The notes under the pieces were generated by a model. The model was not told the origin of the DNA. It worked only from the letters and a program-made list of their open reading frames with translations, and did not search any database. The translations under genes were made by a program, and so were the position numbers. From Clostridia bacterium (GTDB lineage Bacteria; Bacillota; Clostridia; Oscillospirales; Acutalibacteraceae), in NCBI GenBank assembly GCA_017549105.1, contig JAFYVN010000006.1, positions 219,228-283,227 of the forward strand: a DNA stretch of 64,000 bases, given 5' to 3'. Position 1 is the stretch's first letter. Every line of letters starts with the position of its first letter. Of this stretch, positions 1 to 64,000 are shown one piece after another.

Positions 1-1479
1 CGTATCACAAAAAGCAAGGACGATTTCTACAATCCCGAAATTCTTTTTGACGCAAAAAAGGTTATCCAGGAAGCTCTCAAAATCGCTTCTCTCCCCTTTG
101 CGCCAAACGAAATGATATATGATAACTACTTCGCAAATCCGCTTTTGAAATATGACTGGGTAAATATCGACGCTCAGTGCAAAGACCCGTCGCTCAATAT
201 GTTCATTGAGTTCTTTGAGGAAAAGGCAAACGAAATCAAGAAAAAGCAAAACGAATTTGACCTTATCTGCATTTCCGTACCCGACCTGAGCCAGCTTATT
301 CCCGCATTCACTCTTGCGAGAATTCTCAAATCGGCAACGGATATTCCTGTTTCAATCGGCGGTAACTACATCACGCAGAATAAAGCCGATTTTATGAATC
401 ATCCCGAGCTTTTCGGCGAATACTGCGACTTTCTTTCCGTCGGTGACGGTGAGCTTTCGATAATCCATCTTGCTGAATTCATTGAAGGCAAAAGGGCAAA
501 AGAGGATGTTGCAAACCTCGTTTATCTTGGCGAAGGCAAGGCTGTCTGCAACGCTCCCGCACGTGAGCTTAATTTCAGAGAAGTAGCCTATGCAGACTTT
601 GATTCCTATGATTTCTCACGCTACTTTTCGCCCGAAACCGTGCTTCCCATTCAGCTTTCAAAAGGCTGTTACTGGGGTAAATGCACCTTCTGCGACTACT
701 ACTTTGGTCAGCAGTGCTACGACACAAAAAAAATACCCGACGTTATCGACGAGATAAAATATTTCATTAACAGATACGGTGCAAACCACTTCATTTTTAT
801 TGATGAAGCAATTCCTCCGAAATACTATAACGAGCTTGCAAACGCAATTATCGAAAATGAGCTTGAAATATATTTTTATTCCTTTGTCCGTCTCGAAAAA
901 GGCTTCACAAAAGAGATTTTTCGCAACCTTTACCGTGCAGGTATGAGGGTCGGTCTGTGGGGATATGAGGCAAAATCCGAAAGAGTTATGAAAATGATGA
1001 ACAAGGGCATCGATCTTTCGGAAAGAATCCGCATTCTTACCGACGCAAGAGAAGCGGGAATCTGGAACAACATCCTTTTTATTATGGGTTACCCCACCGA
1101 AACCCGTGAAGAAATCGACGAAACTATCGCTGTTATGTATGAGCACAGAGATATCGTCAACAGCTGTACTCCCTCGAATTTCTCGCTCAAAAAGAACGCT
1201 ATCCTTATGAACTTCATCGGCAAAAACGGACTTTTAGGCTTTGAAACAAACGGCGAATTCTACACCGTGCTCAAAGACGAAATCGACGGTGTGCCCCAGT
1301 CCGAAAGACGCACTATAAGACGTGATTTCCACACGAATTATATCGAAACCTACAAGCACTGCCTCTGGCCGGTAAACTACTCGGATTTTGACCATCTTCT
1401 GCTTTACCTGTCAAAATACACCTGTGACTACGTTACGGGATACCGTTCGGAAGGCAATATCTGTCTGCAGTTCAGATAA
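1..1479 (+). CDS. B12-binding radical SAM protein (5' truncated)
   Basis: The reading frame is open from base 1, so the N-terminus lies outside the window; the ATG at 112 is internal, because the residues before it align with the middle of the protein at 4175-6010 (both have a YDPE/YNPE-type segment and then ISLPF/ASLPF). What remains is the end of a B12-binding-like region (GGNY, then GDGE) and a radical SAM domain with the cysteines of CYWGKCTFC. The first two cysteines are four residues apart (CX4CX2C), not the usual three. The family binds a 4Fe-4S cluster and S-adenosylmethionine; the reaction here is unknown. It is the first visible gene of a plus-strand operon, 26 bp ahead of a second radical SAM gene. 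It is a clear paralogue of the 4175 gene. Confidence 0.85.
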   Translation, partial: RITKSKDDFYNPEILFDAKKVIQEALKIASLPFAPNEMIYDNYFANPLLKYDWVNIDAQCKDPSLNMFIEFFEEKANEIKKKQNEFDLICISVPDLSQLIPAFTLARILKSATDIPVSIGGNYITQNKADFMNHPELFGEYCDFLSVGDGELSIIHLAEFIEGKRAKEDVANLVYLGEGKAVCNAPARELNFREVAYADFDSYDFSRYFSPETVLPIQLSKGCYWGKCTFCDYYFGQQCYDTKKIPDVIDEIKYFINRYGANHFIFIDEAIPPKYYNELANAIIENELEIYFYSFVRLEKGFTKEIFRNLYRAGMRVGLWGYEAKSERVMKMMNKGIDLSERIRILTDAREAGIWNNILFIMGYPTETREEIDETIAVMYEHRDIVNSCTPSNFSLKKNAILMNFIGKNGLLGFETNGEFYTVLKDEIDGVPQSERRTIRRDFHTNYIETYKHCLWPVNYSDFDHLLLYLSKYTCDYVTGYRSEGNICLQFR

Positions 1480-1505
1480 AAAATCAAATCCTCGGAGAAA
1501 TACAA

Positions 1506-3431
1506 ATGAAAAACATTTATATGGTTCAGGCATCCAACGTTTATTCCGGCAACTCATTCAAGGCTGCGTACCTTCCGTATGCGGTCGGACTTCTTGTTGC
1601 CTATGCGTTTACGGATGAAACCATCAGAGAAAAATACAGCTTCAAACGCTTCGTTTTTACAAGAGAAAACACCGACAGCGTTGTTGAAAATATGGAAAAC
1701 CCTGCGTTTGTGGGATTCTCAAATTATATCTGGAACACTCAGTATAACCTCGCCCTTGCAAAAAAAATCAAAGCGAAGTTCCCCGACTGCGTGATTCTTT
1801 TCGGCGGTCACAATGTTCCGCCCGACAATTCATTCCTCGAGAAATATCCGTTCATCGATTTTTTGGTTCATGCAGAGGGTGAAGAAGCATTCCGTTCGCT
1901 TCTTCTTGAACTTCTCAATGATAAACCCGACTTCTCGTCAATCAAAAATCTTTCATTCAGAAATCCCGACGGCAGTTTCACCAAAACTCCCGTTGAAATT
2001 CTCGATAAAACAGATTATCCCTCGCCCTACCTTACGGGTCTTTTCGACAGCATCTTTGAAGAAAATCCCGATATGCAGCTTGATGCTATTCTCGAAACAT
2101 CAAGAGGCTGCCCCAACTCCTGCACCTATTGTGACTGGGGATGCAACGGCTCAAAAATCAGACTTTTCCCGATTGAAAGAGTTTATGCCGAAATCGACTG
2201 GCTTGCCGCCCATAAGGTTAAATTCATCTGGGGCGCAGACTCAAACTTCGGTCAGTTCAAAAGAGATATCGAAATTGTTGACTATCTTATCGATATAAAA
2301 GAAAAAACAGGCTATCCCGAAAGACTTCGCATAAACTATGCAAAGCACAATCCGCAGGTTGTTTTTGAAATCAGCCGCAAGCTTGATAAATACGGTCTGA
2401 GCAAGGAAGGCGCAACAATCTCGTTCCAGAGCCTTGACCCGACCGTGCTTGAAAACATCGGCAGAAAAAACATCAGCATGGATAAATTCAGCCAGCTTCT
2501 CTCTATGTATAAAAAAGAGGGAGTCATCACCTATTCAGAGCTTCTTGCCGGTCTTCCGGGCGAAACATACGAGAGCTTCTGCAAGGGAATCGGCACACTG
2601 CTTGCCGCAGGTCAGCACAGGCTGATAACCGTATACAACTGCGAAATTCTTCCCAACTCGCCTATGGCTGAACCTGAATATATGAAAAAACACGGCATCA
2701 AAACCGTTGAAATAGACGCTCTTACAGCTCACAGCGAATTTGATGAGGAAATCCGTGAAAAAACCCACTATATTATCGGCACAAACACCCTGCCGACTGA
2801 AGACTGGATTGCCTGCAACATCTTTACCTGCTTTGAAGAATCCTACCATCATTGCGGAATTCTTAAATTCATCGCAATCTATCTTTATTATGAACTCGGA
2901 ATTCCTTACGAAAATTTTTATAATGCAATAATAAACCGTGCAAAAGCGGATAAGAATTCAACGGGATATTCCGTATACGAAAAGCTTTATTCTTTCTTCA
3001 AGGCGATTGCCGATGCAAAACCGATAAAGCTCTATTCAAACGAAATATACGGCAACATCACCTGGGTGCCCAAAAAGGTTCCCCATCTTGATACGGTTTA
3101 CAGACTTGATGCTTTCTATGAGGAAATCAGACCTCTCCTCCTTTCATACGGTATGAACGAAAAGGATGCAGACGAACTGATTGAATACCAGAGAACTGCA
3201 CTCAAGCTCCCGAACCGCAACAATTTCAGCGTTGAATTCAGCAAAAACTGGCACGAATATTTTACCGCCGTTCTTGCCGATGAAAATATTCCGCTGACTG
3301 AAAAGAAAAACCGTGTTACCGTGAATAACCGTTCAACCCCGACCAATTGGAAAGACTACGCACTTGAAGCGATGTGGTTCGGTCAGAACGGAATCACATT
3401 CAATCCCGAAATCTCAAGCGAGGATATCTAA
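1506..3431 (+). CDS. B12-binding-type radical SAM protein, 641-residue family (copy A)
   Basis: A 641-residue protein. Residues about 1-150 resemble a cobalamin-binding Rossmann region (FGGHN near 99-103, GEE near 125-127) without a clear DxHxxG motif. The radical SAM domain follows, with Cys202, Cys206 and Cys209 in RGCPNSCTYCDWG (standard CX3CX2C), then LPGET near 355. The C-terminal 250 residues are not recognised. Two paralogues of the same length lie at 7546-9459 and 10419-12359; all three start with a similar VQAxxVxxG-like segment. The gene sits between another radical SAM gene and a glycosyltransferase that begins immediately after its stop, so they are surely co-transcribed. Substrate unknown; a methyl transfer or rearrangement on a glycan, lipid or peptide intermediate is possible but is inference. 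Confidence 0.85.
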   Translation: MKNIYMVQASNVYSGNSFKAAYLPYAVGLLVAYAFTDETIREKYSFKRFVFTRENTDSVVENMENPAFVGFSNYIWNTQYNLALAKKIKAKFPDCVILFGGHNVPPDNSFLEKYPFIDFLVHAEGEEAFRSLLLELLNDKPDFSSIKNLSFRNPDGSFTKTPVEILDKTDYPSPYLTGLFDSIFEENPDMQLDAILETSRGCPNSCTYCDWGCNGSKIRLFPIERVYAEIDWLAAHKVKFIWGADSNFGQFKRDIEIVDYLIDIKEKTGYPERLRINYAKHNPQVVFEISRKLDKYGLSKEGATISFQSLDPTVLENIGRKNISMDKFSQLLSMYKKEGVITYSELLAGLPGETYESFCKGIGTLLAAGQHRLITVYNCEILPNSPMAEPEYMKKHGIKTVEIDALTAHSEFDEEIREKTHYIIGTNTLPTEDWIACNIFTCFEESYHHCGILKFIAIYLYYELGIPYENFYNAIINRAKADKNSTGYSVYEKLYSFFKAIADAKPIKLYSNEIYGNITWVPKKVPHLDTVYRLDAFYEEIRPLLLSYGMNEKDADELIEYQRTALKLPNRNNFSVEFSKNWHEYFTAVLADENIPLTEKKNRVTVNNRSTPTNWKDYALEAMWFGQNGITFNPEISSEDI

Positions 3432-4178
3432 ATGTCAGAATTCAGAAATGTTTCAATAATGGCGGGCGCCGTCACCGAAACCTACACGCTAAGGCAGACC
3501 GTTGATACTATTCTTGAAATATGCAACCACAACGATCTTGCGGAGATTATTCTCTGCTACTCCGAAGAGAGAACAACCCCGGGTTGCTACGAAGTTCTTG
3601 ACGAAATCCGCAAAATCGAAACCGACGTTCCGATTGTCATTATGAAACAGACCCGCCCGGGAATGGCAAGCGTCAACGACACGATTGATGCTGCTCGAGG
3701 CTCTCACAGCCTGCTGATTGCATCGGATATGGCTCTCGACCTGAGCATCATTCCCGAAATGATTGAAAACGCAAAAAAAGAGCCTGACGTTATCCACTCC
3801 GCATCCCGCTGGATGAAGGGCTGCAAATTCTACGGATACGGAAGATTCAAAAAAATCGTCAACTTTTTTGCGCAGAAATTCCTCGCAGTTCTTTATATGC
3901 GTAACCTCACGGATTTCACAATACCCGTGCAGATTGCTCCGTCAGAGCTTTATAAATCAATCCGTTTTGAGCGCACAGATTTTGCGTTTCTGCTCGAAAT
4001 GGTTCTCAAGCCCATCCGTCTCGGCTACAAATTCAAGGAATATCCGACCAACTGCTATCCGAGAAAAGACGGGAAATCCAGCAACTCCTCAAAACAAATC
4101 GCATCCTATCTCGGCGTGGCGCTTCATATAAGATTTATGCCGAAAAAGGATATTATCCTTCCGGAGGAATATAAATGA
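3432..4178 (+). CDS. family 2 glycosyltransferase
   Basis: A 248-residue soluble protein with a GT-A fold signature: an N-terminal strand (VSIMAGAVTE), a region of alternating strand and helix, and an ASDMALD segment near residue 97 that fits the metal/nucleotide-sugar DxD position. The family moves a sugar from a nucleotide sugar to an acceptor; donor and acceptor cannot be read here. There is no membrane segment, unlike dolichol- or undecaprenyl-phosphate transferases with C-terminal helices. Its ATG directly follows the stop of the upstream radical SAM gene, with GAGG 8 bp upstream inside that gene. Its stop overlaps the next ATG (ATGA). The tight coupling to radical SAM genes on both sides suggests all act on one glycosylated product. 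Confidence 0.72.
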   Translation: MSEFRNVSIMAGAVTETYTLRQTVDTILEICNHNDLAEIILCYSEERTTPGCYEVLDEIRKIETDVPIVIMKQTRPGMASVNDTIDAARGSHSLLIASDMALDLSIIPEMIENAKKEPDVIHSASRWMKGCKFYGYGRFKKIVNFFAQKFLAVLYMRNLTDFTIPVQIAPSELYKSIRFERTDFAFLLEMVLKPIRLGYKFKEYPTNCYPRKDGKSSNSSKQIASYLGVALHIRFMPKKDIILPEEYK

Positions 4179-6010
4179 AAACACTTTTTATTCTGCCGCC
4201 GCAATGGTATCCGATGAACCCTTATCTCTCTGCGGCGCAGCTTATAGGTCAGTTCAAAAAGAACGGTATGCACGCTGTTGCCAGAGACCTTAACATAGAA
4301 TTTTTTAACGATATCCTCAAAAAAGAGAATGTACTCTCTGCCGTAAAACAGGCAAAGGATTTTATGAATGAATTTGCGCCCGAAGTGAAGGCAAACGGCT
4401 ATTGCGAAGAAAAATTCAGCGAATACCCCCGTGAGCTTCAGACAAAACTTCTTCGCTTTGTTGCGTGTTCCGAATTCTTTTCGCAAAATGAAATAAAAGC
4501 GGAAGACGTTGCCGAAAGAATCGAAGATGCCGTTTCTGTTATGAAGGATAAGGAGCGTTTCTACGACCCCGAACAGCTTTTCGAGGCAAAAGACACCCTT
4601 ATGGATGCTCTGCGAATCATTTCTCTCCCCTTTATGCCGAGCAGAATAATGCTCGATAACTTCATCGCAAACCCCGTTTATGGCTACGACTATGAGGATA
4701 TAGAACTTCAGTGCAACGATGCCAACCTCAATATGTTTGTCGATTATTTTGACAAAAAGATAAAAGCCGAGGACTTCGCGGAATATTCGCTCATCGGTAT
4801 CAGCATTTTTGACCTCAGCCAGGTTATCCCCGGTCTTACACTTGCAAAATATCTCAAAGAAAGAACAAACGCCCACATAACTCTGGGCGGCAACTATATC
4901 TATAAAATCCGTGAATCGCTCAAAAAATTTCCTGAATTCTTTGAGATTTTCTGTGATTCGGTGCAGATTGGTGACGGCGAGATTGCAGCAGTCACTCTCG
5001 CAAAAGCGATAAACGGTGATCTTCCTCTTGAAAAAGTTTATTCTCTTATTTACAAAGACGAAAACGGCAAAATCAAAGAAACCGAAACTGCTCCCCTGCT
5101 CGATATGGATGCACTTGCTCCCCCATGCTTTGACGGCTACGATTTCAGCAAATATTTCTCGGCAGATATCGTTTTACCCGTTCAGCTTTCAAAGAGCTGT
5201 TACTGGGCAAAATGTACCTTCTGCGACTTCTACACAGGTCAACAGTGTTTCGACATAAAGAGCGTCAACCACGCTGTTGACGAAATTCAGTCGCTCGTCG
5301 AGGAATACGGATGCAAGCACTTCGTTATGGCAGACGAAGCCGTTCCGCCAAAATTCTACAATCAGTTTGCACTTGAGATTATCCGCAGAGGTCTTGACAT
5401 CAACTTCTATTCCTTTGCCCGAATGGAAAAAGGCTTCACAAAAGAGGTTCTTGAAAATCTCCATAATGCGGGCGCACGTTTCTTTGCCTGGGGTTATGAG
5501 GCGGAATCCGAAAGGGTTATGAAGCTCATCAACAAAGGCATCGACTGCAGCTACCGCAAAACTTTGCTCGAAAACGCAAAATCCGTCGGTCTGTGGAATA
5601 TGTGCACCTTTATGTTCGGATATCCCGGTGAAACACCCGAGGAAGCCGAGGCAACCAAAAATACTATCCGCAACCGTGACCTTGTCAACAGCTGTACTCC
5701 GTCCAATTTCGCGCTCAAAAAGAACGCACTTCTCATAAAAAATACCGACGATGCAGGAATCAAAGATATTGTTGACAACGGCGATTTTCACATTTCCTGC
5801 AACTACGTTGCGAACGGAAATCCCACAAAAAATGTTAAGAAAGAGCGTATGACATTCCAGGCCGAATTTCTTCGCGAAACAGCCGACGCTCTCTGGTCAT
5901 TGAGCTTTACCGATACCGATCACATACTGCTTTACCTTTCAAAATACGGTGCAGAGTGGGTATACAATTATAAATTGAAATATAAAAAGCATAATTTCAA
6001 CGGAACATAA
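4175..6010 (+). CDS. B12-binding radical SAM protein with CX4CX2C motif
   Basis: A 611-residue protein that gives the full-length picture of the family truncated at base 1. Residues 1-130 hold a strand-rich start (LFILPPQWYP) and a helical insert. A B12-binding-like part follows (GISIFDLSQ near 208-216, LGGNY near 237, GDGE near 266). The radical SAM cysteines are Cys342, Cys347 and Cys350 in SCYWAKCTFC. The first spacing is four residues, as in the paralogue, so the variant is conserved and not an error. FGYPGET near 487 fits a later radical SAM motif. The start is fixed by GGAGG 7 bp upstream and the 4-bp overlap with the glycosyltransferase. It is the last gene of the operon and is followed by a strong terminator. 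Confidence 0.85.
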   Translation: MKTLFILPPQWYPMNPYLSAAQLIGQFKKNGMHAVARDLNIEFFNDILKKENVLSAVKQAKDFMNEFAPEVKANGYCEEKFSEYPRELQTKLLRFVACSEFFSQNEIKAEDVAERIEDAVSVMKDKERFYDPEQLFEAKDTLMDALRIISLPFMPSRIMLDNFIANPVYGYDYEDIELQCNDANLNMFVDYFDKKIKAEDFAEYSLIGISIFDLSQVIPGLTLAKYLKERTNAHITLGGNYIYKIRESLKKFPEFFEIFCDSVQIGDGEIAAVTLAKAINGDLPLEKVYSLIYKDENGKIKETETAPLLDMDALAPPCFDGYDFSKYFSADIVLPVQLSKSCYWAKCTFCDFYTGQQCFDIKSVNHAVDEIQSLVEEYGCKHFVMADEAVPPKFYNQFALEIIRRGLDINFYSFARMEKGFTKEVLENLHNAGARFFAWGYEAESERVMKLINKGIDCSYRKTLLENAKSVGLWNMCTFMFGYPGETPEEAEATKNTIRNRDLVNSCTPSNFALKKNALLIKNTDDAGIKDIVDNGDFHISCNYVANGNPTKNVKKERMTFQAEFLRETADALWSLSFTDTDHILLYLSKYGAEWVYNYKLKYKKHNFNGT

Positions 6011-6014
6011 AACA

Positions 6015-6057
6015 AACGGACAGAATCTCATCAAGAGAAACTGTCCGTTATTTTTAT
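6015..6057. terminator. bidirectional rho-independent terminator
   Basis: AACGGACAG (6015-6023) pairs with CTGTCCGTT (6041-6049), with an inner TCTC/GAGA stem. A T-rich run follows on the plus strand, and an A-rich run precedes it, serving the minus strand. It lies between the two convergent radical SAM operons. Confidence 0.85.
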
Positions 6058-7541
6058 TTATCATATTTTTTCCCGATTCCGTATTTCTTTTTCACCTTCG
6101 GGAAGAAATGGGAATAATAAACAATCGAGAGAAACTCCGTGCCCGAAAGGAACATTGAGATTATAAAATCCTTGAGTTTGCTCCTCTTGAGCTGTTTTAG
6201 TGCGTCGGTAACAACCTTCTTTGCAAACGAGAAATCCTTGGTATCCTCCGACAGACTCTTTGCCGAAAAGCTTCTCCACATATACCACGAACGGATAACC
6301 TTAAGGTCGATTTCGGGCACATCGGTGAAACGGTATTCGTTTCTTTCAATCGGTCTTATATTGGCAACCTCGCTCAGGTCTGCGATTTCGTGATACTTTC
6401 CCTCTTCAATAAGACGGTAATAAATATCTGAACCCGGCACAAGCGCAAAATAATTGAGATTGACAAGCGGAGTTTCTATTTTTTCGATAAGATTGACCGT
6501 CTTTGCAACGTCATCAACCGTTTCACCGGGGAAACCGACGATGAACGAGCCGATTGCGATAATACCCGCCTTACGGCAATTGCTGAAGGTCTCTTCAATT
6601 TTACCGTAGGGAATACGCTTGTTCATCTTTTCAAGCATATTCTCCGAACCGCTTTCAACTCCGAAGAAAACCCAACGGCATCCCGAATCATACATATATC
6701 TGAAATCTTCCTCGGTGAAAACACCGATTCTCGTCTGGCATCCCCAAACAAAATTAAGATTGAGGCTTCGCAGACTGTCACAAATCATACGCATTTCGCT
6801 TCGGTTTCTGCCCCACATTTCGTCGGCAAAATAAACGCCGTCCATATCATAGTTTTTGACGAGATATCTGATTTCATCAAGCACGTGTTCAAGCGGACGC
6901 TTGCGATAAGTACAGCGGTGAAAATCCTTGTTATAACAGAAAGTGCAGCTGTGAGGGCATCCCTTTGCGCAATACAGATAGAGCATACGCTCACATTCGT
7001 AAGACGACTGAAAATATTTCGGCACATCCACGAGCGACCAATCAATCGGCGGAAGCGCACCCAAATCAACAAAATCACGTTCTGCAGTGATGACGGTTTC
7101 ACCCTTTGCGTTTCTGAGTGCAACGCCTGCAACGGACTCAAAATCCGTTTCGCCTTTTGAAAACTTTTCGGCAAGCTCGATCCAGGTTGCTTCACCCTCT
7201 CCGATTGAAACAAGGTCAACGCAATTCTTTTTGAGAACGGTTTCGGGAATTTCAGACGCAAGAGGTCCTCCCCACACAACGGGAAGCGAAAATTTTTTCG
7301 CATATTCCGACATTTCGAGCGCATCGTAAACCGATTTGAACGAAACAAGAGAAATGCCTACAAGTTCGGGTCTGAACTCATCAAAAACCTTCTCCGCTTT
7401 CACTTTTTCAACCGTTCTGTCGTAAAGCCTTACCGTGTGACCCTTTGACTGAAGGCAGCTTGCAATCGACAGCAGACCGAGAGGCGCAGTAACCGACCTT
7501 GAATAGCCGACGGTTGCAGGATTTATAAGAAGAATCCTCAT
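6054..7541 (-). CDS. B12-binding radical SAM protein (BchE/cobalamin-dependent type)
   Basis: A 495-residue protein with the classic two-domain order. The cobalamin-binding domain is about residues 1-135 (LINPA start, PLGLLSIAS, WGGP near 90, GEGE near 114-117). The radical SAM domain is about residues 185-400, with Cys195, Cys199 and Cys202 in GCPHSCTFC, then VESGSE and GFPGET. The C-terminal 90 residues are helical and basic. Members of this class methylate unactivated carbons or cyclise and oxidise substrates; the substrate here is unknown. It is a different subfamily from the 640-residue proteins beside it. It is the last gene of the minus-strand operon, starting 4 bp after the upstream stop, with only a weak AAGTGAG ribosome site, which suggests translational coupling. 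Confidence 0.85.
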   Translation of the reverse strand: MRILLINPATVGYSRSVTAPLGLLSIASCLQSKGHTVRLYDRTVEKVKAEKVFDEFRPELVGISLVSFKSVYDALEMSEYAKKFSLPVVWGGPLASEIPETVLKKNCVDLVSIGEGEATWIELAEKFSKGETDFESVAGVALRNAKGETVITAERDFVDLGALPPIDWSLVDVPKYFQSSYECERMLYLYCAKGCPHSCTFCYNKDFHRCTYRKRPLEHVLDEIRYLVKNYDMDGVYFADEMWGRNRSEMRMICDSLRSLNLNFVWGCQTRIGVFTEEDFRYMYDSGCRWVFFGVESGSENMLEKMNKRIPYGKIEETFSNCRKAGIIAIGSFIVGFPGETVDDVAKTVNLIEKIETPLVNLNYFALVPGSDIYYRLIEEGKYHEIADLSEVANIRPIERNEYRFTDVPEIDLKVIRSWYMWRSFSAKSLSEDTKDFSFAKKVVTDALKQLKRSKLKDFIISMFLSGTEFLSIVYYSHFFPKVKKKYGIGKKYDK

Positions 7542-7545
7542 TTTT

Positions 7546-9459
7546 TCAACTCACTTCAATGACATCTTTATAGGACTTACTGCCCATTTTGCCGTACCAC
7601 ACAACAAATTTTCCGAAATCCTCCCAATTATGAACGGGATTCGAATCGGTGAACACCGTTCTGAATCCGCCCTTTTCGAGGGGTGAATATTTGTTGACAT
7701 AAATTTTTTTAAAATAATCGTAAAAATTATATTCCGTTTCGCATTCACACTTTTCTTCGTCGGGTCTTCTGAGCACCGATTTCTGATAAGCAAGAAGCTG
7801 AGAAAGTATGTTTTCATCGGCAATAACGCTTCTGAGATACGGCAGCATTTCCTCATAAAATTTTTCGTAATCCCTGCTAATACTGATAAACATATACTCA
7901 TAATGGTCCCATACAAGATTGCCTGCAAACGGCACAAAAAATCTGGGATTTATACCCTCTGCAAGCTTTGCAAAGGACTCCTTTACAGTCTGATAAAGTC
8001 CGTTTGTAAACGGAGCTTTGCCCGACTCAATATATTCCATAAGTCCCTCATAAAAGCTTCGGTAGCTTTTGCCGAGTTCATAATGCGCATAAACTGAAAA
8101 ACAGCGCAACAACCCGCAAGCGTGCATAGCCTGAGTAAATCCCGCAAAAAGCGAGCTCCTCTGCCAATCTTGGCAAGGCATCGTTGCGGTTTCAGTGATA
8201 ATATCGATTTTTTCGGGGATATAATAGGCATCTGCCGTGCTGTGGAAACGTACTATTTCGCTCCTCGAGGTTTTAATTCCGTGCTTTTCAATATATTCCT
8301 TCTGACCGAGCTGCGAATTCGGAAGCACAATGCAATGGTAAACCTCAAAAATAAAGTGCTGACCAATCTCAAACAGCTTGCAGATGCCGTCGGCAAAGCT
8401 GTCGTATGTCTCACCCGGCAGTCCGAGAATAAGCTCGGAATAAACCTGAAGACCTTCCTCGTGATACACGCTGAAATGCTCACGGAACCGATCGAGCGAC
8501 ATATTTTTTCTGCCGATATTTTCTAGCACAACCGGTGAAAGACTCTGGAGCGATATCGTTGCACCCTCTCTGTCTATACCCTTTCTGTTGAATCGGCGCA
8601 CAATTTCCTTTACACGCTCGGAATTGCCTTTTGAATAATTTATTCTGACTCTTTCGGGATAACCGTATTTTTCTTTTGTTTCAACAAGAGCATCAGCAAT
8701 TGTCAAGTCATCCTTGCCTATGCCGAAATTTGCATCGGCGCCCCAGACAAATCTTATCTTGTTTCTGCCAATCCAATCAATCTCGGCAAGCACTTTTTCA
8801 AGCGAAAAAAATCTTGTTTTCTCTTTAAGCGGACCCCAATCGCAATATGCGCAGTGATTGGGACATCCCCTGCTTGTTTCAAGAATTGTGTTAAATTCAA
8901 TCTCCGGATATTTTTCAAGAATTGCATCAAACCAACCGTCAAGATAAGGCGATGCATAATCCGGCATACAGATTGACTTTGTTTCACTCAAAAATGCAAA
9001 GCCGTCTTTTCTGTATGCGATATTCGGAACTGTTTCGGTATTACCGCAGTCAATCGCTTCAAGAAGAGAACCGAAAGTAACTTCACCCTCTCCGAAGCAA
9101 AGATAATCAATCTGCGGATATTTTTCAAGAAAATCCGTATTCTGAGGTATGTTATGTCCGCCGAAAACAGTTATGCACTCGGGATAAACCCTCTTTATCT
9201 CGCTTGCAAGCGCAAGGTTATATTCGGTATTCCAGCAATAATTCGAAAATCCGACAACCGAAGGGTTATCCATCTCCGCAACAGCGGACTCTATATTTTT
9301 TCTGATAAATATAAACTCTTTGAATTCATATGATTCGGAAACCTTTTGGTTTTTCCATGCGTTTGCAACAATGACACCTGCTGTGTAGGGCAGGTAAAAC
9401 ACTTTTGAATCCTTACCCGACGAAACGTCAACCTGAACAAAATAAACGTTTCTCTTCAT
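7546..9459 (-). CDS. B12-binding-type radical SAM protein, 640-residue family (copy B)
   Basis: 637 residues from the ATG at 9459, preferred over the ATG at 9471: GAAAGG lies about 12 bp before the former and touches the latter, and both paralogues start at the same place (MKNIY/MKRNVY). Layout matches copy A: FGGHN near 99, GEGE near 123, radical SAM Cys199, Cys203 and Cys206 in RGCPNHCAYCDWG, LPGET near 350, and a long unassigned C-terminus. The DWG after the last cysteine is shared by all three copies. It is the third gene of the minus-strand operon, between a membrane protein and the BchE-type enzyme. Reaction unknown. Confidence 0.85.
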   Translation of the reverse strand: MKRNVYFVQVDVSSGKDSKVFYLPYTAGVIVANAWKNQKVSESYEFKEFIFIRKNIESAVAEMDNPSVVGFSNYCWNTEYNLALASEIKRVYPECITVFGGHNIPQNTDFLEKYPQIDYLCFGEGEVTFGSLLEAIDCGNTETVPNIAYRKDGFAFLSETKSICMPDYASPYLDGWFDAILEKYPEIEFNTILETSRGCPNHCAYCDWGPLKEKTRFFSLEKVLAEIDWIGRNKIRFVWGADANFGIGKDDLTIADALVETKEKYGYPERVRINYSKGNSERVKEIVRRFNRKGIDREGATISLQSLSPVVLENIGRKNMSLDRFREHFSVYHEEGLQVYSELILGLPGETYDSFADGICKLFEIGQHFIFEVYHCIVLPNSQLGQKEYIEKHGIKTSRSEIVRFHSTADAYYIPEKIDIITETATMPCQDWQRSSLFAGFTQAMHACGLLRCFSVYAHYELGKSYRSFYEGLMEYIESGKAPFTNGLYQTVKESFAKLAEGINPRFFVPFAGNLVWDHYEYMFISISRDYEKFYEEMLPYLRSVIADENILSQLLAYQKSVLRRPDEEKCECETEYNFYDYFKKIYVNKYSPLEKGGFRTVFTDSNPVHNWEDFGKFVVWYGKMGSKSYKDVIEVS

Positions 9460-9484
9460 CGGCAAACACATCCTTTCAAAAAAA

Positions 9485-10417
9485 TTACTCTTCTACCTTA
9501 TCGGCAACCTTATCAAATAATTTGCCTGCCTTTACGGCAACTTTATCCGCAATAAGCTCAAGCTGGGTGCCGTTTGTGCAAACAACAAACATCGACGTAA
9601 GCAGGCTTACTATACTGCACATAGCATACTTGCTTTCAAGCGTCGCTGATACAACAGCAAAAACAGCAATTGCAATATAGGCAAACGCACCGAGATAATC
9701 GGCTTTCTTTTCTTTGACTGCACTGTTACTCTTGTTTTTCTTGCCCTTACGGTTTGAACCCTTGACGGTTTTAAGTGAAAATACCGCACAAACAACAAAC
9801 AAAGCAGCAATAATAACCATAGGAACTGTCTTCCAGGGGAATGCCCTTAAAGTTGAAAAGCTGAAGTTAAAACGCAGCTCGTAAGCGACACAGACAAAAC
9901 AAATCACAAGCGAAACCAATGCCGCACTGAAAACAATCTTTTCCCACGTTTTTGCTTCTTTAAGCCTTGGTGCAACAAGAACGAGCAACACAAAAATTGC
10001 AGCGGGAATAACCGTAAAAGCAAACGGCTCGTATATTACAAACAGCGCAAGCGAAGCAACAACGCCAATCGGTATAAACCTTGTATCGGAAACGCAGAAA
10101 AGAACAACAGCAATTATCACCATAGTCAAATTAAAAGCTAAATTCACATAAAAAAGTGAAAATGCACCGATAAAGACAACAACTGCCGCAATGATGCGGA
10201 TTAAATTCTGTCCCGTGAAAAATTCTTCTTTTTTCGTCGGGAATTTACTGAAAAACAGTAAAACATAAAACACGCACATCAGCAAGCCGAAAACAAGCGC
10301 ACCTACGCTGGGCTTACCTTTTCTGAACATAACAACCAGGGTTTTTATCAGAACAACCGCAAAAAGAAATATAAGTGTCTTAAGCTGACTTTTGGACGTT
10401 GATAAATTTTTTAACAT
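9485..10417 (-). CDS. polytopic membrane protein of unknown family
   Basis: 310 residues from the ATG at 10417. AAGGAG sits 9 bp upstream, overlapping the last codons of the upstream radical SAM gene; the longer reading frame back to 10561 lies inside that gene and is rejected. About nine hydrophobic helices are visible, with a lysine-rich loop (KGSNRKGKKNKSN) before the last two. I recognise no catalytic motif or transporter signature. It lies between two radical SAM paralogues in one operon, so it may export, anchor or help modify the product of the locus; this is inference from position only. Confidence 0.7.
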   Translation of the reverse strand: MLKNLSTSKSQLKTLIFLFAVVLIKTLVVMFRKGKPSVGALVFGLLMCVFYVLLFFSKFPTKKEEFFTGQNLIRIIAAVVVFIGAFSLFYVNLAFNLTMVIIAVVLFCVSDTRFIPIGVVASLALFVIYEPFAFTVIPAAIFVLLVLVAPRLKEAKTWEKIVFSAALVSLVICFVCVAYELRFNFSFSTLRAFPWKTVPMVIIAALFVVCAVFSLKTVKGSNRKGKKNKSNSAVKEKKADYLGAFAYIAIAVFAVVSATLESKYAMCSIVSLLTSMFVVCTNGTQLELIADKVAVKAGKLFDKVADKVEE

Positions 10418-10418
10418 A

Positions 10419-12359
10419 TCAACACTCTCCTTCTGTGAATTTTTTCGGCGAATAGCAATCCGAAGAATAGAGAGCCGCCGCCTGATTTCTGCCGTACCAC
10501 ACAATGCGGCACGCATAGTCATAAAGAGAATCGCATTTTTCTTTATCGTCAACGGTAACAACCGTTTTCACCTTATTGAGAGGCTCATATCTGCCCTCAT
10601 AAATTTTTTCGGTATAATCATAAAAATCATAATCCGAAGTGATTTTTATATTTCCGCTTTTTCCGACTCGTTTAAGAATTTGGCGCTGATAATCAAACAC
10701 TGCTTCGGTTTCATCATCTGTTCCGAATTTATATTCAACAAGATTTTTGAGTTCAGCATAAATTTCGTCTGCTCTTTCAAGAGCTTTGAGAAAGAATATT
10801 TCGTCAAACTGCCAGCATATATCCCCAAGCGATTCACAAGGCGCTGCCCAGGCATTTATGCCCTGCGTCATACCTTCAGCAAGATTACGGATAACGGAAT
10901 AAACGCTGTTGCCCGCAGAATTTTCATTTTCAGAAAAAGATTCGATGATTGATGAATAAATCTCGTGATAGCTGATTCCTTTCTCGTTTCTCAGATACAT
11001 TGCCACTGCTCTGAAAAATCCGATATTGTGAAAAGCCTGAACAAGGCAGGCAAAAACTACGCAATATATCCAGTCCTCAACGCTCATTGAATTTGTTTTT
11101 ATGACCGCTGAATTATATTCCTGAACCCCGTGCTTCTCAAGAGAGCTGCAATGCGCCTGAAAAAACGGTGTTCTGACGGTTTCGATTCCGAATTTTTCAA
11201 CAAATTCGGGCGACCCCATATCCGAATTCGGCAGAAGGTCGCAGGTATAAACCTGAATCGCCTTGTGCTGACCGTATTCGAGCAAATCACAGATACCTTT
11301 TGTGAAGCTCTCCTTTGTTTCGCCCGGAAGGCCGAGAATAAGCTCGGACGAGGTTGAAATTCCGCATCGGCTGTATTCATTCATCAGCTCTCTGAAATGC
11401 TCAAGCGATATGTTTTTTCTGCCGATATTTTCAAGAACAACAGGTGAAAGACTCTGAAACGACAGCGTCTGTGCTTTGTCAAGACCGTATTCATTGAAAC
11501 GCTTGCAGATTTTTTTAACAAATTCCGTTCTGTTTTTAGTAAAACAAACACGGAAATTCTTGGGGTATCCCGTTGCTTTTTTTGATTTGATTATGTATTC
11601 AGCAATTTCTTCGTCTCTGTCAACAATGCCGAAATTACCGTCTGCACAGTAAACATACTCTATTCCATGAGAAGAAATCCAGTCAATTTCAGCTTTTATT
11701 CTCTCCATCGGAAAAAGCCTTACCCGACTGCCGAGAGTACCCCAATCGCAAAACGCACACTTAAACGGACAGCCTCTGTTGGTTTCGAGAATTGCGGAAA
11801 AATTGGTTTTTCCGTCCGTTATCGAATCAAAAATTCCGTTAAGATAAGGTGACGGATATTCGCTCAGGCAAAAGCTCTTTTCTGCCGTTTTGAAATAACT
11901 GCCGTTTTCTTTATAAGCAATATTCTCAACATTTTCAAGGGGTTCATTATTCAGAAGAGAAAGCACAATTCCGAGAAAAGCTTCTTCTCCCTCACGGTAA
12001 ATCAGGATATCCGCTTCGGGGCATTCATCAAATGTAGCGAAATCCCGAAGAATATTATGTCCGCCGAAAACAATAACCGCCGACGGATAAGCTTCTTTGA
12101 CGGCTTTGGCAAGCGCTTTGTTATATTCATAGTTCCACACGGAACACGAAAACGCAACAATAAACGGATTTTTGAGTTTTTCAAGTGCCTGCTCAATCGG
12201 TTCGTGAGTAAAAATAAACCCACCGAGACTGCACTCTTTTTTTACCGTTTCGTTATCAAAGGCATAGGCGGCGATGCAACCGGATGCATACGGAATATAA
12301 ACGCTTCTTATTTCGTTGCCGTAAACATTATTTGCCTGAACAAAATATATGTTTTTCAC
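10419..12359 (-). CDS. B12-binding-type radical SAM protein, 640-residue family (copy C)
   Basis: A 646-residue protein starting at GTG, with AAAGGAG 7 bp upstream. Same architecture as copies A and B: FGGHN near 98, GEE near 123, radical SAM Cys197, Cys201 and Cys204 in RGCPFKCAFCDWG, LPGET, and an unassigned C-terminal region. It is the first gene of the minus-strand operon and has a near-consensus promoter at 12392-12420. Three divergent copies in one locus suggest successive steps or different substrates and not simple dosage, since they differ along their whole length. Confidence 0.85.
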   Translation of the reverse strand: MKNIYFVQANNVYGNEIRSVYIPYASGCIAAYAFDNETVKKECSLGGFIFTHEPIEQALEKLKNPFIVAFSCSVWNYEYNKALAKAVKEAYPSAVIVFGGHNILRDFATFDECPEADILIYREGEEAFLGIVLSLLNNEPLENVENIAYKENGSYFKTAEKSFCLSEYPSPYLNGIFDSITDGKTNFSAILETNRGCPFKCAFCDWGTLGSRVRLFPMERIKAEIDWISSHGIEYVYCADGNFGIVDRDEEIAEYIIKSKKATGYPKNFRVCFTKNRTEFVKKICKRFNEYGLDKAQTLSFQSLSPVVLENIGRKNISLEHFRELMNEYSRCGISTSSELILGLPGETKESFTKGICDLLEYGQHKAIQVYTCDLLPNSDMGSPEFVEKFGIETVRTPFFQAHCSSLEKHGVQEYNSAVIKTNSMSVEDWIYCVVFACLVQAFHNIGFFRAVAMYLRNEKGISYHEIYSSIIESFSENENSAGNSVYSVIRNLAEGMTQGINAWAAPCESLGDICWQFDEIFFLKALERADEIYAELKNLVEYKFGTDDETEAVFDYQRQILKRVGKSGNIKITSDYDFYDYTEKIYEGRYEPLNKVKTVVTVDDKEKCDSLYDYACRIVWYGRNQAAALYSSDCYSPKKFTEGEC

Positions 12360-12391
12360 CGCTGTTCTCCTTTTAATATATATATTGTATT

Positions 12392-12420
12392 ATTATATCA
12401 CTTCAAAAAAACAATGTCAA
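12392..12420 (-). promoter_or_regulatory. SigA promoter of the minus-strand radical SAM operon
   Basis: On the minus strand, TTGACA (12420-12415), a 17-bp spacer and TATAAT (12397-12392). Both hexamers are perfect. It reads into the GTG at 12359. Confidence 0.85.
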
Positions 12421-12468
12421 CAAACGCAACCCGATTACAGGAATTACACATAAAAATCTCCGCTGTCA

Positions 12469-12497
12469 TTGACTAACGGATAACAAAGTGATAAAAT
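12469..12497 (+). promoter_or_regulatory. SigA promoter of the epimerase gene
   Basis: TTGACT (12469-12474), a 17-bp spacer and TAAAAT (12492-12497). It is divergent from the promoter at 12392-12420, so the two transcription units are probably expressed from one shared control region. Confidence 0.75.
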
Positions 12498-12528
12498 AGC
12501 TTATATCAATTTAACGGAAGTGAAAAAA

Positions 12529-13464
12529 ATGCTCAATATTCTTGTTACCGGCGGCGCAGGTTACATCGGTTCAGTGCTTGTTCCCCTTCTTCTTTCAAAG
12601 GGTTGCCGTGTTACGGTACTTGACAATTTCTTTTATAATCAGAATTCTTTGCTCGAATGCTGTGCGAACCCGAATTTCGAAATGATTAATGCGGATGCAC
12701 GCAACGAAAACGCAGTCCGCGAGGCTATGAAGGGCAAAGATTATATTATCCCCCTTGCCGCTCTTGCGGGATTCCCCATCTGCGACAAAGAGGCTTGCTC
12801 GGCTTATTCAATCAACCTTGATGCAATAAAAATGATTCTCCGCCTGAGAGAATGCGGTCAGAGAATTATCTTTCCCTGCACAAACAGCGGCTACGGTCTT
12901 GGCGAAGGCGAAAGCTATTGCACCGAAAATTCACCGATAAAACCCATATCCATTTACGGCAAAAGCAAGGTTGAGGCAGAGGCTGCGGTGCTCAGCGAAA
13001 GCGGCACTACCGCATTCAGATTTGCAACTCTTTTCGGCGCATCACCGAGAATGAGAACCGACCTTCTTGTTAACGACTTTGTTTACAGAGCTGTTTTTGA
13101 CAGAACTCTCGTTGTTTTTGAAGGCAGCTTCAAACGAAACTATCTTCACGTAAGAGATGCCGCAAACGCCTTCTGGTTTGCAATCGAAAACTTCGAAAAA
13201 ATGGAGGGCGGCACTCACAACTGCGGTCTTTCGGATTCCAACCTTTCAAAGATTGAACTTTGCGAAAAAATCAAACTCATTCTCCCCAAATTTGTTTATA
13301 TCGAAGCTCCCGTCGGTGAAGATCCCGATAAGAGAAACTATATTGTTTCCAACGAAAAACTCGAATCACTCGGCTGGAAACCTCTTTATTCACTTGATGA
13401 CGGCATAAGAGAGCTTACAAAAGCATATCAGATTATTAAAAATAACCAATATTCCAATATATAA
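12529..13464 (+). CDS. NAD-dependent sugar epimerase/dehydratase (extended SDR)
   Basis: 311 residues from the ATG at 12529, chosen over GTG 12520 because GGAAGTG is well placed 6 bp before it. The N-terminus has the Rossmann glycine motif GGAGYIGS. The active-site YxxxK is YGKSK near residue 147, preceded by a Ser/Thr-rich strand ending CTNSGYG. This is the plan of UDP-glucose 4-epimerase-like enzymes that interconvert or dehydrate nucleotide sugars in the cytoplasm; the exact sugar cannot be told. It may supply the donor for the glycosyltransferase in the neighbouring radical SAM locus (inference). A bidirectional terminator follows. Confidence 0.85.
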   Translation: MLNILVTGGAGYIGSVLVPLLLSKGCRVTVLDNFFYNQNSLLECCANPNFEMINADARNENAVREAMKGKDYIIPLAALAGFPICDKEACSAYSINLDAIKMILRLRECGQRIIFPCTNSGYGLGEGESYCTENSPIKPISIYGKSKVEAEAAVLSESGTTAFRFATLFGASPRMRTDLLVNDFVYRAVFDRTLVVFEGSFKRNYLHVRDAANAFWFAIENFEKMEGGTHNCGLSDSNLSKIELCEKIKLILPKFVYIEAPVGEDPDKRNYIVSNEKLESLGWKPLYSLDDGIRELTKAYQIIKNNQYSNI

Positions 13465-13466
13465 CA

Positions 13467-13501
13467 AAAAGACTGCTCAGCAACGAGCAGTCTTTCTTTT
13501 T
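13467..13501. terminator. bidirectional rho-independent terminator
   Basis: GACTGCTC/GAGCAGTC stem (13471-13491) flanked by A-run and T-run. It separates the epimerase from the convergent membrane protein gene. Confidence 0.85.
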
Positions 13502-14738
13502 ATCCTGTGATTGTGAACAAGCTTATGCCTGATGCATAAACCAACCATACTGCCGCAACGATGAAGCCTTTGCCTTTTAGTTTTTCTTTGAAATAAAGCA
13601 CCGTTTTTTCGAACGGTTCATCCTTCATTGCAAACATAAACATACCCAGACCGAACTGAACTATAAGTCCGGCTGCCGCCCATCTTGTCATATCGGTTGA
13701 AAGAATGCAGCACACAAGCGCAAAAACCGGAACGAGCATAAAGCAAAGATAAACGAACTTTCTGGGCTTTGTTTGTGCGTTCTTCATACACTTGATCCAT
13801 ATCACCCAAAAAACCGCAAAAATGGGAAGCGCTCCTATTGCAACAGTCCTTATTCCGCTGAAATTATATCCTTCCTCACGCAAATACCACAGAAGTGCAG
13901 AAATAAATTCAACAGGCGTCATTCCGGACATATCAACCCCGAGACGTTCTTCGTTCTCATGACTGCCGTAAAGATAATAGTCAAAATAATGAATCTGGTC
14001 ATAGGTAAGCTCTTCACCAAGCTTTTGCTCCATTATTTTATGCATTTCTTCAAAGGTGAAGGTTGCGGTCTCTTTTCCGACAAACGCACAGTAGAACATC
14101 AGCGCAACCGTTACCGCACACATAACCGTAAACAGAATTATATTGCCCGTTTTCTTTTCCTGAGTAAAAATAAGATAGAGCAGAACAGCTGCAATCAGCG
14201 GAAAATATGCTATGGTGTAAACATAGTTTATCAGCACTCCGCCTATGCAGAAAAGCGGAATCAGCCATCTGAACATTTTGTTTCTGACAGCGACAACCGA
14301 AAGCACCGTAAACAGATACATATATATATCGAGCAAGCCGAAAAATCTTGAAAACGTATAAACTCCGAATGCGCCCGAAACGGAAAACAGCGAAAAAATA
14401 ATGATGCACGGACGAAGATTTGAGTCTGTAGATTTTATAACCCTGCCAATCAGAACCGCAGTAAAAAAATAAACCAAAACAAGAACTACAGCGGCAAATC
14501 CGTTCATCCACTCAACTGTAGGCTTATCTGTCAAAAGGTTGACAAAAGAGCCAATAAGCAGTCTTGAAGTTTTGCCCATTGAAAAATCGGCAAGGTAATA
14601 GCCGTAATATCCCGGGTCCATTCCGCGGAAAACTGTAGTATCTATGCACCCCTGGATGCACAGAAGCAGAAACACGGAAAGCTCATATTTGAATTTTGAA
14701 ATTATATTCAATGATTTTTCTTTCAATCGGTTCACCAT
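13500..14738 (-). CDS. polytopic membrane protein, unknown family
   Basis: About 412 residues with roughly ten hydrophobic helices. The frame stays open up to 14765 (TTG) and 14762 (ATG), but those codons lie in the T-run of the upstream terminator, so the ATG at 14738 or a codon just after it is the better start; AAGGA is immediately upstream and the exact start is unsettled. A conserved-looking loop after the first helix holds DTTVFRGMDPGYYGYYL. The overall look is that of integral membrane glycosyltransferase or polymerase-like proteins, but no family is recognised. It is separated from the ABC transporter genes by a terminator and probably has its own weak promoter. Confidence 0.65.
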   Translation of the reverse strand: MVNRLKEKSLNIISKFKYELSVFLLLCIQGCIDTTVFRGMDPGYYGYYLADFSMGKTSRLLIGSFVNLLTDKPTVEWMNGFAAVVLVLVYFFTAVLIGRVIKSTDSNLRPCIIIFSLFSVSGAFGVYTFSRFFGLLDIYMYLFTVLSVVAVRNKMFRWLIPLFCIGGVLINYVYTIAYFPLIAAVLLYLIFTQEKKTGNIILFTVMCAVTVALMFYCAFVGKETATFTFEEMHKIMEQKLGEELTYDQIHYFDYYLYGSHENEERLGVDMSGMTPVEFISALLWYLREEGYNFSGIRTVAIGALPIFAVFWVIWIKCMKNAQTKPRKFVYLCFMLVPVFALVCCILSTDMTRWAAAGLIVQFGLGMFMFAMKDEPFEKTVLYFKEKLKGKGFIVAAVWLVYASGISLFTITG

Positions 14739-14763
14739 CCTTATGAATATAAATTTTAACATC

Positions 14764-14793
14764 AAAAAAACGCCTTGTCAACCAAGGCGTTTT
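14764..14793 (-). terminator. rho-independent terminator of the amino acid ABC operon
   Basis: On the minus strand, AACGCCTTG pairs with CAAGGCGTT (14791-14769) and is followed by seven T. It ends the transporter operon. Confidence 0.85.
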
Positions 14794-14797
14794 GAGT

Positions 14798-15592
14798 TTA
14801 TATAAGAACCTTTGAAAGAAATTCCTTGAGTCTGGGATCCTGCGGATTATCAAAGAAATCCTTGGGGTTATTCTCTTCTTTGATAACACCCTCGTCGATG
14901 AAAACAATTCTTGAACCGACTTCCTTCGCAAATCCCATTTCGTGGGTAACGATAACCATTGTCATACCCGACTTCGCAAGCTCTTTCATAACTTCAAGAA
15001 CTTCGCCGACCATTTCGGGGTCAAGCGCAGAAGTGGGTTCGTCAAAAAGGATAACATCGGGGTTCATCGCAAGCGAGCGCACTATTGCAACTCTCTGCTT
15101 CTGACCGCCCGAAAGCGTTGAAGGATAAGCGTTTGCCTTATCTTCAAGACCGATTCTTGCAAGAAGCTTCATTGCATTTTCTTTCTCGGTCTTTTTGATT
15201 TCATCCTTTGAACGGACAGGTTCTTTTTTCTTTGAAAAAATGTTACGGATTATCGCTTTTCTTCTGTCTGAAAGTGCACAGAGCACGGGTGAAAGCATAA
15301 TGTTCTGAATAACTGTTTTGTTATTGAAAAGATTGAAATGCTGAAACACCATACCGATTCGGCGACGGTGAATGTTGATATTTACCTTGGGATCTGCAAT
15401 ATCGACACCGTTGAAAATAATCTGACCGCCCGTCGGGTCTTCCATACAGTTAAGACATCTGAGGAAAGTTGATTTACCCGAGCCCGAAGGACCGATGACA
15501 ACAACAACATCGCCCTTGTTGATTTTGATATCAATTCCTTTAAGAACATCGACTTTACCGAAGCTTTTCTTAAGGTCAATTACGTCTATCAC
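14798..15592 (-). CDS. polar amino acid ABC transporter, ATP-binding protein (GlnQ/HisP type)
   Basis: A 264-residue cytoplasmic ATPase that powers amino acid uptake. Walker [10 protein letters not shown] (34-42), Q-loop MVFQHFNLF (81-89), signature LSGGQKQR (160-167), Walker B VILFDEP (180-186), switch His in THEMGFA. It is about 20-25 residues longer than usual because of a charged insertion at about 106-134 between the Q-loop and the signature. It starts at GTG, overlaps the permease gene by 17 bp, and has GGAG upstream inside that gene. The order binding protein, permease, ATPase is standard. Confidence 0.93.
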
Positions 15593-16283
15593 TCTTCTTC
15601 AGGCTCCTTTCCATAAATTTGATAAGCACCGTGATGATGCAGACAATTACGATATAAATGATTGCCATTGCAAGATAAGGCACCATAAATTCGTAGCTGT
15701 TTGAACCGATATAGTTGAACGCAACATAAAGGTCTGCCGCACCGATAAACGAAACGATTGAGGTTTCTTTTATCAGAACAATAAACTCGTTGCCGAGAGT
15801 CGGAAGAATATTCTTGACTGCCTGAGGAATAACAATCTTCATCATTGTTGTTGCGAAACTCAGACCAACCGAGCGGCCGCCCTCAGTCTGACCGTAATCA
15901 ACCGACTGAATACCGCTTCGCATAATTTCAGATATGTAAGCACCGCTGTTGAGTCCGAAAACCGCAATCGCAACGCTGACGGAAGGAAGATTGATTCCCA
16001 TAAGAGGAAGCGCAACATAATAGAAAAGCAAAAGCTGAACCACCATCGGTGTTCCTCTGAAAAAGCCTACATAAAAAGTGCAGATTGAGTTAAGAACTCT
16101 CGGAAGTGTCTTATATTTGGGGATAACCCTTACAGTTGCAATAAGAGTACCGATAACGATACCGATAACAAGACCGAGAATTGCGATTTTTAATGTATTC
16201 TCAAGACCTTCAATAACCTTCACATAGCCTTTGTAGTCAATGAGAATTTCTATAAATTTATTTATTTTCGCTTCAAAATTCAT
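15576..16283 (-). CDS. polar amino acid ABC transporter, permease (HisM/GlnP type)
   Basis: 235 residues from the ATG at 16283; AAAGGA lies 8 bp upstream, which rules out the TTG at 16289. About five membrane helices and the inner-membrane signature ([13 protein letters not shown] region followed by [12 protein letters not shown]) typical of His/Glu/Gln/Arg permeases. It forms the membrane channel with the ATPase encoded next. It is preceded by a hairpin (16306-16332) that probably lowers its expression relative to the binding protein. Confidence 0.92.
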
Positions 16284-16305
16284 AAGCAAAATCCTTTTGC
16301 AAACA

Positions 16306-16332
16306 GTAACCCCACCTTTGAGGTGAGGTTAC
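16306..16332 (-). terminator. intra-operon hairpin / partial terminator
   Basis: A 12-bp stem with one mismatch (GTAACC... / ...GGTTAC) and a 3-base loop lies between the binding protein and permease genes. The T-run after it is short, so read-through is likely; such hairpins commonly let the binding protein be made in excess. Confidence 0.6.
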
Positions 16333-16351
16333 CGGTTTTATTTTTTGTTGT

Positions 16352-17215
16352 TTACTGAACTGCGTTGATTGCTTCTGTGATGCAAGCAGCGGGAGCGGAG
16401 TCGATGATAACATAGTTAACACCGCCGTTGATAAGATCCTGAACTGCAAGCGAACCGTTCTTGTAGCCTACGCAAGTTGCTGCAAAACCTGCGAATCCCC
16501 AGCCTTCATCGCCTTCAACGTAGAACTGACCTGTTGTGCCGTTCTGAACGCCGATTTTTGTTGATGCGTCGTATGTATTGAGGATTGCTTCAACTGCTGC
16601 TGCATCTGTGCAAGCATCAAATGTTGTGTCATCACCCTTAACGATGATTCTCTGCGATGCTGAATAGTATGAATCTGTGAAGTTAACATATTCTTCTCTG
16701 TCAGGCTTGATTGTAAGACCCGCCATTGCGATATCGCACTTCTGCTGACCAACGGAAAGGCAAACCGAATCAAAGTCCATATTGCTGATAACAAGTTCCT
16801 TGCCGAGCTTTTCTGCAAGGAGAGCAGCGATTTCCATATCGATGCCGTAATAATCTTCACCCATTGTGTATTCAAAGGGTTCAAAAGCAGCGTTTGTTGC
16901 AACAACAAGCTGATCCTTTGAGGGGTCAAGAGCAGCTGACTTTACAGCTGTGGGAGTGCCGTCACCGAAATACTTGTTGCAGATTTCATCGAATGTGCCG
17001 TCTGCTTTGATTTCAGCAATAAATGCGTTTGCTGCTTCAAGAAGCTCAGGCTGAGTTTTGTCAACACCGAATGCATATTCTTCCTGAGTGAGGTCAATGT
17101 CGATAACCTTTACTGCTGCGGTATCGGGTGTTTCATTGCCGCCGCAACCGAAGAGCATTGTTGCGGTAAGAGCGATAACCATAACTACCGCAAAAATTTT
17201 AACGAATTTTTTCAT
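16352..17215 (-). CDS. amino acid ABC transporter substrate-binding lipoprotein, circularly permuted
   Basis: 287 residues from the ATG at 17215, with GGAGGT 7 bp upstream. A lipoprotein signal ends at Cys24 (LFGC). The domain order is unusual. Residues about 36-85 (EEYAFGV, EIKADGTFDEICNKYFG) match what is normally the C-terminal end of GlnH-like proteins. The usual N-terminal strand (DQLVVATNAAFEPFEY) only begins at about 101. The protein then runs through AGLTIKPDREE, the GTTGQ segment and IIDSAP, and stops where the second hinge would normally lead into the tail. Ligand residues of the family (Ser/Ala-Gly-x-Thr and Arg in the DRE segment, and the late Asp) are present, so it should bind a polar amino acid. 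It is the first gene of the transporter operon. Confidence 0.93.
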   Translation of the reverse strand: MKKFVKIFAVVMVIALTATMLFGCGGNETPDTAAVKVIDIDLTQEEYAFGVDKTQPELLEAANAFIAEIKADGTFDEICNKYFGDGTPTAVKSAALDPSKDQLVVATNAAFEPFEYTMGEDYYGIDMEIAALLAEKLGKELVISNMDFDSVCLSVGQQKCDIAMAGLTIKPDREEYVNFTDSYYSASQRIIVKGDDTTFDACTDAAAVEAILNTYDASTKIGVQNGTTGQFYVEGDEGWGFAGFAATCVGYKNGSLAVQDLINGGVNYVIIDSAPAACITEAINAVQ

Positions 17216-17246
17216 TGGAACTACCTCCATAATTTTTGATGGAATT

Positions 17247-17275
17247 ATTATATCATTATATTAAGGAAAAGTAAA
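17247..17275 (-). promoter_or_regulatory. SigA promoter of the amino acid ABC operon
   Basis: Minus strand: TTTACT (17275-17270), 17-bp spacer, TATAAT (17252-17247), leading to the binding protein ATG at 17215. Confidence 0.7.
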
Positions 17276-17330
17276 GCAAAATTGTATTTTTATTACACAA
17301 ACTCAAAAAGCTTGCATTTTTTTCGGATAA

Positions 17331-18200
17331 TTATTCAACTTGACCAAGTGCGTTAGTAAAATCCTCATAAAAATCCGCTTCAAATTCCATATTTTCACCC
17401 GTTACGGGATGGGTAAAAAAACATCTTCGGCAATGAAGAAGCTGATGACCGATATCGGTCATAAAATCGCCGTACATATCGTCACCCGCAAGCGGATGAC
17501 CCGAAAAAGCCATATGAACTCTTATCTGATGAGTTCTGCCCGTTTCAAGACGGAGGCTGAGAAGAGTTGCGCCATTATAATTCTTTTCGGCACGCCAGTT
17601 TGTGACTGCAGGTTCAACACCAAGTTCGTATGAACACGCACGCAGGGTTTTCATCGGGTCGGGTCTGTAAATAGGCACATCCACTCTGCCTTCTCCGTGG
17701 AGTTCACCCTTGACGAGCGCATAATATTCTTTTTGAACACCGCCCGCAAGCTTGCTTGCCGAAAGCTTGTTGAGAGCGCACACAACAAGACCTGAAGTGC
17801 CTTTATCAAGTCTGCCTACTGCTCTGAATGCGGCATTCTTCCCCTTTTCGGCAAGATAAGCCGTAACTGCATTCGCAAGGGTATCTCCCTGGTGGTTATG
17901 GGTCGGGTGCATCGCCATAAACGGAGATTTGTTGACAACAAGAATGTCATCATCCTCATATACAATATTTATTTCTGCATGAAGAGCTTCGGGCAAAGCA
18001 TCGTCATCGGGAAGGGTCACGCTGATAACATCGCCCGCTTTAACAATATCAATCGTGCGGAGCGGTTTTCCGTTGCAGATAAGACTGTATTTTACCCTTT
18101 TCATCACCCTTGCGGAAAAACCGCAACCGCCCCTGAGAAAGTGCACGGTTTTTCTGCCGTCGTACTCGGGAGTGACCGTATATTCAATGGTTCTGGGCAT
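17331..18200 (-). CDS. RluA-family pseudouridine synthase
   Basis: 289 residues from the ATG at 18200, with AGGAG 7 bp upstream. The catalytic segment is GRLDKGTSGL, whose Asp attacks the uridine base; EYYALVKGEL and GRTHQIRVHM are further family motifs. An S4-like N-terminal region (residues 15-65) precedes it. It modifies uridines in rRNA or tRNA; the exact site cannot be read. It is a single gene between the ABC operon and a divergent secreted protein gene. Confidence 0.92.
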   Translation of the reverse strand: MPRTIEYTVTPEYDGRKTVHFLRGGCGFSARVMKRVKYSLICNGKPLRTIDIVKAGDVISVTLPDDDALPEALHAEINIVYEDDDILVVNKSPFMAMHPTHNHQGDTLANAVTAYLAEKGKNAAFRAVGRLDKGTSGLVVCALNKLSASKLAGGVQKEYYALVKGELHGEGRVDVPIYRPDPMKTLRACSYELGVEPAVTNWRAEKNYNGATLLSLRLETGRTHQIRVHMAFSGHPLAGDDMYGDFMTDIGHQLLHCRRCFFTHPVTGENMEFEADFYEDFTNALGQVE

Positions 18201-18259
18201 TATTTTTCTCCTGTACAATTTACAATTAATTACAATTAATCACAATCCTGTAACCAATA

Positions 18260-18288
18260 TTTACAATACCAAATTTCTTTGTTAAAAT
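18260..18288 (+). promoter_or_regulatory. SigA promoter of the secreted protein gene
   Basis: TTTACA (18260-18265), 17-bp spacer, TAAAAT (18283-18288). It lies 34 bp before the ATG at 18323. Confidence 0.7.
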
Positions 18289-18322
18289 CAAGTTGCAAGA
18301 TAAAAATAAGGGGGTTAACAAA

Positions 18323-19591
18323 ATGAAAAAAACATTAAAATCAATTCTTGCAATTACACTCGCACTCATTATGTCGTTCGGAACGCTGACCGTTTTTGCA
18401 GCTGAGGGGGACACTCTTAAATGGTATCATGATAACGTCGAAAACTCTGCAGAATTTGTTAAATATGAGTTCTTCGGTAATCTGACAGAAGGTGTCAATG
18501 TAATATCTACCGATACCGATGTCAACAGCAGATACTATACTATGGACACCAAAGAAGGATACTATCTTTTCACTATGGGCGAATTATTTCATGGCAGTTA
18601 TATCTGGAATGTAATAACTCCAAAAAAATTAAACAACGGAATCGCACACGGTACAAAGAGCACTGTTCTTGACTGGTGGGAAATCCTCGACGAAGAAAAC
18701 GAAGAATATCAAAATCATTTTATTTACAAATTCAATGCCGGAGAAAATATCATTGGTGTTGATGTGGTCTCCGTTCCCGGTTACGAAGCACCCGAGCTGA
18801 CAATTGAATATCTCGGCGAAAACATAACTGATTTTGATGTCGAAACAGAAGAATTTATCAAAGGGCATGATGTTCATCTCGAAGAGTCTGAAGGATGGGT
18901 TTTTGCAGATTTTGACGTCAGATTTTCAGAAGAAAAAACAGTCAGTGTTAAAAACAACGCTATATTCTTCACCTGCAATGAAATTGCAGAAGGCGAAAAT
19001 ATTTTTACATTTGAAATTGAAGGCTTAAAAAAAGACTTTACCCTCACTGTAAACAGCATTGACCGTTACATCGAAAGTGCAGAACTTTCTAATGCAGAAA
19101 AACACAGTGAAGTTTTTGTTGACTATAACGGTGGCTATTCACACCATTCGATAAATAATGAAATTTTAACAATCACGTTTACTGACTCAACCAAACAAGA
19201 AGTTCTTATCAATTATAACAGCGGCACTTTCAGTCTGCCCAACGGTAAAGAATATGAAGTCTATCTTCGTTACAACAAAGACTCAGACGGTAACTACTAT
19301 CTCTGCATCAACACCTGCGGTGAAGCTATCAAGAAATACGAGTGCACTGCAACTCAGTGCAACCTTGCAGAAGACGGACAAGCTCTTATTAATGACATCA
19401 AATCGAATTTCCGTCGCTTCTTTAACAGACTTTCTGATGCTCTCGGTGATGCAACATACTACAACACGATTTTTGAAATTTTCGAAAGCCTTTTCGGTTC
19501 GTTCTTCGATACTCTTATCAACGCATCCGATCTTTTCGGCGGTATTTTTGAAAATATCGTAAGTTTCATCAAATTTTATCTTGTCGGATAA
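18323..19591 (+). CDS. secreted protein sharing an ectodomain with the neighbouring sigma factor
   Basis: 422 residues from the ATG at 18323, with GGGGG 8 bp upstream. Residues 1-31 are a signal peptide (hydrophobic core, cleavage near VFA/AEG). The middle holds beta-rich modules with GENI turns, and matches the ectodomain of the sigma factor at 20721-22970 in the same order: a GYY segment; an FxAGEN-like turn against their DEGKN; EYLGENI against their EYLGEEI; a TFxIEG-like strand; then a DRYIE/DYVKE linker and a TFTDSTK/TYADGSK strand. The C-terminal 60 residues are helical and hydrophobic, ending in FYLVG. No enzyme motif is seen. It may be a surface protein or a decoy or partner of the sigma factor's sensor part. 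Confidence 0.75.
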   Translation: MKKTLKSILAITLALIMSFGTLTVFAAEGDTLKWYHDNVENSAEFVKYEFFGNLTEGVNVISTDTDVNSRYYTMDTKEGYYLFTMGELFHGSYIWNVITPKKLNNGIAHGTKSTVLDWWEILDEENEEYQNHFIYKFNAGENIIGVDVVSVPGYEAPELTIEYLGENITDFDVETEEFIKGHDVHLEESEGWVFADFDVRFSEEKTVSVKNNAIFFTCNEIAEGENIFTFEIEGLKKDFTLTVNSIDRYIESAELSNAEKHSEVFVDYNGGYSHHSINNEILTITFTDSTKQEVLINYNSGTFSLPNGKEYEVYLRYNKDSDGNYYLCINTCGEAIKKYECTATQCNLAEDGQALINDIKSNFRRFFNRLSDALGDATYYNTIFEIFESLFGSFFDTLINASDLFGGIFENIVSFIKFYLVG

Positions 19592-19615
19592 TTGAAAAAA
19601 TTTATATTTTATGTT

Positions 19616-19649
19616 AAGGTGAATGGGTAACCGTTCACCTTATCTTTTT
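19616..19649 (+). terminator. rho-independent terminator
   Basis: AAGGTGAA (19616-19623) pairs with TTCACCTT (19634-19641) and is followed by ATCTTTTT. It ends the secreted protein transcript, 16 bp before the next ATG. Confidence 0.75.
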
Positions 19650-19664
19650 CACGGAGGATAGAGT

Positions 19665-20552
19665 ATGAAAAAAATCTCTGCCATACTTCTTGTTTTTGCT
19701 TTAATTTTACTTTCCGCCTGTTCGGGCAACACTACCGCCGGCACGGAAACCGACGCTGAAACTCTCTCTGTTCCTGCAACAAAATACAACACTATTACCG
19801 AGTGGGATACCGACCTTCTGCCTCAGAAATTTCCCGCTCCGCCCAAGGGTACTCACGATTTCTCTGTTGTTCAGGGTGAAGGCACAAAAGCGGCTTTTGC
19901 CTACACATCGGATTTTGTAAGAATAACATTCATCTGCCCCGAAAACGAATTTGCATCCTTCGTTAATGAAATGAACACGCTCGGATATAAAGGCGGAAGC
20001 AAAAAAATTGAAAACGGAACCTTTTATTCCAACGGATATCACGGCTATTGGCAAGACGGACAAAAGCTTGTTATAATCAGCAAATCCATCGAAACCGATA
20101 ACGGCGAAATAATTTTTCAGATTGATATAGCGGACTGTGTTGATAATTTCCCCGAAGCGCTGACAGACATCTTCCCTGAATTCAACGGCTATTGCAAAAG
20201 CATAGGTTCATTCTGCGGTCACGACGGCAACGGTGAACAGATAACCGACACCTTTGAAGGCAGTCTTGCTCTCCCCGCCTGGCATTGGGAATTCAGATTT
20301 TCAAATGCTTTCATCGGAGTTGAGCAGGTTGAGTTTGAAAAGTATTTTTACGATACAGAAAAAAGCGGTTACAAAGGTGTGCTTATGACAGATTCCGTTG
20401 ACGGCTGCACGGTTATGTACGGAGACCTGATAAAAGAAACCGCCGAAGGCACCTACGGAATATTTACGATTTACAACACCAATTTGAAAACGCTCGATAT
20501 TGCGTACACCAACGACGCATCGATTTATACAGAAAAAAACAGTCAGAGCTGA
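19665..20552 (+). CDS. predicted lipoprotein, unknown function
   Basis: 295 residues with a lipoprotein signal (LLSAC, Cys19) and then a Thr/Ala-rich linker. The mature part alternates strands and short loops (YSNGYHGYWQDGQKLVIIS) without a recognised domain. ACGGAGG lies 10 bp before the ATG. It is preceded and followed by terminators, so it is its own transcription unit, between a secreted protein and an ectodomain-bearing sigma factor. An envelope role is likely but nothing more specific can be supported. Confidence 0.7.
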   Translation: MKKISAILLVFALILLSACSGNTTAGTETDAETLSVPATKYNTITEWDTDLLPQKFPAPPKGTHDFSVVQGEGTKAAFAYTSDFVRITFICPENEFASFVNEMNTLGYKGGSKKIENGTFYSNGYHGYWQDGQKLVIISKSIETDNGEIIFQIDIADCVDNFPEALTDIFPEFNGYCKSIGSFCGHDGNGEQITDTFEGSLALPAWHWEFRFSNAFIGVEQVEFEKYFYDTEKSGYKGVLMTDSVDGCTVMYGDLIKETAEGTYGIFTIYNTNLKTLDIAYTNDASIYTEKNSQS

Positions 20553-20586
20553 CAACTGCGGGATTATTCCCGATAAAACCGTAAAT

Positions 20587-20626
20587 AAAACGTCTTGCAT
20601 CGAGTTCCTTTGCAGGACGTTTTTTA
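20587..20626 (+). terminator. rho-independent terminator
   Basis: AACGTCTTGCA pairs with TGCAGGACGTT (one G-U) and is followed by a T-run ending at 20625. Confidence 0.85.
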
Positions 20627-20720
20627 ACAACAAAAAAATTTTTTCAAAAAACACAGACCAAACCTCAAAAGCTTACGTCTATGTAGTGAAAATCCAATGA
20701 ACTCAAACGGAGGGTTTGTT

Positions 20721-22970
20721 ATGAAAGAGAACGTAAAAAGAATCGAAGAGCTTGCCAAAAAAGTAAAAAAGGGTGATAGAAAAGCTTTTGAGGAACTGTA
20801 TAAGTTAACCAGTCCGAAGGCATACTTTGTTGCGCTTCAGATTTGCAATGACAAACAGGAAGCAGAGGATATCCTTCAGGAAAGCTATATTACCGCCCTT
20901 AGCAAGATTTCTTCACTTGAAAGGACAGAGAGCTTTATGGGTTGGTTTAACCGTATTATTGTTAACAAAAGCAAAGATTTTCTCAGAAAGAAGAATCCGA
21001 AGCTGCTTTCGGAGGACGACGAATGGCTTCTTGACGGTCAAGCCGATGAAAGCGATAAATTCTCGCCAGAAATCAATGCGGACAAAGAAGAACTCAGAAC
21101 GGTTGTTATGGATGCCGTTCAGGAGCTTACGGTTGAAAAACGCACCTGCGTAATGATGAAATATTTCAACGATATGAGTGTCAATGAAATTGCGCAGACA
21201 ATGGAGGTGCCTGTCAGCACCGTCAAAAACAGACTGCTCGCCGCACGCAAAGAACTTAAGACGCTTTTTGAGAAGAAGGGCATAACCGCAGCCTACAGCG
21301 TTGCGCCCTTCGGAGTTGTCGGCTGGGCATACGAAGCCGCATTCGAGAACATTGCGCAGTCATTTGAAGGCAGTGCGGCTGCCGCAAAAATCTTTTCGGG
21401 AATTGCCGTTGCAGGAACAGCGGCGGCATCTGCCGCAACCGCGGGCACGGCTGCAACGGGTACGGGAATATTCGCAAAAGCAGCAGCGGCAACAACAATG
21501 CAGAAGGTTGTTTCGGGTCTTGTTGTTGCGGGTGTTGTGACGGGGTCGACAATCGGTATCACTTCAGCAGTAAAAAACAAAAGTGAAATGAACAACGACG
21601 TTATTCCAACAACATCATACTCAGAAACCGTTGACCCTTCTTCCGTTGTCGAAAATGGAATTCCTGCTGTTAATATTATTCAGCCCTCATCTTCCGAGGA
21701 AGAAAAAGAACACGAAGAAAAAGTACTGGATTATGATCTTATCGGTACTATGCCGATAAAAATAAATTACAAAGGCAACATTGAAACAGGCAAAAATCAT
21801 TTAACATTTGAAGGAGATAATTATATATATTATATGGATTTTTATGCCGATAAGCCGGGATATTATCGTTTTGCCGGTGATTATGAAGACGCGTTGGCAT
21901 ACTGCCGTATAAGTGTACCTACCCATAATCCGTCAAACGGTACGATAAACGGATTTGCAGACGGTGAAGGAAATTATAAGGACGGATTTGTATATTATCT
22001 CGACGAGGGTAAAAATACTATTGTTATTGAAAAGGGAAGCAGATACGAGAGTAAGGAATCGTTTGTTGATGTTGAGTATCTCGGTGAAGAAATAGCCGAA
22101 ATCGTTTTTGACGAAGAAGAAGTTAACAATGTTGTTCTCGGATATGACGAGTTTGTTGATGATAAAGTTTTGCTTTGGCAGAAACAGGAAGGTATCGATG
22201 ACGACCTGTATGGAAATATCTTCAGTATAAAAATTATTTTCGCAGACGGATCAGAATGCGATTTGGGTGAATGTCAGTTAACCTACCGCGTTAAAGAAGG
22301 TGAACTGAAAGAAGGAAAGAACACCGCTATATTCACTCTCTGGGGAGAAACATACGAAAAAGAACTTACCTTGCGTCCCGTTACGGATTATGTCAAAGAA
22401 ATTGAAGTGGATAATCTTGACGATTTTATCTATGCCGAAATCGGAGAAGACGGCTATGTGTATGATAAGCCCGACGAAATTTTTATAACAGTCACATATG
22501 CCGACGGAAGCAAGGAAACATTTAACACAAAAGATTGGGACGGCTTTATCAGGCTGGATAACGGAGTTGAACTCAGGGTTACTGCTTATCAGACGGATGT
22601 TGTCCGCACTATGGATCAACAGCTCCGCAGCAGAGGACCTCTCAAATTTGTGGTTGCGATAGGCGAGAGCAACATTTATGTTGACCGTGTTTATATAATC
22701 AGAGATTTTGATGTTATCGGTTACAGAAAAGCACTCGATAAAAACAACCTTGCCACCGCAAAAGAGTATTACGAAATTGTCGAAGGATTTTACGAGCAGG
22801 CAAAAAACGACATTGACAGCATTGAGGATTATTTCCGCTATTCATATGGTCTGGCAGAAAACACGACTTATTATTCCTTTAAGCTCGCCAAAAGAATTGC
22901 AGGCTTTGAGCTTGACTACGCAATCACCGCCTATAAAATCATAACCGAAAATGAATTTGATTTGAAATAA
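20721..22970 (+). CDS. ECF-type sigma factor fused to a membrane segment and large ectodomain
   Basis: 749 residues from the ATG at 20721 (CGGAGGG 6 bp upstream; the ATG at 20697 lacks a site). Residues about 20-90 are sigma region 2 (AFEELYKL, AEDILQESYI) and about 140-190 region 4 (VNEIAQTMEVPVSTVKNRLLAARK), as in extracytoplasmic-function sigma factors. An Ala/Gly-rich stretch and a hydrophobic helix (GLVVAGVVTGSTIGI, about 21510-21565) follow, then about 450 acidic residues outside the membrane. That ectodomain matches the secreted protein at 18323-19591. The fusion suggests a one-protein signal receiver in which the sigma part must be released or act at the membrane. No separate anti-sigma gene adjoins. 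Confidence 0.85.
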   Translation: MKENVKRIEELAKKVKKGDRKAFEELYKLTSPKAYFVALQICNDKQEAEDILQESYITALSKISSLERTESFMGWFNRIIVNKSKDFLRKKNPKLLSEDDEWLLDGQADESDKFSPEINADKEELRTVVMDAVQELTVEKRTCVMMKYFNDMSVNEIAQTMEVPVSTVKNRLLAARKELKTLFEKKGITAAYSVAPFGVVGWAYEAAFENIAQSFEGSAAAAKIFSGIAVAGTAAASAATAGTAATGTGIFAKAAAATTMQKVVSGLVVAGVVTGSTIGITSAVKNKSEMNNDVIPTTSYSETVDPSSVVENGIPAVNIIQPSSSEEEKEHEEKVLDYDLIGTMPIKINYKGNIETGKNHLTFEGDNYIYYMDFYADKPGYYRFAGDYEDALAYCRISVPTHNPSNGTINGFADGEGNYKDGFVYYLDEGKNTIVIEKGSRYESKESFVDVEYLGEEIAEIVFDEEEVNNVVLGYDEFVDDKVLLWQKQEGIDDDLYGNIFSIKIIFADGSECDLGECQLTYRVKEGELKEGKNTAIFTLWGETYEKELTLRPVTDYVKEIEVDNLDDFIYAEIGEDGYVYDKPDEIFITVTYADGSKETFNTKDWDGFIRLDNGVELRVTAYQTDVVRTMDQQLRSRGPLKFVVAIGESNIYVDRVYIIRDFDVIGYRKALDKNNLATAKEYYEIVEGFYEQAKNDIDSIEDYFRYSYGLAENTTYYSFKLAKRIAGFELDYAITAYKIITENEFDLK

Positions 22971-22990
22971 CAAATTGTACACCGACAGCA

Positions 22991-23025
22991 GGGAGCCGCC
23001 TCATATGAAGCGGCTCCCGTTTTTT
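22991..23025 (+). terminator. rho-independent terminator
   Basis: GGGAGCCGC (22991-22999) pairs with GCGGCTCCC (23010-23018) and is followed by GTTTTTTA. It ends the sigma factor transcript. Confidence 0.88.
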
Positions 23026-24433
23026 ATCTGAGCAGTATTGTTGTTATGCTTTTTGGAGAAAGGGTGTTTTTCTTTTCAAATCCACCCGAATAAATTTCTT
23101 CGCAGTTGTGTGAGCTGTCGGTAACAAATTTCTGCATCTCTTCATAAAAACCCGCAAGTCTGATTTCAGACTCGGTTTCGGCATTGTTGACAAGAACAAT
23201 AACGGTTTCACCGTCGTTTCTGAATGCCGTTGATGCGATTTTGCTGTCATCTTTAAAACTGTCAAGCACATCCACCCTCACCATTCCGGGTTTTATGAAG
23301 TTTGAGAACTGTTTATAAGCATAATATCTATTGTATATAACAAGCTCTCCGTCTCTGATTTCCATAAGACCGTCGCCGTTGACTGCAGTCCAGCTCTGCC
23401 ACGACACGGCATTCATACAGTTGAAATCCTGAACGATGATATTCGCCATATAAAGTCCGCTGTCGATTGTTGTTGAATCAATTGTAAGCGGAAGCTCACA
23501 CCATTCGCTCATCTCGAATTTCTTATCGGGATACTGCTCAGCCATTTTTTTGCCGAACTGCTCTTTAACGGGGATGTTATTATCGAGCCAATAGCTGTGC
23601 GCACTTATCGAATCGCAGAATTCATTGAGAACGGGACTAGCAAAGAACTTATCTACATATTCGTAATATCCTGGTGAAAGCTCGCCCGATTCGGGTCCGC
23701 TGAGCTTGTAGGGAGATTTACGTTTCTGCATTTCGAGTGCAAACATCTCAAGCACTTCAACGGTTTCGTCAGCGGTATAGTGGCATCCCTCCTGACCGAC
23801 CCAATCTCCGCCCCAGTCCCACTGAGGCTCGTTAATAGGCGAAATTGCATATATCGGGTAGCCTTGCGCAACAAACCAATCGGCAACCGTCAGCACATAA
23901 TCAACAAACGCCTCATAGTTTTCTTCAGGAAGATTGGATGCCCCCTTTGTCAGTCCTCCCGAAGCGTGACCGCTTGCAGTCATTGAAAAATGCGGACTGT
24001 TACAAAAAAGAATAACCTTAGTTGCACCGTATTCAACGGCATAATTGAGCATTCTTCTTGCGTTTGCATCACGGGTGAAATCGTATTCATATTCCCCTGT
24101 TTCTTCGTTAAGCACATAAAAACTCTCGGTTCTTCGGTTGGGGTCGCCTATACGGCAAGCAGGATTCTCCTTCTCACCTCCGCCGATGTTATAGCGGTAA
24201 ATATCAAGTCCCAGACCCGTTTCATCGTCATAAAGAAGACGGGCGATTTCTCTTGCTCTCTCGTCGGTGTCGATAGTCTGCGACCACCAGGCAGAGCTTG
24301 TGCCGAATGATTCAAAAACCTGATGCTCCATAAATTCATTCACTCCGATCATCTGCGTTTTGCCTATGGAAGATATTGAAAATAAAAACGCCTGCAACAC
24401 CGCAAGAACAATACAAAGATATGATTTAAGCAT
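23024..24433 (-). CDS. glycoside hydrolase family 30-type enzyme
   Basis: 469 residues from the ATG at 24433 (GGAGGGG just upstream), with an N-terminal signal or anchor helix (SYLCIVLAVLQAFLFS). The (beta/alpha)8 barrel has the acid/base Glu in SPINEPQW and the nucleophile Glu in MSEWCE. FGTSSAWW and DIYRYNIGGG near the start are typical of GH30 endo-glucanases and xylanases. A small C-terminal beta domain ends the protein. It should act on an extracellular beta-linked glycan; the bond cannot be assigned. It has its own promoter, divergent from the NlpC/P60 gene. Confidence 0.85.
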   Translation of the reverse strand: MLKSYLCIVLAVLQAFLFSISSIGKTQMIGVNEFMEHQVFESFGTSSAWWSQTIDTDERAREIARLLYDDETGLGLDIYRYNIGGGEKENPACRIGDPNRRTESFYVLNEETGEYEYDFTRDANARRMLNYAVEYGATKVILFCNSPHFSMTASGHASGGLTKGASNLPEENYEAFVDYVLTVADWFVAQGYPIYAISPINEPQWDWGGDWVGQEGCHYTADETVEVLEMFALEMQKRKSPYKLSGPESGELSPGYYEYVDKFFASPVLNEFCDSISAHSYWLDNNIPVKEQFGKKMAEQYPDKKFEMSEWCELPLTIDSTTIDSGLYMANIIVQDFNCMNAVSWQSWTAVNGDGLMEIRDGELVIYNRYYAYKQFSNFIKPGMVRVDVLDSFKDDSKIASTAFRNDGETVIVLVNNAETESEIRLAGFYEEMQKFVTDSSHNCEEIYSGGFEKKNTLSPKSITTILLR

Positions 24434-24462
24434 ATTCCCCTCCGAAAATTCATTATAAATCA

Positions 24463-24491
24463 AGTTTATCATACAGAAAAAAACGTGTCAA
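24463..24491 (-). promoter_or_regulatory. SigA promoter of the GH30 gene
   Basis: Minus strand: TTGACA (24491-24486), 17-bp spacer, TAAACT (24468-24463). Confidence 0.7.
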
Positions 24492-24518
24492 CTTTTTAAA
24501 ATATACTATTTTATAATG

Positions 24519-24558
24519 CAGACTGTACCGAATTTTTCGGCAACAGTCTGTTTTTTTG
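24519..24558 (+). terminator. hairpin with T-run between divergent promoters
   Basis: CAGACTGT (24519-24526) pairs with ACAGTCTG (24543-24550), with an inner CCGAA/TTCGG stem and seven T afterwards. It looks like a plus-strand terminator, yet no plus-strand gene reads into it: the sigma factor transcript already ends at 23025. Confidence 0.7.
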
Positions 24559-24587
24559 TTGCAAACGCTGATGTCAAGTCGAAATGC

Positions 24588-24616
24588 TTGACAAGATTGT
24601 TCTTTTTGTGTATAAT
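24588..24616 (+). promoter_or_regulatory. consensus SigA promoter of the NlpC/P60 gene
   Basis: TTGACA (24588-24593), exactly 17 bp, TATAAT (24611-24616). A 5' leader of about 95 bases follows before the ATG at 24718; only a weak TCCG/CGGA pairing is seen in it. Confidence 0.88.
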
Positions 24617-24717
24617 GGCGACTTGTGTGGCGTTTAAAAACACTTAGAGTAACGAAAACAGTCCGGCAAATAAAAAATAAACCGTCGGATTATTCCCGCC
24701 AATCTATGGAGGTTATA

Positions 24718-25350
24718 ATGAAGAAAACACAAAAAATTATCGCACTTATCACAGCGGCAGTAATTATGCTCGGTTCGTTCGCTTTTGCGGCAATCGGTGC
24801 AGAACCCGTTAAGGGAAGCGAAGTTGCAGCTTTTGCAAGCAGTCTTGAAGGCAGCGGATATCAGTACGCAAGCAAGGGACCCAATAAGTTTGACTGCTCA
24901 GGCTTTGTTTATTACGTTCTCGGTCAATTCGGTATCAAGGGCGGCAACAGCACAGCAGACTACAACACCAGAGAAAAAGCAAAGAATTACGGCACCGTTA
25001 TTGACAGTATCGAAGAAGCCCTTCCCGGTGATATTATTGTATGGGGCAGCCACGTTGCTGTTTATCTCGGTGACGGAATGAATATTTCCGCACTCAACTC
25101 AAACACAGGCGTATGTGTAAGAGAGGTTTCGGATTTCCGCGACAAACACGGTGTAAAAAATCCCTCTCATTTCTTTGTAAGACCTTACGACTACGTTGAA
25201 GAAACAGAAGAAGAAACAACTGTTACCGAACCCGAATCAGAAGTTCAGACCGAAGAAAAAGCTACTCTTAAAGAAAAAATCGTTGCAAGAAGAGAAGCAA
25301 GACGCGAATACATCAGAAAAATGTGGGAACCTGTTATTTCAAAGTTTTAA
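24718..25350 (+). CDS. secreted NlpC/P60 peptidoglycan hydrolase
   Basis: 210 residues from the ATG at 24718, with GGAGG 5 bp upstream. Signal peptide 1-28 (hydrophobic core ending AFAAIGA). The cysteine peptidase domain has Cys60 in FDCSGF and His112 in GSHVAVYLG. The family cuts the gamma-D-glutamyl to diamino acid bond in cell-wall peptides. No binding module is present; after the domain comes an acidic Glu/Thr-rich linker and a strongly basic tail (ARREARREYIRK) that could hold it on the anionic wall. Single-gene unit with a consensus promoter and a terminator, so expression is probably high. Confidence 0.9.
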   Translation: MKKTQKIIALITAAVIMLGSFAFAAIGAEPVKGSEVAAFASSLEGSGYQYASKGPNKFDCSGFVYYVLGQFGIKGGNSTADYNTREKAKNYGTVIDSIEEALPGDIIVWGSHVAVYLGDGMNISALNSNTGVCVREVSDFRDKHGVKNPSHFFVRPYDYVEETEEETTVTEPESEVQTEEKATLKEKIVARREARREYIRKMWEPVISKF

Positions 25351-25354
25351 AATG

Positions 25355-25394
25355 AAAGACCTGTACGGAATTAACCGTACAGGTCTTAATTTTT
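25355..25394. terminator. bidirectional rho-independent terminator
   Basis: AGACCTGTACGG (25357-25368) pairs with CCGTACAGGTCT (25375-25386). It separates the NlpC/P60 gene from the convergent trkH. Confidence 0.9.
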
Positions 25395-25398
25395 GCCA

Positions 25399-26847
25399 TT
25401 ATGAATATTTTCTTGACCATGCGTAAGGCGAGAAGAGCATCAGCATCGGAATAAGCTCAAGTCTTCCTGCAAGCATATCAAAGCAAAGAACAAGCTTGCT
25501 TAAAACGGAGAAATCCGCAAAGTTGCCGTAAGGACCGACGGCACCGAGACCGGGTCCGATATTGCTTATACACGAAATAACAGCTGTTGAAGTTGTTGTG
25601 AAATCTCTGCCGTCAATTGCCACAAAAAACATTGATATGGCGGCTATGATGATATACGTTGCAAAGAATACGGAAACGCTTTTTACAATAGGTTCTTCAA
25701 CCGTACGTCTGTCAACCTTGACGGTTTCGATGCTTCGGGGATTGATTGCCTTTTTGATATCACGCAGACCGCTTTTGATAAGAATAATAAGACGTGAAAC
25801 TTTGATTCCGCCGCCCGTTGAGCCTGCGCAAGCACCGATTACCATAAGAAAAACAAGCACAAACTTCGCTATCATCGGCCAGGTGTCAAAATTTGTGGTC
25901 GAAAAACCGGTGGTTGTTATAATCGATGCAACCTGGAAGAATGAATAACGGAAGGAATCGGCAACTCCGTGCTTGGTTGAAATAAGGCTGATCGCAATAA
26001 TCACAACCGCTGCTGCTACAATACCGACATAGTATCGAAGTTCTTCGCTCTTGATTGCCTGCTTGCCTTGTTTGATAAGAATCATATAATAGAGGTTAAA
26101 GTTAACACCGAAAACAAGCATAAACACTGCGATAACCATTTCGGAATAAAGGCTGTTATATCCCTCAATGCTGTTGCTGAGAATCCCGAAACCGCCTGTA
26201 CCCGCCGTTGCAAATGAATTGACTATGCTGTCAAACAAAGGCATTCCGCCCGCCCAAAGCATAACAATTTCAACTGCAGTCAGCACACAGTAAATTCCGT
26301 AAAGAATTCTTGCGGATGCACGGAGCTTTGAAACAAGCTTGCCAACCGTCGGACCGGGTACCTCCGCTCTCATAACGTGCATTGAGCTGTTTTCGGTTTT
26401 GGGCATAATCGCAATAACAAAAACAAGAATACCCATACCGCCGATCCAATGAGTGAAGCTTCGCCAGAAAAGAAGACTTTTCGGAAGAGCTTCAACATCA
26501 CGCAAAATAGTTGAACCTGTTGTTGTGAAACCCGAAACGGTTTCAAAAAAAGCATCAACAAAGCTCGGAATATGTCCGCTGAAATAAAACGGCATAGCGC
26601 CGAAAAGCGACATAAGAATCCACGAAAGAGCAACAATAACATAGCCTTCTTTCGCATAAATCGTTGCTTTTTTCGGTTTCTTTCTTGTGCAAATCAAGCC
26701 GGTAACAGTAAGCGCCGCAATGGTCAGCGCAAATGAAATTAGCGTATCATCACCGTAAAGCAAAGCACCGATTGCAGGAAAAACAAGCAAAAGTGCCTCT
26801 ACGGTCAGAATTTTTCCTATATTATTGAAAATCGTTGGGTAATTCAT
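25399..26847 (-). CDS. trkH: TrkH-family potassium uptake channel subunit
   Basis: 482 residues from the ATG at 26847 (CGGAG 7 bp upstream). Four membrane-pore-membrane repeats carry recognisable filter segments: SGFTTTGSTIL, TAGTGGFGI, TTTGFSTTNF and ISNIGPGLGAVG, each with the Gly that lines the K+ path. It moves K+ into the cell together with TrkA, encoded 16 bp upstream on the same strand. It is the last gene of a minus-strand run and is followed by a terminator. Confidence 0.93.
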   Translation of the reverse strand: MNYPTIFNNIGKILTVEALLLVFPAIGALLYGDDTLISFALTIAALTVTGLICTRKKPKKATIYAKEGYVIVALSWILMSLFGAMPFYFSGHIPSFVDAFFETVSGFTTTGSTILRDVEALPKSLLFWRSFTHWIGGMGILVFVIAIMPKTENSSMHVMRAEVPGPTVGKLVSKLRASARILYGIYCVLTAVEIVMLWAGGMPLFDSIVNSFATAGTGGFGILSNSIEGYNSLYSEMVIAVFMLVFGVNFNLYYMILIKQGKQAIKSEELRYYVGIVAAAVVIIAISLISTKHGVADSFRYSFFQVASIITTTGFSTTNFDTWPMIAKFVLVFLMVIGACAGSTGGGIKVSRLIILIKSGLRDIKKAINPRSIETVKVDRRTVEEPIVKSVSVFFATYIIIAAISMFFVAIDGRDFTTTSTAVISCISNIGPGLGAVGPYGNFADFSVLSKLVLCFDMLAGRLELIPMLMLFSPYAWSRKYS

Positions 26848-26863
26848 ACTATTTCTCCGAATA

Positions 26864-28219
26864 TCAGACGAAGATATCGTGGATATCCTCAAGAATTCTG
26901 CCCGCAGTAACAACAATAATGCTGTCGTTGGCTTTCATAACATCGTCACCGCCGGGGAATATTATCTTGCCGTTGCGGATAATACAGCCGATAATAAGGT
27001 TCGGAAGGAACTGCAGGTCCTTAAACGGAATATTTTCGTATCCCGCATTTTCGGGTACGATAAATTCAACTGCCTCAACCTTGCCGCCAACAAGCTTATA
27101 GAGTGTCTGAATCTGCGAATTGCCCGCAGAGTTGTGGAGCGCTCTTACATAACGTGTAACAAGATTACCCGCAACAATCTGAGGCGAAACAACCGTTTCA
27201 AGACCGATATCGTTGAGAATTGAATATGAATGACGGTTAACTTTGGTTATAACCTTATTGATTCCCTTGGATTCGGCATACATTGAAACAATGATATTTT
27301 CTTCGTCGATACCCGTGAGTGAAACAAGCGCATCCTGATATTCAAGACCCTGTTCATCAATCAGATCCTGGTCTGTTCCGTCACCGTGAATAACGGTTAT
27401 ATCGGGCAACATATCGCTCAGTTGATAACATCTGTCGAGATTCTGCTCGATGAGTTTAATGTTTCTGCCCGTATCGGAAAGCAGCTTTGCAAGATAGTAT
27501 GCGATTCTGCCGCCGCCGATAATCATAACATTTTTGACCTTCTGCTTATAAACGCCCGTCTGCTTCATAAAATGCGAAAGCTCGGAGCGTGTACCTGTGA
27601 TACTGATTGTATCGTCGCAACGCAAAACGAAATTACCCGAAGGGATAAACACTTCGTCATCACGCTGCACAGCACAAACAATAACCTTTGCCTTGCACTT
27701 TTTACGCAAATCGTAAAGCGGCATATCGCAGAGCATATTATCCGAATGAATACGGATTCTTGCAATTTCTATCTTGCCTCTTGCGAATGAATCGAGGTTT
27801 GCCGCAGAGGGGAAACGGATGATTCTCGAAATTTCGTTTGCTGTTTCATATTCGGGATTAACTATCATACTCAGACCGAGTTCGTTACGGAGAAACTGCA
27901 TCTGCGCCGCATAGTCGGGGTTACGCACTCGTGCAATTGTGTTTTCCGTACCCATTCTGTTGGCAATAAGGCAGCAAAGGATGTTCATTTCGTCCGATGC
28001 GGTTGCGGCAATAATGAGTTTTGCTTTCGATGCACCCGCTTCTTCGAGCGTTTCAACCGTTGCACCGTTGCCCCATACGCCCATAACATCGTATGCGTCA
28101 ACCGCATTGGTAAGCTTATCGTTATTGGTATCAACAACAGACACGCTGTGACCTTCGTTGACAAGCTGTTTTGTCATCGTCATTCCGAGTTTTCCGAGAC
28201 CTACAATTATAATATGCAT
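26864..28219 (-). CDS. trkA: TrkA-type potassium channel regulatory subunit
   Basis: A 451-residue cytoplasmic protein made of two RCK units. The first NAD-binding motif is GLGKLGMTMTKQL at the N-terminus and the second is IGGGRIAYYLAKLL near residue 232; each is followed by a TrkA-C-like domain. It gates the TrkH pore in response to nucleotides. The double-RCK length marks the TrkA type, as against the single-RCK KtrA. AAGGT lies 9 bp before the ATG. Confidence 0.93.
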   Translation of the reverse strand: MHIIIVGLGKLGMTMTKQLVNEGHSVSVVDTNNDKLTNAVDAYDVMGVWGNGATVETLEEAGASKAKLIIAATASDEMNILCCLIANRMGTENTIARVRNPDYAAQMQFLRNELGLSMIVNPEYETANEISRIIRFPSAANLDSFARGKIEIARIRIHSDNMLCDMPLYDLRKKCKAKVIVCAVQRDDEVFIPSGNFVLRCDDTISITGTRSELSHFMKQTGVYKQKVKNVMIIGGGRIAYYLAKLLSDTGRNIKLIEQNLDRCYQLSDMLPDITVIHGDGTDQDLIDEQGLEYQDALVSLTGIDEENIIVSMYAESKGINKVITKVNRHSYSILNDIGLETVVSPQIVAGNLVTRYVRALHNSAGNSQIQTLYKLVGGKVEAVEFIVPENAGYENIPFKDLQFLPNLIIGCIIRNGKIIFPGGDDVMKANDSIIVVTAGRILEDIHDIFV

Positions 28220-28256
28220 TTCTGAAATACCTTCTTTGAGTGTGTCGTTGAATTAA

Positions 28257-29612
28257 TTATTTTGATGCTGACTGCTGCTTTTTGAGTTCTTTTGAAAGAA
28301 AATAAAGAGGAACAAAAATCAGCAAACCTATTGCGGCTGCAGCAAGGAATATGTGGGGAGCGGGAGTGGGAAGAATTTCTCCGTAGTCGTTTGTATAGGT
28401 TGTTGCAGAGTATGCTGCCGAAATTTTTTCAGCAATCGAAGGACCGGTAAGCATGGGAACAAGAACAGAGAATATCATTCTGATACCCTGAAGCTGACCT
28501 GTTTTATCTTCGGGAGTGAAATCACGGACTGCAGCGTTAAGCATAATCATAAGAAGACCGTATCCCACAATTGTAATGATTGCGGCAAAAAGGAAATAGA
28601 GAATGTTATCGTCCGCAAAGAAAACAACAACAAGACCGACGATATAAATAACCGATGAAACAAAAAGGAAAGGAGACTTGCCTTTTTTATCGCTCATAAT
28701 AATGATTGAAACAAGCGACGAGACCGCAACAATAACAAAAACAGCCGCAAAAACAATCACACCGGGTGTGAGCATCGAACCGAGTGCGGACATATCGAGA
28801 TGCTTGTCAAGATAAATGAAAATGTAGGGGAAGAACACCTGGCTTGATACCGAGAAAATTCCCATACAAAGAAGAGAAATATAAAGGCTTTTATTGCCTT
28901 TGATAACTGAAGGCTTGAAACCGTATGTGAGTGTTTCAACGAATCCTGCAGTGGTTTTAACGTTGGTTCTTGATTCTTTGACACTGAAAATGCCGATGAT
29001 ACCGCAAAGGGTAACAACTGCACCGAGAATCAGGAAATAAAGCGAATATTCCTTCTGACCGGGTTCGGTTTCACCACCGAAAATCGCACCGAATGAACCT
29101 GTTACGGCAAGTGTTGCAACAACGGGGAGAACAGCAAGCAGAGATTCGATTTTTGCTCTGTTTGATGATGTGCCGATATCGGTTACCCATGCATTGAAAG
29201 CAGCGTCGTTACTTGTTGAACCCATAAAGGTCATAATTCCGTCCATAATGATAACAAGGATAACGGTTGTTGTTACTGCCGAAGCAACATCTGTACCCAT
29301 AATTGAGGCAATGTTTTCGGGGTTGATGATTGCAAACGCAATAACGGTCAGACCCCAAAGAATATAACCTGCGCAAATAAAAATCTTACGTTTGTTTATT
29401 TTGTCGCTCAGACTGCCCATAAAGAGCGTTGTAAGGAACGCAACAACTGCACTTACACCGATCATAACGGAAATATCGTGCATATCTCCGCCTACCTTCA
29501 AAAGGTAAAGATTGAAGAAGTTGTTTTCAACTGCCCAGGCAAGCTGACCCATAAATCCGAAAAGGATTATGTTCATAATAAGCAACGGGCTGAGTTTTTT
29601 TGCTTTTTCCAT
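28257..29612 (-). CDS. MFS transporter
   Basis: 451 residues from the ATG at 29612 with GGAGG 8 bp upstream. About twelve membrane helices. The loop between helices 2 and 3 has GSLSDKINKRKIF, the classic MFS motif. The protein resembles sugar/sodium-type and lipid-linked carriers in having NAWVTDIGTSSNRAKIES after helix 4. Substrate unknown. It lies 4 bp after the metallophosphoesterase gene and 37 bp before trkA, so co-transcription is likely. Confidence 0.85.
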   Translation of the reverse strand: MEKAKKLSPLLIMNIILFGFMGQLAWAVENNFFNLYLLKVGGDMHDISVMIGVSAVVAFLTTLFMGSLSDKINKRKIFICAGYILWGLTVIAFAIINPENIASIMGTDVASAVTTTVILVIIMDGIMTFMGSTSNDAAFNAWVTDIGTSSNRAKIESLLAVLPVVATLAVTGSFGAIFGGETEPGQKEYSLYFLILGAVVTLCGIIGIFSVKESRTNVKTTAGFVETLTYGFKPSVIKGNKSLYISLLCMGIFSVSSQVFFPYIFIYLDKHLDMSALGSMLTPGVIVFAAVFVIVAVSSLVSIIIMSDKKGKSPFLFVSSVIYIVGLVVVFFADDNILYFLFAAIITIVGYGLLMIMLNAAVRDFTPEDKTGQLQGIRMIFSVLVPMLTGPSIAEKISAAYSATTYTNDYGEILPTPAPHIFLAAAAIGLLIFVPLYFLSKELKKQQSASK

Positions 29613-29616
29613 AATT

Positions 29617-30750
29617 TTAACCTCCAAAAACCTCAATTAATTTTTTGATTATCAATGCAAGAGCTGTTACTCCGCCGATACCTGCCGCAGCATAGCCAAG
29701 AACGTGAAGCCAGAAACTCTGTCTGTCCGAAATAGTTCTCATAATCGGGCCGAGTGATTCGCTCTTAAGTCCGAACTGCTTGAAACGTTTGAGCTGCTGT
29801 TCAAATTTTTCGGGATTATTTTCGTCAATCGTAACAAGTCTTACGCAGCTTTTACATCCGTCGGTATAAGCTCTGAAGCCTGCGGTTTTATGCTGCGCCA
29901 TAAATATTCCGTCGTGATAACCCGAAAAATCGTTGAGATGGTCGTGACCGAAAAATGCACCGAGAATGCCGCCGACCTTTTTCCAGCTTGCAAACTGTCC
30001 GCTGTTGACATCGGGCGAGCAAGGACCTTCGCCGACATAATCCTTTGTTCCCTTTTTGCCGACATAGAAGGTATCTTTGTGGGTATTATAACCTCTGACA
30101 GCAACGGGAAGCTCCCAGAAATGCGCTTTTCTGAGAAGCTCATATTCCTCGGGAACTGGGGTATGCTGAAAAACAAATGAAGGCATCGGCTTTCCGCCGT
30201 TCAGCTCTTTTGTCTTTTCGCACTCTTTCTCAAACCATTCAATCTGGTCGGGATGAACATAGTCGTAATGCGAAACGCTTCTGTCCTCAAAACAGTTATT
30301 TGAATCAATGAACCAGAGGCAGAAAACAGGCTTTTCTCCGTCTGAGGAATAAATAATCTCCCTGAAGTTTGCGTTGCCCGTAATTTCGGCAGGAGCATCG
30401 TTTCTTGTAATGATACCGAGTTCCTGATAAACCTCAACAATTTCGTCCTCGTGTCCGTGGTCGTGCTCGTGGTTGCCGAGCACTGCTGCAACGGGAATGT
30501 TCCTGCGAATCATCGGTTCAACAACATCGCCGAGCAACTGCTTGAAAAACGCAGGGTCTTCAACATAAATATCCGTGTTACAGTTATCACCGAGAAGAAC
30601 GCACAAATCAGGCTTGAACTCATCGAGCGCCGCATTCATCAGCTTATTCATATCTTTGAATCTTGGGTTTGTCTGATAGTCAGCGTGTTCGTGAATATCG
30701 CCAAAAAGAAGTATTTTGAATTTTCCGTCGGAATTGAATTTGAACTTCAT
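29617..30750 (-). CDS. calcineurin-like metallophosphoesterase with C-terminal membrane anchor
   Basis: 377 residues from the ATG at 30750 (AAGGAG 6 bp upstream). Metal-binding motifs occur in order: GDIHEH near 16, LGDNCNTD near 54, LGNHEHD near 88, FQHTP near 196, FGHDH near 267. They bind the two-metal centre of phosphodiesterases of this fold. A single hydrophobic helix near the end (YAAAGIGGVTALALII) would anchor it, and there is no N-terminal signal peptide, so the enzyme may be a tail-anchored cytoplasmic protein. A paralogue without the anchor is at 42329-43489. Substrate unknown. Confidence 0.85.
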   Translation of the reverse strand: MKFKFNSDGKFKILLFGDIHEHADYQTNPRFKDMNKLMNAALDEFKPDLCVLLGDNCNTDIYVEDPAFFKQLLGDVVEPMIRRNIPVAAVLGNHEHDHGHEDEIVEVYQELGIITRNDAPAEITGNANFREIIYSSDGEKPVFCLWFIDSNNCFEDRSVSHYDYVHPDQIEWFEKECEKTKELNGGKPMPSFVFQHTPVPEEYELLRKAHFWELPVAVRGYNTHKDTFYVGKKGTKDYVGEGPCSPDVNSGQFASWKKVGGILGAFFGHDHLNDFSGYHDGIFMAQHKTAGFRAYTDGCKSCVRLVTIDENNPEKFEQQLKRFKQFGLKSESLGPIMRTISDRQSFWLHVLGYAAAGIGGVTALALIIKKLIEVFGG

Positions 30751-30760
30751 ATTTTTCTCC

Positions 30761-32206
30761 TTATGAATAGTTGATAGCAACGGCAATCAACATAAGCGCA
30801 ACCGAAAGAATACCTTCGAGCACAAACAGTTTGCTTGAGAATTTCAACCATTTGCCGTATGAAATATTAACGAGTCCGATTGCAACAATCATAATTCCGC
30901 TTGTTGGATAAAGAAGATTTGTAAAACCGTCACCGAGACAGAACGCAAGGGTCACGCTCTGACGGCTGACCTCAACCATATCCGCAAGAGGAAGAACGAT
31001 CGGCATAATGAGGAACGCTTTTGCCGTACCGCTTCCGACAAAGAATTCAAGGATAACAATAAACACAAACAGCATCAGAATAGCGGCATAGGGGCTGAGT
31101 CCGTCAATGAGATTATAAACAAAATTGAGGATTGTGGGGATAATGTTGCCCTGGTCAAGGATATATGTAATTGAGAGAACAATCAGAATAACGGGTACAA
31201 TCGGAGCAATCGTTTTTATTCCTTCCCAAAAGTTTTTGAGAAGATTTTTACCGTCGAGATCGGAAAAATGACCCGCAAGCATACCGCCGACGGTAAAGAG
31301 AATTGCCATTCCCGGAAGAGAGATTCCACCTTCGGTGCCGAGCACAAAATCAAGAATAATGCACACAACAACACCGAGAAGACAGAAAAGAAAAGCTTTT
31401 GCGGCTTTCTGAATCTTTGATTCCGAAAGAACCGCTATACTGTCGTCAAGATTATACTTCTCACGAAGAGCGATATCTGTTTCATAACAGATGGATTTAT
31501 GGGGATTCTTTTCGATTTTCTTTGCATAAGCGGTAAGAAAGCCCGCAAGCACCGCATAAACCGCAACAAAAACAACCAGACGGTATCCGATACCGGAAAA
31601 AACAGGTATCTCTGCCATTCTCTGAACGGTTGCAACGTTGAACGGATTGAAGGTTGCTGCAGTAAAACCGAACGCAACGGCAACAAGACTCATACCGAGA
31701 CCGACAAATGAATCCCATCCTAGCGCAAGCGAAATCGCAACAGCAATAGGAACAAGAGTGACCGATTCTTCGAGAATACCTGCCGTTGAACTCAGGAGCA
31801 TACAGACAAGTATCATTGCGTTAAGCAGAAGATATTTTCTTTTGCCGAATTTCTGAATGATAACCGCCATTATATATTTCAGAACACTGCACTTATCCAG
31901 AATAAGAAAAGTTCCGCCTATAAGCGTTATCATCAGAATAATGCCCACACCCGTGAGCGCAGTATCTGTTGAAAAAACAAGAATGGGAGCAAGAATAATT
32001 TTCCATATCGGCAACTTATCTTCAATCTGAGTGTAGGTGCCGTTGATAATTGTGCCGTCGGGATTGGTTTCGTAAACACCTCTTGGCAAAACCTGAGTCA
32101 GAGCTCCGGCAAAAGCCATAATCGCCGCAAGAAGTATGCAGATAAGGATTATCGTTTTTTTGTTAATCGATATTCCCGACTGCTTGCTTTCTGTATTTGT
32201 CAACAC
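30761..32206 (-). CDS. YfcC-family membrane carrier
   Basis: 481 residues starting at a GTG (32206) with AGGA 7 bp upstream; GTG 32212 in the same frame is possible but too close to AGGA. About twelve helices, with STAGILEES and FVGSGTAKAFLIMPIVLPLAD as family-like segments. YfcC proteins are secondary carriers of the DcuC/short-chain fatty acid type; the substrate is not certain. First gene of a likely five-gene run ending at trkH. Confidence 0.82.
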   Translation of the reverse strand: MLTNTESKQSGISINKKTIILICILLAAIMAFAGALTQVLPRGVYETNPDGTIINGTYTQIEDKLPIWKIILAPILVFSTDTALTGVGIILMITLIGGTFLILDKCSVLKYIMAVIIQKFGKRKYLLLNAMILVCMLLSSTAGILEESVTLVPIAVAISLALGWDSFVGLGMSLVAVAFGFTAATFNPFNVATVQRMAEIPVFSGIGYRLVVFVAVYAVLAGFLTAYAKKIEKNPHKSICYETDIALREKYNLDDSIAVLSESKIQKAAKAFLFCLLGVVVCIILDFVLGTEGGISLPGMAILFTVGGMLAGHFSDLDGKNLLKNFWEGIKTIAPIVPVILIVLSITYILDQGNIIPTILNFVYNLIDGLSPYAAILMLFVFIVILEFFVGSGTAKAFLIMPIVLPLADMVEVSRQSVTLAFCLGDGFTNLLYPTSGIMIVAIGLVNISYGKWLKFSSKLFVLEGILSVALMLIAVAINYS

Positions 32207-32227
32207 TATCACATCCTAACTTCGGTT

Positions 32228-32257
32228 ATTGTAACATATTAATATATATATTTGCAA
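32228..32257 (-). promoter_or_regulatory. possible promoter of the carrier-to-trkH run
   Basis: Minus strand: TTGCAA (32257-32252), 18-bp AT-rich spacer, TACAAT (32233-32228). Confidence 0.5.
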
Positions 32258-32300
32258 TATTATTATATAAAAATAGTGAATAAAATTACATAAAAATGTA

Positions 32301-32329
32301 TTGAGAATTGAAAACAGTTGTGATAGAAT
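32301..32329 (+). promoter_or_regulatory. SigA promoter of the lipase-like gene
   Basis: TTGAGA (32301-32306), 17-bp spacer, TAGAAT (32324-32329), 33 bp before the likely TTG start. Confidence 0.65.
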
Positions 32330-32361
32330 AAATTATAAATAATCCGAAAGGAATGATTACA

Positions 32362-33912
32362 TTGAAAAAAATTATTTCCGTCATTCTTTCTGTCGCAATG
32401 ATTTTCTGCGTTCTCGCTCCCGCGGCAACTGCTGCAAGCGGCAAATGCAACTGCGGCGTTAATCCTACCATCTATGTAGGTCCCCTCGGCAGCACGGATA
32501 TCTATGAAAACCCCGATGCCAAAAACGAAAGAACCCTGTTCAGACCCACCACCGAAACAATCATCAAACTTGTTGTGAAGCTTCTCCCTGCAATCGCTCT
32601 TTCAAGCATCACATTCAACCTCGATTTCCTTGGCGACGCTCTTATTGAAGGCGTTAACGACGCTTTCGGAGCAATGGCTCTTGACGGCAACGGCAACTCA
32701 GCACCCAATGTTGCTGTTAAGCCTGAACTTCCCACCGACACAGAGCACGGCGTTAATATGAGCTACTATTTCAGCTATGACTGGCGACTTGACCCTGTTT
32801 ATAACGCAGGTCTTCTCAACGAGTATGTTCAGCACGTAAAAGAACTTACAGGTCACGATATTGTCAATTTCCGTGCATCATCAATGGGCGGAGTTGTTAC
32901 TCTTGCTTATTTCAACGAATACGGTTATGACGATGTTGATGCATGCATTTTCCAGTGCTGTCCCCTTCTCGGTACAGACGTTGCGGGCGACCTTCTCAAC
33001 AGAAAGGTTGCTCTTGATGCAGACAGACTTCTCGCTTACGCAACAGACGGATACCCTCCCTTTGACGCAGAGAGCGTTCTTCTCTGGAGCCTTTTCAACG
33101 GTCTCTATTACAGCGGACTTGTTGATGCTGTTCTTTTCCTTGGCGATATAGTTCTCGAAAACCTCGAAACACGTGTTTTTGACGAAGTTCTCACTCCCGT
33201 TTTCGGTACTTTCCTCGGTCTCTGGTCCTTTGTTCCTCACGAAAGCTACGAAAGTGCAAAGACAATCAACCTTGACCCCGAAACTCAGGCAGGTCTTATC
33301 GAAAAGGCTGACTATTACCACTACAACATTCAGCAGAGAGCTGATAAGATTCTTAAAAACGCGCAGAAAAACGGCGTTCGTGTTATGATTGTTGCAGGCT
33401 ACAACATCCAGAGAACTCCGCTTGTTGAAGCTATGGAAAACAACAGCGACGCAACAGTTGACACAAAATATGCATCCGCAGGCGCAACCGTTGCTCCCCT
33501 TGACGGCACACTCGGTGAAAACTATGTTCAGAAAAACAAAAAGTGCGGTCATAATCACGTTTCACCCGACAACGTTATCGATGCATCAACCTGCATTCTT
33601 CCCGAACACACATGGTTCATCAAGGATATGCTCCATTCAAACTGCCACGACGGTATTATGGAAATGTATAACTGGTTTGCATATGCCGACGAATACTATG
33701 ACGTATGGTCAAACCCCGCATATACACAGTTCCTTCAGAACGATAAGCCCAACCTCAGAGTTATCGCAATGGGTAACTTTGCAGAAGGCGACAAGGCTCC
33801 CGAATACGAAGAAGGCGATGCATTCTACAACAAATTTGAAAAATATGTTGCACCCGTAACAGACGGAATGTTCTCATTCCTCGACAAGTGCAGAGATTTT
33901 ATCGGTCTTTAA
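32362..33912 (+). CDS. secreted lipase-like alpha/beta hydrolase
   Basis: About 516 residues from the TTG at 32362, which AAAGGA precedes by 9 bp; the ATG at 32353 abuts that site. Signal peptide with cleavage near ATAA/SGK. The segment HVKELTGHDIVNFRASSMGG fits the nucleophile elbow of LCAT-like lipases (usual form GHSMGG), with Ala-Ser-Ser-Met-Gly here, so the first Gly of GxSxG is replaced. A later acid/His pair (NSDAT region; LPEHTWFIKDMLH) may complete the triad. Four to six cysteines could form disulfides. The family hydrolyses lipid or other acyl esters outside the cell; no substrate can be named. Confidence 0.75.
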   Translation: MKKIISVILSVAMIFCVLAPAATAASGKCNCGVNPTIYVGPLGSTDIYENPDAKNERTLFRPTTETIIKLVVKLLPAIALSSITFNLDFLGDALIEGVNDAFGAMALDGNGNSAPNVAVKPELPTDTEHGVNMSYYFSYDWRLDPVYNAGLLNEYVQHVKELTGHDIVNFRASSMGGVVTLAYFNEYGYDDVDACIFQCCPLLGTDVAGDLLNRKVALDADRLLAYATDGYPPFDAESVLLWSLFNGLYYSGLVDAVLFLGDIVLENLETRVFDEVLTPVFGTFLGLWSFVPHESYESAKTINLDPETQAGLIEKADYYHYNIQQRADKILKNAQKNGVRVMIVAGYNIQRTPLVEAMENNSDATVDTKYASAGATVAPLDGTLGENYVQKNKKCGHNHVSPDNVIDASTCILPEHTWFIKDMLHSNCHDGIMEMYNWFAYADEYYDVWSNPAYTQFLQNDKPNLRVIAMGNFAEGDKAPEYEEGDAFYNKFEKYVAPVTDGMFSFLDKCRDFIGL

Positions 33913-33927
33913 TCGGAGGAAACAAAA

Positions 33928-34368
33928 ATGATTTTTGATACAGACAAAAACTTACGTTACTACGCAGGCTTCAACCCCGCTTTTGAGGCAATCGCAAAGT
34001 TCATCGAAGAAAACGATATGAAATCAATGGAATGCGGCGGATATGACGTTGCAGAAGGAATCAAGGTAAGCATTGCCGAATATGAACCTGCAACCGGCGG
34101 CGACTATGAGTGCCACCGAGATTATCACGACCTTCAGTACGCAATCTGCGGTGAAGAGGCAATCGACGTACTTCCGATAGAATTTGCAAAGGATTCAACC
34201 GGCTACAAACCCGACATCGAATTCTTCACCTCACAGACAGCGGCTGCAACAAGAGTTGCGCTCACCGAAGGTACCTTCGTTTTTCTTGCTCCGCAGGATA
34301 CTCACAAGCCCTGCATTAAAATGGGTACAGAAAAAATCAAAAAAGCTGTTTTTAAAATCAAAATATAA
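33928..34368 (+). CDS. YhcH/YjgK/YiaL-family cupin
   Basis: A 146-residue single-domain beta-barrel protein. The family signature is present: ECHRDYHDLQYAICGEE in the middle and FLAPQDTHKPC near the C-terminus, giving Glu and His metal ligands. Relatives are linked to handling of sialic acid or other sugar acids, as possible anomerases. It starts 15 bp after the lipase-like gene with CGGAGG upstream, so the two are co-transcribed, which is an unexpected pairing. Confidence 0.88.
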   Translation: MIFDTDKNLRYYAGFNPAFEAIAKFIEENDMKSMECGGYDVAEGIKVSIAEYEPATGGDYECHRDYHDLQYAICGEEAIDVLPIEFAKDSTGYKPDIEFFTSQTAAATRVALTEGTFVFLAPQDTHKPCIKMGTEKIKKAVFKIKI

Positions 34369-34373
34369 TTTTT

Positions 34374-34415
34374 GTGTCACCTGCTCAGAAATAGGCAGGT
34401 GACACTTTGTTTATA
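34374..34415 (+). terminator. hairpin terminator overlapping the convergent gene end
   Basis: GTGTCACCTGC (34374-34384) pairs with GCAGGTGACAC (34395-34405), followed by TTTGTTTAT. The arms encode the last residues and stop of the convergent membrane protein gene. Confidence 0.65.
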
Positions 34416-35102
34416 ATAAGGAACAACAAAAAACACAGGAAAAATCAGTAAGCACAGCAAAAACCACGGTGCAAATCCAAGCTTGAATAAAAGAATATCT
34501 GCGCATTTTTCTTTTGTGCGTTTTATGCTTTCGGATATTGCTTCGGCAACCGTAAAATCCTTGTAGCAAGCGAGATAAAACATTGATTTTGAATATCTTT
34601 GCGTATACAGAAGATAAAACGCAAAACCCGCTACGGCAAGAATTATCATTCCCGAAAAGAAGATGAAAGCAGCTTTAAGGCTGACGGCTTTCTGCATATT
34701 ATAATAAACAAAAACGGCAGATGATATCAGCGGAATTGCTTCAAAAACCGCAAGCCAGAACAGCTTGATAAAAAAAAGGCATACCGCCATTTCACACGCC
34801 TTGAGTACTCCCGAAATCCCCATATCGATCCTTTTCGACGGATTGATCCCCCTTGCAAGCAAAAGATGTTTTATCTCAAGCCGAAGTCGAAGCGGTGAAA
34901 CCAGAGCGACCGACAGCAACAGCGAAACTCCCGAAAAAATCACCGGAAAGTCTCTGTACGAAAACAAGGGCAAAAAGTTTATTGCCGAATTGCAGACCGA
35001 AAAAGCGAAAATAAGAATCGTAATAGCCGCAACATAAGGAATGATTTTCGCCTGCGAACCGCTGAGTGCCGCTCTTGCGGAAAGTTTTATTCTTGAATTC
35101 AT
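34377..35102 (-). CDS. DUF975-like integral membrane protein
   Basis: 241 residues with about five or six hydrophobic helices. The C-terminal pattern (YSKSMFYLACYKDFTVAEAI, then a helix and VVPYYKQS) resembles DUF975 proteins, where Tyr/Asp and PYY residues recur; function unknown. The ribosome site is poor (GGTG). It is convergent with the YhcH gene and shares the last bases with its terminator hairpin. Confidence 0.65.
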   Translation of the reverse strand: MNSRIKLSARAALSGSQAKIIPYVAAITILIFAFSVCNSAINFLPLFSYRDFPVIFSGVSLLLSVALVSPLRLRLEIKHLLLARGINPSKRIDMGISGVLKACEMAVCLFFIKLFWLAVFEAIPLISSAVFVYYNMQKAVSLKAAFIFFSGMIILAVAGFAFYLLYTQRYSKSMFYLACYKDFTVAEAISESIKRTKEKCADILLFKLGFAPWFLLCLLIFPVFFVVPYYKQSVTCLFLSR

Positions 35103-35112
35103 TCAATCACAC

Positions 35113-35155
35113 CAAAATAAAAAGTCGGGAAGATTTCTCTTCCCGACTATTTTTT
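35113..35155. terminator. bidirectional rho-independent terminator
   Basis: AGTCGGGAAGA (35123-35133) pairs with TCTTCCCGACT (35138-35148), loop TTTC, with T-rich runs on both strands. It ends the SdpR/SdpI unit and insulates the DUF975-like gene. Confidence 0.88.
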
Positions 35156-35160
35156 ACGTT

Positions 35161-35802
35161 TTATGATTTTTTATTCTTTTTTCTGTGGAACAGATATGAA
35201 AGCACAAACGGTATAACAACCATCACCAACGTAATGATGAAGAGAATCCAAGCCTGTCTGAAAGCCGCTGTCAGAAGAATGACAACTCCGCCCGCAACCC
35301 AGACTTTACCCGTAATTCTGTGGGTATAGTTCCAGTTTTCTTCGTCGTTGAGCGTCCATGGAAGCTTGATTCCCATAGTATAATTCTGTTTGCACTTCGG
35401 AAGATAGTTGCCTGTAACGATGAACATTGCTCCGAAAAGGAGAGTTGTTATGGACAAGATATCAACATCAATTCCCATTGCGTAAGTGTAGATCACACTT
35501 GAAACAAGCAATGAAATCAACGGACAAATCCATAACACAAGCGTCTGCATTTTATCGCTGTGATTCTTCTGCTTGGGGTCTGCGTTTGTGCCGAGGGTAC
35601 AAATCCAATGCAAAGCCGCAAGGATAACAGGCAGTCCGAAAACTCCGAAAGCCTTGCTGCTGAAGCCGTCGGCAACACCCTGCGCATTGAAATGAGTTGC
35701 TATCTCTTCGGGCAGTTTATCCCACAGAATAAGTCCCGCCAATATCGGCAGAAGTATCACTGCTGTTGTAATAACCAGAGTTTTCAGATTCTTTTTAATC
35801 AT
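35161..35802 (-). CDS. SdpI-family membrane protein
   Basis: A 213-residue protein with about six helices. The N-terminal half is DUF1648-like (LPEEIATHFNAQGVADGF), and the C-terminal half has GNYLPKCKQNYTMGIKLPWTL, the SdpI signature. In Bacillus subtilis, SdpI confers immunity to the SdpC killing peptide and sequesters the SdpR repressor at the membrane. No toxin gene is nearby here, so immunity against a neighbour's peptide, or a stress-signal role, is as likely. Its start overlaps the SdpR-like stop by 4 bp. Confidence 0.9.
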   Translation of the reverse strand: MIKKNLKTLVITTAVILLPILAGLILWDKLPEEIATHFNAQGVADGFSSKAFGVFGLPVILAALHWICTLGTNADPKQKNHSDKMQTLVLWICPLISLLVSSVIYTYAMGIDVDILSITTLLFGAMFIVTGNYLPKCKQNYTMGIKLPWTLNDEENWNYTHRITGKVWVAGGVVILLTAAFRQAWILFIITLVMVVIPFVLSYLFHRKKNKKS

Positions 35803-36071
35803 TTTGAAGCATCTCCTTTCAAATCTGAAATCCAGAGCATAATTTCCTCAAGCACAGATACATTGAGGGTGTAATTGATGAATTTTCCGTCACGTTCGTC
35901 ACGGATAAGGTCAGCCTCTTTCAAAACGGAAAGATGGCGTGATATTGCCGCAAAGCTGATATCGAATTTATCCGAAATCTCGCCCGCAGAAAGCGTTTTT
36001 TCTTTGAGAAGATTGAGAATTTCCCTTCTCGTCGGGTCAGAAAGAGCCTTGAGTGTGTTTTGTATGCTCAA
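35799..36071 (-). CDS. ArsR-family repressor (SdpR type)
   Basis: A 90-residue winged helix-turn-helix: LSDPTRREILNLL, then recognition helix FAAISRHLSVLKEA and wing RDGKFINYTL. No metal-binding cysteines are present, as expected for SdpR and not for metal sensors. Starts at TTG with AGAGGTGA upstream. It should repress its own sdpRI-like operon through the palindrome at 36093-36112. Confidence 0.9.
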   Translation of the reverse strand: MSIQNTLKALSDPTRREILNLLKEKTLSAGEISDKFDISFAAISRHLSVLKEADLIRDERDGKFINYTLNVSVLEEIMLWISDLKGDASK

Positions 36072-36092
36072 TCAAATCACCTCTTATTTAAC

Positions 36093-36112
36093 ATTTAACT
36101 TAACTGTTAAAT
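36093..36112. promoter_or_regulatory. palindromic operator of the SdpR-like repressor
   Basis: ATTTAAC and GTTAAAT arms are separated by TTAACT and sit right downstream of the -10 box of the sdpRI-like promoter. This is the expected place for a repressor site. Confidence 0.7.
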
Positions 36113-36114
36113 GA

Positions 36115-36143
36115 ATTATAGCACGCAAAACGCTGTTTGTCAA
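36115..36143 (-). promoter_or_regulatory. consensus SigA promoter of the sdpRI-like operon
   Basis: Minus strand: TTGACA (36143-36138), 17-bp spacer, TATAAT (36120-36115). Confidence 0.85.
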
Positions 36144-36165
36144 GCTTTTTTGAAATTACGTATCC

Positions 36166-36194
36166 TTGCAATTTTTTTATCGGTATGCTATTAT
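36166..36194 (+). promoter_or_regulatory. SigA promoter of the alpha/beta hydrolase gene
   Basis: TTGCAA (36166-36171), 17-bp spacer, TATTAT (36189-36194), back to back with the sdpRI-like promoter. Confidence 0.6.
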
Positions 36195-36223
36195 AATATT
36201 ATATGAAAACAGGAGATGATTCG

Positions 36224-37159
36224 ATGAAAAAACGCAATGCCGCTTTGGGTATAGGACTTGCAGGCGCAATCGGATTTCTTTCGCTCGGTGCGGGCGGATT
36301 CAAGATGGGCTGTGTTGCAAACCGCAACAAAAAACCGCCTACCGACCCCAAAAGACTGCTCCGAACAGAAATCAGAAAAAAGAATAATGCTTATTTATTC
36401 TCTCACAACCCCGAGGATATTGAAATTATATCTCCCGACTCTCTCCGCCTCAGAGCGTGGTATGTTCCCGCAGAAAAAGATACAAAGCGTTTTGTAATCG
36501 CCATTCACGGCCACAACTGCAACGGCCCCGATGAATGCGGTCATCTTTTCGGTTTTTACCACGACGATATGGGTTTCAACTATCTTCTCCCCGACCTGAG
36601 AGGTCACGGCAGAAGCGACGGAAAATTCATCGGCTTCGGTGCGCTTGACTATAAGGATATCAACCTCTGGATTGATTATCTTATCGAACGTTTCGGTGAG
36701 GATATCGAGATTATGCTTCACGGAATTTCAATGGGTGCGGCAACATCTATGCTTGTCAACAACAACAATCCCCGCAACCAGGTAAAGCTCATTGTTGAGG
36801 ACTGCGGATTCACAGATGCCTACGAAGAAGTGAGGGCGGTTGTTTCGGGAATGTTCGGGTTCAGAAGCAGAATTGCCCCTGCCGCAACCAATGTTCTTTG
36901 CAAAGCAATCGCAAAATATGACCTCAGAAAGGATGCAACGCCGCTCGGCACAATGGCAAACGCAAAAAATCCCGTTCTTTTCATTCACGGAGAAGAAGAT
37001 ACCTTTGTTCCGTTTGAAATGTGTCAAGAGCTTTATGATGCCTGCCCCGCCCCTAAGGAAATTTTCACCGTTCCCGGTGCGGTTCACGCATACAGCTATT
37101 ATGACGCAAAAGAAGAATACGACGCAAAAGTGAAGGCGTTTATTGAGAAGTATATGTAA
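36224..37159 (+). CDS. membrane-anchored alpha/beta hydrolase
   Basis: 311 residues from the ATG at 36224 (GGAG 8 bp upstream). An N-terminal hydrophobic helix (GIGLAGAIGFLSLGAGGF) with a Cys nearby suggests an anchor. The fold shows IHGHNCN (oxyanion loop), PDLRGHGRSDG, nucleophile elbow HGISMGAAT, acid HGEEDTFVPF, and His in GAVHAYSY. This is the plan of cinnamoyl-ester, dipeptidyl or general serine esterases. Substrate unknown. Monocistronic, with its own promoter and terminator. Confidence 0.88.
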   Translation: MKKRNAALGIGLAGAIGFLSLGAGGFKMGCVANRNKKPPTDPKRLLRTEIRKKNNAYLFSHNPEDIEIISPDSLRLRAWYVPAEKDTKRFVIAIHGHNCNGPDECGHLFGFYHDDMGFNYLLPDLRGHGRSDGKFIGFGALDYKDINLWIDYLIERFGEDIEIMLHGISMGAATSMLVNNNNPRNQVKLIVEDCGFTDAYEEVRAVVSGMFGFRSRIAPAATNVLCKAIAKYDLRKDATPLGTMANAKNPVLFIHGEEDTFVPFEMCQELYDACPAPKEIFTVPGAVHAYSYYDAKEEYDAKVKAFIEKYM

Positions 37160-37164
37160 AAATA

Positions 37165-37196
37165 AAGAAGCTGCGGATTATCCGTAGCTTCTTTTA
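37165..37196. terminator. bidirectional rho-independent terminator
   Basis: A 13-bp stem with one G-U pair (AAGAAGCTGCGGA / TCCGTAGCTTCTT) with a 3-base loop, between the hydrolase and the convergent RHH gene. Confidence 0.8.
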
Positions 37197-37400
37197 CTCT
37201 ATTATAAGGTTTTTAACTCCGTGACTTAAAATGATATTAATCAGTTCATTTCTGGAATAATTTGTTTCAGCTGCTATTCTGTCAAGCTCTGATAAAGTAT
37301 CTTCTTTGATGCGAACGGAAATAAGACGGTTATAGTCTTCGCCCCTTTTTCTGATTTTTAATTTCTCGTTTTTAAAATCTTCAGCCAAAATGCTCACCAA
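37194..37400 (-). CDS. ribbon-helix-helix DNA-binding protein
   Basis: Up to 68 residues. NRLISVRIKEDTLSELDRIA gives the DNA-contacting strand and first helix, and NYSRNELINIILSHGV the second helix, as in CopG/Arc-type repressors. The start is uncertain: TTG 37400, GTG 37397, or TTG 37388 (the last has GGTG at a good distance). It is divergent from an XRE-type regulator across a region with a long inverted repeat. No toxin partner is visible. Confidence 0.72.
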   Translation of the reverse strand: MVSILAEDFKNEKLKIRKRGEDYNRLISVRIKEDTLSELDRIAAETNYSRNELINIILSHGVKNLIIE

Positions 37401-37419
37401 CTTTCAATATCATTTTAGC

Positions 37420-37449
37420 TTGACACAAATAATTTTTATATGATACAAT
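37420..37449 (+). promoter_or_regulatory. promoter of the XRE-type regulator
   Basis: TTGACA (37420-37425), 18-bp spacer, TACAAT (37444-37449). The -10 box lies inside the left arm of the inverted repeat. Confidence 0.7.
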
Positions 37450-37478
37450 ATGATATATAAATATGCATCATATTGTAT
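37443..37478. promoter_or_regulatory. 12-bp inverted repeat, likely operator
   Basis: ATACAATATGAT (37443-37454) is repeated inverted as ATCATATTGTAT (37467-37478) with a 12-bp gap. The repeat covers the -10 box and start point of the XRE promoter, so autoregulation is likely. Confidence 0.72.
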
Positions 37479-37511
37479 ATCAAAAGATTTTAGTGCGAAA
37501 GGGTAATATTA

Positions 37512-37772
37512 ATGCGTAAAGACAACACTTTTGAAATAATTCAAGAAAACAATCTTAAATTTCTTCGGGAAAGTCGGAGTCTGACGCAATCTCAACTCTG
37601 TTTGCACCTTCAACAATATAATTGTTACCTCGAACGAAGCACTTACTCCAAATACGAAACAGGAACAAGAGGCATACCTATAAACGTTTTGGTTTCTTTA
37701 TCATATTTTTTCAACACATCAATTGAATACATCATAGGAATCACAGAAAACCCTGCACCCGTCAGCGCATAA
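37512..37772 (+). CDS. XRE-family helix-turn-helix regulator
   Basis: An 86-residue single-domain protein. LKFLRESRSLTQSQLCLHLQ and ERSTYSKYETGTRGIPINVLVSLS are the Cro/CI-type helices 1-4, and IEYIIGITENP the usual C-terminal helix. AAAGGG lies 8 bp upstream of the ATG. No sensor domain. With the divergent RHH gene it forms a small regulatory island of unknown target, possibly a remnant of a mobile element, though no other element genes are present. Confidence 0.88.
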   Translation: MRKDNTFEIIQENNLKFLRESRSLTQSQLCLHLQQYNCYLERSTYSKYETGTRGIPINVLVSLSYFFNTSIEYIIGITENPAPVSA

Positions 37773-37802
37773 AAAAACCGACAGCCGTCACCGGTTGCCG
37801 GG
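37769..37802 (-). terminator. probable terminator of the PHP-domain gene
   Basis: Minus strand: CCGGCA pairs with TGTCGG (one G-U) and is followed by seven T. The same hairpin may also serve the XRE gene in the other direction, less well. Confidence 0.5.
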
Positions 37803-37816
37803 TTTTGGTTATTTCA

Positions 37817-39298
37817 TCAGAACGGATTGAAAAGTCTTTCAAATGTCACGGGGTTGTAGCCGAGCGCAAAATATTTGAATACCCAGATAATCGGGTTGGC
37901 TCTGAAGAAAATGAGGTCAACAACTGTTACAATGCTTCTGAGGAACCAGGGAAGGTCATAAACCTTCTTTGCAACCTCAACGGGAGCAAAATCTTCGCCT
38001 TCAACATTGAGAACGAACGGCTGTGAATAGCAGATGCCGTTTTCGCCCGTAATATAGAATCTTACATAAAGATAGGGTTCTTTAAGAAGAGCTGAATGAA
38101 GGTCAAGAGTTGCCGTGCCGTTTGCGATATCGCTTTCACGGAGAATAACATTGCCGTTTGAAACCCAGGTAATCTCGTTGAAATTTGTACCTTCGATTGT
38201 AATTGTGTCCTTATCCTGGTTAACTGTAACACGTGTTACCATCGGAGTGTTGTCAAGAAGATAGCTCTTTGAATCCTCAACATCCTTCTCAACGAAATCA
38301 GGCATTTCCTTCATACCGTTAAGCTCAACGCCGTTTGAATAGTGAGAAACCGAGAAATATTCACCCTTTTCAAGGCAGGTGCGGAATGCATCAACGCTCA
38401 ACTCGGGCATAAGCGACATTGTGTATGCATCATTGATTGAACGTTCATTGTGAGAATCCGCAAAACTATTGCACCAGGGTACAACACCGTTGGGAATTGT
38501 TTTCTGAAGAATCTGGTCATAGAGAATGCGGTCACAGCGTGTGTGGGCATCGGTTGCGCTGTTGATACCCATTCCGAGGCTTGAACCTGCATAATCCATA
38601 AACAGACGTGCAAACTTTGTTGCATAGTAATCATCAATGGGCTTGCCGACATAATTTTCGCTGTCCTTTTCGGGATAAACATACTCACCGACGTGGGAAA
38701 GGAACGAAATTCCGCCCGCTTCCATAACACCCTTTGAAGGTGTTTCGTAGTCACCGAAAACGCCCGCAAGACCCTGACCGTACTCGGAATAGTAACCCGT
38801 CAGGTGGCAGTCGGCAACAGGAGTTGCCATATTAAGCTCGATACCGAGAGGAATATCAATCATTCCGTTTTTGTGGGTTCTTGTTTGCGAAGGTGCGGTA
38901 CCGCTGATATACTGATTATAAAGCTCATCGCTGATAGGAACAACCGGCTCATTCTTTGTGCGCTCTTTCTTTATAAGACGCATAAGCGGAACAAGCTCGG
39001 GTTCTCTGTTCCAGCCTCGGTTAAGAGTGCCGTGGTCGGTAAGAGCAACAATATCAAAGTCAAGATCGTAATGCTTCTGCACGAACTCATCGATTTTGAG
39101 AAATCCGTCACTTGCAGTGGTATGGCAATGAAGCTGGGTTTTATAGGCTTCCCACTCATCCCATTCAACATCCGCATACGGATCGGTAATGACATAGTTT
39201 TTTTCGGAAATCTGAACATCGCCGGGGGTTGCGCTCATACCCATCATCGGGATAATCATAAGCGCCGCCAGAAGAATTGCCGTTAACTTTTTAATCAT
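37817..39298 (-). CDS. exported PHP-domain metal-dependent hydrolase
   Basis: A 493-residue protein with signal peptide (LTAILLAALMIIPMMGMSA). PHP metal-binding motifs follow: QLHCHTTASDG near 57, LTDHGT near 86, a His in SFLSHVGEY, and SATDAHTRCDR and FADSHNER later. These bind the three-metal centre of PHP phosphoesterases. The C-terminus has an Ig-like strand set (TVNQDKDTITIEGTNF) and an amphipathic, hydrophobic tail. PHP enzymes are normally cytoplasmic, so an exported one is notable. It lies 14 bp after the GDPD gene, pairing two phosphodiester or phosphate-ester enzymes. Confidence 0.85.
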   Translation of the reverse strand: MIKKLTAILLAALMIIPMMGMSATPGDVQISEKNYVITDPYADVEWDEWEAYKTQLHCHTTASDGFLKIDEFVQKHYDLDFDIVALTDHGTLNRGWNREPELVPLMRLIKKERTKNEPVVPISDELYNQYISGTAPSQTRTHKNGMIDIPLGIELNMATPVADCHLTGYYSEYGQGLAGVFGDYETPSKGVMEAGGISFLSHVGEYVYPEKDSENYVGKPIDDYYATKFARLFMDYAGSSLGMGINSATDAHTRCDRILYDQILQKTIPNGVVPWCNSFADSHNERSINDAYTMSLMPELSVDAFRTCLEKGEYFSVSHYSNGVELNGMKEMPDFVEKDVEDSKSYLLDNTPMVTRVTVNQDKDTITIEGTNFNEITWVSNGNVILRESDIANGTATLDLHSALLKEPYLYVRFYITGENGICYSQPFVLNVEGEDFAPVEVAKKVYDLPWFLRSIVTVVDLIFFRANPIIWVFKYFALGYNPVTFERLFNPF

Positions 39299-39312
39299 TT
39301 TTTATGCTCCTT

Positions 39313-40125
39313 TCAGGGAATGATTCTGTTGGTTGTTATATAGTTCACACCAAGAAATGTGAGAATATCCATCAGCGGAAGAAAATCGACCGTCCACGCC
39401 GCAAGAGTTATACCCTCCTGCTTTGCCGTCTTTATCATCCTGTAGTTGACAAGCTTCTTGTGGTTAAAAGCGATTGCCAGATTATTATTTTTTGCAAATT
39501 CAACCGTACTTTCATCACCTTTTGAAACGAGGTACCAAAGCTCAATTTCCGGATCAAGTCTTCGGAGTTCTTTGATTCTGTCGGAATTGAAATCAATGAT
39601 AAGAATATCTTCATTGCCCGACATTCTGATAACATTAAGCAGTCCTCTCATATCTTCAGGCTCACCGCCCTTGACCTCAATCATCGGACGCATCGAATAT
39701 CTTCTGCATATAGCAATTGCATCTTCAAGCGTGATGATTTTTTCGTCAGGGTAATTTTTAATACCGTTTCCTTTGTCGATTCTGAGTTTTGAAATCTCTT
39801 CGTATGTAAAAGAACTTACTTCTCCCTCACCATCAGTCATTCTGTCAACGGTATCATCATGCATAAGAACCCACACACCGTCTGAAGTGGGCACAATATC
39901 AAATTCAGCGGCATAATATCCCGCCTTTCCGGCTTGTTCAAGAGCGGCTGCAGTATTTTCAGGCGCAACGGAAGAAAGTCCTCTGTGTGCTGTAAGATGA
40001 TATTCCTTATTTGTCAGTGCCGAAACCGAAAAACGTGCATTCACGGTATCCACCGCATTCGCATACACGGCAATCAGCGCAATTATGACACATATCGAAA
40101 TTACCGCTTTTATTATTTTTTTCAT
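39313..40125 (-). CDS. exported glycerophosphodiester phosphodiesterase
   Basis: 270 residues from the ATG at 40125 (GGA 8 bp upstream). An N-terminal membrane or signal helix (AVISICVIIALIAVYANAV) precedes a TIM-barrel with HRGLSSVAPENT, AEFDIVPTSDG and MHDDTVDRMT, which hold the catalytic histidines and the metal-binding Glu/Asp. It should cleave glycerophosphodiesters, such as deacylated phospholipids or teichoic acid, to glycerol 3-phosphate at the outer membrane face. First gene of a two-gene unit with the PHP gene. Confidence 0.92.
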   Translation of the reverse strand: MKKIIKAVISICVIIALIAVYANAVDTVNARFSVSALTNKEYHLTAHRGLSSVAPENTAAALEQAGKAGYYAAEFDIVPTSDGVWVLMHDDTVDRMTDGEGEVSSFTYEEISKLRIDKGNGIKNYPDEKIITLEDAIAICRRYSMRPMIEVKGGEPEDMRGLLNVIRMSGNEDILIIDFNSDRIKELRRLDPEIELWYLVSKGDESTVEFAKNNNLAIAFNHKKLVNYRMIKTAKQEGITLAAWTVDFLPLMDILTFLGVNYITTNRIIP

Positions 40126-40145
40126 TGTTATCTTCCTTTTTATCA

Positions 40146-40174
40146 ATAATATCACATCTGTTGATAAACGACAA
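40146..40174 (-). promoter_or_regulatory. promoter of the GDPD-PHP unit
   Basis: Minus strand: TTGTCG (40174-40169), 17-bp spacer, TATTAT (40151-40146). Confidence 0.6.
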
Positions 40175-40187
40175 CATTTTTTAATTC

Positions 40188-41456
40188 TTATACATATTCT
40201 TTCACATCGTTATCATAATGTCCCGAATCCTGAAAACCGTTTTCTGTGCGGATGCATTCGCCCCACTTGCGTGCAATTTCTTCATAGGAATCTTTATAGA
40301 CATTCACTCTCTCAAAGCCGTCTTTACTGCCTCTGAGACACCAATCTGAGCTCCACATTCCGTGACCCGTTGCCTTATAGGTCCAGAGGAACCAGCTGTA
40401 ATCGGCTTTATCGAGAGTATTGAAACAATTCTCCCAGGTTGTTTTCTGATGAGGATAGAATTCGCCCATCATCATAGGCACATCGGCATAAACAAACTTT
40501 GTGAACCACGCAAAAAGATTGAAGATGAAGTTTGAATTGTTATAAAAATGCACCTGATAGACAACATTGTTCCAGCCCTTTGTCCATGCCATAGGCAGAG
40601 CAATTGCAGTCCAGATTGCTTCCATTGTGATTATGTGTTCTTCGTCAACCGCACGAACAGTATCGTAAAGACGGGTATATATCATTTCATTGTTGATTCT
40701 TCTCTGGATTTCGCCCGCATCAACGTCGCACATCGGCTCATTGAGAAGATCATACATTGCAACAGCAGGATTTCCCTTGAAGCGTTTGGCAATCTCCGTC
40801 CAGAGTTCATCGGTCAGCTCACGGTATCTTTCGCCCTGCTCCGTGTCATCATAAAGACCGCACGAACCCTTCTTGCCGTTATGCGGTGCATCGCTCTGAT
40901 AACCAACTGCACCGTGCATATCGAGAACAACGTAAAGTCTGCGCTTTGAACACTCCTCAACAACCCACTCAAGGCGCGAAAAATCCCACTCGCCATTTTC
41001 GTCAAGGATTTTTCTGCCGTTATCGTCATAGTAAAAATTTCTGTACCAGAACGGCACACGTACGCTGTTGAAGCCCATCGCTTTGATTTGGTCAAGGTCA
41101 TATTCGGTTATCCAGTTATCCATATAGCCATTGACAAGCTCATATGCCTTTTCTTCGCCGAAACGTTCGGTGAGAACTTCAAAAATCGTATAATGGTCAA
41201 GATCATCCTCATAAGGGCAAAGCCAACCCTCCCATATCATCCACGCACCGAGATTAACACCCTTCAGACGGATTTTTTCGCCCTTGCGGTTAACAAGATT
41301 CTGACCGCTTGTTGTGAGAAAATCTTCGTCGGTAAACCCGCCCCTCACAGCGTCGGAAGGCGTTGCGGGTTCATCTGCAAAAGCAAACGAACAGACCGAA
41401 AAAACGGTTGCTGCCGCAAGGATACAGGAAACAATCTTCTTGAATACTTTTTTCAT
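40188..41456 (-). CDS. secreted glycoside hydrolase family 5 enzyme
   Basis: A 422-residue protein with signal peptide (ILAAATVFSVCSFAFA). The barrel has GVNLGAWMIWEGW, VRVPFWYRN, VVLDMHGAVG, the acid/base Glu in YDLLNEP and the nucleophile Glu in MMGEFYPH. This is the layout of GH5 exo- or endo-beta-glucanases. No carbohydrate-binding module or dockerin is seen. AAAGGGG precedes the ATG. It has its own promoter. With the GH30 enzyme it suggests use of plant or fungal beta-glucans. Confidence 0.9.
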   Translation of the reverse strand: MKKVFKKIVSCILAAATVFSVCSFAFADEPATPSDAVRGGFTDEDFLTTSGQNLVNRKGEKIRLKGVNLGAWMIWEGWLCPYEDDLDHYTIFEVLTERFGEEKAYELVNGYMDNWITEYDLDQIKAMGFNSVRVPFWYRNFYYDDNGRKILDENGEWDFSRLEWVVEECSKRRLYVVLDMHGAVGYQSDAPHNGKKGSCGLYDDTEQGERYRELTDELWTEIAKRFKGNPAVAMYDLLNEPMCDVDAGEIQRRINNEMIYTRLYDTVRAVDEEHIITMEAIWTAIALPMAWTKGWNNVVYQVHFYNNSNFIFNLFAWFTKFVYADVPMMMGEFYPHQKTTWENCFNTLDKADYSWFLWTYKATGHGMWSSDWCLRGSKDGFERVNVYKDSYEEIARKWGECIRTENGFQDSGHYDNDVKEYV

Positions 41457-41488
41457 AACAAATCCCCTTTCGGATTTTTTACGGCTTT

Positions 41489-41517
41489 ATTATAACGTAA
41501 TTTCTTTCCAAAATCAA
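41489..41517 (-). promoter_or_regulatory. SigA promoter of the GH5 gene
   Basis: Minus strand: TTGATT (41517-41512), 17-bp spacer, TATAAT (41494-41489). Confidence 0.7.
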
Positions 41518-41535
41518 ATGCTTTTACAGAAACTT

Positions 41536-41578
41536 TCCAAAAAACGACGGCACAGTCTGAAATGACTGTGCCGTCGTT
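41536..41578 (-). terminator. strong rho-independent terminator of the SOS-type gene
   Basis: A perfect 15-bp stem (AACGACGGCACAGTC / GACTGTGCCGTCGTT) with a 6-base loop, followed on the minus strand by six T. Confidence 0.9.
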
Positions 41579-41602
41579 ATGCAATAAAATCTGAAAGCAA
41601 TT

Positions 41603-41878
41603 TTACGCAACAAAATATGCAGCATCGGTATTCTCAACAACTCTGAGAACGGGTTCTTCAAAACAAGCATCTTCGGGTGCTCTCATCTGAACCCTTGCGC
41701 TGTATTGCCTCGCAGCTTCTCTCTGCTTGCGGAGTCTGCGGTTGCGAAGGTGAATTCTGATTGCTCTTGCAAGCTTAACCTCAAAAGCAACAACCTTCTT
41801 TTCGTTGATAAATCCTATTATAAGCAGTACTACTGCTGCCAATTCAAAAAATGTTTTGATTATTTCTGCAAATGCCAT
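41603..41878 (-). CDS. small membrane protein under LexA-type control (candidate SOS effector)
   Basis: 91 residues from the ATG at 41878; AGGAGG 8 bp upstream decides this start over the longer open frame to 42055, which runs back through the operator region. Residues about 8-24 form one hydrophobic helix (FELAAVVLLIIGFI). A strongly basic stretch follows (residues 36-62, many Arg), then a short acidic tail ending in AAYFVA, a hydrophobic end that could be a protease recognition tag. The promoter carries LexA-like boxes. SOS-induced division inhibitors of Gram-positives (YneA type) are similarly short with one membrane helix, but YneA has a LysM domain and this protein does not. Function is inferred from regulation and shape only. 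Confidence 0.75.
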   Translation of the reverse strand: MAFAEIIKTFFELAAVVLLIIGFINEKKVVAFEVKLARAIRIHLRNRRLRKQREAARQYSARVQMRAPEDACFEEPVLRVVENTDAAYFVA

Positions 41879-41907
41879 TGTCAAGTCCTCCTTAATCAAA
41901 CAAACAT

Positions 41908-41992
41908 TAAACATTTGTTCTGTGTGAATTATTATAGCAAACAAACATTCGTTTGTCAATACATTTGTTCGGATTTTCCGAACATTTTTTCG
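41908..41992 (-). promoter_or_regulatory. four LexA (DinR)-like operator boxes
   Basis: Compared with the Bacillus-type consensus CGAACRNRYGTTYG, read on the minus strand: AGAACAAATGTTTA (41921-41908), CAAACGAATGTTTG (41955-41942), CGAACAAATGTATT (41971-41958) and CGAAAAAATGTTCG (41992-41979). Mismatches are two, one, two and one. The first overlaps the start-point region, the second fills the promoter spacer, the third abuts the -35 box, the fourth lies upstream. Confidence 0.8.
41931..41959 (-). promoter_or_regulatory. consensus SigA promoter of the candidate SOS gene
   Basis: Minus strand: TTGACA (41959-41954), exactly 17 bp, TATAAT (41936-41931). A perfect promoter that needs tight repression, in line with the boxes over it. 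Confidence 0.88.
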
Positions 41993-42011
41993 TTTTGTTT
42001 TTTGCAGTTTT

Positions 42012-42040
42012 ATTTTACCACAATATATATGTACTGTCAA
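42012..42040 (-). promoter_or_regulatory. possible second, upstream promoter
   Basis: Minus strand: TTGACA (42040-42035), 17-bp spacer, TAAAAT (42017-42012). A transcript from it would run through all four LexA-like boxes before reaching the gene. Confidence 0.55.
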
Positions 42041-42055
42041 GCATTGCGACCACAA

Positions 42056-42268
42056 TTTGTGCTGTTCGACATAATCTGCGATTTTTCTGCAAAGTATTTT
42101 ATTTCACATTCACAAGCCGTTTTTTGCTCTGATATTTTTCATCCTGCACCTCTCAACTTTCTGTTTGTAGCGGTTGATTTACCTTACATCTGCATTATAC
42201 AGCGCTATATGTCCAATAAAACTCCCTTTTAAGTCTATTCGCAAAAATTAATATTATTCCTCAAATCA
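42056..42268. other. intergenic stretch without a recognised gene
   Basis: The 450-bp gap from 41879 to 42328 holds the control region to its left and the promoter at 42269 to its right. In this middle part I see no credible reading frame with a ribosome site, no stable hairpin and no repeat. Confidence 0.6.
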
Positions 42269-42297
42269 TTGACAAAAAAACCGGGCAGCAATATAAT
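42269..42297 (+). promoter_or_regulatory. consensus SigA promoter of the phosphoesterase-acetyltransferase unit
   Basis: TTGACA (42269-42274), exactly 17 bp, TATAAT (42292-42297), then AAGGTGG before the ATG at 42329. Confidence 0.85.
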
Positions 42298-42328
42298 TGA
42301 TTTATTATAATTCAAAGGTGGTTATCAA

Positions 42329-43489
42329 ATGTATAAAGCATGGGGATTTGTGCGTCAGACAGCAATCAAGGCGTATCTTGCTGCAGCAAATGCTGTTTAC
42401 GGTATGACCGGCGGCAAAAAACCGGGCTTGCTCTATTGCAAAGCAGACAAATCGCACAGAATCAAAACCGATGTTAAAATAATCTCAGAAGACAAAAATT
42501 CAACAACAATCGCAAAGGTTGACAAAAACGGCAATCCGACAGACGAAAATTTTGTTATCGTAACAACAACAGACCTTCATTTCAGCGATGATAATGCTCA
42601 GAACAGGAAGGTCGTTGAATATTTCACCAGACACATCAAAGAGGTAAAACCCGACCTTGTTATTCTTACGGGTGACGTTATCCTTGGCAAATTTCAGCAG
42701 ATTGAGGCAATTCAGTTTGCGCAGATGATGGAAGAAATCGGCGTTTACTGGGCGGCTGTTTTCGGCAACCACGAAACACGTGAGGACAGAGGTTTCTATA
42801 AATGGCTCCTTATGAAGAGTTTCACCGACTATGACCATTGCCTTTGCAAATTCGGTCCGGAAGAGCTTTTCGGCTATGGCAACTATACAATAAATATCCT
42901 TGGCAAGGGCGACAGACACAGACAGACGCTTTTCCTCTTCGACTCGGGCAGAGATATGCTTGAAAGAGATAAAAAAGCTTACGGTATCCCTGCCGATGTC
43001 AAAGGCTATGACTTCCTCAAAAAAGAGCAGATTGAATTCTACAAAAAAGAAACCGATGCTCTTATGAAGAAATACGGTCACGCAGATTCGATGATGCATA
43101 TGCACATTGCATTCCCTGAATTTGCAGATGTCTTCAAGGAAGTTGAAGGCGGAAGATATGCACCGACGGGTGAATACGAAATCCTCTATGGTGAGCAGTG
43201 GGAAAGCGTAGGCTGTTCGCCCTACAACAGCGGAATGTTTGCCGCAATTGAAGAAAAGGGTACAACCAAGGCGGTTTTTGTCGGTCACGACCACGTCAAC
43301 GACTGGTGCGCACTCTACAAAGGCGTTTATTTTGTATACAACCTTCCCGGCGGTTATCTTTACCACCACGGCACAAACTTCGGTCTGCCTGAAAGCGAAT
43401 GGGTGCTTGGTGTTACCGTAACAACACTCAAAGGCGACGGCACTCTTGACATCAAGCCGAGATACAGCCGTATGTTTCTTGAAAACTGA
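42329..43489 (+). CDS. calcineurin-like metallophosphoesterase
   Basis: A 386-residue protein. Metal-ligand motifs: TTDLHF near 81, LTGDVI near 113, FGNHETR near 146, a His in MMHMHIAF near 253, and VGHDHVN near 323. The N-terminus (KAWGFVRQTAIKAYLAAANAVYG) is amphipathic, not a clear signal peptide. It is a paralogue of the protein at 29617-30750 without its C-terminal anchor. Substrate unknown. It starts a two-gene unit with a sugar acetyltransferase 9 bp downstream. Confidence 0.85.
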   Translation: MYKAWGFVRQTAIKAYLAAANAVYGMTGGKKPGLLYCKADKSHRIKTDVKIISEDKNSTTIAKVDKNGNPTDENFVIVTTTDLHFSDDNAQNRKVVEYFTRHIKEVKPDLVILTGDVILGKFQQIEAIQFAQMMEEIGVYWAAVFGNHETREDRGFYKWLLMKSFTDYDHCLCKFGPEELFGYGNYTINILGKGDRHRQTLFLFDSGRDMLERDKKAYGIPADVKGYDFLKKEQIEFYKKETDALMKKYGHADSMMHMHIAFPEFADVFKEVEGGRYAPTGEYEILYGEQWESVGCSPYNSGMFAAIEEKGTTKAVFVGHDHVNDWCALYKGVYFVYNLPGGYLYHHGTNFGLPESEWVLGVTVTTLKGDGTLDIKPRYSRMFLEN

Positions 43490-43498
43490 GGTGCATCT

Positions 43499-44101
43499 AT
43501 GACCGAAAAAGAAAAAATGCACAGCGGAGATCTCTATCTCCCCAACGGCGATGAAATAATGACCGAGCAGTTTCAATGTCTTGAAAAGCTCTATGACTAT
43601 AATATGACCCGACCCACAGAGCAGAAAAAGAGAGCGGAGATGCTTAAAGAAATGTTTGCTGAAATCGGTGATGACTGCTACATCGAGCCTCCGCTTCACG
43701 CAAACTGGGGCGGAAAGCACGTTCACTTCGGCAAAAACGTTTATGCCAACTTCAACCTCACTATGGTTGACGATACAGATATCTACGTTGGCGATTACAC
43801 AATGTTCGGCCCGAATGTGACTGTTGCAACTGCGGGTCATCCGATTAATCCCGAACTCCGTGAACAGGCATATCAGTATAATATGTCAATCCGTATCGGC
43901 AGAAACTGCTGGATAGGTGCGGGCGCTGTCATCACTCCCGGAGTCACAATCGGCGACAACACCGTTATAGGTGCGGGAAGTATCGTAACAAAAGATATCC
44001 CCGCAAATGTTGTTGCCGTCGGCAATCCGTGCAGAGTTATGCGCGAAATCGGTGAACACGACAAAGAATATTACTTCAAAGACAGAAAAATAAAGCTTTA
44101 A
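43499..44101 (+). CDS. maltose O-acetyltransferase-like sugar acetyltransferase
   Basis: A 200-residue protein with a left-handed beta-helix built of hexapeptide repeats (IGAGAVITPGVTIGDNTVIG region). Family features: N-terminal helices with MLKEMF, the catalytic His in TAGHPI, and the CoA-site segment GNPCRVM near the end. It moves an acetyl group from acetyl-CoA to a sugar hydroxyl in the cytoplasm. GAGGTG lies 5 bp upstream of the ATG. Confidence 0.92.
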   Translation: MTEKEKMHSGDLYLPNGDEIMTEQFQCLEKLYDYNMTRPTEQKKRAEMLKEMFAEIGDDCYIEPPLHANWGGKHVHFGKNVYANFNLTMVDDTDIYVGDYTMFGPNVTVATAGHPINPELREQAYQYNMSIRIGRNCWIGAGAVITPGVTIGDNTVIGAGSIVTKDIPANVVAVGNPCRVMREIGEHDKEYYFKDRKIKL

Positions 44102-44104
44102 TGA

Positions 44105-44133
44105 TTGATAATTATCAATATGTATGATATAAT
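44105..44133 (+). promoter_or_regulatory. SigA promoter of the ChbG-like gene with a palindrome
   Basis: TTGATA (44105-44110), 17-bp spacer, TATAAT (44128-44133). The perfect palindrome TTGATAATTATCAA (44105-44118) covers the -35 box and may be an operator. Confidence 0.7.
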
Positions 44134-44168
44134 CAGACTGTAAAAATTATCCGAAAGGGAAATGATAT

Positions 44169-45056
44169 ATGGCTAAGTATCTTATTGTTAACGCAGACGA
44201 CTACGGTATGTGCAATGCCGCAAACCAGGCTGTTGCAGAACTTTTTGAAGGAGGATTCCTCAAATCGGCAACTATTATGATGCCCTGCCCCACAGCAGCA
44301 GATGCTGTAAAGTTTTCAAATGACCATCCCGAACACGCAATCGGTATTCATCTTACAATGACAAGCGAGTGGGGTAAATACCGCTGGAAACCCCTCACAA
44401 ACGGCAAAACCCTTGTTGATGAAGAAGGCTTTATGTGGCACGAAAGCGACCAGGTTGAAAAGAACGCATCTTACGAAGACCTTGAAGCAGAAATCCGTGC
44501 GCAGATTGACCTTGCTCACAGCATGGGTATGAAACCTTCTCACACCGACAACCATATGGGTTCTCTCTACGGTCACTACACCGGCAGACTCGGTCTTGCA
44601 AAGATGACTCTGCGAGTTTGCGGTGAATACGGCTATGCTTACCGTCTTTACACAAAGCACGATAAGAGAATCTGCCCCAACGGCACTCCATATTTCCTCT
44701 ATGCCGCAATCACACTTCTTTCAAAAAAATGGGGCAAAAAGTATAACGTTGTCATCCCCGATTATCTCCTCTTCCCTGACTGGAACGACGATATGCGTAA
44801 GAGCTACGAAACATACAGAGACACTATTCTCAAAATCTGGACAGACATTCCCGAAGACGGCGTAACCGAAACCTTCATTCATCCCTCCGTTGAGAGCGAT
44901 GAACTCAAGGGCATCACCGCAAGATGGGAAGACAGAGTATGGGAATATCAGCTTATGAAAGATCCCTATACTCATAAGTATCTCAAAGATCACGGTGTTG
45001 AACTTATCAGCTACCGTGAACTCATCAAAATGAAGGGCGGCAAAGTCCGCGGATAA
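44169..45056 (+). CDS. ChbG/YdjC-family carbohydrate deacetylase
   Basis: A 295-residue protein with family motifs: VNADDYGMC at residues 6-14, GIHLTMTSEW near 59-68, and SHTDNHMGS near 121-129. These supply the Asp and His ligands of the metal centre that removes acetyl groups from N-acetylated oligosaccharides such as chitobiose. No signal peptide, so it is cytoplasmic. It lies after a sugar acetyltransferase gene but has its own promoter. AAAGGG precedes the ATG. Confidence 0.9.
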   Translation: MAKYLIVNADDYGMCNAANQAVAELFEGGFLKSATIMMPCPTAADAVKFSNDHPEHAIGIHLTMTSEWGKYRWKPLTNGKTLVDEEGFMWHESDQVEKNASYEDLEAEIRAQIDLAHSMGMKPSHTDNHMGSLYGHYTGRLGLAKMTLRVCGEYGYAYRLYTKHDKRICPNGTPYFLYAAITLLSKKWGKKYNVVIPDYLLFPDWNDDMRKSYETYRDTILKIWTDIPEDGVTETFIHPSVESDELKGITARWEDRVWEYQLMKDPYTHKYLKDHGVELISYRELIKMKGGKVRG

Positions 45057-45064
45057 AACAAAAG

Positions 45065-45095
45065 AACGGCTTGCAATCTGCAAGCCGTTTTTCTT
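45065..45095. terminator. bidirectional rho-independent terminator
   Basis: AACGGCTTGCA (45065-45075) pairs with TGCAAGCCGTT (45079-45089), loop ATC, between the ChbG-like gene and the convergent alr. Confidence 0.9.
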
Positions 45096-45107
45096 GTTCA
45101 TATCAAA

Positions 45108-46262
45108 TTATACTCTCTCGCCGTCTTTATAGAAAACTCTTGTGACACGAGGCATAAAAGTACAGATTACCTCATAGTTGAAACTGCCGCACATCGCACC
45201 AAGCTCTTCGGCGGTTATGGTTGCACCGTGGCTTTCGCCCATAATTATTGCATCATCACCGACACGGACATCGTCAATATCCGTAACGTCAACCATAATC
45301 TGGTCCATACACACTCTTCCCGTTATCGGAGCTTTTTTGCCGTTGATAAGAACATAGCCTTTGTTTGAAAAAGCTCTGTTAAAACCGTCGGCATAACCGA
45401 TACATACCGTGGCAATTCTGCGCTTTTCGGCAGTTACATATGTATGGCCGTAGCTTATACCAACTCCGGGTTCAACATCCTTGATATGGATAACGTGGCT
45501 GACAACCTCCATTGCAGGGGTAAGACTGACTTTCTCCGCCATAACCTCATCCGAAGGATAAAGTCCGTAAAGAGAAATACCCATTCTGACCATATCGTAA
45601 TTGCAGTCAAGGTCGATAATCGCAGCGCTGTTGCTTGCGTGCTTTATGGGTATAATTATATTTCTGCTTTCAAGAATCGAAAGAAAGCTGTCAAATCGCT
45701 TTTTCTGGCTAAGTGCCGAAGCTTTATCGCTTACATCCGCACAGGCAAAATGTGTAAAAATCCCCTCGATTTCGATAAACGGCAATTTTGAAATAATCTC
45801 GATTATTCCGACGCTTTCTTCCGTATCGGAAAAACCGATTCTTCCCATTCCCGTGTCAACTCCGACGTGGATAACCGCTTTTTTGCCGAGCTTTTCAGCT
45901 GTCTGCGAAAGCAGCTTTGCATCGTCAAGAGAATAAATCGTTGTAGCAATATTATTATTTATAAGCTCCTCATACTGACTCGGACTTGTGTAAGCAAGAA
46001 TCAGTATGGGGGTTTTTATTCCGTTTTCACGAAGCTCCATTGCCTCTTCGAGAGCGGCAACGGCAAAATAATCCGCACTGCCCTCAAGCTCCTTTGCAAC
46101 TCTTACCGAACCGTGACCATAAGCATTCGCCTTGACGATTGCCATAGTCTTTGTTTCGGGTCGGATGATGCCTTTGAGCGCATCAAAATTCTTTCTGATT
46201 GCAGAAAGGTCAACGCGGACAAAGCTTCTGTGATATTCAAGTGAAGTGTATTTGCTTCTCAT
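45108..46262 (-). CDS. alr: alanine racemase
   Basis: 384 residues from the ATG at 46262 (AAGGTG 6 bp upstream, against GTG 46271). The PLP lysine is Lys44 in VKANAYGHG; the second catalytic base is the Tyr in GISYGHTY near 270; GRVCMDQIMVDVT is the C-terminal domain motif. It makes D-alanine for peptidoglycan in the cytoplasm. It follows a D-glutamate-cyclase-like gene by 15 bp, giving a pair of D-amino acid-linked genes downstream of rpoD. Confidence 0.96.
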   Translation of the reverse strand: MRSKYTSLEYHRSFVRVDLSAIRKNFDALKGIIRPETKTMAIVKANAYGHGSVRVAKELEGSADYFAVAALEEAMELRENGIKTPILILAYTSPSQYEELINNNIATTIYSLDDAKLLSQTAEKLGKKAVIHVGVDTGMGRIGFSDTEESVGIIEIISKLPFIEIEGIFTHFACADVSDKASALSQKKRFDSFLSILESRNIIIPIKHASNSAAIIDLDCNYDMVRMGISLYGLYPSDEVMAEKVSLTPAMEVVSHVIHIKDVEPGVGISYGHTYVTAEKRRIATVCIGYADGFNRAFSNKGYVLINGKKAPITGRVCMDQIMVDVTDIDDVRVGDDAIIMGESHGATITAEELGAMCGSFNYEVICTFMPRVTRVFYKDGERV

Positions 46263-46277
46263 AAGGTTCACCTTAAA

Positions 46278-47303
46278 TCATTCAAATGATTTCAGTTCTT
46301 CGGTTTTTTCAAACCATATTTTGCAGGACTCTCTGAGACTGAGTGCACTGCATACAAGCTCTTTCATCAGCGCAACAATCGGGAGAATTATATCCGTACC
46401 GAAGCCGTCGATTGCGGTAATACTCTCTCCCGTCATATCGATAAGACCGTTTTTACTCGCCGCTTCAAGTGCTGCTTTTTCGATATCCAAACCGTGCATA
46501 ATATCGGGGATTTCAAGGATAAACGCAAGCATTGCAATAAGCGAATAGCATCCCCAGTCCGAAACGGTTGCAGTTATAATGTTATCGGCTTTTGTGCGTA
46601 CACAGATACCGCCTTTGCATCCGCACGAACACGCATTTATGCCCGCAAACGGGATTTTTTCTTTGATATAATCTCCGATTACGCCCAGGCCGATTTCGTT
46701 GCCGAGGTCACCGATTGCAATATTCGGCACACCCATAGAGCAAAGCTTTTCAAAAAGGATATCCTGCTTTGCTTCAAGGTGTGTAACATCGACACCCTTT
46801 GCGTTGTGATAAACACCGTTTGCGTTTTCGCCCGGACATTCAATGGCAATAACCGCATCGGGAATTCCCTTCGATATTATTTCGTCGGCGCATTTTTCTG
46901 CGATCCGCTTATCCTTTGTGAAAGGCAGAATGCCCACTGAATCAAGTCCGATGCTCTCTGCAATTCTTTCTAGTGCGGTTACACATTCATCGGGGCAGAT
47001 TATAACAGGTTTTGCGCCGAACGCTCTGACGAGCGCACGTGCAAGCAGAACAGCACCTACCGCACCGTCTGTTTCCGCTTTGTTGAAAGGATGAAGCACA
47101 AATCCCGTCATAATATAAACAAGACTGCCTTCACCGAGCGTTTCGCTCAGCATCTTTGCACCGTTGACACACAAAGGCATGCCCGTATATTCTCTTGCCG
47201 CTTTATAAAGCAGTTTGCACACTCCGTAGCCTCTCGGGTCAAGATTCGCAAGGTCATCGAGACTGCCGCCGAGGTTAAGCAGGGTTATTTCTTGCTGTGT
47301 CAT
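46278..47303 (-). CDS. DUF4392 / D-glutamate cyclase-like protein
   Basis: 341 residues, GGAGG 8 bp upstream. It matches, by eye, the C-terminal domain family of D-glutamate cyclase: GFVLHPFNKAETDGAVGA, AIECPGENANGVYHNAKG, and IGDLGNEIGLG. A Cys cluster (SCGCKGGIC) follows. In animals this family turns D-glutamate into 5-oxo-D-proline. Its place next to alr fits a role in D-amino acid balance, but activity in bacteria is not known to me and this is inference. Confidence 0.8.
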   Translation of the reverse strand: MTQQEITLLNLGGSLDDLANLDPRGYGVCKLLYKAAREYTGMPLCVNGAKMLSETLGEGSLVYIMTGFVLHPFNKAETDGAVGAVLLARALVRAFGAKPVIICPDECVTALERIAESIGLDSVGILPFTKDKRIAEKCADEIISKGIPDAVIAIECPGENANGVYHNAKGVDVTHLEAKQDILFEKLCSMGVPNIAIGDLGNEIGLGVIGDYIKEKIPFAGINACSCGCKGGICVRTKADNIITATVSDWGCYSLIAMLAFILEIPDIMHGLDIEKAALEAASKNGLIDMTGESITAIDGFGTDIILPIVALMKELVCSALSLRESCKIWFEKTEELKSFE

Positions 47304-47359
47304 TCTCTGCGCCTCCCGATGACATTTATATTTTTGATATTTCTTATTTATTCGAAGAA

Positions 47360-48445
47360 TTAATCAAGGAAATCCTTGAGTCTCTTGCTTCTACTGGGAT
47401 GACGGAGCTTTCTGAGAGCCTTTGCCTCAATCTGACGGATACGCTCACGTGTAACACCGAACTCACTGCCAACCTCTTCAAGAGTATGAGGATGACCGTC
47501 CTCAAGACCGAAACGGAGTGCAAGAACCTTTGCCTCTCTGGGAGTAAGAGTTTTGAGAACTTCGTTGAGCTGTTCTTTGAGAAGAAGCATTGAAGCTGCA
47601 TCTGCGGGTGCGGGAGCTTCGTCATCGGGAATGAAATCACCGAGATGGCTGTCTTCTTCTTCGCCGATGGGTGTTTCAAGAGAAACAGGCTCCTGAGCAA
47701 CTCTGAGAATTTCGCGAACCTTCTCTACAGGCATATCAAGTTCAACCGCAATCTCTTCTGCAGAGGGATCTCTGCCGTTCTTATGAAGAAGCTGGCTGTT
47801 TGTCTTTTTAACCTTGTTGATTGTTTCAACCATATGAACGGGAATACGGATTGTTCTTGCCTGGTCGGCAATGGCTCTTGTGATAGCCTGTCTGATCCAC
47901 CATGTTGCATAGGTTGAGAACTTGAATCCCTTTGTGTAGTCGAACTTATCAACCGCTTTGATAAGACCGAGATTGCCTTCCTGAATAAGATCAAGGAACT
48001 GCATTCCTCTGCCGACATATCTTTTTGCAATGCTGACAACAAGACGAAGGTTTGCTTCTGCAAGACGCTGCTTTGCCTTCTGATCGTTATCGGAAATTCT
48101 GATTGCAAGCTCAATTTCTTCTTCGGGAGTAAGAAGAGGCACTCTGCCTATTTCTTTAAGATAAACCTTAACGGGGTCATCAACGGTTACGCCCTTGTCG
48201 TCTCCGCCGCCGATATCAAGAGCTTTGGGGATATCAACATCAAAATTTTCAATTGCTGCGCTGGAAAGGTCATCAACAATCTCGATATTGTTGCTTTCAA
48301 GCGTTTCATAAAGCTTGTCAAGTTCTTCAATATCAAGATCCATCTCGATAATAGCCGCATCAATATCCTGGGTTGTCAGTTTACCCGCTGACTTACCTTT
48401 TTCTACCAACACTTTAAAAGGAGTTTTCTTCTCGTTTCCTTCCAT
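47360..48445 (-). CDS. rpoD: RNA polymerase primary sigma factor (SigA/RpoD)
   Basis: 361 residues from the ATG at 48445. Region 1.1-like start ([15 protein letters not shown]), region 1.2 ([21 protein letters not shown]), region 2 with core binding and -10 recognition ([29 protein letters not shown]), region 3, and region 4.2 ([20 protein letters not shown]). It directs transcription from the TTGACA/TATAAT promoters seen throughout the window. It lies 23 bp after dnaG, the usual order in Firmicutes. Confidence 0.97.
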
Positions 48446-48468
48446 AAATCTCACATCCTAAATATATT

Positions 48469-50217
48469 TTATTTTTTTCTGAACAGTTTTAAATATTCTT
48501 CTTCGCTCAAAGAAGAAGTATCGGTTACTCTCGGTGTTGATTTATCCTTCAGCACCTCGATACAGTCTTCACACTCTTTAAGAGTGTTGCTCAGACTGCT
48601 TGCCTGATGAAAAATTCTTGTTACCGAATCCATCTCCTCGGGAGTAAAATCCGCTGAAAACAGACTGAGTCCCGGTTCAAATCCCTCATCAAGACCTCTT
48701 TCAAGACTTTGCATAATGCGTGCATTAAACGCAGTGATGAAGTGTTCGTGGCTTATTTTTTCTTTCAGTTTATAATAAAAATCGGGATTGCGCAAAAACG
48801 AAGCAATCAGAGTTTCTTCTGCCTTTGCCGCCCTCAGATTTGCCGCCCTTTCGGGATTGTTTTTATCTTCAAAGCTCTTTTGAAGCATTGCTTCGGTCTG
48901 CTGACGTTTTTTTGCTTCGTCAGCCCGCCTGAGCTTCGACGCAGCCGATGTTATCTGCGACTTTATGCTTTCAACGCTCACCCCGAGTTCATTCGAAAGT
49001 CTGGTTGCATAAATTTCACGCTCGATGCTTCCGCATCCCGCAAGCACCTGAGAAGCCGCCATAAGGAATCTCAGCCTTCCGTCATCGGTCGCAAGGTTAT
49101 ATTTATTTCGCTCTTCGAGCAGCTTATATTCGGTTTTGTTTGCCGCTTCTTTAAGTAAATCTGCAAATCTTTCTTTGCCGTGTGTACGGATAATTTCGTC
49201 GGCATCCTTGCCTCCCGCCATACTGACAACACGGAGCTTGAGTCCTGTTTTGCCGAGCACTCCGAGAGCCTTTGCGGTTGCCGCTTTACCCGCTTCGTCA
49301 TTATCGTAGCAGATTATAATTTCATCCGCATAGCGTGAGAGCAGATTTGCCTGCTCACTTGTGAAAGCCGTACCGAGGCACGCAATGGCATTTGAAAATC
49401 CCGCCTGATGAAGAGCTATAACATCCATATAACCTTCAACGAGAATCAGCTTGCCTTCGTTGGCATTCTTTGCAAAATTAAGAGCAAAAACGCCGTTGCT
49501 TTTCTTATAAACAAGTGTATCCGAAGTGTTTATATATTTGGGTTTTGAGTCATCCATAACTCGTCCGCCAAAAGCGATGACGTTGCCCCGAAGGTCGATT
49601 ATGGGAAACATAACCCTGTTTCTGAAATTGTCGTAATAATTCGTCTTTCCGTCTTTATCGGAGCGCCTTGCAAGGTTTGCAAGCACAAGCTCATGCTCGG
49701 TAAATCCTTTGGACTTCATATGATTTATAAGTGCTCTCCACTCATTCGGAGCATAGCCGAGACCGAATTTGCGTATCGTATTCGGCGAAAGTCCTCTTTT
49801 GAGAAAATAATCGAGCGAATCTCTGTTTTTAGGGTCATTAAGGCAAGCATTGAAAAACCTTGCTGCCTCACGGTTTGCCTCAAGAAGCCTTCTCCGCTGC
49901 TTTGAAAGAGTGTCGTCATATCCGTCCTCGGGCATCGAAACACCCGCCATCTGAGCAACAGATTTGACCGCTTCGATATAATCGAGATTTTCCATTCTGC
50001 GAACAAAAGTTATAACATCTCCGCCCGCACCGCAACCGAAGCAGTAGAATGAATTACTCTCGGGATAAACAGTAAAAGAAGGGGTTTTTTCGTTATGAAA
50101 CGGGCAAAGGCCGACAAGATTTTTGCCTCTGCGCTTAAGACTTATGTTGGCGGAAATGACAGATTCTATATCAACCTTATCCTGCAATTCCTGTATAAAT
50201 CTTTCGCTTATTTTCAT
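48469..50217 (-). CDS. dnaG: DNA primase
   Basis: A 582-residue protein. Zinc-binding domain with Cys38, His41, Cys59 and Cys62 (CPFH ... CFGC), catalytic core with the TOPRIM motifs VEGYMDVIALH and CYDNDEAGKAA, and a C-terminal helicase-binding region. It makes RNA primers for DNA replication. GGAGGGG precedes the ATG. Upstream, only 32 bp separates it from a surface hydrolase gene that splits it from the dGTPase gene. Confidence 0.97.
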   Translation of the reverse strand: MKISERFIQELQDKVDIESVISANISLKRRGKNLVGLCPFHNEKTPSFTVYPESNSFYCFGCGAGGDVITFVRRMENLDYIEAVKSVAQMAGVSMPEDGYDDTLSKQRRRLLEANREAARFFNACLNDPKNRDSLDYFLKRGLSPNTIRKFGLGYAPNEWRALINHMKSKGFTEHELVLANLARRSDKDGKTNYYDNFRNRVMFPIIDLRGNVIAFGGRVMDDSKPKYINTSDTLVYKKSNGVFALNFAKNANEGKLILVEGYMDVIALHQAGFSNAIACLGTAFTSEQANLLSRYADEIIICYDNDEAGKAATAKALGVLGKTGLKLRVVSMAGGKDADEIIRTHGKERFADLLKEAANKTEYKLLEERNKYNLATDDGRLRFLMAASQVLAGCGSIEREIYATRLSNELGVSVESIKSQITSAASKLRRADEAKKRQQTEAMLQKSFEDKNNPERAANLRAAKAEETLIASFLRNPDFYYKLKEKISHEHFITAFNARIMQSLERGLDEGFEPGLSLFSADFTPEEMDSVTRIFHQASSLSNTLKECEDCIEVLKDKSTPRVTDTSSLSEEEYLKLFRKK

Positions 50218-50249
50218 AATATCTCCCCTCCTTCCGGTTTATTGTTTAA

Positions 50250-51260
50250 TTATTTTTTCTTCTTGATCAGCAAAACAACAAGCGCCGCAACACCGCAGGC
50301 AAGCACTCCGCAAACAATTGCAAGTGGCAAAGTTGCCTTATTCTTTTCTTCACTCTGAGTTTCCGTATATTCAACAGACGAATAAACTTCGGTTTCGGTT
50401 TGCTGTGATGTATAAGTATATGTATAGTACCACGATGTTGTAGTTTCTTCAGCCGTTGTTGAAACAGCGGTTGTTGTTTCGGGAACAGTCGTGGTCGGCT
50501 TTGCTGTTGTGACCGCTTTGGTGGTCGTAACCGCTTTTGTTGTGGTCGGTTTTTTGGTTGTGGTTACCTTTTGGGTTGTAGTGGGTTTGGTGGTTGTAGG
50601 TTTTGTTGTAGTCGGTTTGGTTGTGGTCGGCTTTTCGGTGGTGGTAGGTTTGGTTGTTGTCTCCGTCAGCTTTTCGGTTGTTGCAGCCAATGTCTGCGAA
50701 GGCTTGTCCGAACCGTTCAGCGCGGGAACTTTTCCACCGTCAACAGCAACGGGTCTGAAAATATAATATGAATCCGACGGATATTTCAGTCTGCGGTTAA
50801 TGCCCGCACAGCCGTTATGGATAACATTCTGCTCAAAGAGAACAAGATAACCGTCCTCATAATATTTGACTATCGCCCAGTGGTCACCTTTGCCGCCCCT
50901 CATTTCAGACGAAACAAAAACAACGTCGCCCGCTTTGGGGAAATCGGGAGTAACAAGCTTATAGCCGGGTGTGTTCATTCTCAGACGGGGTTCGCTACTT
51001 CTGATTTCAACATCAAGACCGAGCGCCTCTCTGTAGAATCTTTCAACAACCTCTCCGCAATGATAAACCGAGTTGCCGCTTTCGTTATAGTAAGCCTTTA
51101 CTCCCATAAAGGTGTCGGCAACAAAATTCTGACCCTTTATTTCGACCCAGGTTCCAGATTCTATATCGTCATACCAATCGGCAAAAGCCTTCGGAACTGC
51201 ACCGCTGACAAGCAACACAACGGTGCACAGAAGAGCAACTGCCGTTCTTTTTAAATTCAT
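50250..51260 (-). CDS. surface-anchored papain-like hydrolase with Thr-Pro-Lys repeat linker
   Basis: A 336-residue protein. Signal peptide (VALLCTVVLLVSGAVPKAFA); an NlpC/P60- or CHAP-like domain with Cys in VYHCGEVVERFY near 68 and His in KGDHWAIVKYY near 128; then about 90 residues rich in TTTKP-type repeats; a Tyr/Thr-rich part; and a C-terminal helix (AIVCGVLACGVAALVVLLI) followed by KKKK. There is no LPXTG, so it is held by the membrane helix, with the linker spanning the wall. Likely a cell-wall amidase or peptidase. Its place between the dGTPase gene and dnaG is unusual. Confidence 0.8.
   Translation of the reverse strand: MNLKRTAVALLCTVVLLVSGAVPKAFADWYDDIESGTWVEIKGQNFVADTFMGVKAYYNESGNSVYHCGEVVERFYREALGLDVEIRSSEPRLRMNTPGYKLVTPDFPKAGDVVFVSSEMRGGKGDHWAIVKYYEDGYLVLFEQNVIHNGCAGINRRLKYPSDSYYIFRPVAVDGGKVPALNGSDKPSQTLAATTEKLTETTTKPTTTEKPTTTKPTTTKPTTTKPTTTQKVTTTKKPTTTKAVTTTKAVTTAKPTTTVPETTTAVSTTAEETTTSWYYTYTYTSQQTETEVYSSVEYTETQSEEKNKATLPLAIVCGVLACGVAALVVLLIKKKK
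50510..50660 (-). repeat. Thr-Pro-Lys coding repeats
   Basis: Tandem copies of a codon block for TTTKP (and variants TTTKA, TTTEK) in the linker of the surface hydrolase. Such short repeats can change number by slippage. Confidence 0.8.
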
Positions 51261-51281
51261 TAATTAAATATACCTCCGGTA

Positions 51282-52301
51282 TTAAAGGAAAACATCGTTG
51301 ATTTCGCTCCACGCTTTGGGAACATAGAGTTCATTGAAAACTCTGACTGCATATCTGTCGGTCATACCTGCAATAAAATCACAAGCAGCAATCTGAACTC
51401 CGTCATTCTCGGCAATCGCCTTGAACTGAACAGGAAGTTCCTCCGGCTTTTCGACAAAATGCATATAAAGCTTCTGAATCATTTCAACAGCTTTTTTCTC
51501 CTCACTCTTGCAAGCAGGATTGGTATATACCTTCTCAAACATAAAGCTGTGAAGCTCGTCAAACACCTGCTGAATTCCTTTTTCAAGCAAAATATCCTCA
51601 CCGCTGTTTTCAATACAGCTGAGAACAAGGGTGTTGATTCTTGCGCTCTTTGAGTGACCGAGCGCATTGCGTATCGCAAGAGGAATATCCTCCTCGCACA
51701 TAATGCCCGCAATCGTGGCATCGTCTATATCGTGATTTATGTAGGCGATTCTGTCTGCAAGACGCACAACCCTGCCTTCGAGAGTGACAGCCTGTTCGCC
51801 GTTGGTGTGGCGTTCAATACCATTGCGCACTTCAAAGGTAAGATTAAGACCTCTGCCGTCTTTTTCGAGCACATCAACAACTCGCATACTCTGCGCATAA
51901 TGCTTGAACCCTTGCGGACAGACGGAATTGAGCGCTCTTTCACCTGCATGACCGAACGGAGTATGACCGAGGTCGTGACCGAGAGCAATTGCTTCGGTAA
52001 GGTCGCCGTTGAGCATAAGCGCACCCGAGATGGTTCTTGCAATCTGTGAAACCTCAAGAGTATGGGTAAGACGGGTTCTGTAGTAATCGCCTTCGGGTGA
52101 AAGAAAAACCTGGGTTTTATGCTTAAGGCGTCTGAAAGAGCTGCAGTGAATTATTCGGTCTCTGTCTCGCTGAAAAGCTGTTCTGACGGGACATTCATCC
52201 TCTTCGCGAAGCCTTCCCCTGCTCTCACAAGCGAATGCAGCGCACGGAGAAAGAATCTCTTTTTCTTTTGCACAAGCCATTTCCCTAATGGTGTTATTCA
52301 T
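51282..52301 (-). CDS. dgt: dGTP triphosphohydrolase-like HD protein
   Basis: A 339-residue cytoplasmic protein. SSFRRLKHKTQVF near the N-terminus and the HD motif HTLEVSQIARTI ... GHDLGHTPFGHAGE hold the metal ligands and the dNTP-site residues. The family strips triphosphate from dNTPs and sets their pools. It heads the dGTPase-surface hydrolase-dnaG-rpoD run. AGGGGTGG precedes the ATG. Substrate range (dGTP only or several dNTPs) is not readable. Confidence 0.92.
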   Translation of the reverse strand: MNNTIREMACAKEKEILSPCAAFACESRGRLREEDECPVRTAFQRDRDRIIHCSSFRRLKHKTQVFLSPEGDYYRTRLTHTLEVSQIARTISGALMLNGDLTEAIALGHDLGHTPFGHAGERALNSVCPQGFKHYAQSMRVVDVLEKDGRGLNLTFEVRNGIERHTNGEQAVTLEGRVVRLADRIAYINHDIDDATIAGIMCEEDIPLAIRNALGHSKSARINTLVLSCIENSGEDILLEKGIQQVFDELHSFMFEKVYTNPACKSEEKKAVEMIQKLYMHFVEKPEELPVQFKAIAENDGVQIAACDFIAGMTDRYAVRVFNELYVPKAWSEINDVFL

Positions 52302-52388
52302 AAATATCCACCCCTTTATAATAGATATACGGCATTATTCGGTCGATTCCTGCAGGAAAATTGTGAACTTTTTGTTAACAATATAATA

Positions 52389-53012
52389 TTAATCGATATC
52401 CGCAAAAAACTCTTCGGTTTTTTCTGCCTTATATCTTCCGTTGCTGACATCGATGAGTTTTGCGTTAAATCCATCGATGATTTCAAGCGGCATTCTGAAA
52501 ACAAGGGTAACATTATCCTCAAATATTGTATCTTCAATCACTCCGCCGCTTTCGGGCACAAGAGAAGAAAGCTTGCCGTAGAAATAATAATCGCAGGTCA
52601 CTTTAAGGCGCGCGCACATTGCTCTTGTAACAATTCCGCCTGCAGCAACCGCAATCGAAGCGGAGTGAGAATAAGCTCTCACAAGTCCGCCCGCACCAAG
52701 CATAATTCCGCCGAAATAACGTGTAACAACAACTGCGCAATCGGTAACACCCGATTTTTCGAGCACATCAAGCACGGGAATACCCGCCGTACCCTGAGGC
52801 TCACCGTCATCGGAATAACGCTTGACACCCGTTTCTCTGATGATATAAGCATAAACATTATGGGTCGCATCCCAATGCTTTTTGCTGACGGTCTGAATGA
52901 ATTCAAGCGCCTGCTCCTGGGTTGTGACGGGCATAATATGACCAATAAAACGGGATTTTTTTACAATATATTCATCGCTTGAAGCGGTTCTTATTGTTTT
53001 ATAGCTGTTCAA
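52389..53012 (-). CDS. YigZ/IMPACT-family protein
   Basis: About 207 residues from the TTG at 53012 (GAGG 7 bp upstream; TTG 53015 is the other option). The N-terminal domain has KSRFIGHIMPV, HNVYAYII, SDDGEPQGTAG and FGGIMLGAGGLVRAYS, the signature of the UPF0029 family. A smaller C-terminal domain (DUF1949-like) follows. Bacterial members have no settled role; a link to translation or ribosomes is suspected from the eukaryotic IMPACT protein. Confidence 0.93.
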   Translation of the reverse strand: MNSYKTIRTASSDEYIVKKSRFIGHIMPVTTQEQALEFIQTVSKKHWDATHNVYAYIIRETGVKRYSDDGEPQGTAGIPVLDVLEKSGVTDCAVVVTRYFGGIMLGAGGLVRAYSHSASIAVAAGGIVTRAMCARLKVTCDYYFYGKLSSLVPESGGVIEDTIFEDNVTLVFRMPLEIIDGFNAKLIDVSNGRYKAEKTEEFFADID

Positions 53013-53029
53013 CAAATCACCTCAAAAGC

Positions 53030-53060
53030 AAAGCGGTGCAAAAAAACTTGCACCGCTTGA
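53030..53060 (-). terminator. hairpin after rpmE
   Basis: AAGCGGTGCA pairs with TGCACCGCTT around a loop rich in T on the minus strand; the T-run after it is short (TTTGCTTTTG), so it is probably a leaky terminator before the YigZ gene. Confidence 0.6.
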
Positions 53061-53068
53061 TTTGCTTA

Positions 53069-53275
53069 TTATTTGTTATTGAGATTGAAACGCTTATTGA
53101 AGCGATCAACACGTCCACCGGTATCAACAAGCTTCTGCTTACCGGTAAAGAACGGATGGCACTTTGAGCAGATATCAACACGAAGATTCTCTTTTGTTGA
53201 ACCTGTTGTGATAACCTCACCGCAAGCGCAGCGTACCTCTGTCTGTTCGTACTTGGGATGGAGTCCTTCCTTCAT
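53069..53275 (-). CDS. rpmE: ribosomal protein L31 (zinc-binding form)
   Basis: 68 residues. Starts [11 protein letters not shown], with the zinc ligand pairs CAC near 16-18 and CSKC near 36-39, so this is the Zn-containing type. It sits on the large ribosomal subunit. AGAGGTGA lies 7 bp before the ATG, and a promoter is at 53319-53347. Confidence 0.97.
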
Positions 53276-53318
53276 TTGATGTCACCTCTTTCGGTATATC
53301 CATATACATAACGGAAAA

Positions 53319-53347
53319 ATTTTATCATAACAAAAGAAAAAATGCAA
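53319..53347 (-). promoter_or_regulatory. SigA promoter of rpmE
   Basis: Minus strand: TTGCAT (53347-53342), 17-bp spacer, TAAAAT (53324-53319). Confidence 0.65.
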
Positions 53348-53365
53348 GTGTTTTTTGAAATTTTT

Positions 53366-56300
53366 TTATTCTTGGCTAATTTCAATAGTTTTTCCGAGTG
53401 AAAATGAGTATATTACTGTCTCTTTAACGGGCAAACCGATAACCTCCGACAAACATCGGCGATAAACCGAAAGCTGTTCCTTGTAATGAGCAACAAGCTC
53501 GGACTCATCAGAAGCTCTGTCGGTTTTGAAATCGATGATAACAAGGCTGCCGTTTTCCTCAAATGCGCAGTCGGCAACGCCCTCGATAATAACCGTTTCT
53601 CCCCTTGCCTCTTCCCGAGAGATTCCGGGGTTCATTTCGTTCAGCGGAATCGCCACGGTAAATGCATATTCCTTATAAACTTTATCGGCATTTCGAATTC
53701 TTTTTGCAAGCTCACTTTCAAAGAAAACCGAAATTGCCTTTTTATCAACAACCTTCGCTTCGGTTTCGGTCAGCATACCGTACTCAACAAGTCGGTCAAG
53801 CTCTTTTTCAACACTTACACCTGCAGCCGAATAATCGGCATACTGCATAAACCTGTGAGTTGCCGTGCCTCTCTGAGCGGGTGTGAGTCTGTCTTTGCTG
53901 ACAAAAGCGGGTCTGCGTGATGCAAAAAATTCTCCGCCGATGCCCTCGGAATCGAGTTTAGATGCAATTCTTTTTGCAACAACTCCTTCGAGCGATGCAT
54001 AAGGATAAACATAGCTCAGTCTTTCACGGATTTTGGCAACGGTATCGGGATTTGCTTCTGCACACACAGTTTCTTTTGGCATTTCTTTTTCTTCAGAACT
54101 GTCGGGGATAATCTTTGTTTCAAGCCTTGTTTCGCATCTGAGAGCAATCGATGATGTTACTCCCGCCGCATTGCGCAGTGCGTGAGCATCGGGATGCCTT
54201 ATCAACGCGGAAAGAATGCACTTTGCATAGCTCGAAAATCCGATGACCGTAAACGGGTCAATAAGCATATCCTCCCTGACATTCGCAGCAATTTTAGAAA
54301 GCTCTTTTGACCAGTCGGGTGACGATGCAAGTATAACCAGCTTTTCCTTGGGTCTTGTAAGCGCAACATAGAGCACTCGGAGTTCCTCGGAATGCTCCGC
54401 CTTTGTTATTTCAAGCTTTGCAGCGATTCTCGGAAGAGTGTCAAACTTCGCATAACCCGAATTATTTTTGATGCCTATTCCGCTTTCGGGAGCAATCAGC
54501 AAATCCTCCCTGACGGAAAGTTCATTATATTTCTTTTCGCAAGCCGCAAGGAAGCAAACGGGGAATTCAAGACCCTTACTCTTGTGGATTGTCATTATTT
54601 TAACGGAATCTTCGGTTTCCGAGTCCGAGCCGCCCGAAGTGATTTTCACTCCGCCTTTTGATATATTATCGAGATATCTGACAAATCCCGCAACGCCCTT
54701 TTTGCCCGTGCTTTCATACCGTGAAGCAAGGTCAATAAAGTTGTTGAGATTCGCTCTGCGTTTGGTGCTGTCTTTCATCGTGCTTACAACTGCGCCGTAT
54801 CCCGTTTCACTTATAAGCCTTCTTATAAGCTCGCTTGCGCTGACGGTTGATGCAAGTCTGCGCATATCCTTTGTCTTTTCAAGGAACATTTCTGCTTTTG
54901 GATTGCCGTTTTCGGCAGCGTAAACAACGCACTGATAAACCGAACACTTTCTTTGTGCCGAACGCATAACCGCAAGGTCATCGGCAGTAAAACCGAATAC
55001 AGGCGAAAGCAAAACTGCGGTAAGAGGTATATCGTCCACAGGATTGTCGATAACCTTCAAAAGCGAAATCATAAACATAATTTCAGGCGACGAAAGAAAG
55101 CTCTCCCCCGCCTCACAGCTTACGGGAATACCTCTTGCGGTAAGCTCATCAATAAACTCTTTTGAACACCCCTTGACACTTCGCAGAAGAATGCAGAAAT
55201 CGCCATAGCGTGCCTTTCTCTGCGCTTCTCCTTCGGTGAAGGTTGTACCGTCGGACATTGCTTTTTCTATATAATCCGCAACATACCTCGCCTGCGCCTC
55301 ATAGCTGTTTTCGGTTTCAATAAGACAGACCTCGGTATCCGCGCCCTTACTTTCGGGGTAAGATGCGTTTGCAGCTTCGAGAAATTCGTTTTTATCGTAG
55401 TCAAGACCGCCCGCATCACGGCTCATCAGCGAAGAAAAGATGAAGTTAACCGTTTCGGTAACACCGTTACGGCTTCTGAAATTCTTGCCGAGAGTAACCT
55501 TTGCGGGGTAGTTGCCGTCTTCGTATTCATTCATTCCGTCTCTGCGTGCAAGAAAGATTTCGGGCATCGCCTGACGGAATCGGTAGATGCTCTGCTTGAC
55601 GTCACCAACCATAAACAGGTTGCTTTCATTCTTTGAAAGTGCGCTGAATATCATATCCTGAGCCTTGTTGACATCCTGGTATTCGTCAACGAGAATTTCG
55701 GCATAGTTTTCCGCAAGCTGAAGCGCAAGCGGAGTTCTGACATATCCGTCATCAGTCGGTTCAACAAGAAGCTCAAGAGCCATATGAAGTGTATCCGAAA
55801 AATCCGCACCGTTTTCTTCCCTTTTGAGCCTCTTGAATTCTTCCGCATATTTTATAACAGCATTTACAAACTCCGAAATAATCGGTGCAAGTTTTTCAAC
55901 GTCGGCCTTGTGCTCATCTTCGCTTATGCCTACATAAGCTGAAATATCGGCAAAACGTTTTTTATAAGTATCCCTTGCACCCTTGCAGATATCCTTAAGC
56001 TCGCCTGCATAACCTTTCGGTGCGGTTGCCATTCTTGAAAACGAAGAATCTGAAACGCAAACCGAAAACTCATCCCACAAATCGCTGTAAAGAGAATCGA
56101 GAACCTTCTCAAACATCACTCTGTCGTCTTCAAAAGTCGGTCTGTACTTCGCTTCAAGCTCGGGTTCATCCGCAAGCAGACGTATGCAATGCTCTGCATC
56201 GGAGATGCAGGATTTCAGGCTTTTTTCGGCGTGAGAAAGAATGATTTTTCCCCATGCACTCTCTTTTATCGGCTTAGGATTGCTGAACTCCGTTGCAAGA

Positions 56301-56875
56301 GATCTGAGCCATTTTTCGGGGAAGGGATATGCCATCGAAAGCTCATAAAGTTTCAGTATCGCATCAATTAATTTTTTATCGTCCTTTTTATCGCTGATAA
56401 GCTCACAGAGATTAACAAAGCTTTCCGTTGACTCCGCATAGAGCGAATCAGCAACGGAAGATACTGCACGGTTTCTCAAAAGACCGAGTTTGCCTTCATC
56501 GAGCAAAGCAAAATCGGGCGCAATACCGAGCGAATGAAAATTCTCCCTGACAAGACCGATGCAGAACGAGTCGATTGTGCATATATTCGCAAAAGGAAGC
56601 ATAAGCTGCTGACGGCGCAGACGCTTATCAGAGGGACTGAGCGCAATTTTTTTGCCGATGGCGGCATGAATTTTATCCTTCATCTGAGCTGCAGCTGCAT
56701 TTGTGAAGGTTACAATCAGCATATTCTCAACTCCGCACGGATTCTCTGCATCGCAGATACGCTGAATTACTCTTTCAACAAGCACGGCAGTTTTGCCCGA
56801 ACCCGCTGCCGCACTTACAAGCAGCGTGCCGTCTCTTGCCTCAATCGCCTTTTGCTGGTCAACTGTCCACTTCAT
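53366..56875 (-). CDS. addA: helicase-nuclease AddA
   Basis: 1169 residues from the ATG at 56875, 9 bp after GGAG; the ATG at 56884 abuts that site. UvrD-type helicase motifs: Walker A AAAGSGKTA near 24, VDEYQDVN, GDVKQSIYRFRQAMPE, SKGLEFPV, and LYVALTRPKEK. The C-terminal nuclease has GVADCAFEENGSLVIIDFKTD. With AddB it resects double-strand breaks for RecA. It overlaps addB by 17 bp. Confidence 0.96.
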   Translation of the reverse strand: MKWTVDQQKAIEARDGTLLVSAAAGSGKTAVLVERVIQRICDAENPCGVENMLIVTFTNAAAAQMKDKIHAAIGKKIALSPSDKRLRRQQLMLPFANICTIDSFCIGLVRENFHSLGIAPDFALLDEGKLGLLRNRAVSSVADSLYAESTESFVNLCELISDKKDDKKLIDAILKLYELSMAYPFPEKWLRSLATEFSNPKPIKESAWGKIILSHAEKSLKSCISDAEHCIRLLADEPELEAKYRPTFEDDRVMFEKVLDSLYSDLWDEFSVCVSDSSFSRMATAPKGYAGELKDICKGARDTYKKRFADISAYVGISEDEHKADVEKLAPIISEFVNAVIKYAEEFKRLKREENGADFSDTLHMALELLVEPTDDGYVRTPLALQLAENYAEILVDEYQDVNKAQDMIFSALSKNESNLFMVGDVKQSIYRFRQAMPEIFLARRDGMNEYEDGNYPAKVTLGKNFRSRNGVTETVNFIFSSLMSRDAGGLDYDKNEFLEAANASYPESKGADTEVCLIETENSYEAQARYVADYIEKAMSDGTTFTEGEAQRKARYGDFCILLRSVKGCSKEFIDELTARGIPVSCEAGESFLSSPEIMFMISLLKVIDNPVDDIPLTAVLLSPVFGFTADDLAVMRSAQRKCSVYQCVVYAAENGNPKAEMFLEKTKDMRRLASTVSASELIRRLISETGYGAVVSTMKDSTKRRANLNNFIDLASRYESTGKKGVAGFVRYLDNISKGGVKITSGGSDSETEDSVKIMTIHKSKGLEFPVCFLAACEKKYNELSVREDLLIAPESGIGIKNNSGYAKFDTLPRIAAKLEITKAEHSEELRVLYVALTRPKEKLVILASSPDWSKELSKIAANVREDMLIDPFTVIGFSSYAKCILSALIRHPDAHALRNAAGVTSSIALRCETRLETKIIPDSSEEKEMPKETVCAEANPDTVAKIRERLSYVYPYASLEGVVAKRIASKLDSEGIGGEFFASRRPAFVSKDRLTPAQRGTATHRFMQYADYSAAGVSVEKELDRLVEYGMLTETEAKVVDKKAISVFFESELAKRIRNADKVYKEYAFTVAIPLNEMNPGISREEARGETVIIEGVADCAFEENGSLVIIDFKTDRASDESELVAHYKEQLSVYRRCLSEVIGLPVKETVIYSFSLGKTIEISQE

Positions 56876-59800
56876 CGCTCTCATCTCCTTCCGTCAGAAT
56901 TTTTATTACCTCGTCGGTCTTGCAGTCGTTAAGCTCTCTGACGGGAATGTTTTCCTCATAAGAGCAAACCGATTTATAATCACAGTATTCGCATACTTTT
57001 TCGTAGCTTTTGCCGTAGGCAGGGAGTGCGGGAATTTCGCCCGAATGCAGAGCATCCGCCATTTCAGCAAGAATTGAATCTGCCTTTTCTTTGAGTTTTC
57101 CGAGCTGTTCAAGTCCGATAAGCGAACCCGAAAATTCACCGCCCTTGAATCTTGCCGGCACAAAAAGTCCGCTCTTTGTTTCATCCATAGCGGTTATAAC
57201 ATCGGGATCGTTAAGAATAATACCGTTCATACGGCATTTCTTCTGCCTTTCGGCTTCTATTTCGTCATCGCTGAGGCTTCTGTCAGCCGAAACAAGCGGA
57301 GAATTTGCGGGGTAATAAAGCACACCTGCAGGGGTAAACTCGCCGTATTTTTCAGCTCCGTTCTGCCACAGAGTAAACAGATAAATAAACATCTGCATAT
57401 TCAGACCCTGAACAACATCGCTGAGCGCAAACTCCTTGCCCGATGACTTGTAGTCCACAACTCTTATATATTTTCCGCCGTTGATAAACGCCTCATCAAC
57501 TCTGTCAATCGCACCGGAAATAACAACTCTTCCGTTTTCGGTTTTGACCTCATAGGGCGGAATTTCACTGTCTCTGCCGATTTCGAGTTCAAAATCAACG
57601 GGAGTAAAACTGCTGAGCGAAAGCTCCTTTATAAGTCTTTGCGCAACATCGCAGATTGATATGACAAGTTTGTTGAAAAGATAGACAAATCTTTCGCTTC
57701 TGTTTGCGCCGTCAAGTCTGCTCATAAGATATTCTTCAAGGAGTACGCTGAAAAACTCCATAAGCTCTTTTCGGCTCATTTCAACAAGCTCGGATTTTTC
57801 GAATCTTGTAAGAAGCTGTTCAAGCGCATAATGGATAACATTACCCCTCTGCATCGGATCAAGCTCCGCAACCTTGCGGGGCATAGCCTTTATTCCGTAG
57901 CGGCAGAAATAAGCAAACGGGCATTTATAGTAGCTTTCAACTCTTGAAGCGGAAATAAACATATCCTTTCCGAAAAGACTGACAGCGGTATCTTTATCTT
58001 CAATTTTAAAATCGCGGATACCCGATGCACGGTCAAGAGCGGCTATTCTGCCCTCAAATTCAGCATCGCCAACAAAATATTCTTTGAGAGAAGCGTAGAG
58101 TTCGTTCGCTTCGCTCTTATTCTTTGCAAGCTGTTCAAACGCAAGCTCTTTTCCCTCGATGAAATATGCTCCGTTTTGCTCATATGCGGCAACCTCATTA
58201 CACTTTGGAAACAGAGTTTTGATTTTTGTATAAAGCTCCGAAGGCGAAAGAGCCTCGCCTTTTGTATTCTTTTCTGGGCAGCAGACATAGAGTCTGTCTG
58301 ATGCACAGCAGAAAGCGTTATAAGCAATCAACTTTTCTTCGGCAAGCTTATATTCGCCGAAATCGGAAAGACCGATTCCCATTTCGCTCATTCTGCGTCT
58401 GTCTTTATCGGTCAGCGCATTTCCCGATGAAGGTACAGCGGGGAAAACGCCATTGTTCGCGCCCGCAATAAACACAACCTTCGGCGCAACCGTACGTATT
58501 CTGTCTGCAGAGCCGATAGTTATTTCATCAAGACCCTGAGGCAGGCTGCCGACCGTCTGTACGCCGAGCATAAGCTCAAGCATATCCGCAACCTCGGATG
58601 CAGTAACGCTTCTACCCCTTAAAAGAGTTTCAAGGCTGTCGAGAAGGTCGATAACGGTGTTCCACATACGTTCAAGCTCGAGAGCAAGACCCGTCTCGCC
58701 CTGATTTTCGAGCGAAACTGCAAGACTTCTGATATTGTCGGATGCACCGACTTTTTCTAAAAATTCAAAAATCGATTTTGCCGCTCCTTCGCCGTCTGTA
58801 TCAAAGAGGTTTTCTTTGAGAGAATAAAGCGGTGCAACAATTTTTTTGCGCAAAGAGTTGAGATATTCAAGCTCACTCTGTTCTTTTTCTCCGAATTCTT
58901 CGCCAAACCCGTTGGGGTTACGGTCAAAATCCTTTATCCATTGTGAACCGTTTATATTCCAGAGATAGGCATAATTTTCAACATCGGATATCTCCTGCGT
59001 ATCAAATCCCGCAAGACCCGTTTTGAGATATCTCATAAGCGTTTCGGTATCAAAACCCGATGATGCAATGCTCACCGCACTGCTGACAAGATTTATAACG
59101 GGCGAAACATCAACAGGCTGACGGCTGTCCTCAAAAACGGAAACACCGCATTTTTTGAGCGCACCTCTGAGCACCGGCTCATAAGACGTGCTGTCACGCG
59201 CGATAACAGCGATGTCACGGCATCTGTAGCCGTTTTCTCTTATCAGCTTTTTTGCCGTGCAGGCAATATACTCACATTCTTCATATATATCAGATGCTTT
59301 GCAAAGCGTAATCGCTCCGCTTTCATCCTCATAAACATTGGGCGAGGGTGAAAAAAGCTCTTTTTCAAGTGCAAAAAGTTCGGGAGAATTGTATTTTAAA
59401 AATTGAGGCGGAAAATTGTTGAACTTGCTTCTCATCGAAAGATACTGAGGCTTTGCAACGGGCACACCGTTTTTCTTTGCAAGTTCAATCAGACGTTTTG
59501 CCGTGCGTTTTGTATGCGCAAACAAATCCGTTTCATCGTCATCATTCTGAAGATTATCCGTGCACAGGGTAACATAAACCGCAGTTGATGTTCTCATCAT
59601 CTCGGAAAGTACCTTGTATTCCTGAGCGGTAAATCCTCTGAATGCGTCAACAAAAACAAGTCTGCCCTTAAAGTAATCGCTTGAGGGCATAACCTCATAA
59701 AGCTCGGTGAGAAGGTCATCGGGATTGAAGTAGCTGTCTTTTGTCAGCGCATCATAGGCGTCCAGCACGGTCACGATATCCGTAAGCTTCATTTTGAGCA

Positions 59801-60242
59801 GGCTGTTTTCCTCCGTTGCAAGTGCAAGATGCACCGCATCAGCCGAAACAGAATTCTGCTTGAATTCCGAGGAGAGTGCAACAAACTCGGATATAACCGA
59901 TTTTCTTGCGGTATGTTTTCCGTAAAGAGCAAGCTTATCCTTGACGCTTTCGAGCGCCATTCTCATAAGCACTGCTTTTGCGGAATCGTCAAGCCTTCTG
60001 CGCTCGTGAAACGCAGGTTTGCCCACAAGTTTTTCACCGAGACTTGTAAAGCTCAGCACATCCACATCAGCCATTGCCTTTGCACCGATGCGTTCAAGCA
60101 TAATTTTTTCGCTCATAAACGAAAACTGCTCGGGCACAATGAGGGTCAGTTTTTTGTGTCCGCCCTGAGAAAACTGACCGATAAGGTTCATTATATGAGT
60201 TGTTTTTCCTCCGCCTTGCGAAGCAAGAATTAAATAGAGCAT
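56859..60242 (-). CDS. addB: helicase-nuclease AddB
   Basis: A 1127-residue protein. Walker A-like GGGKTT near 10-15 in a degenerate helicase; C-terminal nuclease with VVDYKSSGKE. The iron-sulfur cysteines are one in YYKCPFAYFC upstream of the nuclease and three in the tail at 1084, 1087 and 1093 (CX2CX5C), as in Bacillus AddB. It recognises Chi-like sites and stabilises the complex. GGAG is 7 bp upstream of the ATG. Confidence 0.96.
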   Translation of the reverse strand: MLYLILASQGGGKTTHIMNLIGQFSQGGHKKLTLIVPEQFSFMSEKIMLERIGAKAMADVDVLSFTSLGEKLVGKPAFHERRRLDDSAKAVLMRMALESVKDKLALYGKHTARKSVISEFVALSSEFKQNSVSADAVHLALATEENSLLKMKLTDIVTVLDAYDALTKDSYFNPDDLLTELYEVMPSSDYFKGRLVFVDAFRGFTAQEYKVLSEMMRTSTAVYVTLCTDNLQNDDDETDLFAHTKRTAKRLIELAKKNGVPVAKPQYLSMRSKFNNFPPQFLKYNSPELFALEKELFSPSPNVYEDESGAITLCKASDIYEECEYIACTAKKLIRENGYRCRDIAVIARDSTSYEPVLRGALKKCGVSVFEDSRQPVDVSPVINLVSSAVSIASSGFDTETLMRYLKTGLAGFDTQEISDVENYAYLWNINGSQWIKDFDRNPNGFGEEFGEKEQSELEYLNSLRKKIVAPLYSLKENLFDTDGEGAAKSIFEFLEKVGASDNIRSLAVSLENQGETGLALELERMWNTVIDLLDSLETLLRGRSVTASEVADMLELMLGVQTVGSLPQGLDEITIGSADRIRTVAPKVVFIAGANNGVFPAVPSSGNALTDKDRRRMSEMGIGLSDFGEYKLAEEKLIAYNAFCCASDRLYVCCPEKNTKGEALSPSELYTKIKTLFPKCNEVAAYEQNGAYFIEGKELAFEQLAKNKSEANELYASLKEYFVGDAEFEGRIAALDRASGIRDFKIEDKDTAVSLFGKDMFISASRVESYYKCPFAYFCRYGIKAMPRKVAELDPMQRGNVIHYALEQLLTRFEKSELVEMSRKELMEFFSVLLEEYLMSRLDGANRSERFVYLFNKLVISICDVAQRLIKELSLSSFTPVDFELEIGRDSEIPPYEVKTENGRVVISGAIDRVDEAFINGGKYIRVVDYKSSGKEFALSDVVQGLNMQMFIYLFTLWQNGAEKYGEFTPAGVLYYPANSPLVSADRSLSDDEIEAERQKKCRMNGIILNDPDVITAMDETKSGLFVPARFKGGEFSGSLIGLEQLGKLKEKADSILAEMADALHSGEIPALPAYGKSYEKVCEYCDYKSVCSYEENIPVRELNDCKTDEVIKILTEGDESDEVDS

Positions 60243-60272
60243 AGCAATTCTCCGATTTTTCAGTATTTTTAT

Positions 60273-60301
60273 ATTATATCACATCATATCGCCTTTGTCA
60301 G
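60273..60301 (-). promoter_or_regulatory. SigA promoter of addBA
   Basis: Minus strand: CTGACA (60301-60296), 17-bp spacer, TATAAT (60278-60273). Confidence 0.72.
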
Positions 60302-60345
60302 TAACTTTTTATTTTTACAATAGTGTTACAAATTCACTTGTTTTG

Positions 60346-60374
60346 TTGACTTTGCGAAAATAAGTTGTTATATT
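60346..60374 (+). promoter_or_regulatory. SigA promoter of the O-antigen-ligase-like unit
   Basis: TTGACT (60346-60351), 17-bp spacer, TATATT (60369-60374), 41 bp before the ATG at 60416. Confidence 0.65.
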
Positions 60375-60415
60375 ATTTGTGTATAATTTTATCCTTTTTA
60401 CAAACGAGGTAATTT

Positions 60416-61765
60416 ATGGAGAAAATTAATAAATTTCTTGTTTCCGACTGGTTTACGGTTCTTCTTCTTGTTGCCGCAGTCGGTGTTGTGTTCAGCGGAT
60501 GCGAAATTATCGGAACAGTTGCTTTCGTGCTCATTTTCGGCATTACAATGGCTTTAACCGATAATTGGATGCCTCTGCTCCAGATTATAATGTTCACAAC
60601 CTGCTTTGCGATACGGTGCAAAAACTCATTCAGCACCTTTCTGGGGTATTGGTGGGTTGTGCCGATAATGGTTGCACTGGTTATCTGCCACTTTGTGCGG
60701 TTCAAAGCGCATTTTTCGGGCGGAACATGCTTCAAGGGCATTCTTGCAACCTCGGTTGCCGTCACCCTTGGAGGTGTCGGAATTATCTCCGCCAAAGAAT
60801 ATTTCTCTTATACATCGCTTTTCTATATCTTTATGCTTGGCTTCGGAATGCTCATAATCTATTCCTATATGAGTGCAAGTCTCGAAGCAAAAGATTCTTA
60901 TTCGTATGCTGAAAAGTTTTCGAAGATGATGGTATGTGTCATTTGTCTGCTTGCCGTATGTCTTTTTGAAGAATATTTCTCTAACCGGGCACAGTTTGCC
61001 GACGGATTTGAAATTCTTCCCTTCCAGTGGCGCAACAATGCGGCAACAATGCTTATGCTTGCAATGCCGTTTGCATTCTATCTCTCCAACAAGGATTTCG
61101 GACTTTTCTTCATCGGAATTCTCGACTATATCCTCATCCTTTTCACAGGTTCAAGAGGCGGTATGCTCTTTGGAATACTTGAACTGATACTCTGCATCAT
61201 TGTTATGTTTATTCTTGATAAACGTCACAGACCCGCAATCGCAGCTATTGTCGGAGTGTCGTTGGTCGTTACCGCTCTTACATACGAAACCTGGATTGAT
61301 ACCCTCAGCTACACTCTTCTCAGACTTATTGACCCCAACGAAAACTCAATCAGACTTCAGCTTATCCCCAGAGGAATCGAAGATTTCAAAGCCAATCCGA
61401 TTTTCGGCAGAGGCATTGGATATATGGGTAACAGAGACGTTCACAAGAGCGCTGATTTTGCGCTTTGCTGGTATCACTGCTCTCCCATTCAGATTATCGG
61501 CAGCTTCGGCATTACCGGCATTGCAGCTTACGGTTATCTGATTTATCTCCGTATCAAAACTCTTCTCAAAAACTTCACATTCTTTAATGTTATAATGTTC
61601 CTTTCGTATATCGGACTCGAACTTATGTCGCTCGTTAATCCCGGCATTTTCGCTCCGTTCCCCTATCTTTTCCTTATCACGCTTTATTTTGTTATGATGG
61701 AAAAGAGCAACAACTCCGAGGATAAGAAGGTTCTTCCGCGGATTATGAGAGGTGAAAAACGATGA
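60416..61765 (+). CDS. O-antigen ligase/polymerase-like membrane protein
   Basis: A 449-residue protein with about eleven membrane helices. The region FTGSRGGMLFG near 240, the large outer loop with SIRLQLIPRGIEDFKANPIFGRGIGY, and WYHCSPIQIIGSFGITG fit the Wzy_C/WaaL-type family, in which Arg and His of the loop act on polyprenyl-linked glycans. In a Gram-positive it would polymerise or attach a surface polysaccharide. The stop overlaps the next ATG (ATGA), so the unit is translationally coupled. Confidence 0.85.
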   Translation: MEKINKFLVSDWFTVLLLVAAVGVVFSGCEIIGTVAFVLIFGITMALTDNWMPLLQIIMFTTCFAIRCKNSFSTFLGYWWVVPIMVALVICHFVRFKAHFSGGTCFKGILATSVAVTLGGVGIISAKEYFSYTSLFYIFMLGFGMLIIYSYMSASLEAKDSYSYAEKFSKMMVCVICLLAVCLFEEYFSNRAQFADGFEILPFQWRNNAATMLMLAMPFAFYLSNKDFGLFFIGILDYILILFTGSRGGMLFGILELILCIIVMFILDKRHRPAIAAIVGVSLVVTALTYETWIDTLSYTLLRLIDPNENSIRLQLIPRGIEDFKANPIFGRGIGYMGNRDVHKSADFALCWYHCSPIQIIGSFGITGIAAYGYLIYLRIKTLLKNFTFFNVIMFLSYIGLELMSLVNPGIFAPFPYLFLITLYFVMMEKSNNSEDKKVLPRIMRGEKR

Positions 61766-62514
61766 ACGTACTTTCAATCGGCAACAGTTTTTCAACAAAT
61801 GCGCATAAATTCCTGCCGTATATGGCAAAAGTGGCGGGCAAAGAACTTTTACTTTGCAATCTCTTCATTGGCGGATGTTCACTTGAACAGCATTGGAACA
61901 ACTGGAAAGACGAGAAAACCGCATATGATTATGAGGTCTATCTTGAAAATGAAACGGAGCTGTCACGTGCTCCTGAGGTTGCTCTTCACGAAGCTGTTGA
62001 AGACGAGGAATGGGATATTATCACCATCCAGCAATGCAGTCATTTCAGCGGAATACCCGAAAGCTATTCGCCCTATCTTTCCGAGCTTGCTGAATATTGC
62101 AGAATGGTTCAGCCGAAGGCAAAAATAATGCTTCATCAGACCTGGGCATACGAGCCGACTACCGAGCATCCCGGATTTGCAAACTACGGCAGAAATCAGC
62201 AGGAAATGTATAAATCCCTCACCGAAGCCTATGCAAACGCAGCAATGGAAGCGGATATTGATCTGATTATTCCGAGCGGCAGAGCGTGGCAGACCGCACG
62301 TAACACAATCACCGACCGTCTTACGGTTGAGGACGGATACCACGGCAATGACCTCGGCTGTTACCTTGCAAGTGCGTGCTTCTACGAAATGATTTTCGGT
62401 GAAAGCATTTATGAAAATACATTTTATCCCGACGGAGTTGATAAGAATATAATTGATATCCTTAAGCTTTGCGCCCATACGGCGGTGGAGAAAGGGATAA
62501 TCAGAAATGGTTGA
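61762..62514 (+). CDS. DUF4886-type SGNH-hydrolase-like protein
   Basis: A 250-residue protein. The start VLSIGNSFSTNA is a GDSL-like block with Ser as nucleophile. QQCSHFSG fits block III, and DGYHGNDLGCYLAS near the C-terminus supplies Asp and His. SGNH enzymes are esterases or acetylesterases. No signal peptide. It is coupled to the O-antigen-ligase-like gene, which suggests that it edits acyl groups on the same surface glycan (inference). Confidence 0.85.
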   Translation: MNVLSIGNSFSTNAHKFLPYMAKVAGKELLLCNLFIGGCSLEQHWNNWKDEKTAYDYEVYLENETELSRAPEVALHEAVEDEEWDIITIQQCSHFSGIPESYSPYLSELAEYCRMVQPKAKIMLHQTWAYEPTTEHPGFANYGRNQQEMYKSLTEAYANAAMEADIDLIIPSGRAWQTARNTITDRLTVEDGYHGNDLGCYLASACFYEMIFGESIYENTFYPDGVDKNIIDILKLCAHTAVEKGIIRNG

Positions 62515-63016
62515 TAAATTAAGATTATTTGCAGATAACTTCGTTGAATTTTTGGCTGTATTATCAGAATTACCGGGATTATGTGTTTTTATTTTCGTTC
62601 TTTTATCTTTTGCGTTTTATTGTTCCGTAACTAGTATTACGGATTCACTCTTTGATGTTCACAGAAGTAAAACAGCAGTCAGAAAAATTATGAAAGAGTA
62701 CAGCTTTTGGCAAAAGATTTTAAGAAAACCCCATAAAGAACACTGTCTGCATGCCAAAAGTTTCTGCATAAAAATAATCAATTATCTTTATGTCAATGCC
62801 GTTTTCTTTGCGGTAGGTTTGCTAATTATAATTATTGAATGCATCGTATCTAAAAAACTAACCATTTCATTTTTCGTTTTAAGTGCTCAATTTTGGACTT
62901 TTGATATACCTATATTCACTATAAGTTTTATTCTTAAAGAAAATCCATTTCAGAAAATGTCTAAATACCGATTTGAAAAATATCACCAAACTAAAGAATA
63001 TGAAAAACTGACATAA
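62507..63016 (+). CDS. small membrane protein of unknown function
   Basis: A 169-residue protein with about three hydrophobic helices (FIFVLLSFAFYC, NAVFFAVGLLIIIIE, a third near 130) and basic loops. It overlaps the DUF4886 gene by 8 bp with GAGAAAGGG just upstream of the ATG. No family recognised. Its base composition is more AT-rich than its neighbours. It ends the three-gene unit before a terminator. Confidence 0.65.
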   Translation: MVDKLRLFADNFVEFLAVLSELPGLCVFIFVLLSFAFYCSVTSITDSLFDVHRSKTAVRKIMKEYSFWQKILRKPHKEHCLHAKSFCIKIINYLYVNAVFFAVGLLIIIIECIVSKKLTISFFVLSAQFWTFDIPIFTISFILKENPFQKMSKYRFEKYHQTKEYEKLT

Positions 63017-63024
63017 AGTAACTA

Positions 63025-63056
63025 AACCCGTGCTTCACTTGCACGGGTTATTTTTT
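63025..63056 (+). terminator. rho-independent terminator
   Basis: AACCCGTGC (63025-63033) pairs with GCACGGGTT (63041-63049) and is followed by ATTTTTT. Confidence 0.88.
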
Positions 63057-63061
63057 AACAG

Positions 63062-63092
63062 AAAAAAGGAGCAACCCGAAGGTTGCTCCCTA
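63062..63092 (-). terminator. rho-independent terminator of tuf
   Basis: Minus strand: GGAGCAACC, loop TTCG, GGTTGCTCC, then six T. A stable UUCG-type tetraloop. Confidence 0.9.
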
Positions 63093-63109
63093 AAAAGAAC
63101 TTTTTAAAA

Positions 63110-64000
63110 TTATTCAGCGATATCAATAACAACGCCTGAACCAACAGTTCTACCGCCTTCACGGATAGCGAAGCGGAGACCCTTTTCAATAGCGATGGGA
63201 GTGATAAGTTCAACGTTCATATCAACGTTGTCGCCGGGCATACACATTTCTGTGCCTTCGGGAAGGCTGATAACGCCTGTAACGTCAGTTGTTCTGAAAT
63301 AGAACTGAGGACGATAGTTGTTGAAGAAGGGAGTATGACGGCCGCCTTCTTCCTTTGAAAGAACGTAAACCTGACCTGTGAACTTGGTGTGGGGGTTGAT
63401 TGAACCGGGCTTTGCAAGAACCTGGCCACGTTCGATTTCGCTTCTCTGAACACCACGAAGAAGAGCACCGATGTTGTCGCCTGCCTCTGCGTAGTCAAGA
63501 ATCTTACGGAACATTTCGATACCGGTAACAACTACCTTTCTCTTTTCGTCTGTAAGACCAACGATTTCTACTTCTTCACCTGTCTTGAGCTGACCTCTTT
63601 CAACTCTACCAGTAGCAACAGTACCACGACCAGTGATTGTGAATACGTCTTCAACGGGCATGATGAAGGGAAGGTCTGCCTTACGGTCAGGAGTGGGGAT
63701 GTACTCGTCAACAGCAGCCATAAGCTCGTTGATGGGTGCAAGTTCAGCAGCGTTGATGTCGCCACCGTCATAGCTGAGAGCCTGAAGAGCTGAACCCTTG
63801 ATGATGGGAGCTTCTTCGTCGAATTCGTACTCAGCAAGAGTTTCACGGATTTCCATTTCAACAAGCTCGAGGAGTTCGGGGTCGTCAACCTGGTCAACCT
63901 TGTTCATGAAAACGATGATCTTGGGAACGCCAACCTGACGAGCAAGAAGGAGATGTTCCTTAGTCTGAGCCATGGGGCCGTCTGTTGAAGCGATAACAAG
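63110..64000 (-). CDS. tuf: elongation factor Tu (N-terminal part outside the window)
   Basis: The last 296 residues of EF-Tu; the frame stays open to base 64000, so the ATG at 63973 is internal (it is the Met in [10 protein letters not shown]). Visible: GTPase motif NKVD, the GSALQAL (SAL) guanine-base segment, domain 2 start ([18 protein letters not shown]), and the C-terminal end GRTVGSGVV. It delivers aminoacyl-tRNA to the ribosome. Confidence 0.96.

Follow-up and report, generated by a model that had tools for sequence, protein, structure and literature searches.

Conventional binding proteins of family 3 (SBP_bac_3), such as E. coli GlnH, Geobacillus ArtJ and T. maritima ArgBP, run in the order lobe 1 - lobe 2 - C-terminal tail. 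Scaffolds of this family tolerate circular permutation: the cpFLIPR arginine sensor is reportedly an engineered permutant of family 3. In that case the permutant is man-made, whereas the protein described here is natural.

Natural permutations have been described in other families of binding proteins. TpMglB-2 (Tp0684) of Treponema pallidum, assigned to ‘Type Ic / Cluster Bc’, is a naturally permuted type I sugar binder, and its authors speculate that the permutation may relate to membrane anchoring (PMC4990184). The CPSARST paper lists the glycine-betaine-binding proteins OpuAC and ProX as a circular permutation family, found by structure at less than 24% sequence identity and belonging to another sequence family (PMC2395249). 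The first-pass annotation of the locus analysed here had claimed to know of no natural case in family 3. For family-3 amino-acid-binding proteins we likewise found no description of a natural permutation in the open-licence PMC literature; TpMglB-2 and OpuAC/ProX are the natural cases in other families.

The gene lies in a window of 64,000 nucleotides from a gut bacterium of the Clostridia. The protein shares family, segments, ligand-site residues and permease and ATPase partners with GlnH, ArtJ and ArgBP, but its segments are rotated, its C-terminus would lie in lobe 2 and its anchor would join at the last strand of lobe 2, where theirs joins at the first strand of lobe 1. With TpMglB-2 it has in common that both are naturally permuted, lipid-anchored ABC binding proteins with relatives in Gram-positive bacteria; TpMglB-2, however, has a type I / cluster B fold, poor similarity in the permuted part and an added fourth crossover (PMC4990184). 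The window protein belongs to the amino-acid binders of family 3 and retains high similarity across the segment that moved, and an event comparable to its own could be caught within a single genus. At an E-value of 0.001, Pfam returned only SBP_bac_3 and Lig_chan-Glu_bd, with no type I sugar-binding family in Pfam or NCBIfam and no OpuAC-family Pfam match, the match being to PF00497 instead. For the permuted order of the window protein no structural match of the OpuAC/ProX kind was obtained, and in contrast to that pair the permutation is found here in close homologues, even orthologues.

A family-3 binding protein in rotated order

The open reading frame at 16352-17215 on the minus strand starts with an ATG at 17215, preceded by GGAGG, and its product begins MKKFVKIF. 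The features of the locus are:

16352..17215, minus strand: circularly permuted family-3 amino-acid-binding lipoprotein, type 1 (tail - lobe 1 - lobe 2), 287 residues plus stop
17147..17215, minus strand: signal peptide, residues 1-23, with lipobox LFGC (from sequence)
17144-17146, minus strand: lipobox Cys24, invariant in 57 aligned proteins
16961..17110, minus strand: tail module, residues 36-85, comprising the last lobe-2 strand, hinge 2 and the C-terminal helices (PDB and profile matches, model)
16919..16960, minus strand: linker, residues 86-99, from ancestral C-terminus to ancestral N-terminus (alignment, rotation profile)
16628..16918, minus strand: module b1, residues 100-196, main lobe 1 and hinge-1 strand (LVVATNAAFEPFEY ... 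YYSASQRIIV), with conserved Thr168 and Arg173
16358..16609, minus strand: module b2, residues 203-286, lobe 2, closing at the new C-terminus and carrying conserved Asp272
15576..16289, minus strand: amino-acid-type ABC permease (HEQRo_perm_3TM, BPD_transp_1; domain matches)
14798..15592, minus strand: GlnQ-like ABC ATPase with an insertion between the Q-loop region and the LSGGQ signature

The tail module is the segment found at the very C-terminus of conventional proteins; here it stands between Cys24 and lobe 1. PF00497 matches the protein with 109.6 bits (cut-off 26.4), split into two stretches, and a search of the source genome found the pieces reversed in the gene, with profile positions 97-131 upstream of 1-110; the one other family member in that genome, which is 63.9% complete, was matched as a single conventional stretch. 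By phmmer against PDB sequences, residues 32-85 correspond to positions 180-233, the C-terminal end, of the conventional arginine/glutamine-binding protein AncQR, and residues 102-278 to its front (11-173). The best PDB match, 6h30 (GlnPQ, tandem SBD1-SBD2), is aligned across the domain junction.

That the rotated order goes beyond chance is seen when all 264 rotations of the mature protein are scored against a profile built from 48 conventional proteins, including E. coli GlnH. In native order the best domain scores 165 bits and covers positions 5-175 of the 232-position profile; in rotations starting at residues 88-97 it peaks at 212 bits and covers 5-230. Summed over the separate pieces, the whole-sequence score is nearly constant (209.1 native, 212.8 rotated), as expected when no segment is missing or extra: each segment is present once, in rotated order. 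The AlphaFold model has a mean pLDDT of 90.1, with residues 31-90 at 90-97 in blocks of ten; structure aligners bound to sequence order leave the tail mostly unaligned. Confidence, secondary structure and rotation scores favour a tail that packs as predicted. Searched by sequence, the best 60 of 76 and of 103 PDB matches included no type-1 permuted member with a solved structure.

The first-pass annotation had proposed just this, a circularly permuted amino-acid binding protein with the tail segment behind Cys24 and all segments once in rotated order, and the gain from 165 to 212 bits upon rotation bears it out, together with the confident model and the conservation and operon context described below. 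It had also placed the lipid anchor at the hinge. Combining the rotation alignment with the lobe limits of T. maritima ArgBP, as given in PMC9402392, we infer that the anchor has moved off lobe 1, in agreement with that proposal, but sits on lobe 2, about 11 residues before its last strand and about 20 before hinge 2. Both chain ends would thus be placed in lobe 2.

Conservation, operon context and ligand site

A scan for relatives with one genome per species found 207, of which the best 80 were kept and fetched. The tail precedes the body in a single open reading frame at all 80 loci, at 64-95% identity, so that the search for homologues of the same order returned a large clade and no isolated case. 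Two of these loci (L060 and L061) lie on two contigs of the metagenome-assembled genome (MAG) JAFQOW01 with equal identity and equal position of the neighbouring ORF, and may be duplicate contigs. When the window protein was aligned with 56 of the 80 (67-95% identity), Cys24 and the residues aligned to the GlnH ligand site were invariant in all 57 proteins, and the front tail was as conserved as the rest. A simple Nei-Gojobori count against five relatives gave dN/dS ratios of about 0.08-0.12 (pairs 0.028/0.36, 0.055/0.63, 0.058/0.62, 0.072/0.87 and 0.10/0.83), which is purifying selection.

Permease and ATPase lie on the strand of the gene at 78 of 80 loci, at 76 of them in the order binding protein, permease, ATPase; the two exceptions are L037, where the contig ends, and L064. 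The permease is of the polar amino-acid type (TIGR01726, 81.9 bits, cut-off 42.2), and the ATPase matches PF00005 with 122.4 bits (cut-off 25), below the NCBIfam GlnQ cut-off. The ATPase insertion is clade-specific, variable and basic, and in the window it adds 23 residues to the usual spacing: FNLF and the signature are spaced by 70 there. In the core type-1 clade the spacing is 56-93 for 93 of 95 matches and 47 for the other two, as against 47 in all 37 conventional and all 33 type-2 matches. Between the stop of the binding-protein gene and the start of the permease gene, at 16306-16332 on the minus strand, we spotted by eye a 12-bp inverted repeat with one mismatch (GTAACCTCACCT / AGGTGGGGTTAC), which may set the ratio of receptor to permease.

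Thr168, Arg173 and Asp272, invariant in the 57 proteins, align with Thr70, Arg75 and Asp157 of GlnBP, which we take to be its ligand residues for the alpha-amino and carboxylate groups. At what are presumably the side-chain contact positions, Asn108, Gln224 and Ile271 stand in place of Asp10, Lys115 and His156 of GlnH. With the backbone site kept and the side-chain positions different, the protein probably binds another amino acid instead of glutamine.

Could the order be an error of assembly or binning, a chimeric contig that fuses pieces of two binding-protein genes? The source genome is an incomplete assembly of 12 contigs, 63.9% complete, and most relatives are likewise MAGs; yet the order recurs at 80 of 80 loci, in the single-contig genomes G252 and G281 and in the named strain Cuneatibacter caecimuris DSM 29486, and the frame is open and evolves under purifying selection. 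The permutation is genuine, and the chance of an artefact is negligible. That the gene is a pseudogene, or that its product has retained the fold but serves some role other than import, for example as a sensor, is very improbable: ligand binding and transport are predictions, but a dN/dS near 0.1, invariant ligand-site residues and a permease followed by an ATPase behind the gene at 76 of 80 loci all speak against it.

We therefore consider it very likely that the product is a natural circular permutant of the GlnH/ArtJ family that serves an ABC importer as a functional, lipid-anchored receptor for amino acids. Its ancestral C-terminal strand and helices stand at the N-terminus directly behind the lipoprotein cysteine, a 14-residue linker ties this moved tail to what was ancestrally the first strand, and the last lobe-2 helix forms the end of the chain. 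The protein would fold into the usual two-lobed clamp, take up an amino acid in its cleft and dock on the neighbouring permease, tethered through lobe 2 where conventional proteins are tethered through lobe 1. As far as its sequence allows a prediction, the receptor should operate like any other clamp of this kind, apart from the changed tether.

Origins of the permuted orders

Module profiles revealed a second permuted order, type 2, which reads lobe 2 - tail - lobe 1; together with type 1 and the conventional order, all three cyclic orders occur. Five matches containing stops, which had been considered as tandem genes lying side by side, turned out to be one type-2 permuted ORF each (L143, L145, L147, L151, L152). 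Repeats of b2-tail-b1, two or three in tandem, are found in L194 (1151 aa), L157 (1000 aa), L284 (779 aa) and L294 (1006 aa). By Pfam, L194, L157 and L284 run on into a permease, and L194 additionally into an ATPase, which makes nearly a whole importer in one predicted chain. The arrays L157, L193, L194, L284 and L294 can be read either as a series of permuted b2-tail-b1 units or as conventional mid-chain domains flanked by a split pair at the two ends, and the best PF00497 stretches span repeat junctions (for example L157 178-395); for this reason, they were not counted as separate proof of the type 2 order. In L193 the b2 of the second domain had no match, and L277/L285 (G481), which begins at a contig end, reads b1-b2-t-b1, compatible with more than one order. 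Two further fusions were observed. In the 619-aa ORF L197, a front half matching the type I sugar-binding family Peripla_BP_4 (44.4 bits, cut-off 35.1) is fused to a type-2 permuted amino-acid-binding domain, and in the 537-aa ORF L156/L174 one type-2 permuted binding domain is fused straight to a permease (PF00528, 85.2 bits); in the latter, the lobe-2 end, rather than the lobe-1 end, would meet the membrane domain.

A tree was built from 110 distinct proteins whose modules were aligned one at a time in the conventional order, with the type-1 rows of L001-L080 thinned to 14. It needs three changes for type 1 and six for type 2, of which well-supported branches force at least three and at least four. 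The AU test rejected the two divergent type-1 groups, L135-L140 and L141-L142, as one clade (p 8.2e-07) and one type-2 group together with L198 (p 7.2e-09), rejected the two main type-2 groups together more weakly (p 0.021) and did not reject the core type-1 clade with L135-L140 (p 0.171), all p-values being weakened by the naming of the groups after the tree was seen; a single origin of all type-1 proteins was tested in these parts only. L208 is sister to the core type-1 clade with support of 83/85, and several type-2 rows sit on long branches. Tree and AU tests thus support repeated origin, with at least two origins of each permuted order as a cautious minimum. The stem of the core clade is long (1.0 change per column), which makes its own event unreadable at the DNA level.

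A recent rearrangement of the same kind is directly visible at a syntenic locus in another genus (g120, family f46). Among its 78 genomes, the permuted gene is present at full length in 20 (492-596 bits), the best match is to the body alone in 54, and four have weak matches only; 33 of the 54 were fetched, and by module profiles all 33 have the conventional order. The same two genes lie downstream of the conventional genes in G144, G217, G194, G299 and G318 and of the permuted ones in G117 and G259: a BPD_transp_1 and an ABC_tran gene in G117, with BPD_transp_1 also the first in G259. Upstream neighbours are common to G144, G217, G194, G117 and G259, with no match in G299 and G318. In a tree of 56 loci, 21 permuted (20 genomes) and 35 conventional (34 genomes), the permuted loci form one clade (97/94) that is nested among the conventional ones, by midpoint rooting as well as in the wider tree; the likeliest direction of change is therefore from conventional to permuted. 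At the DNA level, the permuted G117 gene matches the conventional G144 gene in the signal region (8-184 in both, 73%), in a moved 149-bp tail block (187-335 against 760-908, 81%), in the body (388-902 against 220-749, 83%) and in the 3' flank (946-1009 against 951-1015, 83%).

As to mechanism, we lean towards duplication and truncation, in which the C-terminus of one copy would have been fused to the mature N-terminus of the next and the outer parts then lost. The spacer between tail and body in most permuted proteins of g120 ends like FTT(I/V)EEG and resembles the N-terminal spacer of conventional neighbours (FTTVESG in many), which fits such a fusion and loss. No duplicate-tail intermediate (t-b1-b2-t) was seen among the classified ORFs of 213 sources or at the further loci examined, including those of g120, so duplication and truncation were not caught directly. 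A related history would make the protein the remnant of a tandem, GlnPQ-like two-domain receptor, its front being the tail of a lost first domain and its second domain having lost its own tail. The tandem protein 6h30 as top PDB match, aligned across its junction, is in keeping with this, and permutations probably form historically by such a route. The remnant differs from the receptor favoured above only in its history and in the use of the front tail; that tail, however, is conserved like the rest of the protein, completes the rotated profile and is modelled at pLDDT 90-97, and the permuted genes of g120 occupy a locus that otherwise holds a single-domain gene. We regard a remnant as highly unlikely.

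Implications for clostridial family 3

What is new is natural permutation in family 3, with every one of the three cyclic orders represented, multiple origins, and orthologues distinguished by the permutation. The sequence comparison indicates that the rearrangements arose several times in Clostridia, once recently enough for both forms to exist within one genus. A standard Pfam scan shows an ordinary SBP_bac_3 in two stretches, which hides the permutation. The published permutations of binding proteins considered here were found between distant structures (PMC4990184, PMC2395249). That both forms now occur among close homologues, and in one genus among orthologues of a single locus, makes breakpoints, direction and functional cost directly testable.

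Events recur at the same two sites, which raises the question of whether such cuts are just tolerated by the fold or whether there is an advantage in being tethered through lobe 2. Clostridial family 3 could be a natural permutation laboratory under selection, with three orders, repeated origins and both cuts placing the ends in lobe 2, an idea that we put forward tentatively, as possible rather than probable. If it is true, the shift of the anchor, or of the permease in the fusions, from lobe 1 to lobe 2 would alter the tethered lobe and also the opening or docking of the receptor.
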